From positions 1 to 20,876 of the IMG/VR virus record IMGVR_UViG_3300033149_002560: DNA of 20,876 nt; one strand, written 5' to 3'. This document shows positions 1 through 20,876 of this stretch, one piece after another; positions within the stretch are counted from its first letter, which is position 1, and every line of letters starts with the position of its first letter. Below the pieces are notes generated by a model, which was not told where the DNA came from, searched no databases, and worked only from the letters and a program-made list of their open reading frames with translations. The translations under genes were made by a program, and so were the position numbers. This stretch comes from a virus.

Positions 1-135
1 TATCAGCACCCCTATGTTTCAATAGCAAAACAGGCCAGTGAAATGGTACGCAGCTGGGGCGCTAAACTGGGCCTGACCCCACGTGACCGAATGAGCTTAA
101 AAATACAACCAATTAAACCTGATTCAATATTCTAA
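1..135 (+). CDS. terminase small subunit, C-terminal end (partial)
   Basis: The first frame is open from base 1 to the TAA at 133-135 and gives 44 residues, with sequence such as VSIAKQASEMVRSWGAKLGLTPRDR. A conserved LGLTP.R stretch near the C-terminus is typical of P27-family small terminase subunits, which bind phage DNA and start packaging. The start lies outside the window. The gene ends 5 bp before the large subunit, the normal TerS-TerL order. The identification rests on the LGLTP.R stretch and on position; only the tail of the protein is visible. Confidence 0.75.
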   Translation, partial: YQHPYVSIAKQASEMVRSWGAKLGLTPRDRMSLKIQPIKPDSIF

Positions 136-140
136 GAATC

Positions 141-1883
141 ATGGCAGTTAATGAAGCCCTGGAAAGAATTGCCTATTCTGATATTTGTATCAGGAAGGCC
201 CGTAAATATATTAAGGACATGGAAGCGGGCAAGATTAAAGCAGGCCAGGCCGAAATTAGGGCCGTAATTCGACACGAAAAAGAATTAAAAAAAGTCAGGT
301 TTAAAAACTTCCCTTTTTACTTTGACGAAAACGGCCCAGACCGGGTTTTTCAATTTTTCAGTTTCTTAAGGCATTCAAAAGGCGAATGGTCCGGCAGGCA
401 GTACATGCTGGCAGATTGGCAGTGCTTTATTATTTGGGCTCTCTTTGGATGGAAAAGAAAAAAGGACCACAAAAGGCGATTTAAAATTGCCTATGTGCAG
501 ATAGCACGTAAAAACGGAAAAACAACATTTGCTGCCGGTGTCGCGTTATATCTAATGATGTACGACCACGAAAAAGGGGCCGAGATTTACGCGGCAGCAA
601 CAACAAAAGACCAGGCCAGGCTTTGCCACATGGAAGCGGTTAGGATGGTGAAGCAATCAAAAGAAATTTATGAGCATATAGAAGTGCTGGGGGGTAAAAA
701 GCCCAGCAGCCTCATTTTTGAAAAGAATTTTGCTTTCTTTAATCCCCTATCATCAGACGCAGATACTCTTGACGGTTTGAACCCATCCGGTGCCATTGTT
801 GATGAATTGCACGTGCATAAAACCCCGGAAGTGTGGGAAGTGCTAGACACAGGAACCGGGGCCAGGTCCCAGCCGATGATTTTCGGTATCACAACCGCAG
901 GAAGTAACCAGGAATCCATTTGCTATGAATTACGGGAACACGCGTTAAACATTTTGGAAACATCGGACAAAGGCGGTGATTATATAGACCACAGTTTTTT
1001 CGCCTATGTTGCCGAGCTTGACGATGGTGACGAATGGACCGACCCGGAAACCTGGCGCAAGGGTAATCCAAATATAGGGATATCAGTTAAACGTGATGAA
1101 TTGGCAGATCAGTGCAACCGGGCCCGATTATCCCCAGGAAGGCAAAACCAATTCAGGCAGAAGCGTTTAAATGAGTGGGTGGAACAGTCAACAAGGTTTA
1201 TTGACATGGAAGCCTGGGCAGCCCTTCCAAAAAGGGGCAAGGTGGATTTGGTAGGGCGCCCATGCTTCGCAGGGCTGGACTTATCCAGCACCATTGATTT
1301 TACAGCACTGGTTTTAGTTTTTCCCCCTGTTTTCGGCCTTAAATACTGGTATTGGTTGCCCTTCTTTTGGCTGCCGCAGGAAAGGGTAAGGAAGGTAATG
1401 CAGGAAAGGCGCTTGCCTATTGATCGATGGGTTAAGGCCGGTGATTTATTTACAACCCCCGGCAATGTTATTGACTATGACAACGTAAGGGACAAAATTA
1501 ACGAGCTCGGCGAGTTGTACGATATCAAGGAAATAGGTTACGACCCCTATAACGCTATGCAGATAATTCCAAAGTTGGAAAGTGACGGTTTTGAATTGGT
1601 TAAGATGCGCCAGGGTGTTCAAACCTTGCATGCACCAACCAAAGAGCTAGAAACCCAGATTATAGGGCGCCAGCTATCCCCCAGCACCAACGGGGTATTA
1701 AAATACATGGCAAAAAATGTTTCTGTATTACGTGACAATAACGGCAACATGAAACCGATAAGAGAAAACGAAAGACTTAAAATTGATGGGATTGTGGCGG
1801 GCATTATGGGCATAGGCCGGGCGCTGGCTTACGACCTAACAGAGAATGATGATACTATTACCGCAATGACCCTGGGAGATTAA
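141..1883 (+). CDS. terminase large subunit (HK97-type, Terminase_1 family)
   Basis: 580 aa, the usual length for this family. It is the ATP-driven DNA-packaging motor and headful/cos nuclease that docks on the portal. The N-terminal ATPase shows a Walker A-like ARKNGKTT (122-129), Walker B GAIVDE (217-222, catalytic E222) and a coupling motif GITTAGS (249-255). The C-terminal RNase H-like nuclease shows three expected acidic positions: D380 in GLDLSS, D468 in GYDPYN and D549 in KIDGIVAG. All key residues are present, so it looks functional. The start is ATG 141, 5 bp after the small subunit's stop. A CDS for the portal follows after 4 bp, behind a GGGAG Shine-Dalgarno. Confidence 0.96.
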   Translation: MAVNEALERIAYSDICIRKARKYIKDMEAGKIKAGQAEIRAVIRHEKELKKVRFKNFPFYFDENGPDRVFQFFSFLRHSKGEWSGRQYMLADWQCFIIWALFGWKRKKDHKRRFKIAYVQIARKNGKTTFAAGVALYLMMYDHEKGAEIYAAATTKDQARLCHMEAVRMVKQSKEIYEHIEVLGGKKPSSLIFEKNFAFFNPLSSDADTLDGLNPSGAIVDELHVHKTPEVWEVLDTGTGARSQPMIFGITTAGSNQESICYELREHALNILETSDKGGDYIDHSFFAYVAELDDGDEWTDPETWRKGNPNIGISVKRDELADQCNRARLSPGRQNQFRQKRLNEWVEQSTRFIDMEAWAALPKRGKVDLVGRPCFAGLDLSSTIDFTALVLVFPPVFGLKYWYWLPFFWLPQERVRKVMQERRLPIDRWVKAGDLFTTPGNVIDYDNVRDKINELGELYDIKEIGYDPYNAMQIIPKLESDGFELVKMRQGVQTLHAPTKELETQIIGRQLSPSTNGVLKYMAKNVSVLRDNNGNMKPIRENERLKIDGIVAGIMGIGRALAYDLTENDDTITAMTLGD

Positions 1884-1887
1884 ACAA

Positions 1888-3510
1888 ATGAGTGAAAAAA
1901 CCAGTTTTGTGGGCAGGGTGTTGGCCCGCATTATGCCCAGTAGACAACCAACGGCCCAAAGGGTTGTTATTAACCCAGCCCCAGCCGGTGCTTATGTAAA
2001 CAACGAAAACGCACTAACACATACAGCGGTTTGGTGTGCAATCAAGCTACTTTCTGAAACCATCGGCAGCCTGAATTTTAAAATTCTGCAGCCTTTGGCA
2101 AATGGGACCAACGCAGAAGTTAAGCAGGGCACAATTTACGAGCTTTTAAATGTTGCCCCAAATTCTATGATGTCGGCAGCGACTTTCCGCGAAACCTTAA
2201 CGGCCCATGTGTGTGGATGGGGTAATGCCTATGCAGAAATTGAAAGGGATATGCTGGGCCGCGCGGTTGCCCTTTGGCCTTTGCTGCCGAATCAGACCAG
2301 GCCGGTAATTGATGAATCAGGGGACCTTTGGTATCAGAACACTGACAAAAACGGCAACAAAGTATACCTGCCTGCAAAGGATGTTTTACACATTCACGGT
2401 TTTGGCTTTGATGGGATTATGGGTTACGACCCTATCACCTACCACGCGCAAGCAATCAGCCAGGGCCTTGCAGTTGAACAGCATACCAGTGATTTTTTTG
2501 CCAACGGAACACACTTAAACGGTGCTTTGATCGCAAAGGGCAAGCTAGACAAAGATAAGCGCGCAAATATACGGGATGCCTATAATGAAAGTTATAAGGG
2601 TGTCGGAAAAGCCTATCGAATGGCCGTATTTGATAACGATTTATCCTGGCAAAGTTTTTCAGTTAGCCCAGAGGCAAGCCAGCTTATTGAAAGCCGAAAA
2701 TTTAAGGTATCTGATATCGCAAGAATATGGCGGGTGCCGAATCACCTACTGGGCGATTTAGAGAAAGCCACATTCAGCAATATTGAAAGCCAGGGCATTG
2801 AATTTGTACAGTACACAATATTGCCCTGGGCCGTTAGGTGGGAAAGTGAAATAAATATGAAGCTGTTAAACGGCAACAACCCCAAAAGACGCGCAAAGAT
2901 GAATTTAAACGTGCTTATGCGCGGGGATGTTAAAAGCCGTTTTGAAGCGTACAAGATTGGCAGGGAATGGGGCTGGTTATCTGCAAACGATATCAGGGCC
3001 CTGGAAGATTTGAACCCGATACCTGGTATCGCTGGCCGGGCTTATATCCTGCCGCTAAATTATCAGCTGGCAAAGGATATCGGCAGCACCCCGGCACCCG
3101 CACCGGCCCCAGCGCCAGCACCGGCAAATGACCCGGAACCAACCCCGGACCCAGAGCCCAGCCCGGACCCTGATGAATTATCAGCTGCAGCAAATATAAT
3201 GGCAGACGATATCGCGGGCCGAATCTCAAATAAATACAGCAATGATTTGCTGGGTTATTGGGGTGATACGCCTTTGATCGCAAATAAGCTGGGCAGAAAT
3301 GAAACCTGGTTAAACAATGCTTTGCAGCCTTTGGGTGAATTATTTGCACAGGCTAAATTACCTTTTTCTATTGAAGGATGCGCCCAGGCTATTGGCGAAA
3401 TGATACAGAGCTATTATAGTGAATTAACAGAAGGCCAGGAAAAAGAGAAAGACCAGGCCGAAATTAAACAAATTGTGACTGCAGCAATCAAGCGGCAGCT
3501 GGTAGGTTAA
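1888..3510 (+). CDS. portal protein (HK97 family)
   Basis: 540 aa. It forms the dodecameric ring at one capsid vertex through which DNA enters and leaves. Family features include the early ALTHTAVWCAIKLLSETIGSL segment, the central KFKVSDIARIWRVPNHLLGD segment and the FSNIESQGIEFV.YTILPW helix, all characteristic of phage_portal (PF04860). The core is followed by a low-complexity Pro-Ala then Pro-Asp/Glu linker at about residues 398-430, and a separate helical C-terminal part of about 110 residues. Such a C-terminal extension beyond the usual ~400-aa core is uncommon but not unique; it could be an internal tail or scaffold-interaction region. Start ATG 1888 has GGGAG upstream. It is followed by the protease after 2 bp. 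Confidence 0.95.
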   Translation: MSEKTSFVGRVLARIMPSRQPTAQRVVINPAPAGAYVNNENALTHTAVWCAIKLLSETIGSLNFKILQPLANGTNAEVKQGTIYELLNVAPNSMMSAATFRETLTAHVCGWGNAYAEIERDMLGRAVALWPLLPNQTRPVIDESGDLWYQNTDKNGNKVYLPAKDVLHIHGFGFDGIMGYDPITYHAQAISQGLAVEQHTSDFFANGTHLNGALIAKGKLDKDKRANIRDAYNESYKGVGKAYRMAVFDNDLSWQSFSVSPEASQLIESRKFKVSDIARIWRVPNHLLGDLEKATFSNIESQGIEFVQYTILPWAVRWESEINMKLLNGNNPKRRAKMNLNVLMRGDVKSRFEAYKIGREWGWLSANDIRALEDLNPIPGIAGRAYILPLNYQLAKDIGSTPAPAPAPAPAPANDPEPTPDPEPSPDPDELSAAANIMADDIAGRISNKYSNDLLGYWGDTPLIANKLGRNETWLNNALQPLGELFAQAKLPFSIEGCAQAIGEMIQSYYSELTEGQEKEKDQAEIKQIVTAAIKRQLVG

Positions 3511-3512
3511 AG

Positions 3513-4181
3513 ATGGGAATACAAGTTAAGAATAAAGCCGGGACCGGTGAAATCTATATTTTTGATGAAATTGGAAGCGGGTTTTTTGGTGGTGTTGGTT
3601 TAAAGGATGTTGCTGCAGCGCTTAAAGAGTTGCGCGGTGTCAAAGAAATCACGATGCGGATTAACAGCCCTGGAGGTGACATGTTTGAAGGTATTGCCAT
3701 TTATAACATGCTGAAAAAGGAACCAACGAAAATTACCAGCAGCATTGAAGGGCTGGCAGCAAGTGCAGCAAGCATTATCGCCCTGGGCGCTGAAACAGTG
3801 ACAATGGCAGACAGTGCATTTTTTATGATTCACAATGCCCATACTGTTGCCGCTGGCGATACTCAATACCTGGCAGAAGTTGCTGAACAGCTGGCCGGTT
3901 TTGATGAACAGCTGGGCCGAATCTACCAGGGCAAAATCGGTGGCGAAATTGAGCCTATCCGCGAATTGATGAATGCAGAAACCTGGTATACAGCTGCAGA
4001 AGCAAAGGAAGCTGGTTTTATTGATGATATTACCGAGCAGTTACCGGTGGCGGCCCATTGTGACCCTGCCAAATTCAGGAATGCACCAACCGGGTTGAAT
4101 GTTGCAAACAATACTGCCAGTAAAAAGGGCTTGGCGATTGCCAAAAAAGCGCGCGCCCGTTTGCTACGTTTGAATAACTGA
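3513..4181 (+). CDS. ClpP-like prohead protease
   Basis: 222 aa, a ClpP/SppA-fold serine peptidase of the kind that serves as head maturation protease in many HK97-type phages. Visible motifs: RINSPGGDMFEGIAIYNML (substrate-binding strand and helix), GLAASAAS with likely nucleophile S84, and MIHNAH with likely catalytic H107; the third member of the triad is probably in the NAETWYTAAEAKEAGFIDD segment (about 154-172). It should cut the N-terminal scaffold region of the capsid protein encoded next door. The C-terminal ~40 residues are basic and not part of the peptidase fold. The stop codon overlaps a candidate promoter for the capsid gene. Confidence 0.93.
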   Translation: MGIQVKNKAGTGEIYIFDEIGSGFFGGVGLKDVAAALKELRGVKEITMRINSPGGDMFEGIAIYNMLKKEPTKITSSIEGLAASAASIIALGAETVTMADSAFFMIHNAHTVAAGDTQYLAEVAEQLAGFDEQLGRIYQGKIGGEIEPIRELMNAETWYTAAEAKEAGFIDDITEQLPVAAHCDPAKFRNAPTGLNVANNTASKKGLAIAKKARARLLRLNN

Positions 4182-4197
4182 AAAAAGGGGTTATACT
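4170..4197 (+). promoter_or_regulatory. candidate sigma70 promoter for the capsid gene
   Basis: TTGAAT (4170-4175) and TATACT (4192-4197) are separated by 16 bp, close to the -35/-10 consensus (TTGACA/TATAAT). It lies at the end of the protease gene, and the transcript would begin about 45 bp upstream of the capsid start codon. A dedicated promoter for the most abundant virion protein is plausible. This is a sequence match only. Confidence 0.5.
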
Positions 4198-4252
4198 GAC
4201 CCCATTGAAGGCCACGCCAGAAATTTAAAAACATATTACGGGAGTAATTAAC

Positions 4253-5668
4253 ATGCGTTATTTAAAAGCACTTGTAGCAGTAGTTGCTACTTTCATGTTG
4301 TCACTGTTGTGGGGAACCACAGTTAAAACAGTTGGTCGCCCAAGTTTTCCAGTATTTGCAGATGCTACTGACCTTGAACAAATGCAGGTCCAGATGGTTG
4401 CAATCGCTGACCGTCTTGACGAAATTGTTAACCTGGCAGAAGGCGAAGGCCGCGACTTGTCAGATTCAGAACTTTCTGAAATCTCAGAATTAAATACTGA
4501 ATTTGAAACACTGGGCGCCCAGATTGAAGCGCGTCAGAAGGTTTTGCAGATTCGCAACCAGGGCAAGAAAGGCCCAGGCCGTAAAACTGCAACCCCTGGC
4601 ACCCCAGCAGCTAAGAAAAAAGAAACCTTTAAAAATATGGGTGACTTTGCGCAAGCTGTACACAGATCACTGGCCCCTGATGCAGCTAGTGTTGATAATC
4701 GCTTGATTAACAACCAAGCCCCAGACGGTGATTTTTCGAGCGCCCTTTCTGGCTCAGATGGTGGCTTTTTGGTCCCTGATGATTTCCGCAACGAAATTCA
4801 GAAAAAGGTTAATGGTGAAGATTCTTTAATCGCGCGCTGTGACCAAATGAATACTGCCAGCAACAATATTTCAATTCCACAGGACAATGTATCGCCCTGG
4901 GATGAAACCACAGGTGTACAGTGTTACTGGGAAGGCGAAGCGAAGAAATACAAGGAAAGTAAATTGGAAGTAGAGCTGAAACAACAGCGCTTGCACAAAC
5001 TCACTTCCCTGGTCCCTGTAACTGATGAGTTGATGGAAGATGCCCCATTGCTTAATGCTTATCTGATGCAGAAAGTGCCAGAAAAAATGGATTTCAAAAT
5101 CTCACGCGCAATTTTGGCGGGTGACGGTGTAGGTAAGCCGCTGGGCCTTTGGGAATCAGACGCATGTGTAACAGTTGCGAAAGAATCCGGCCAGGCTGAT
5201 GGAACCATCGTTTTTGAAAATATCATTAACATGTGGGCGCGCCTTTATTCAGGTTGCCAGGCCAATTCGGTTTGGATTGCAAACCAGGATACATTGCCAC
5301 AGTTAATGAACCTGAAATTCCCTGGTGATGGTCGCCCGGTTTATCTGCCTGGCGGTGTGATTGCTGGCTCCCCATTTGGCACCCTGTTTGGCCGCCCTAT
5401 TATTTTCCATGAGGCAGCGGAAAGCGTAGGCCAGCTGGGTGATTTAACTTTGTGTGATCTTAACAAGTACCTGGTAGCACGTAAGGCAGCCGGTGTTGAA
5501 ATGGCGCAAAGCATGCACCTGTATTTTGATTATGGAATGGAAGCATTCCGATTCACTTATCGTCTGGGTGGCTCACCCTGGTGGAAGGATGCAATTCAGC
5601 CACGTTCAGAAAGCGGCAACACTTTGGGCTGCGCAGTAGTACTTGAGGAACGAGTAGACCCAGGTTAA
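4253..5668 (+). CDS. major capsid protein (HK97 fold) with hydrophobic N-terminus
   Basis: 471 aa. The capsid-forming core begins near residue 165 and has the HK97-family signatures GGFLVPDDF (170-178), ILAGDGVGKPLGL, GRPIIFHEAAE, and the C-terminal FDYGMEAFRFTYRLGG. Residues ~40-100 form a charged coiled coil matching the scaffolding delta domain that the upstream ClpP-like protease would remove. A Lys/Pro-rich linker (about 103-125) joins the two. Unusually, residues 6-21 (ALVAVVATFMLSLLWG) after a basic n-region look like a signal peptide or membrane anchor. The start is well supported: GGGAG lies 8 bp before ATG 4253; the next in-frame ATG, about 4382, lacks such a site. A promoter precedes the gene and an intrinsic terminator follows it. 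Confidence 0.95.
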   Translation: MRYLKALVAVVATFMLSLLWGTTVKTVGRPSFPVFADATDLEQMQVQMVAIADRLDEIVNLAEGEGRDLSDSELSEISELNTEFETLGAQIEARQKVLQIRNQGKKGPGRKTATPGTPAAKKKETFKNMGDFAQAVHRSLAPDAASVDNRLINNQAPDGDFSSALSGSDGGFLVPDDFRNEIQKKVNGEDSLIARCDQMNTASNNISIPQDNVSPWDETTGVQCYWEGEAKKYKESKLEVELKQQRLHKLTSLVPVTDELMEDAPLLNAYLMQKVPEKMDFKISRAILAGDGVGKPLGLWESDACVTVAKESGQADGTIVFENIINMWARLYSGCQANSVWIANQDTLPQLMNLKFPGDGRPVYLPGGVIAGSPFGTLFGRPIIFHEAAESVGQLGDLTLCDLNKYLVARKAAGVEMAQSMHLYFDYGMEAFRFTYRLGGSPWWKDAIQPRSESGNTLGCAVVLEERVDPG

Positions 5669-5686
5669 TAACCGGTTTTACCAACG

Positions 5687-5711
5687 GGGCCGGAAACGGC
5701 CCTGATTTTTT
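5687..5711 (+). terminator. intrinsic terminator after the capsid gene
   Basis: A 6-bp all-GC stem GGGCCG (5687-5692) / CGGCCC (5697-5702) is closed by a GAAA tetraloop and followed three bases later by six T residues (5706-5711). It sits 18 bp after the capsid stop. It would end most capsid-promoter transcripts while leaving some read-through to the downstream genes. Confidence 0.85.
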
Positions 5712-5734
5712 AATAATTACTTGGAGTCTTTAAA

Positions 5735-6196
5735 ATGACTATGACAAACAAGCAGCTACTTGAAGCAGTAGCATTACTTGCCAATCGCACTGATGCAGCG
5801 GTGGCGGCCTCTAGCTCAGTTTCAACAGATTGGATTAAGGTATCTGATTTCAACCGCGTTTGTGGCATTGTGCGAAGTTTCAATTCTGCAGGCAGCGCCC
5901 AGAGTACTGATGCATTTTTTGAGCAAGCCAAAGACGATAGCGGCACAGATGCGCAGCCAATCGAATCTAATGAAAGCCTGGCTTTTGATGGTGACGGTAC
6001 AGGCGGCATTGAGATGCTGACAGATCGTATGGAGTTGAACGAAGGTTATTCTTATATCCGTTTAACTACTTCAAACGAAGGTGAAGCAGCAGACATTACC
6101 AGCCTGGTTTTTGGTTACGATTCACGCCACGAGGCAATCGAGCAGCCAATTATTTCTGAAATTGTCACAGTGGTTAGCACTGGCAACGCACCATAA
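5735..6196 (+). CDS. decoration-like head protein, copy 1 (hypothetical)
   Basis: 153 aa, acidic, no membrane segment. I do not recognise a named family. Position directly after the capsid gene is where head decoration/stabilisation proteins are encoded. Its C-terminal half aligns by eye with the next gene: here GGIEMLTDRMELNEGYSYI, there GVDFGIIDFRDTDLNVDQGYSCI, each followed by a similar strand-rich region and ending with E.IEQP / EPIKQT and I.EIV.VV / VKIVEV. This suggests a duplicated beta-rich protein. GGAG at 5722-5725 supports ATG 5735; ATG 5741 is an alternative. It contains one GGTGGCGGCC motif at 5800-5809. Confidence 0.7.
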   Translation: MTMTNKQLLEAVALLANRTDAAVAASSSVSTDWIKVSDFNRVCGIVRSFNSAGSAQSTDAFFEQAKDDSGTDAQPIESNESLAFDGDGTGGIEMLTDRMELNEGYSYIRLTTSNEGEAADITSLVFGYDSRHEAIEQPIISEIVTVVSTGNAP

Positions 6197-6205
6197 GCCT
6201 GAAAC

Positions 6206-6670
6206 ATGCAGCACAATAAGCGACTTTCTGAAACGGTTGCCCTGGTTAATTGGGTGCAGTTTGCGGCCCTAGACCCGGCAACCAGTGAGGGGGGTTGTTT
6301 TTTGTGTTCACAGGCTGGGCGATTTGGCTTGTATATTAATCTGCAAGCGCTTGCCTCTTATGATGTTGATATAGCCTTATTCCAAACCAAAGAAGCAGAG
6401 ATAACCCCGGACCCTGGCGAGTTTATCCCCATTGAAGGCGCAGAAATTAATTTGAGTGGCGCCAATGGCGGGGTTGATTTTGGGATAATTGATTTTCGTG
6501 ACACTGATTTAAACGTAGACCAGGGTTATTCCTGTATCGGAATCATGGTTACAAACAATTCTGGTAATCCCCTGGACCTTATTTCTTGTTTTCTAATGGC
6601 AGCTGACAGTTACGGGGAACCGATTAAACAAACTGTTGATGTAAAAATTGTTGAGGTAGGAAATGGGTAA
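6206..6670 (+). CDS. decoration-like head protein, copy 2 (hypothetical)
   Basis: 154 aa, almost the same length as the preceding gene and similar to it in its C-terminal two thirds, so probably a diverged tandem duplicate. It has more cysteines (FLCSQ, YSCIG, ISCFL) than copy 1. No known domain is recognisable; a head decoration or head-fibre role is inferred from position only. ATG 6206 is the first start, 9 bp after the previous stop, with a poor Shine-Dalgarno, so translation may rely on coupling. Its last codons overlap the next small gene (ATG 6663). Confidence 0.65.
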   Translation: MQHNKRLSETVALVNWVQFAALDPATSEGGCFLCSQAGRFGLYINLQALASYDVDIALFQTKEAEITPDPGEFIPIEGAEINLSGANGGVDFGIIDFRDTDLNVDQGYSCIGIMVTNNSGNPLDLISCFLMAADSYGEPIKQTVDVKIVEVGNG

Positions 6671-6830
6671 AAAGAAAAAAAACACTATTAATGCAATCTG
6701 CATTAAGGCTCACACTGTAAAAGATGCGCAGAAAAATGTTGTCAAAGAATTTGTTGAGGGTGAAACCTACAAATTAAAACAGCAAACCTTTTTGTATTTA
6801 AAAAGGCTGGGTATAGTTGATGCAGCCTGA
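6663..6830 (+). CDS. small basic protein of head-connector region (55 aa)
   Basis: Open frame from ATG 6663 to TGA 6828-6830, 55 residues beginning MGKKKKNTINAICIKAHTV and including EFVEGETYKLKQQTFLYLKRLG. It overlaps the previous gene by 8 bp and the next by 11 bp, an arrangement expected of a coupled real gene. The VEGETYKL..QTFLYLKRLG pattern resembles the small beta-rich 'DUF'-type proteins often encoded between capsid and gp6-like connector in siphophages. The basic N-terminus may contact DNA or capsid. Function unknown. Confidence 0.7.
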   Translation: MGKKKKNTINAICIKAHTVKDAQKNVVKEFVEGETYKLKQQTFLYLKRLGIVDAA

Positions 6831-7455
6831 TAACCCCCGAATTACAAGTAACTTTCCTACTAAGCCCTATTCCCTTGATGAAATCAAAGAGCAGGCAAAT
6901 GTTACTTTTTCCGAAGATGATCAGCTATTAGAACGATACGGCCAGGCAGCTGCAGACAGAGTTGAAAGCTATACAGGCCGCAGATTAATCGAAGCAGAAT
7001 TTCTTTGGACCCTGGACAGCTTTGTACCTGACCGGGGACAAGATTTTTATTTTGAAGAACACCCGCGCGGTGGCGGCAGGAAGCAAATTATTCAGCTGCC
7101 TGTTTTGCCATTAAAGGAAGTTACCGGGATTGAATACCTTGATTCAAACGGTAATGCCCAGGGCCTTGTTATTGGCACTGATGTGCAAGTGGATGCCACA
7201 AATGGGCGAATGGCCCCAGAGCCTAATTGTTACTGGCCTTGTGTTGAAAGGGGCCGTTTATCCCCCATCCAAATTAATTTCACTGCAGGTTATAGCGGGG
7301 ACTATGACGGATTGCCCGCTAAGATTAAGCATGTAATTAATTCACTGGCAGCTTATTGGTATGAATGCAGGGAAGCATTTACAGCTATTGCCAGCCAGGA
7401 AATGCCAGAGCAATTTAGCGACTTGTTGGCCGAGTTTAAAACAGAGAGGTTTTAA
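6820..7455 (+). CDS. head-tail connector, gp6-like (adaptor)
   Basis: 211 aa from ATG 6820; a TTG one codon earlier (6817) is in frame. It resembles phage gp6-like/DUF3199-type head-tail connectors, which form a ring under the portal. Typical features are the N-terminal helix-rich SLDEIKEQANVTFSEDDQLLERYGQAA segment, RVESYTGRRL, the strand-rich WTLDSF...PVLPLKEVTGIEYLD section, INFTAGY, and the final helix VINSLAAYWYECREAF. It is slightly longer than many relatives because of a loop at about residues 65-90. Start overlaps the preceding small gene. Confidence 0.85.
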   Translation: MQPDNPRITSNFPTKPYSLDEIKEQANVTFSEDDQLLERYGQAAADRVESYTGRRLIEAEFLWTLDSFVPDRGQDFYFEEHPRGGGRKQIIQLPVLPLKEVTGIEYLDSNGNAQGLVIGTDVQVDATNGRMAPEPNCYWPCVERGRLSPIQINFTAGYSGDYDGLPAKIKHVINSLAAYWYECREAFTAIASQEMPEQFSDLLAEFKTERF

Positions 7456-7457
7456 CA

Positions 7458-7820
7458 ATGGCGGGGCGCGGTTGTAGAGCTGGCCGGTACAGGACCAGCT
7501 ATCGAGTTGAGCAGCAGCAAGATACCAAAGATAAGACCGGGCACGACATAGAAGCCTGGGAAACCGTTTTGGATTCAAGACGCGGGCAATTCATGCCTGG
7601 CACCCCAAAAGAGTATTATAATAATGCAGGCGAAGCGGCCAGCATTGATGGAAAAATTGTTTTCCGTTTTGATTCGGCCCTGGCCGCGATAGGTCCTGAA
7701 AATCGGATTGTAGAGAATAACGGCAGCAATTTGATTTATGAAATAATCGGATTTCCGCAAAACCCAGGCAATAAAGATAAAGAACTTATTTTCTTTGTCA
7801 GGCATTTAAACAGGAATTGA
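7458..7820 (+). CDS. head closure / head-tail joining protein
   Basis: 120 aa, matching the size and layout of the SPP1 gp16-like phage head-tail joining family (PF05521). The RYRTSYRVEQQQDTKDKTGHDIEAWETV opening, the central GKIVFRFD strand, and the C-terminal LIYEIIGFPQNPGNKDKELIFFVRHL are the usual strands of this small beta-barrel. It would sit between connector and tail and close the filled head. It begins 2 bp after the connector gene and ends 4 bp before the gp10-like gene. Confidence 0.85.
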   Translation: MAGRGCRAGRYRTSYRVEQQQDTKDKTGHDIEAWETVLDSRRGQFMPGTPKEYYNNAGEAASIDGKIVFRFDSALAAIGPENRIVENNGSNLIYEIIGFPQNPGNKDKELIFFVRHLNRN

Positions 7821-7824
7821 TATC

Positions 7825-8262
7825 ATGGCAGAAAATACTGTTTTGGGTATTGATCAGCTGAACAAAGATTTTCAGCGCCTTGATGCTGCAGTGGGTGCTA
7901 AGTTTATGCGAAGTGCAGCCGGTTATGCCTTCACCCCTGTTTTGTCAGCAATCAAAGGGCAGGCCCCAGTTTCTAAAGCAGCTCATAAAACCTACAAGGG
8001 CCGAGTAGTGGCGCCAGGTTTCTTAAAGCGCAGCCTTAAAAAAGTCACTAGAAAAAGCCGCGACAATTCGCGGGCCTATGCTTTTATTTGGGCAGAAAAG
8101 GAAGCATTTTACGGTTTTCAGTTTGTTGTGCCTGGCACCAAATACATGCAGGGAAATAACTTTGCTGAACGCGGTTACAACGCAGCAGAGAGCCAGGCAA
8201 TTCAAAGGTTTAGCGCTAAGTTAAAAGAACGAATAGACAAGGCAGCCGAGGCGGGCAAATGA
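7825..8262 (+). CDS. HK97 gp10-like neck / tail completion protein
   Basis: 145 aa, recognisable as HK97-gp10 family: GIDQLNKDFQRLDAAV, a helix with APVSKAAHKTYKGRVVAPGFLKRSLKK, then AYAFIWAEKEAFYGFQFVVPGT and a C-terminal helix. The family makes part of the neck or the proximal tail ring. Its last bases ATGA are shared with the start of the next gene (ATG 8259), so the two are translationally coupled. Confidence 0.88.
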   Translation: MAENTVLGIDQLNKDFQRLDAAVGAKFMRSAAGYAFTPVLSAIKGQAPVSKAAHKTYKGRVVAPGFLKRSLKKVTRKSRDNSRAYAFIWAEKEAFYGFQFVVPGTKYMQGNNFAERGYNAAESQAIQRFSAKLKERIDKAAEAGK

Positions 8263-8660
8263 TAACTGACGTTTTGCGCGATTTCTTTTTATCCAGGCCC
8301 GCTATTACAGCGGAATTTGACCCGGACAATATACAAAAATGGCCTATCGCCCTGGATGTTAAAGACTATTCAATTCTCGCATTCAGGGAAGCAAACAACA
8401 GCCAGCAAACTTTGACTGATGGAATGCCCGGCCTTGATCAGCATTCCATTTCCTTGGTTGTTGTTTCTAAATCGCCAGAAAATACTTTGGTGGCGGCCAA
8501 AGCCCTGGAAAATGACTTGGTAGGTTTTGTTGGTCCGATATCAGCAAGCCCAGAGGTTTATTGTGTTGGTATTCAAAAGGTGGGATACTCAGATGAATAC
8601 GAACCGGACACTGCAGCCCATGTTGGGGTGCTTTCACTTTTGTTTTATACGAGAGGTTAA
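8259..8660 (+). CDS. tail completion / terminator protein (DUF3168-like)
   Basis: 133 aa. Size, position between gp10-like and tail-tube genes, and the pattern DVLRDFFLSRPAITA....IALDVKDYSILAFRE...SISLVVVSKSPENTLVAAKALENDL match DUF3168/gp17-like tail completion proteins, which cap the tail tube and join it to the neck. Starts within the ATGA overlap with the gp10-like gene and ends 2 bp before the tube gene. Contains GGTGGCGGCC at 8489-8498. Confidence 0.82.
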   Translation: MITDVLRDFFLSRPAITAEFDPDNIQKWPIALDVKDYSILAFREANNSQQTLTDGMPGLDQHSISLVVVSKSPENTLVAAKALENDLVGFVGPISASPEVYCVGIQKVGYSDEYEPDTAAHVGVLSLLFYTRG

Positions 8661-8662
8661 AA

Positions 8663-9076
8663 ATGACTTTAGCATATATCGCTGGCCTGACCCTGGGCAT
8701 TGAAGATACAGGGACCCCCGGAACCTATAACACACTGGAAGAAACCAAAAGTGTTGGCGGCCTGGGTGTAACAAATGACCTGGTAGAGGTAACAAACTTC
8801 GACAGCAACAAGGTTAAAGAATACATTGCAGCGCTTTCTGATGGTGCAGAGGTTTCTATTGAGTGTAACCACATTCTTGACCCAGCCGGTAACGCAGTAC
8901 AGCAGCAGCTTATCCAACACGTATTAGCAAAAGAGACCATTAATGTGCGTTTTTCTTTTACTGATGGTACGAATACAGAGGATATTGATGTACAAGTGGT
9001 TTCACTTTCTTACACAATCACCCCTGCAGTTGATGATGCAACAACACTGGCTTTTTCTGTAAAACTGACCGGTTAA
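8663..9076 (+). CDS. major tail (tube) protein
   Basis: 137 aa. N-terminal GLTLGIEDTGTPGTYNTLEETKSVGGLGVTNDLVEVTNFDS, followed by KEYIAALSDGAEVSIECNHI and a C-terminal strand-rich region, is the usual layout of short siphophage tail tube proteins (phage_tail_2 / TP901-1-like), which stack as hexameric rings around the tape measure. It precedes the frameshifted chaperone pair exactly as in lambda (V-G-GT-H). The reading frame is intact and the length is normal for the compact versions of the family. Confidence 0.85.
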   Translation: MTLAYIAGLTLGIEDTGTPGTYNTLEETKSVGGLGVTNDLVEVTNFDSNKVKEYIAALSDGAEVSIECNHILDPAGNAVQQQLIQHVLAKETINVRFSFTDGTNTEDIDVQVVSLSYTITPAVDDATTLAFSVKLTG

Positions 9077-9096
9077 TTTTAAAATAAGGGGCTAAC

Positions 9097-9432
9097 ATGG
9101 ATATTTTAAATCACCTGCAAGCGGTTGCAGATTCTAAGCAATCTGAAAAGTTTGAATTGCCTACCGGTGGGGTTTTGACGTTTGAAGAATTGAGTGCAAG
9201 CGAATTTGTTAGCATTCAAGCCGAAATGGAACCCTACCAAAAGGCAAACGATTTCAGCACAGTTAACGCAATAACTATTGTGAATTGCTGCAAAGAATTA
9301 AGAGAGTGCAAGGAAAAAGCCTTGGACATTGTTAAACAGTGGCCCAGAACCGTACAGCAGGAAGCAGTTGCAATTTGTGGCCGCGTAAATGGCATTTTGG
9401 ATACATTGCCGGACCAGGAAAAAAAAGACTAG
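9097..9432 (+). CDS. tail assembly chaperone, G-like (unshifted product)
   Basis: 111 aa, acidic/helical: SEKFELPTGGVLTFEELSASEFVSIQAEMEPYQKAND. This is the short product of the G/GT pair that, in lambda, coats the tape-measure protein during tail assembly and is absent from the virion. The frame ends GAA AAA AAA GAC TAG, the eight A residues forming a slippery site. AAGGGG lies about 8 bp upstream of ATG 9097. Position between tail tube and tape measure strongly supports the call. Confidence 0.88.
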   Translation: MDILNHLQAVADSKQSEKFELPTGGVLTFEELSASEFVSIQAEMEPYQKANDFSTVNAITIVNCCKELRECKEKALDIVKQWPRTVQQEAVAICGRVNGILDTLPDQEKKD

Positions 9433-9791
9433 TAATCAGATCACCCAGCGGCAGGTTTCTATTTCGTTTAGCGCTTGCCCTGGGTGAATCCGACCCGCGC
9501 AAATTAGCGGCAAGCATGCCTGCCAGCTTATTCAACATGTGGCGCATGTATGAGCAGATAGAACCTTTTGGCGCTATTCGCGATAACTTCCACGCGGCAA
9601 CCCTGGCCGCAATGACAGCAAACATAAACCGTAAAAAAGACCGCGACCCCTTCACGGTTGAGGATTTTATGTATCGCGATAGATTAGACCAGGAAGAAAC
9701 CGACCAGCAAAAAGCCTATGCCCGGAGCAAGCAATTTATGGCACAATTAAAGTCAGCAAAATTGAATATGCAAAAGAAAAAAGGCAGCTAA
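9097..9791 (+). CDS. tail assembly chaperone, GT-like fusion (-1 frameshift product)
   Basis: A second frame, -1 relative to the G-like gene, is open across the A8 run and continues to TAA 9789-9791. Slipping at 9420-9426 gives a 231-aa protein: 110 residues of the G-like part, then 121 starting RLVIRSPSGRFLFRLALALGE. The T-like part contains LAASMPASLFNMWRMYEQIEPFG and AATLAAMTANINRKKD, resembling the DUF4035/gpT region that recruits the tail tube. There is no independent start with a ribosome site at the head of this second frame, which supports frameshifting as the expression mode. The same arrangement is widely conserved in long-tailed phages. The join should be made at base 9426, which is read twice. 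Confidence 0.85.
9420..9487 (+). promoter_or_regulatory. programmed -1 frameshift signal (slippery site plus stem)
   Basis: A AAA AAA (9420-9426) is in the correct phase (GAA AAA AAA G) for tandem -1 slippage. Fourteen bases downstream, TCACCCAG (9441-9448) pairs perfectly with CTGGGTGA (9480-9487). Inside, GGCAG (9450-9454) pairs with TTGCC (9475-9479), giving a 13-bp helix with a one-base bulge and a 20-base loop. The spacer is longer than the usual 5-9 bases, so the stimulatory role of the stem is inferred. Confidence 0.75.
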
Positions 9792-11750
9792 ATGGCAGAT
9801 TTAACAAAATTGGTGGTAAGGCTTGAGGCGCAAAATACCAAGTATTTAAAAGAGCTGGACAAGTCAAAAAAAGCTGCAAACAAGTGGCGAAACAAGGTAG
9901 AGAAAGAAAATAAAGCGGTACAGGTTTCTTTCAAACAGCTGGCAACCGGCCTGACTGCCGGTGCTGCCGCTTTTTCCGTATGGTTTAAAGCCCAGGCCAG
10001 TAGCATTGATCAGACAGCAAAACTTGCTGCAAGCATTAACCTGGGCACACAGGAACTTCAAGCATACAGACTTCAAGCCGAGTTAACCGGTGTTTCACAA
10101 CAGGCCCTTGATAAATCTTTGGTGAAGCTGGCTAAAAATGTTGGTGACGCAGAAGCAGGTTTCGGGCAGGCAAAGGTTACACTGGAAAAACTGGGCCTGG
10201 CTAATGAGGCATTTTTTAACCTTAAGCCCGGCCAGCAGTTTGAAGTTATTGCAGATACTATAGGCCAGCTGGACAGCGCCCAGGCTAAAGCCAGCGCCAG
10301 CGCAGCACTATTTGGCAGGGAAGGGGTTGCACTTGCAAATACATTTGCAGAGGGTGCCGGTGGATTTCAGAAAGCTAAAGACGATATTGAAGCCCTGGGG
10401 GTTGCACTTACAGAAGTTGATGCCAGGAAAATTGAGCAGGCAAACGATGCCTTTACAAGAGTATCAACAGCAGTAAAAGGTTTTTCCCAGCAGCTTGCAG
10501 TGCAGTTTGCCCCGATTGTTGAAAAGCTAGGGCAAACAATATTTGACACAGCAAAGGAAGCTGGCGGGCTGGATAACATAGCAAAAACAGTTTTTCAGAA
10601 TATTGCAACGGGTGCAGCGGTGGCGGCCAACGGTGTGAGAGTTATTAAATTGGGTTTTCTGGCAGTAAAAGCTACTGTGCAAACCTTTGCAGCGGTTGTT
10701 GTAAAAGGTTTCCAGTTTATTGTTGATACTAGCAGCCAGGTACAGGCCAGCTTGGTTAATGGGTGGCGGGATGCATTACAAGCTATTGCAGACCGGGTTG
10801 CAGCATTTGCCAGCGGAATTGTTGCCAAATTTGAAGATATCGCGATAACTGCAGCAACCATTGCCAATAAGATTGGCGCAGATATCGATTTAACCGGTTT
10901 AAATGATCAGTTTGCCGATATCAAAGACAAATTAAATGATGCCTTTACCCTGGACCCCAGCCGAGTAACCGCGCAACCATCAGAGTTTTTTGGCAGCTTT
11001 GCAGAATCATTTGAAGAACAGGCAGCAGCTACCAGGGAAAGGGTTGTGGAATTGGCAAACGAACCTTTACCAGCTGGCGCTGTATTTGAATGGGTTGAAA
11101 ATGTTACTAACGCATCCGAACAGGCCGCGATTGAATCAACCAGTGTAAGAAACGAAATTATTAGCAGTGCATTAACCACGGAAGTGGAAATGACACAGCA
11201 GGCAGAAGATTCAAAGACCAAGATTCAGAAACAAGCCGCAGCAGATAGGCTTGCATTTGAACAAGCTACCAGCGCCCAGAAAGCCAAAACTATCATCGGT
11301 GACGCGGTTGCAATTACCCAGGGAGTTGCCCAGCAGAATAAAACCTTGTTTAAGATTAACAAGGTCGCTGGTATTGCAAATGCCATTGTTAATACTTCCC
11401 AGGGTATTACAAAAGCACTTTCAGCCTATCCCCCGCCAATTTCATTCGCCTTTGCAGCACTTCAAGCTGCAGCCGGTTTTGCCCAGGTCCAGGCTATTAG
11501 GTCGCAAAGTTTTTCCGGTGGTGGCGGTGGTACAACCCCAAGCGCAACCGGCACTACTGCGGTGGTGAATAATACGCCTATCAGTAACGGGCTTGACGTT
11601 GATGTGGGCGAATTTGGCGGGGCAGGCCGTGAAATATCTATTCAGTTTGATTCGACAATTACAGATACCCAGGCCGTGAGGGACTTTATTGCAGGCCCAT
11701 TTGCGGAAGCTATCGGTGACAATGTAAACGTAAATGCAACGGTGATTTAA
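9792..11750 (+). CDS. tail tape measure protein
   Basis: 652 aa, long, helical and alanine-rich, located right after the chaperone pair. It sets tail length by spanning the tube lumen. The N-terminus is a coiled coil (LTKLVVRLEAQNTKYLKELDKSKKAANKWRNKV). A hydrophobic middle stretch (about residues 280-310) resembles the membrane-interaction segments of other tape measures. The C-terminal part SAQKAKTIIGDAVAITQGVAQQNK and INKVAGIANAIVNTSQGITKALSAYPPP is typical of lambda-type (TIGR01541-like) tape measures. At roughly 1.5 Å per residue the tail would be about 100 nm. Its stop TAA overlaps the next ATG (TAATG at 11748). It contains GGTGGCGGCC at 10619-10628. Confidence 0.93.
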   Translation: MADLTKLVVRLEAQNTKYLKELDKSKKAANKWRNKVEKENKAVQVSFKQLATGLTAGAAAFSVWFKAQASSIDQTAKLAASINLGTQELQAYRLQAELTGVSQQALDKSLVKLAKNVGDAEAGFGQAKVTLEKLGLANEAFFNLKPGQQFEVIADTIGQLDSAQAKASASAALFGREGVALANTFAEGAGGFQKAKDDIEALGVALTEVDARKIEQANDAFTRVSTAVKGFSQQLAVQFAPIVEKLGQTIFDTAKEAGGLDNIAKTVFQNIATGAAVAANGVRVIKLGFLAVKATVQTFAAVVVKGFQFIVDTSSQVQASLVNGWRDALQAIADRVAAFASGIVAKFEDIAITAATIANKIGADIDLTGLNDQFADIKDKLNDAFTLDPSRVTAQPSEFFGSFAESFEEQAAATRERVVELANEPLPAGAVFEWVENVTNASEQAAIESTSVRNEIISSALTTEVEMTQQAEDSKTKIQKQAAADRLAFEQATSAQKAKTIIGDAVAITQGVAQQNKTLFKINKVAGIANAIVNTSQGITKALSAYPPPISFAFAALQAAAGFAQVQAIRSQSFSGGGGGTTPSATGTTAVVNNTPISNGLDVDVGEFGGAGREISIQFDSTITDTQAVRDFIAGPFAEAIGDNVNVNATVI

Positions 11751-12532
11751 TGCCAGGCTTTCTACTAATTGATAACAAGCTAAACAATGCCAGCACTATT
11801 GTTTCAGGTTTTACCGGCATAGACCCCAGCAGCTTGTTTAAATATTCACTGACCCCGCGTTTATCATCAGCGGCCCTTTGGAATACTGGCGTTTTATCGC
11901 AGCAGATTGATGTGGATTTGGGCAGCGCCCAGAGTGTTGGCGGTTGCGGAATTGCTGGGCACAATTTAGGCCTGGAAGGTGAAACAACAACATTAAGGCT
12001 TTTGTATTCATTTGCACCCGGTGGTCCCTATACAGAGCTGGGGAATAACCAAGTTACAGAAGGTAACAGCACTGGCGTTTTTGGTGACAATGTAACCGCA
12101 CAGTATTGGCGTATCAGAATTGAAAACACAATGCCCTGGCAAAACCCCAGCCGATTTATTGCATATATCAGCCTGGGCGAAGCTATCAAGCTGGACCGTA
12201 TAGAAGCCCCCACGGTGGCGGCCAGCAATCAGCCTTGTGACAATCAGCGCAATGTTTCTGAAAATGGTGATCTTATATCGGTTGATGAATATTTTGCCCC
12301 GCTAGAATTAGAGCTTGCCCTTAAGAATTACCATGAAAGTTTTTTTCTTGAGAATTACCCAAAATTTGCAGAGAACCTTTTAAAGCAGCCTTTCTTTTAT
12401 TTATGGAATACAGATTACCCAGACCAGGCCGTATATTGTTGGCTGGATAAAAGGGTAAATCTGCCAAAGTGGAATAAAAATTACTTGATGGATTGGCAGC
12501 AAAAAATAAATGCAGTTAAGGCGGTGATCTAA
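11750..12532 (+). CDS. tail protein, tandem paralogue A
   Basis: 260 aa. The N-terminal half reads like a galactose-binding/discoidin-type beta-sandwich (QQIDVDLGSAQSVGGCGIAGHNLG ... TTLRLLYSF ... YWRIRIENTMP). The C-terminal half (EYFAPLELELALKNYHESFF ... QPFFYLWNTDYPDQAVYCWL) resembles the end of the next gene. It is similar in order and spacing to the following gene: ID.QSV..GIA.HNLG, then A QYWRI I N P, then R..P..., then PFFY......DQ ... LPKWN / LPRWK. A tail-tip or distal-tail role follows from position after the tape measure. Coupled to both neighbours by TAATG overlaps. Specific function not recognised. Confidence 0.75.
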   Translation: MPGFLLIDNKLNNASTIVSGFTGIDPSSLFKYSLTPRLSSAALWNTGVLSQQIDVDLGSAQSVGGCGIAGHNLGLEGETTTLRLLYSFAPGGPYTELGNNQVTEGNSTGVFGDNVTAQYWRIRIENTMPWQNPSRFIAYISLGEAIKLDRIEAPTVAASNQPCDNQRNVSENGDLISVDEYFAPLELELALKNYHESFFLENYPKFAENLLKQPFFYLWNTDYPDQAVYCWLDKRVNLPKWNKNYLMDWQQKINAVKAVI

Positions 12533-13287
12533 TGGCCGGTTTTCTGGGTGTAAATAACAGACTGCAAGACGATACCGGATACCTGATATCAGCAAATGTT
12601 AATCCTGATTTCGCCCCGGCAGTGGATAACCGGACCAGCACAGAGTACGTTTTTGCCTGGGATACGGTAGGCGATGTTGTTTTTGAAATTGATTTGCAGG
12701 CAGCGCAATCTGTTAACTTCCTGGGGATAGCCCGGCACAACCTGGGGAACACTGGCAGCACCACAATTTTGCTGCAGTATTTTGATGGGGCCTGGCAGGA
12801 CTTTCAGCCGGTTTCTACTATCAACAATAACCAACCAATTATTATTATTGGGCCAGAGCAGACAGCACAGCAGTGGCGAATTGTTATCCAGAACCCGGAA
12901 CCAGCAAGCGAAATCAGACTGTTAATGCTGGGTTATGGCATAGAGTTGCCCAGGATATCAGCGCCCCATGAATTGATCGGATACGCCAGGCAGCAGGAAA
13001 TTGTTGCCGGTGCAACGGGAATGGCCTTTTTAGGTCCCTATGCGCGCACAGCTGTACCTGGTTTTTCTTTTACCCTGGATAATTACTTACCAGAAGAATT
13101 GGACCCGATTGAAAACCACAGCATTAATTTTATCTGCCGCAGCCCGTTTTTTTATTCATACAGGAACGATTTAACAAACCAAGATTTTAATGCCCTATTG
13201 GTGACGGATGGGCAGCCAGCACTGCCACGGTGGAAAAACGTCTGTTTAAAATCCTGGCAGGTTAAAACTATAGTACTGGATGGTTAG
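12532..13287 (+). CDS. tail protein, tandem paralogue B
   Basis: 251 aa, about the same size as the gene before it, with the same beta-sandwich pattern FEIDLQAAQSVNFLGIARHNLG, QQWRIVIQNPEPASEI, and the C-terminal RSPFFYSYRNDLTNQDFNALLVTDGQPALPRWKN. The two genes are therefore probably a tandem duplication that has diverged. Each copy may fill one ring or symmetry position at the tail tip, or one may bind a receptor sugar; the sequence does not decide. Starts in a TAATG overlap. Its final codons GAT GGT TAG contain the start of a 53-aa gene. Confidence 0.75.
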   Translation: MAGFLGVNNRLQDDTGYLISANVNPDFAPAVDNRTSTEYVFAWDTVGDVVFEIDLQAAQSVNFLGIARHNLGNTGSTTILLQYFDGAWQDFQPVSTINNNQPIIIIGPEQTAQQWRIVIQNPEPASEIRLLMLGYGIELPRISAPHELIGYARQQEIVAGATGMAFLGPYARTAVPGFSFTLDNYLPEELDPIENHSINFICRSPFFYSYRNDLTNQDFNALLVTDGQPALPRWKNVCLKSWQVKTIVLDG

Positions 13288-13441
13288 GTATTATTATGAT
13301 CAGGGCAGGTTTAGAGTTTCAAGGTACTGGGTGAAAGGGCGCTGGAAATACGCGGTTTGGATTGGCAACCATTGCCTTGATATATTCCCAAGCCACAAAA
13401 AGGCACTTGAATATTTAGCGGAAAAAGATAATGACGTTTGA
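13280..13441 (+). CDS. small basic aromatic protein (53 aa) in tail-tip operon
   Basis: ATG 13280 to TGA 13439-13441, 53 residues beginning MVRYYYDQGRFRVSRYWVKG and continuing RWKYAVWIGNHCLDIFPSHKKALEYLAEKD. It fills the otherwise empty gap of about 140 bp between the two large tail genes and overlaps both (8 bp and 11 bp), which supports it being translated. Rich in Tyr, Trp, Arg and Lys, with one strand-turn-strand look followed by an Ala/Lys helix. No family recognised; a small tail-assembly or connector part is possible. Confidence 0.65.
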   Translation: MVRYYYDQGRFRVSRYWVKGRWKYAVWIGNHCLDIFPSHKKALEYLAEKDNDV

Positions 13442-15188
13442 AGATCAAGCAAACAAGGCACTGCGAAAACCATCAGTTAGGGTGATTTTACGCCTTGATT
13501 ATTGTGCCAATGATTACGGGGTGGCCCCATGTACAGCCAGCCTGCCAGCTGGGGAGCAGTGTTTTAACACACGTGAAAGCTGCCAGGATGTGCCGAACTT
13601 CACACCAACAACAAGGGACTATATTTTTTACCTGGAAAAAGAGGCGCCCAGGCCAGAAGAAAATGCCTTTAATTGTGTAACACGCGTTGATTTGGCACCG
13701 GCCAAAATTTCACCGGGTAAAGGTTTGGGCAGCCGTAACAATGTACAAATTCAGTTTAACGACTTTGTTGATGATGATTTTTTTACCGACCCATACGCAG
13801 AGGACCGGAATTATATAGCAACCGACCAGGGCACATTTTGGGGCAAGTTTTTAGCCCGGAATCCTTATTACCAGGGCAGGGCCTTATTTGTTGAATATGG
13901 TTTTTTTAATGATGCTGGCACCCTGGAAAGTGAAACCTACCTGTACCAGATTGATCAAATAAAGCTGGATCCAAAAGGCCGGGTTACTTTGACCGGTAAG
14001 GACCCATTAAGCAAAACAGAATCTTTTAAAAACCAGCTGCCAGAGGTTTCAAATATTACGCAGTCAGGAATGGGCACAGCTGGCAGTGAATTGTTTTTTG
14101 TTTCTGATGCAGATGGTTTTCAGTTTTCGCCTACTTTGGGATTTAGCGGCACAGCCAAAGTGGATAATGAAATATTTGACTATACATATTTGGCCGCAGT
14201 TGGTTATCAGGCATTCCCGCGCGGAATTTTTGGAACAGATATAGAAGCGCATGCAAGTGGAGATTTAATCCAGCCTTGTGTTAAATACTTCCAGGAAAGC
14301 CCAGATATTGTTTTGTTTGATTTGCTCACACAGTTTGCAGATATTGACCCAGCATTTATTGACCAGGCAGCCTGGGCAGCAGAAGTTGCTACCTGGCTGG
14401 ATACAATCACACTTACACAATGTATTTCTGAGCCTGCCGGTGTGGGTGATCTTATTGACAGAATTTTAAAGGCTATAAATTCTGAACTTTGGTATGACCC
14501 GAAAGCCGGGCAAATTGAATTTAAAAGTAACAACCCGGTTTTACCTACACAATACATTCCGCAGCGATTAACAGATGATGATTTTTTGCTGGACAGCATT
14601 AAATTAAAAAGCCAGGAAAAATTGAGAAAAAGCCAGATTTGGGTATATACCGACCCAAAAGATTATTTAGGCGATTTGGATTCAGCAGACAATTATTTTA
14701 ATTTATCAATTTCAGCTGACTTAACAAGTGAAGGGGAACTACTTTACCAGGAAAGCCAAGTGGACCGTATATTTGGTGATTGGCTTGACACTGCGTTAAT
14801 GGGCCAAGTTATTGCAGACCAGATTTTAAACCGATACAACCGCACCCCGTATGAATTAACAGCTGTACTGGATGCCAAAGACTTTGAATTTACTGCAGGC
14901 ATTCATTTTTTGCTGGATAGTAGATATCTGCAGGGCGCTGATGGTTTGCCCGCTATTACTCAGTTTCAGGTAACATCAGCAGACTATGACCCGACAAACC
15001 AGCAAGTAAAAATAACGGCCCTACAATTCAGCGATTTAGGGCAGCCAATACTTTATGCAATAGTTAATGCCAACGGTGTACCAGATTACACACTGGCAAC
15101 AGATGAACAGAAAACCAGGGCTTTTGTTGCTGATTCAGTAACTAAAAAAATGAGTGACGGGAGCCCCCCTTACAGAGTGGTGCCTTAA
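13431..15188 (+). CDS. tail tip / baseplate hub-like protein with N-terminal Cys cluster
   Basis: 585 aa. It is the largest protein after the tape measure and fills the place of the lambda tail-tip genes L-K-I-J. The N-terminal 100 residues hold cysteines C25, C34, C44, C51 and C82 in LDYCANDYG.APCTA...QCFNTRESCQD, a pattern seen in a family of siphophage tail proteins and suggestive of a metal or Fe-S site, or of disulfides. The middle (DQIKLDPKGRVTLTGKDPLSKTESFKNQLP) is hub-like beta structure. The C-terminal region (LTDDDFLLDSIKLKSQEKLRKSQIWVYTDPKDYLG ... YELTAVLDAKDFEF) resembles the tail-hub fold. Starts inside the preceding small gene. Host-interaction role inferred. Confidence 0.75.
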   Translation: MTFEDQANKALRKPSVRVILRLDYCANDYGVAPCTASLPAGEQCFNTRESCQDVPNFTPTTRDYIFYLEKEAPRPEENAFNCVTRVDLAPAKISPGKGLGSRNNVQIQFNDFVDDDFFTDPYAEDRNYIATDQGTFWGKFLARNPYYQGRALFVEYGFFNDAGTLESETYLYQIDQIKLDPKGRVTLTGKDPLSKTESFKNQLPEVSNITQSGMGTAGSELFFVSDADGFQFSPTLGFSGTAKVDNEIFDYTYLAAVGYQAFPRGIFGTDIEAHASGDLIQPCVKYFQESPDIVLFDLLTQFADIDPAFIDQAAWAAEVATWLDTITLTQCISEPAGVGDLIDRILKAINSELWYDPKAGQIEFKSNNPVLPTQYIPQRLTDDDFLLDSIKLKSQEKLRKSQIWVYTDPKDYLGDLDSADNYFNLSISADLTSEGELLYQESQVDRIFGDWLDTALMGQVIADQILNRYNRTPYELTAVLDAKDFEFTAGIHFLLDSRYLQGADGLPAITQFQVTSADYDPTNQQVKITALQFSDLGQPILYAIVNANGVPDYTLATDEQKTRAFVADSVTKKMSDGSPPYRVVP

Positions 15189-16490
15189 ATGACCGATTAC
15201 AACAATATCCCCCAGGCTGATATTGATACAGACTCGCCTATTGATGAAAGTTTGCTGGAAAGGATGCGAGATAATCCAATAGCAATAACAGAAGGCGCAG
15301 CAGGGGCCCCGAAAATTCAAACTGCAGCAATTCAAGACGGTGCAGTTACCAGCCCCAAAATTCCAGCCCTGGCAATTCTCACAGGTAAACTGGCTGACCT
15401 AGCAGTAACAGCTGGCAAGATTGCAGCCGGAGCTGTAACAAATGCAAAGATTGCAGCCCAGGCAGTAACCACGGATAAAATTAATGCTTTAGCGGTTACT
15501 ACTCCAAAAATTGCTGACCTTGCAGTAACAACAGCCAAAATAAATGATTTGGCGGTTACTACTCCAAAAATTGCTGACCTTGCAGTAACTAGCCCAAAGA
15601 TAAACAACCAGGCCGTTAAAAGTAATCACCTATCAATCGCAACCGTTCAAGTGCTTGCCAGTAAACCTACCTTTGGTAGTGGTACAAGCCGCATTGCTAT
15701 ACCTAACGGGGTTTTTTCGTTAGGTGTTGAAGTGGTGGCGGCCACCGGTTCCGCTAATAACAACTCTGTTAGGATTGAATCAGGCGGGGCCGGTGTGCAG
15801 CCTAATCAATTAACAGTTATAGCAGCAGGTGGTTTTGGTGGTGGAACTTGTACAGGTCAGGCCACTTATATTACAGCCAGCCCCCCGTATGAATTAGAAG
15901 GCGAGAAAGCAAATGCTTTTGTTTATATCCTTGAATTTAACAAGCCTGGCGAAGCTGCAGAGAATGCGCAAATTGCAGAAGTTTATGCAAGTGAGTCACC
16001 CCCTTGGATAACATACAAAGGCTTTAATATTTTGCCGGACTCTTATCAGCATGTTATAGATCAGGAAACAGGCGAAGAAATAGAATTAAAATGCTTTAAG
16101 CAGGTCCCAGTTAATAAACCGGAACCCAGCGACCCTGGATATCTTGAATGGATGCAAAACCCTGAATATGAAAACCAGGAAATAACCCCGGATTTTAAAA
16201 ATACTCACCTGGCCGACATGCCTCACCCCTGGAAAGAACAGGATTTAACAGCAAAGGTGGCGGCCTGGCTGCCAGAAGGTGAAGAAATGGCAGAAAGTGA
16301 AACCTGGGCCGATTATTTCACTTTGAAGTTTTTGTACCCGCACTGTGAAGAAAGCGCAACCCTGTTAAACATGCTGAAAGAAAATGCAGACGTAGCAGGT
16401 TTCATTTATGGTGGAGGCATAACTTTGGGCGATAAAATGGAAAGCAGCCTATTACCTGAAATAGACACTTTCGGTTTTTCTTTTACTTGA
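15189..16490 (+). CDS. tail fibre / receptor-binding-like protein with decapeptide repeats
   Basis: 433 aa. Residues 51-140 are nine tandem 10-residue repeats, consensus (L/G/Q)AVTxxKIxx, typical of triple-stranded beta fibre shafts in tail fibres. Before them is an N-terminal attachment segment (IPQADIDTDSPIDESLLERMRDNPIAI) of the sort that docks a fibre on the tail. After the shaft comes a Gly-rich beta region (150-225) and an acidic C-terminal part with Trp residues (ESPPWITYKG, LEWMQNP, MPHPWKEQD) that could bind the receptor or act as a trimerisation tip. No known fibre tip family is recognised. It contains two GGTGGCGGCC motifs (15734-15743, 16256-16265). Confidence 0.75.
   Translation: MTDYNNIPQADIDTDSPIDESLLERMRDNPIAITEGAAGAPKIQTAAIQDGAVTSPKIPALAILTGKLADLAVTAGKIAAGAVTNAKIAAQAVTTDKINALAVTTPKIADLAVTTAKINDLAVTTPKIADLAVTSPKINNQAVKSNHLSIATVQVLASKPTFGSGTSRIAIPNGVFSLGVEVVAATGSANNNSVRIESGGAGVQPNQLTVIAAGGFGGGTCTGQATYITASPPYELEGEKANAFVYILEFNKPGEAAENAQIAEVYASESPPWITYKGFNILPDSYQHVIDQETGEEIELKCFKQVPVNKPEPSDPGYLEWMQNPEYENQEITPDFKNTHLADMPHPWKEQDLTAKVAAWLPEGEEMAESETWADYFTLKFLYPHCEESATLLNMLKENADVAGFIYGGGITLGDKMESSLLPEIDTFGFSFT
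15339..15608 (+). repeat. nine tandem 30-bp (10-aa) fibre repeats
   Basis: The DNA for residues 51-140 of the fibre-like gene is nine 30-bp units. Within them a 38-bp stretch at 15492-15529 recurs identically at 15552-15589, 60 bp apart, so recent duplication or recombination between repeats is likely. Repeat number could vary among relatives and change fibre length. Confidence 0.9.
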
Positions 16491-16535
16491 TATGGAAAAC
16501 CTTTACCATAGAATCAAATTAAAAGGCCGGACCAC

Positions 16536-16898
16536 ATGCCCATGAGTACAGCAGAAATAAGAGCTTTGGAAAATCAATTAGAGAATTTGGACCAGGAAGT
16601 GAAAAGCCTGGCAAAATCCTGGTATAAGCCAGCCCTCTTAAACCTGGGTATAGTGGCAACCATTATTACCATCGGCCTTTCGGTGCAGTACCATCGTGAT
16701 GAAAATTTAAAAGAAGAAATCAGCGACAAGGCAGCACAAACAAATGGAGAATTTTCCTTAAGGTATGAAAAAGCTGCAGACTTGGTAAAACTTAAGCACA
16801 ACCTGGCACTTGAAAAAATCCGCAATGTAGATGAAAAACTGGAAAACCACAAACAACAAACAAGGCGCGAATTAGACAGATTGCAGCGCAATAATTAG
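16536..16898 (+). CDS. single-span coiled-coil membrane protein, lysis cassette (spanin- or holin-like)
   Basis: 120 aa (118 if ATG 16542 is used). Residues ~5-30 form an amphipathic helix, ~34-51 a membrane span (LLNLGIVATIITIGLSVQ), then ~65 charged residues predicted as coiled coil (NLALEKIRNVDEKLENHKQQTRRELDRLQ). A membrane anchor with a long periplasmic coil is the shape of an inner-membrane spanin, but the N-terminal helix is longer than usual and no outer-membrane spanin partner was found nested or downstream. Hemolysin XhlA-like or holin-accessory roles are alternatives. It lies between the fibre gene and the holin-like gene. Confidence 0.7.
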   Translation: MPMSTAEIRALENQLENLDQEVKSLAKSWYKPALLNLGIVATIITIGLSVQYHRDENLKEEISDKAAQTNGEFSLRYEKAADLVKLKHNLALEKIRNVDEKLENHKQQTRRELDRLQRNN

Positions 16899-16909
16899 AG
16901 GGCAATATT

Positions 16910-17152
16910 ATGGGCTGGTTAAGAAAAAGACTTGCAGAAAAATCTACCTACCGGGGCCTGGCAATTCTCGCCAGTGTAGCGGGTTTTGGTTTATCCCCTG
17001 ACATGATTGAATTTATCCTTATGGGTGCAGCTGGTGCCCTGGGTTTTATTGAAGTTGTTGCAAAAGAGAATGACAAGGAACTCAAGGAAAAGCTGAAAGA
17101 AACCTTAAAAGATGAGTTAAAAGAAGCAATAGAAAAAAAGTTGCTATCTTAA
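16910..17152 (+). CDS. putative holin (two membrane spans)
   Basis: 80 aa. Short basic N-terminus MGWLRKRLAEKSTYRG, two membrane spans at about 15-28 and 32-50 separated by a GLSPD turn, then a highly charged Lys/Glu helix (51-79). This matches small class II holins or related phage membrane proteins encoded just before an endolysin. GAGGG 7 bp upstream supports ATG 16910. The endolysin needs a membrane hole because it carries no signal peptide. Holin activity is inferred from shape and place. Confidence 0.72.
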   Translation: MGWLRKRLAEKSTYRGLAILASVAGFGLSPDMIEFILMGAAGALGFIEVVAKENDKELKEKLKETLKDELKEAIEKKLLS

Positions 17153-17159
17153 TGATTTT

Positions 17160-17175
17160 AAAGGGTTTTCCCTTT
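17160..17175 (+). terminator. weak hairpin, possible attenuator between holin and endolysin
   Basis: AAAGGG (17160-17165) and CCCTTT (17170-17175) form a 6-bp stem with a TTTT loop, followed by TGTGTGTTTG. The stem is AT-rich and the tail is not a clean T run, so at best it is a partial terminator or mRNA end-protecting hairpin. Confidence 0.3.
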
Positions 17176-17214
17176 TGTGTGTTTGATTGTAAATATATAA
17201 AAGGCAATTAAATC

Positions 17215-17649
17215 ATGTACATACAGCCACAAATTAGAAACGATAGCCAGGGAAGTGGTGAATGGAGATCAAGACGCGGAAAGCGGCCCCATAAGGGTAT
17301 TGATTACCAGGTAACACCAGGGGCCTTTATTAAATCCCATGTAAACGGAAAAGTTACCAAGCTGGGGTACCCATACGGTGACGATTTAAGTTATCGCTAT
17401 GTAGAGGTAACAGATTACGCTGGTTTGCGGCACCGGTTTTTTTACGTTGAACCATACGCAAAGGAAGGCGAATTAATCCAGGCAGGGGCCGTTTTAGGCT
17501 GGGCCCAGGATGTTGCAGCAAGATACCCAGCAAACGAAACCAGGGGCGAAATGCAGCCCCACATTCATTATGAAGTGCTAGACCAGGCCGGGCTTGATTA
17601 CGACCCAGAAAAGTTTTTGCAGCACTTCACAAAAATAGAAGTTTCTTAA
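17215..17649 (+). CDS. M23-family peptidase endolysin
   Basis: 144 aa, a stand-alone peptidase M23 domain (LytM/lysostaphin-like zinc endopeptidase) that cuts the peptide cross-bridges of peptidoglycan. Zinc ligands are visible: H26 and D30 in PHKGID, H118 in PHIHYEV, with H116 as likely catalytic base; H73 in LRHRFFYV is a further conserved-type position. No signal peptide or wall-binding domain, so it should depend on the holin upstream. M23 endolysins are less common than lysozyme or amidase types in such phages. AAAGG before ATG 17215 supports the start. The gene ends the late transcription unit. Confidence 0.9.
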   Translation: MYIQPQIRNDSQGSGEWRSRRGKRPHKGIDYQVTPGAFIKSHVNGKVTKLGYPYGDDLSYRYVEVTDYAGLRHRFFYVEPYAKEGELIQAGAVLGWAQDVAARYPANETRGEMQPHIHYEVLDQAGLDYDPEKFLQHFTKIEVS

Positions 17650-17659
17650 TTCACGACCA

Positions 17660-17699
17660 GGCCCAGGTTTAGCAGTACTGGGCCCCTTCAAACTTTTTT
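17660..17699 (+). terminator. intrinsic terminator ending the late operon
   Basis: GGCCCAG (17660-17666) and CTGGGCC (17678-17684) form a 7-bp GC-rich stem with an 11-base loop; a run of six T residues follows at 17694-17699 after CCTTCAAAC. It lies just after the endolysin stop and before the next promoter. The gap between stem and T run is longer than ideal. Confidence 0.65.
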
Positions 17700-17731
17700 C
17701 AAATTATTTTCATTTTTTTTGTATTTGGGTG

Positions 17732-17759
17732 TTGACTAGTTACGCGTAACTAGTAGAAT
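17732..17759 (+). promoter_or_regulatory. sigma70 promoter of the early/replication operon
   Basis: TTGACT (17732-17737) and TAGAAT (17754-17759) with a 16-bp spacer, both 5/6 to consensus. It is the best promoter match I saw in the window and sits between the late-operon terminator and the replication-type genes. Transcription would begin near 17766. Confidence 0.75.
17735..17754. promoter_or_regulatory. 20-bp perfect palindromic operator in the promoter spacer
   Basis: ACTAGTTACGCGTAACTAGT is identical to its reverse complement. It fills the region from the end of the -35 box to the start of the -10 box, so a dimeric regulator bound here would block RNA polymerase. No recognisable repressor is encoded in the window; the regulator could be host-encoded or lie outside. 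Confidence 0.7.
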
Positions 17760-17797
17760 GGACAACAGATCGAAGCAAAAACCAAAGGGCAAGAAAA

Positions 17798-17884
17798 GTG
17801 AAATTCAACCAAACCGGCACAATCACAGAAACCCAAAAAGCCAAAAAGCCAAAGTTAAAGCTAATGCAAAGGGCGAGGGGTTAA
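17798..17884 (+). CDS. possible 28-aa leader peptide
   Basis: GTG 17798 to TAA 17882-17884, encoding a Lys/Gln-rich peptide (start VKFNQTGTITETQKAKKPKL, V read as Met). It has AAGGGC about 9 bp upstream and its stop overlaps the next ATG (TAATG). That would be a translational-coupling arrangement. Weak evidence: short, GTG start, and no homologue recognised. Confidence 0.3.
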   Translation: MKFNQTGTITETQKAKKPKLKLMQRARG

Positions 17885-18240
17885 TGATGGATTTTTTATG
17901 TAACCATGTTTATGACGAATACGGTGTTTGTTTCGAGTGTGATCATGTACGGGGCACCCCGGAACCGTTGAACCAGGGAAGGCAAAAACTTATTCACCTG
18001 GATAAAACAACACAGCTGGCGATATTTGATGCCTGGTTAAACAAAAACATTCAGTATTTTAAACAGTCTGAAAACAGCTGGAAAAAGCTAAGGGCCAGCG
18101 CAGCATTGAGAAAAGCCGGAATTTATCGCCCTAACCCTGTTGCTGAAAATAGTGAATTTTGCCAAAATCCAAAACCAGCGGGCAAATTTGAAACAGAGAG
18201 AGATAAGCAAAATGGACAAGAACCAAAAGAAAATGATTAA
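17884..18240 (+). CDS. small protein with CxH-CxxC zinc-binding motif
   Basis: 118 aa from ATG 17884, chosen over the in-frame ATG 17758 because that codon lies inside the -10 box and would not be transcribed; GAGGGG is 4-10 bp upstream of 17884. The N-terminus MMDFLCNHVYDEYGVCFECDH has a C-x-H...C-x2-C-x-H pattern, likely one zinc knuckle. The middle is helical (TTQLAIFDAWLNKNIQYFKQSENSWKKLR), the C-terminus polar and disordered. First gene of the operon; perhaps regulatory or DNA-binding, but function not recognised. Confidence 0.6.
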   Translation: MMDFLCNHVYDEYGVCFECDHVRGTPEPLNQGRQKLIHLDKTTQLAIFDAWLNKNIQYFKQSENSWKKLRASAALRKAGIYRPNPVAENSEFCQNPKPAGKFETERDKQNGQEPKEND

Positions 18241-18433
18241 GCTGGCTTTTGATGCCAGAGAGCAGCTAAACGATTGGGAAAGCGGTTTTATTGTAAAACT
18301 CAATAAACTGGCAAACCATCACATGCCTGTAAATCTAACTGATAAGCAAGCCCAGAAGTTAAAGCAGATTGATAAAAAGCTAACCGCAATTCACGAGGGC
18401 GAAAATGGGGAACTATCCGAGCCAGAAGGCTGA
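18212..18433 (+). CDS. small helical hypothetical protein (73 aa)
   Basis: From ATG 18212, overlapping the previous gene by 29 bp, with GAGAGAG about 8 bp upstream; an in-frame TTG at 18140 is less likely because it would overlap deeply. Content is charged and helical: MIKLAFDAREQLNDWESGFIVKL and LTDKQAQKLKQIDKKLTAI. This pattern of two helices around NHHMPVNLTDKQ recalls small proteins encoded beside phage replication initiators, but I do not recognise a family. Confidence 0.6.
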   Translation: MDKNQKKMIKLAFDAREQLNDWESGFIVKLNKLANHHMPVNLTDKQAQKLKQIDKKLTAIHEGENGELSEPEG

Positions 18434-18563
18434 AAACCGAAAGGAGTACATGCGCAAGTACAGAGCTGATAAAAAGGCGCAGGGTTTAACGCAGGTGCGA
18501 TTTGACAGCATAACCCACCAACAAAAGGCCCAGCTTTTGAAATACTGGGAAACAATAAAATAA
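18405..18563 (+). CDS. small basic protein (52 aa), possible ribbon-helix-helix type
   Basis: ATG 18405 to TAA 18561-18563, overlapping the previous gene by 29 bp. Sequence begins MGNYPSQKAENRKEYMRKYR and includes LTQVRFDSITHQQKAQLLKYWETI, i.e. a basic helix, a short strand and a helix, compatible with a small DNA-binding protein. GAGGG lies 7 bp before ATG 18405. A second in-frame ATG at 18450 has AAGGAG only 3 bp upstream and might give a 37-aa form. Fills the gap before the initiator-like gene. Function unknown. Confidence 0.6.
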   Translation: MGNYPSQKAENRKEYMRKYRADKKAQGLTQVRFDSITHQQKAQLLKYWETIK

Positions 18564-18582
18564 AAATCATAAGGGGCAATTT

Positions 18583-19017
18583 ATGAGTTTTGAAGCAGCA
18601 GCCTGGGCAATTAAGCAGCGCCCAGAATCACCAACCGAAAAGTTAATTCTAATAGCACTAGCTGACTGTATGAATGCAGAAACAGGCCGGTGCTTCCCTT
18701 CCGTTGATTTCCTGGCAGAAGCGGCTTTGTGTTCAAAGAGAACGGCCCAGCGCGCAATCAAGAGCCTGGAAAGCCAAGGCTTTATTAATCGCAGTTTCAG
18801 GGTAAACGATACTCCCTTATATCGCCTTAATTTGGGTGGGTGTCAAAATGTCACCCGGTGTCAGGATGATGATTTGGGGTGTCATATTGACACTTCTAGG
18901 GGTGTCACCGGTGTCACCCTAACCAGGAAGTTAACCAAGAATAATAAACCAGGGGTTACAGCTGCCGCTGACTTTGTTGAATTGCATACAAGCACAGAGT
19001 GGGCAGCAGACTTATGA
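18583..19017 (+). CDS. replication initiator-like protein, HTH_36 domain
   Basis: 144 aa. Residues ~15-70 form a winged helix-turn-helix of the HTH_36 type: PTEKLILIALADCMNAETGRCFPSVDFLAEAALCSKRTAQRAIKSLESQGFI. This domain is found at the N-terminus of phage replication proteins (lambda O-like) and plasmid Rep proteins. The C-terminal half is short, without a helicase-loader or primase domain, so host helicase recruitment would need another factor. The DNA for residues ~86-112 is an array of GGTGTCA repeats, as expected if the protein binds an origin within its own gene. AAGGGG 5-10 bp upstream supports ATG 18583. Confidence 0.7.
   Translation: MSFEAAAWAIKQRPESPTEKLILIALADCMNAETGRCFPSVDFLAEAALCSKRTAQRAIKSLESQGFINRSFRVNDTPLYRLNLGGCQNVTRCQDDDLGCHIDTSRGVTGVTLTRKLTKNNKPGVTAAADFVELHTSTEWAADL
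18838..18919. repeat. iteron-like cluster, candidate replication origin
   Basis: GGTGTCA occurs five times in the same direction at 18839, 18857, 18878, 18901 and 18910; TGTCA occurs again at 18849, and inverted at 18888. The last two copies are the tandem GGTGTCACC GGTGTCACC. All fall within 80 bp inside the initiator-like gene, followed by a more A/T-rich stretch to about 18955. Lambda's origin inside gene O has the same architecture. The origin role is inferred. Confidence 0.6.
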
Positions 19018-19523
19018 ACACAAAAGAATTTGAACAAAGTTTGAAAGTGCAGCCAACGTTTTACGAATTGTATTATGTGCTGCATAGGGAAGGCAGGACA
19101 AAGGCAGAAGCAGCAGCGGTTATAAATCGGTATTTTGAATTAACGATTTCTGCAAAGCATTTGCACTTGTTTTGGATGGTTGAAAATAACGGAATCATTG
19201 ACCTGGAAAGGCATCATTTTTTAAGGGAAGGCTCAAGATTGCTATTCCCTGTTTATGTGGTGTTTTATGAAGATGCAAAAATGCACTTTGCTGATAATGT
19301 TACCGAGCTATCAAAATTCAATTACAGCAGGAACGACAAGGCCAGGCTTTCTGGGTTGAATTGTGCTTGTTGTGGAATGGATTTTAGTAAAAAGGGTTGT
19401 GGTGGTATGTTTGAAAAGTGTGATTTAGAGACAAGGGAAAATACTAGATTCAGGGCGCTTAATGAATTAGATAAGAGGGAATTTAAAAATGTTGGAATGG
19501 GAACCGATGGAAATGAGATATAA
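19014..19523 (+). CDS. hypothetical protein with Cys-rich segment (169 aa)
   Basis: Starts at ATG 19014 in an ATGA overlap with the initiator-like gene. A GTG at 18999 is in frame but would overlap more. The first 70 residues are helical with a helix-turn-helix-like piece (EGRTKAEAAAVINRYFELTISAKHLHLFW). Residues 117-136 hold C117, C119, C120, C129 and C136 in NCACCGMDFSKKGCGGMFEKC, probably a small metal-binding knuckle. In lambda the equivalent place is the helicase loader P, but no P-like or AAA+ features are visible. Function not recognised. Confidence 0.65.
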   Translation: MNTKEFEQSLKVQPTFYELYYVLHREGRTKAEAAAVINRYFELTISAKHLHLFWMVENNGIIDLERHHFLREGSRLLFPVYVVFYEDAKMHFADNVTELSKFNYSRNDKARLSGLNCACCGMDFSKKGCGGMFEKCDLETRENTRFRALNELDKREFKNVGMGTDGNEI

Positions 19524-19809
19524 AGAGCTAAAGTCTTTGCTTGATGAATGGGCCGGGTGTTTGAGTGACCAGGTACCAGAGAAGTTTAAAATAAAGGAAG
19601 TTTGCTACTGGCCCCAGGGAATCAGATATAAGCTATTAAACGACCAGGCCCAAAAGCTAGGTCCTAAAGATCGGGCTTTGTTTTGTAATGGCAGCCAGTG
19701 GGCACAGCACAAAATGGAAAGGCAGTTAAACATTCCAGAATTAATGGCCTTCCGCAGCTGCATGGTAAATAGCTTCCTTACAGATTCATTTTTTTACATA
19801 GAGGCGTGA
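19489..19809 (+). CDS. hypothetical protein (106 aa) upstream of parS
   Basis: ATG 19489 with GAGGG 9-13 bp upstream, overlapping the preceding gene by 35 bp. Sequence MLEWEPMEMRYKELKSLLDEWAGCLSD then VCYWPQGIRYKLLNDQAQKLGPKDRALFCNGSQWAQHKMERQL. Place in the operon (late part of an early/replication region, ahead of packaging genes) is where Q-type antiterminators are often found, but no Q motif is visible. The stop TGA abuts the parS sequence without a gap. Confidence 0.6.
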   Translation: MLEWEPMEMRYKELKSLLDEWAGCLSDQVPEKFKIKEVCYWPQGIRYKLLNDQAQKLGPKDRALFCNGSQWAQHKMERQLNIPELMAFRSCMVNSFLTDSFFYIEA

Positions 19810-19825
19810 TGTTTCACGTGAAACA
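19810..19825. promoter_or_regulatory. parS: parS (ParB-binding centromere site)
   Basis: TGTTTCACGTGAAACA, a perfect 16-bp palindrome, matches the bacterial chromosomal parS consensus TGTTNCACGTGAAACA at every position. It fills the short gap between two genes (stop at 19807-19809, next ATG 19829). No parA, parB or clamp-type partition gene is visible, so host ParB would be the binding partner. Sequence identity is direct; function is inferred. Confidence 0.85.
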
Positions 19826-19828
19826 ATT

Positions 19829-20065
19829 ATGAATAAATCGGAATTATTTGGCGGGGTTATCTTGCTGGCAGTTGTTGTTTATGTGTTGTGTGTATCGGTG
19901 GCGGCCCTTCAAGTGCTAATTGCCTGGATATCAGAGAACTTTAATTTTTTTGAGTCTATCTTTTGGTTTGAAAATTGGCATGTATCTTTGCAGATTGGTG
20001 GCGGTGGTTGTTTTGTTTTCCTGGGCATTCTGTTTTTAATCGGTGGTTTTGATGATGCCAAGTAA
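19829..20065 (+). CDS. small two-span membrane protein
   Basis: 78 aa. Membrane spans at about residues 8-34 (GGVILLAVVVYVLCVSVAAL) and 55-73 (GGGGCFVFLGILFLIGG), joined by an aromatic loop WISENFNFFESIFWFENWH. No clear Shine-Dalgarno precedes ATG 19829, because the leader is taken up by parS; translation may be coupled or low. It could be a second lysis protein, a superinfection-exclusion protein or a membrane partner of the DNA; none is recognisable. Contains GGTGGCGGCC at 19897-19906. Overlaps the next gene by 11 bp. Confidence 0.65.
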   Translation: MNKSELFGGVILLAVVVYVLCVSVAALQVLIAWISENFNFFESIFWFENWHVSLQIGGGGCFVFLGILFLIGGFDDAK

Positions 20066-20447
20066 CTTAGAAGAAAAGCTATTCTTTCAGCTGACAATCG
20101 CAGGACTGCCGGAACCGGTTAAAGAGCATGTATTTTTTGAGGGCCGTAAATGGCGCTTTGATTTTTGCTGGCCTTCCCTAATGGTGGCGGTTGAATGTGA
20201 GGGGATTATATACAACCAGAACTATAAAGCCGGTGTAAGGATGGGCGGCAGGCAAGCAGGCAGGACCACACAAATAAAAAAGAGCAGGCACCAGACAGCT
20301 GCCGGATATAGCAAAGACTGTGAGAAGTACAACGCAGCTGCAGAGGATGGTTGGTTAGTGTTGCGATATACACAGCAGCACATTAACAGCGGTGAAGCAC
20401 TGCAACAGATCGAGCGTATAGTGAGCGCCAGGTTATGCCAACAGTAG
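20055..20447 (+). CDS. Vsr/DUF559-like PD-(D/E)xK endonuclease
   Basis: 130 aa from ATG 20055 (ATG 20052 is adjacent, GTG 20043 upstream). The core FEGRKWRFDFCWPSLMVAVECEG (Asp then Glu-x-Glu) followed by SRH.....GYSKDCEKYNAAAEDGWLVLRYT is the signature of small phage endonucleases related to Vsr and DUF559. In relatives EGG is followed closely by GRH; here an extra basic loop of about 20 residues (about 51-77, rich in Arg, Lys, Gly) separates them. Likely a DNA-structure or nicking nuclease for replication or packaging. It overlaps the HNH gene by 13 bp. Confidence 0.82.
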   Translation: MPSNLEEKLFFQLTIAGLPEPVKEHVFFEGRKWRFDFCWPSLMVAVECEGIIYNQNYKAGVRMGGRQAGRTTQIKKSRHQTAAGYSKDCEKYNAAAEDGWLVLRYTQQHINSGEALQQIERIVSARLCQQ

Positions 20448-20785
20448 GCAGCAAGACAGAATGTGCAGCACTGGGTTGCCATAGGACCACAGCAAATAAG
20501 TACTGCGACAAGCATAAGGGAGAAGGACAGAAGCGCAAACGTTCACGCAAGGGAAGCGATTACAGACCTTATAAAACACCTGCCTGGTTAGCTATGCGCG
20601 CAAAGATATTGCAACGTGACCCAGTGTGCAAAGGCCCTGGCCTTTATGGTGATGGGTGCAGCCAGCCTTCTAAACATGTTGACCACATAACCCCCTGGAA
20701 ACAGGGCGGTGCCTTTCTCGACCCAAAGAATCTGCAGGGCTTGTGCCACAGCTGCCACAGTAAAAAGACCCAGCGCGGCCAGTAA
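20435..20785 (+). CDS. HNH endonuclease with N-terminal zinc finger
   Basis: 116 aa. An N-terminal zinc-finger-like C10-C15-C24-H27 set and a Lys/Arg-rich linker precede an HNH domain: C65 and C75, D83-H84 in HVDHITPW, N99 in DPKNLQGLC, and C104/C107/H108 in CHSCHSKK. The C65/C75/C104/C107 cysteines likely hold the structural zinc. HNH proteins encoded next to terminase genes act in packaging and cos cleavage in HK97-type phages, and this one is last before the window end; the window begins with the end of a small terminase. Confidence 0.93.
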   Translation: MPTVGSKTECAALGCHRTTANKYCDKHKGEGQKRKRSRKGSDYRPYKTPAWLAMRAKILQRDPVCKGPGLYGDGCSQPSKHVDHITPWKQGGAFLDPKNLQGLCHSCHSKKTQRGQ

Positions 20786-20876
20786 AAAATTTTTTATTTG
20801 AATCTATCCTGCCTGTAAATAATTCACAAAAGGGGTGGGGGGGGGTAAGATAGCTGGAAAGTGGTAATCAATTCAG
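20786..20876. other. intergenic region with A6T6 palindrome and G9 run
   Basis: No gene is seen in these 91 bp. TAAAAAATTTTTTA (20783-20796) is a 14-bp A/T palindrome overlapping the end of the HNH gene. GGGG T GGGGGGGGG lies at 20832-20845, then a polypurine-like stretch. In related phages the cos site lies around this point between HNH and small terminase, but no cos feature can be recognised directly. Confidence 0.5.

Follow-up and report, generated by a model that had tools for sequence, protein, structure and literature searches.

A candidate lambda-type replication origin inside the gene of a short HTH_36 initiator

Introduction

Replication origins that lie within the gene of their own initiator are already known from phages. 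In lambda, gene O encodes an N-terminal DNA-binding domain, and four dyad iterons of about 18 bp code for the linker (PMC6022878). The COOH-terminal region of lambda O is thought to bind P, with the last five residues being essential (PMC6022878). Similarly, SPP1 has its oriL within the initiator gene, gene 38, where direct repeats bound by the initiator accompany an AT-rich unwinding element (PMC6316719), while iteron plasmids of the RepE and RK2 TrfA type place phased iterons beside the repeated 13-mers of their unwinding element (PMC5043065). Phage origins have seldom been mapped in environmental phages.

The window analysed here, the whole 20,876-base stretch of a viral contig from IMG/VR, carries a terminase, other large plus-strand ORFs, an M23 peptidase, a short early-like region and an HNH endonuclease:

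141-1883: terminase
17215-17649: M23 peptidase
20435-20785: HNH endonuclease

An earlier note on this DNA had proposed a candidate origin with lambda-ori architecture within an initiator-like gene. Having compared the locus with its relatives, we consider it very probably a lambda-type, intragenic, theta-type origin served by a minimal HTH_36 initiator; protein family, position, spacing, DNA-level repeats, covariation with the recognition helix and an adjacent box array all fit the earlier proposal. The kind is known from lambda and SPP1 oriL; new are the minimal initiator, the AACCA array common to relatives and the covariation between helix and iterons.

Results

The gene at the centre of the locus has the following parts:

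18583..19017, plus strand: initiator gene, 144 aa, of the HTH_36 / PHROG replication-initiation (O-like) family, lacking the middle domain of its relatives
18628..18786, plus strand: HTH_36 winged-helix domain, residues 16-68 (Pfam match and AF2 model)
18736-18777, plus strand: recognition helix, about residues 52-65 (Pfam match and AF2 model)
18949..19014, plus strand: C-terminal tail PGVTAAADFVELHTSTEWAADL, resembling the lambda O C-terminus GVTASKPKLDLTNTDWIYGVDL (tail alignment)

The protein belongs to HTH_36 (Pfam, E=8.7e-18), and its N-terminal domain matches the replication-initiation profiles phrog_1032, 270 and 391 (PHROG, E=3.9e-16 to 9.2e-16). In the best PHROG matches only the first 70-96 residues align, against profiles of 196-383 positions, and the protein, at 144 aa, does not extend over the full length of the phrog_1032/270/391 family with its middle/C-terminal domain. 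Among Pfam matches up to E=0.1 there was no Phage_rep_O, the family of the lambda O N-terminus, HTH_36 being found instead, and the Pfam search gave no match of the Rep_3 type typical of iteron-plasmid Rep proteins. Comparison with PDB sequences returned weak, generic winged-helix matches only, as did Foldseek. In the AlphaFold2 (AF2) model, built from an 18-sequence alignment, residues 1-82 form a confident winged helix and residues 87-144 are mostly disordered. The first relatives found are 204-353 aa long; compared with them, the window protein is without the middle domain and keeps the C-terminal tail. The earlier note had called the protein unusual and short; the refinement is that the middle domain alone is lost and a lambda-O-like tail retained.

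The alignment score between this tail and that of lambda O was equalled in 2 of 2000 shuffles, and when the tail was placed along all of lambda O, the best position was lambda O's own C-terminus. Within the family, the motif [ILVMF][DE]x3-5[STGCD]xW is enriched in the tails (8/44 genes vs 0.5 expected, maximum 4), two of the eight being doubtful, since about 41 residues separate them from the end. A general enrichment of Trp in family tails was considered and rejected (15/32 vs about 12 expected). The similar tails of the window protein and lambda O may point to a shared contact with the helicase-loading machinery, although the middle domain is missing from the former. Two other C-termini may be recorded here. 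The mEp460 initiator ends in ...DYSQIPAGFRG, unlike the lambda-like tail of the window protein, and a homologue in another locus (L017, 4001-4213) stops after 70 residues, right behind the HTH domain, as a decayed, frameshifted or natural domain-only form.

The iterons lie inside the initiator gene, between the DNA-binding domain and the C-terminus:

18839..18855, plus strand: iteron 1, dyad GGTGTCA-AAA-TGTCACC
18857..18873, plus strand: iteron 2, GGTGTCA-GGA-TGATGAT, right half degenerate
18878..18894, plus strand: iteron 3, dyad GGTGTCA-TAT-TGACACT
18901..18918, plus strand: iteron 4, GGTGTCA-CCGG-TGTCACC, which is also the 9-bp tandem

All five direct GGTGTCA copies that the earlier note had seen within 80 bp of the HTH_36 coding sequence were located on the plus strand (18839, 18857, 18878, 18901 and 18910), with one further copy in the whole 20,876-bp contig, and the last two are indeed a perfect tandem of 9 bp, GGTGTCACC, at 18901-18909 and 18910-18918. 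Of its two related TGTCA boxes, one is a direct TGTCA at 18849, while the other is inverted (TGACA at 18888). The copies are present as direct repeats, but they are better read as four dyads of 17-18 bp, GGTGWCA-N3/4-TGWCACC, of which the second is degenerate and three of four are good, with start-to-start spacings of 18, 21 and 23 bp. Their density is above chance: five copies of one 7-mer per 90 bp is the maximum of the contig, where no more than three occur elsewhere, and 200 dinucleotide shuffles of the contig reached at most four. Protein-preserving synonymous-codon shuffles of the initiator gene reached five copies in 20 of 5000 cases, and an 8-mer pair statistic for the window gene alone was borderline (55/1000).

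Relatives were gathered from IMG/VR and phage records. Nearly all of them carry repeats in the linker-coding stretch after the HTH domain, in sequences specific to the lineage, such as CCCCTGACTCACAGTC, CCCCTGAACTCAGTTC, GGGTGCA and GCGCACTCAGTGCGC. Tested against synonymous-codon shuffles, repeats at p<=0.01 were found in 29 of 34 related genes and in 3 of 72 control ORFs of the same loci, and lambda O, the positive control, was detected with 30 pairs vs 4.7. Pooled over 47 genes, direct-repeat offsets are most frequent at 22 bp (21-24) and have a further maximum at 44-45 bp, corresponding to two and four helical turns. Two distant genes, of TurkishDelight (a Streptomyces phage) and ValentiniPuff (a Microbacterium phage), are exceptions; in all others the outcome went against the refutation that the earlier note had envisaged, namely absence of the repeats in relatives with the same initiator. 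The closest relative by terminase (TerL 95% identical) was left out of this comparison because its contig stops just before the initiator gene. In the locus of Pseudanabaena phage Pam5 (1801-2604), a 267-aa HTH initiator ORF with internal iterons is unannotated in the public record, and a hypothetical CDS (2405-3187) overlaps its 3' end.

These comparisons also bear on the idea that the repeats arise only from a GVTGVT-like, repetitive protein linker and have no role as DNA, which has already been largely refuted and which we regard as highly improbable. The linker is indeed disordered in the model, and peptide repeats are visible in some relatives. Yet the GGTGTCA copies fall in two codon phases in the window, so that the encoded peptides differ (GCQ/RCQ/GCH vs GVT) and a protein repeat alone is no sufficient explanation; in relatives up to three phases are used, synonymous-codon shuffles fail to reproduce the repeats in most of them, and neither inverted copies nor a 22-bp spacing are multiples of a codon repeat. 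The relatives thus support an origin that would act at the level of DNA.

Directly 3' of the iterons lies a second kind of box:

18919..18959, plus strand: putative unwinding element with AACCA boxes at 18921, 18933 and 18947, locally A/T-rich

The boxes are 12 and 14 bp apart; no other run of three AACCW boxes exists in the contig, whichever strand is read. The A/T-richer stretch said to follow the repeats is real but mild: 18920-18959 has 62% A+T and ranks among the least stable 9% of the contig's 40-bp stretches. In relatives, AACCA boxes occur in the same place although the iterons differ. Between nt 240 and 480 of 33 genes, 68 boxes were counted vs 35.7 +/- 4.0 (maximum 48) in synonymous shuffles, and AACCW arrays were present in 18 of 32 genes vs a mean of 3.7 (maximum 9). 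The most frequent box spacings are 11 bp (31 cases), 12 bp (16) and 10 bp (8), and the codon phases are mixed (38/27/27), in a tally to which genes from the AACCA scans themselves also contribute.

In these reverse scans, viral contigs were searched with AACCA patterns alone. Among the matches listed, 13 of 85 and 12 of 130 lay within HTH-initiator ORFs, each of them in the sense orientation, with previously unseen lineages among them; seven of the 13 from the first scan belong to one lineage. The scan-found lineages that were examined have iterons directly upstream of the array. For comparison, 20 of 1700 random positions, drawn solely from the loci of the first scan, lay in HTH-initiator ORFs, seven of them 10-110 codons past the HTH domain. 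Many scan matches are ordinary in-frame protein repeats (PEPEPE). The control pattern ACCAA proved contaminated, as it overlaps AACCAA arrays; with the overlaps removed, 2 of 68 matches were in HTH ORFs. A literature search, with most subscription papers outside its reach, turned up no account of the AACCA array, which may be undescribed so far. Its position, and the parallel with the repeated 13-mers of oriC and RK2 (PMC5043065), lead us to take the array as a putative unwinding element.

The iterons vary together with the helix that would read them. Across 42 genes, the similarity of repeats, measured on 5-mers that recur behind the HTH domain with AACCW masked, correlates with recognition-helix identity at r=0.40, and hardly with the rest of the domain (r=0.11); after accounting for rest-of-domain identity the partial r is 0.39, which 0 of 2000 permutations reached (p<0.0005). 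TGACA sites occur in 8 of 18 genes with Arg at residue 57 vs 1 of 24 without it, and GTGCA sites in 0 of 18 vs 9 of 24 (Fisher p 0.0025-0.014, noticed post hoc). Given that these contrasts were noticed after the table had been seen and that the genes are not fully independent, a residue-57 recognition code is a lead only.

Covariation speaks for a pairing in binding and not for origin function, and would also suit operator sites bound by a transcription regulator that is not an initiator. The HTH_36 protein also matches MarR/GntR-type models weakly, and its top Foldseek matches are transcription regulators. However, the sites lie about 256 bp past the gene start, inside the gene and in no promoter position; the best PHROG matches are to replication initiation; many relatives carry a replication-protein annotation, and some adjoin P-like loaders or DnaB-like helicases; and a phased array followed by an AACCA element fits an origin. 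We therefore consider the operator explanation improbable.

In the position of the lambda P helicase-loader gene, the window has another gene:

19014..19523, plus strand: downstream gene, 169 aa, overlapping the initiator gene, no family match

Its product matches no Pfam or PHROG family, and a single-sequence AF2 model is poor (pLDDT 50); it may or may not be a helicase loader. By Pfam and PHROG searches, and by AF2 for the 169-aa gene, no helicase or helicase loader was recognised in the contig, in agreement with the earlier note's remark that a clear loader is lacking. Searches with the M23 peptidase and the 169-aa gene yielded no relatives, nor did the genome collection. GC skew, which had been expected to centre on the site, shows no sign switch and is positive along the whole contig, hence uninformative.

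Several other features of the window were observed. Just before the initiator gene, a 52-aa ORF (18405-18563) looks by eye like a small ribbon-helix-helix protein; its PHROG matches are all weak (best E 0.014) and of unknown function. A 134-aa protein (20043-20447) belongs to phrog_503 (E=2.7e-27, unknown function) and appears nuclease-like by eye, and a tail-associated protein (15189-16490) has about 10-residue tandem AVTTxKIxDLAVTTPKI peptide repeats. At the window ends (20786-20876 and 1-140), a G-rich tract follows the HNH gene and the sequence starts inside a terS-like ORF; the closest relative by terminase has a terS-like ORF upstream of terL with a G-rich tract ahead of it, the same layout. 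The ends are possibly a cos region and assembly break, and from this layout we estimate a full genome of about 21.2 kb, of which only 0.3-0.4 kb, at terS, is absent from the window. Should this estimate be right, the initiator would be the sole recognisable replication gene of the phage.

The short protein could also be decayed or truncated, marking an initiator-binding locus that is no longer an origin in a phage that replicates from elsewhere. Its 144 aa vs 204-353 aa in the first relatives, the absent middle domain and the lack of a recognised loader would agree with such decay. Against it, the frame is open, the start and HTH are intact, the tail motif is conserved, iterons and AACCA boxes are intact, and the replication-region ORFs searched contain no second initiator or helicase, which makes decay, in our judgement, quite improbable.

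Discussion

We propose that the locus works as a lambda-type origin in which the winged-helix initiator, as dimers, would bind the four dyad iterons at intervals of about two helical turns, the bound DNA coding at the same time for the initiator's own flexible linker. The assembled complex would strain the adjoining AACCA-box stretch and lead to its melting, and the lambda-O-like C-terminal tail would then recruit a helicase loader or the host helicase.

A broader proposal, to which we give somewhat less than an even chance, is that HTH_36 phage initiator genes share one modular origin. Its dyad iterons would be specific to the lineage and evolve together with the recognition helix, and the AACCA array behind them (boxes about 11 bp apart, coding strand) would be independent of lineage and serve all of these origins for unwinding or loading. 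The DNA-binding specificity of each initiator would in that case be written in its own gene, with Arg57 accompanying TGAC(A) and GTGCA occurring solely where residue 57 is not Arg, as a natural recognition code, and the window would represent the minimal version: DNA-binding domain, origin and tail. If iterons and AACCA array mark origins, sequence alone could locate the origins of many uncultured phage genomes. In addition, with the binding sites contained in every initiator gene itself, the HTH_36 family provides many naturally occurring protein-DNA pairs from which the specificity of winged helices could be learned. An initiator of 144 aa that has no middle domain also narrows which parts initiators need.

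Among known systems, iteron plasmids resemble the locus in their phased iterons beside repeated unwinding boxes and differ in that their origins generally lie outside the rep gene, their direct repeats are monomer-bound and their Rep domain is another one (PMC5043065 and general knowledge). SPP1 shares the placement within the initiator gene, a likeness taken from its published description, and has a phage loader (gp39) and helicase (gp40). The HTH_36/O-like initiators of mEp460, ZF40, Pseudomonas phi2, Arthrobacter phage Andrew and Vibrio D67 have the same domain and internal repeats at the matching place, and among these five mEp460 and D67 have the AACCA array; they differ in their longer proteins and lineage-specific iterons, and some adjoin P-like loaders or DnaB-like helicases. 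Lambda O is 299 aa long, vs 144 aa for the window protein without its middle domain, and the iteron sequences are unrelated; lambda has P, whereas none was recognised in the window; and its 39-bp AT-rich region, compared with which the low-stability stretch of the window is mild, has a purine tract in place of AACCA boxes, lambda O having no such array there. Lambda shares an N-terminal DNA-binding domain followed by four linker-coding dyad iterons, annotated at 18 bp with spacings of 20, 24 and 23 (18, 21 and 23 in the window), an unwinding region, putative in the window, 3' of the iterons and a similar C-terminal tail of the initiator.

Follow-up and report, generated by a model that had tools for sequence, protein, structure and literature searches.

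An exact bacterial parS site on a small tailed-phage record in which no ParB was found, and its possible use to recruit host ParB

Introduction

The ParABS systems of phage-plasmids, such as P1 and those of actinobacteriophages, encode their own ParA and ParB. For phage phi29, Meijer and colleagues reportedly tied, in 2005, entrapment in the spore to parS sites on the phage genome. The entrapment itself, in which the phi29 chromosome is captured in the spore by the host's Spo0J (ParB), is mentioned in a passage of PMC9437464 that cites Meijer et al. 2005, and the same paper includes an account of phages that carry binding sites for the host proteins LexA, Spo0A, or CtrA. ParB is loaded at parS as a CTP clamp and then spreads, as summarized in a part of PMC12704722 that also names P1 ParB. 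The parS consensus is TGTTTCACGTGAAACA, as quoted in an extract of PMC10197239, which credits it to Livny et al. 2007. Among the matches listed from the open-licence literature, the passages concerned contain no report of host-ParB recruitment as a wider phage trait, or of parS sites in phages without ParB; the passage of PMC10294663 on this subject deals with chromosome segregation genes carried by phages, not with sites. In the phi29 genome (EU771092, L160), we located four identical sites with one mismatch to parS, TGTTTCACGTGGAACA, at 10445, 15903, 17243, and 18760, and ParB_N was not found in that genome.

Here, we describe an exact parS on a virus record, IMGVR_UViG_3300033149_002560, which was analyzed over its whole length of 20,876 bases (the window). 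Like phi29, the window phage has a parS-type site and no ParB_N was found in its record; phi29, however, is a podovirus with four sites whose host forms spores, and the window, in which a single exact site occurs, is a small record of siphophage type. It shares with the phage-plasmid systems a centromere placed on the phage genome, but it differs from them in that no ParB_N of its own was found. As in the phages with LexA, Spo0A, or CtrA sites, the binding site of a host protein is carried by the phage, although those proteins are transcription factors, not a partition clamp like ParB. The site is identical to the consensus of chromosomal ParABS systems in all 16 bases; unlike a chromosomal parS, it stands alone, on a virus record that has genes for terminase, portal, capsid, and tail, and not near a chromosomal origin (oriC).

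Results

The site at 19810-19825 is a perfect 16-bp palindrome that agrees with the parS consensus at 16 of 16 positions, as the initial annotation had noticed, and it is the only match in the window at up to three mismatches. At even composition, 4.9e-6 exact occurrences would be expected by chance in the window, and Markov models of orders 0-3 give 5.2e-6 to 6.8e-6 for the 20.9 kb, close to the figure of about five in a million that had been put forward. Once three mismatches are permitted, 18 of 100 shuffles also give a parS match, and the weight consequently rests on the exactness of the site. A chance origin is very unlikely. The annotation had also placed the site between a stop codon and the next start, and indeed the gap from a TGA ending at 19809 to an ATG at 19829 is 19 bases long and the site fills 16 of them, in a window where wholly intergenic 16-mers make up 1.75% of all 16-mers.

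The site is preceded by an ORF of 106 aa (19489-19809, plus strand), which has no family above chance and for which no relative was found in viral_contigs, and followed by an ORF of 78 aa (19829-20065, plus strand), also with no family above chance, whose product is hydrophobic on reading of the sequence and is a probable membrane protein. Farther downstream on the same strand are a phrog_503 protein of unknown function (20055-20447, PHROGs match) and an HNH endonuclease (20435-20785, Pfam/PHROGs match). Upstream, an O-like replication initiation protein (18583-19017, plus strand) matches replication initiation families (best PHROGs E 3.9e-16) and HTH_36, which supports the early or replication setting that had been proposed for the site.

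Other readings of the palindrome as a nucleic acid element were considered and rejected. As an RNA hairpin, the 81-nt stretch around it folds no better than shuffles (z -0.10). No terminator-like element lies at the palindrome; the nearest is at 19848-19868, within the next ORF, and terminator-like sites number five against 4.0 expected. As for an iteron, there is no second parS copy, and parS is not among the six direct repeats, each with two copies, that were listed for 18200-20876.

A six-frame search of the window record did not find ParB_N (PF02195), and a Pfam scan of 20 of the window's proteins, all but three small ORFs, gave no match to a ParA or ParB family, in keeping with the earlier statement that the window encodes no partition protein. 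The search for PF02195 detected the domain in 10 of 14 control genomes and, as records are often fragments, failure to find ParB says little where the record is short.

The remaining recognized genes of the record are those of a phage. They comprise genes for terminase, portal, protease, capsid, head-tail connectors, tape measure, and tail proteins, and for an M23 peptidase in addition to the O-like replication initiator and the HNH endonuclease. The terminase large subunit (terL, 141-1883, plus strand) places the record among the tailed phages. Contamination by host chromosome was rejected as an explanation, since the recognized genes are phage genes.

Searches of viral_contigs with the portal protein and terL gave one close relative, G001, whose terL is 95% and whose portal is 82% identical. 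Its 18,661 bases start just before terS and stop before the replication region, and no parS occurs within them; because they leave out the region of the site, G001 is uninformative on parS. Searches of genome_contigs with terL and the tape measure found no relative, and blastn of 18583-20785 against phages gave no match. In nine cultured phages whose tape measure is a distant match, no site lay within two mismatches of TGTTYCACGTGRAACA, while a reversed control pattern had a match in one of the same nine. None of the 33 loci reached through the phrog_503 neighbor has parS within three mismatches. Of 107 phage records matched by the tape measure, 103 are named for Vibrio, Pseudoalteromonas, Marinomonas, Idiomarinaceae, Alteromonas, or Halomonas, with identities, among the matches listed, of only 22-34% over part of the protein. 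From these names, the host is probably a marine gammaproteobacterium, and spore capture is unlikely for the window phage.

Beyond the window, exact parS was found in at least 120 stretches of viral_contigs (IMG/VR), compared with one stretch in the whole collection for TGTTTGACGTCAAACA, a palindrome of the same composition that was the single control of this survey. A degenerate pattern that included control variants also gave at least 120 stretches, with no new locus among the matches listed, which may partly reflect scan order; the comparison rests on the TGTTTGACGTCAAACA scan, not on the degenerate one. ParB_N (E<=0.001) was present in four of the 120 exact-parS records listed, three above the family cut-off and one below, and 32 of the 36 listed records of 30 kb or more were without it.

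The 120 loci listed contain 146 exact sites, 54 of which are wholly intergenic, as against 6.3% of all 16-mers (binomial p ~1e-27, a value that assumes independent sites, which sites sharing a locus are not). A further 85 sites lie inside called ORFs and seven more overlap one; the ORF caller is a simple script that over-calls, so the intergenic count should be conservative. The intergenic excess persists outside the group of phages with a phrog_38 terL (31 of 99, vs 5.9%). Two or more exact sites occur in 17 of the 120 loci listed, made up of 6 of 34 in the terL group and 11 of 86 outside it, and the same 120 loci hold 21 one-mismatch sites, where 20 control palindromes average 0.05. The surplus over the control palindrome, the intergenic excess, and the repeated and one-mismatch sites look like the outcome of selection and not like random matches.

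The records that carry these sites are varied. A phrog_38-type terL is present in 34 of the 120 loci listed, some merely 27-30% identical to the queries, and six match the phi29 DNA polymerase and/or packaging ATPase. When the longest ORFs were scanned (up to 750 aa; 117 of the 120 loci), 27 matched phrog_38 terL and 11 the portal family phrog_1216; DNA polymerases, helicases, and some metabolic genes are likewise among the 25 commonest families listed, out of 84 and 93, and some of the surveyed viral records may be misclassified contigs. Two high-GC viral records, L087 and L116, have 12 and 6 sites within two mismatches, one exact in each, and are either phage or misclassified host DNA. Five exact parS sites lie within about 1 kb in both L017 (2657-3444) and L044 (10535-11462), and L075 has two, at 1843 and 3092; these three short records have a distant phrog_38-type terL (28-30% identity) and no ParB_N was found in them.

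A further sample of the marine phrog_38 phages was drawn by terL, with loci not individually selected on parS, although the query (A1) was made from five parS-carrying loci, which centers the sample on the parS-carrying lineage. From the best 80 of at least 585 loci, we set aside 11 with a terL stretch identical to that of a parS-selected locus, leaving 69, and another 11 with less than 200 bp upstream; the 58 retained were 32 close and 26 distant loci. An exact parS lies within 1.2 kb upstream of terL in 13 of the 32 close loci (best 80 of at least 585 sampled), two of which, L179 and L181, have identical sequence around the site. Within 300 bp upstream, the best match per close locus had zero mismatches in 11 cases, two in one case, and five to eight in 20, the last being the range seen with control palindromes. 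Sites in this group are exact or absent, and hardly ever half-decayed.

The position of these sites is narrowly defined, with 11 of the 13 exact sites of the close loci placed 77-111 bp upstream of terL, and the 60-bp flanks on either side of those 11 sites have a mean identity of 38% (ungapped). In L179, L181, L183, and L188, a second symmetric variant, TGTTCCACGTGGAACA, lies 23-24 bp from TGTTTCACGTGAAACA, in either order (for example, at 643-682 of L183). There was no exact site in the available upstream DNA (up to 1.2 kb) of 19 of the 32 close loci, and one of the 26 distant loci has a near-site with one mismatch; parS is therefore dispensable in the terL group. Apart from the 1.2-kb stretch ahead of terL, the 447,615 bases of the 69 loci contain no site at up to two mismatches. 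Pelagibacter phage HTVC027P, a complete genome, has a one-mismatch site with the mismatch at an outer base, and the other three cultured phages with a related terL have no site within one mismatch. ParB_N was not found in any of the 20 records searched (13 with an exact site, two with a near-site, phi29, and the four cultured phages with a related terL).

Discussion

Most likely, the 16-mer of the window is a true parS, at which host ParB is loaded onto the DNA of the phage. As to its use, tethering or segregation is our first guess and regulation our second. We lean, with confidence little better than even, toward a genuine centromere in a phage without ParB, through which host ParB would tie the phage genome to the segregation and origin machinery of the cell, to the benefit of tethering or partition. 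Host ParB would load on the site as a CTP-dependent clamp and slide across the surrounding phage DNA around the replication region. It would then link the phage genome to the host ParA/SMC segregation and origin-organizing machinery, so that the genome may be held on the nucleoid near the replication center and, when lysis is delayed, may be passed to daughter cells. Against this reading stands the single site of the window, whereas phi29 and some other phages have several, and the presence of ParB in the host, itself a probable assignment, is an assumption. The lack of sites in the nine distant cultured phages and the 33 phrog_503 loci, the dispensability of parS in the terL group, and the many survey sites inside called ORFs also count against it.

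A serious rival, though an unlikely one in our estimation, accepts that host ParB binds the site and places the benefit in gene control. Clamps in the early region would slow or repress nearby transcription and thereby adjust the early genes to conditions at the host's origin region. The relevant passages of PMC5521831 provide precedents for this, as Pseudomonas aeruginosa ParB represses genes adjoining parS3/parS4 and limited silencing near parS is cited there for V. cholerae and S. pneumoniae; however, the same passages state that loss of spo0J in a B. subtilis null mutant did not significantly alter expression. The narrow placement of exact sites ahead of terL is also what gene control might produce, but most of the surveyed phage sites lie inside called ORFs. 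In the window itself, two weak promoter-like matches (9 of 12 each) are near parS, one on the plus strand at 19565-19592, 218 bp upstream, and one on the minus strand at 19871-19843, just downstream. However, promoter-like matches in the region are at chance level (8, where shuffles give 5.5 plus or minus 2.9), and the strongest, a sigma70-like match (10 of 12) on the plus strand at 17732-17759, is ahead of the early genes and 2 kb upstream of the site. We prefer tethering or partition to promoter control because the nearby matches are weak and no more frequent than by chance, with the best one so distant, and because a sliding clamp works equally well in the many other phage sites that lie inside called genes.

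The palindrome might also be read by something other than ParB, as the operator of another regulator or as a translational coupler, with the match to parS a coincidence; we consider this quite improbable. In favor of a coupler, a mini-ORF of seven codons (MFHVKQL, 19809-19832, plus strand) runs around parS and bridges both genes, overlapping the preceding stop (TGATG) and the following start (ATGA), and parS sits where the ribosome-binding site of the downstream ORF would be, with no obvious ribosome-binding site seen for that ORF. The ATG of the mini-ORF, however, arises automatically wherever parS follows TGA. In favor of an operator, phages use palindromic operators, and the window phage has a second palindrome, the perfect 18-bp CTAGTTACGCGTAACTAG at 17736-17753, inside the sigma70-like promoter match. 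Its core, GTTACGCGTAAC, is kept at the same place in G001 (L124:5056), and it is probably the operator of a phage or host regulator, but it differs in sequence from parS. Both versions leave unexplained the complete match to the consensus, the identical 16-mer in unrelated phages (phi29-like, phrog_38 terL, and others), and the co-occurrence of parS with the symmetric variant TGTTCCACGTGGAACA.

That the window site is a functionless accident deserves very little credence: matches are inevitable somewhere in so large a collection, the single match of the control palindrome implies a few parS matches by chance, and no relative shows the site conserved (none that was found spans it), but at least 120 stretches against one put the share of chance among such sites near 1%, a figure that would rise to as much as about 10% were a dozen chance matches allowed per palindrome (a rough guess from an assumed collection size), and the share is lower still once the intergenic location is counted.

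Recruitment of host ParB had been proposed by the initial annotation as a new kind of parasitism. The recruitment part remains the best reading, given that chance is very unlikely, that no ParB_N was found, and that the survey revealed a strong excess of sites, nearly all on records where ParB_N was not detected, while the claim of newness does not hold, since the reported use of Spo0J by phi29 is a precedent. The phage type and the breadth of parS carriage look new. Nothing that we saw supports in particular the low-copy extrachromosomal state that had also been suggested.

More broadly, the carriage of host parS without ParB may be a general phage strategy that has arisen many times, for instance in phi29-like phages, in marine phrog_38 terL phages, and in HK97-type siphophages such as the window phage, with host ParB clamps (and ParA and SMC) loaded to place, compact, or partition phage DNA. 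The window would be a clean single-site case, probably outside spore-formers. We are evenly divided on this wider proposal. If it is true, borrowed centromeres would be a widespread route for phage DNA into the segregation and condensation machinery of the host, hosts without chromosomal ParB would be predicted to have phages without parS, and the strategy would bear on the persistence of non-integrating phages in slowly growing or dividing cells.

Minor features of the record

The M23 peptidase of the window (17215-17649) shares 49% identity with an M23 peptidase of L091 (3507-3869), a record that carries parS, and the parS of that record (3627) falls inside the stretch that matches the window's peptidase.

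The window begins in the last 44 codons of terS (1-135, plus strand), which encode a C-terminal stretch of 44 aa with the same sequence as the last part of the ORF that precedes terL in G001, where terS has 149 aa, and it finishes 91 bases past the HNH gene. By comparison with G001, the record is perhaps near-complete, with a few hundred bases missing. A G-rich run at 20832-20845 follows the HNH gene and would precede the start of terS, which the record lacks, and a similar run is located upstream of terS in G001 (L123); the run is a possible cos region.
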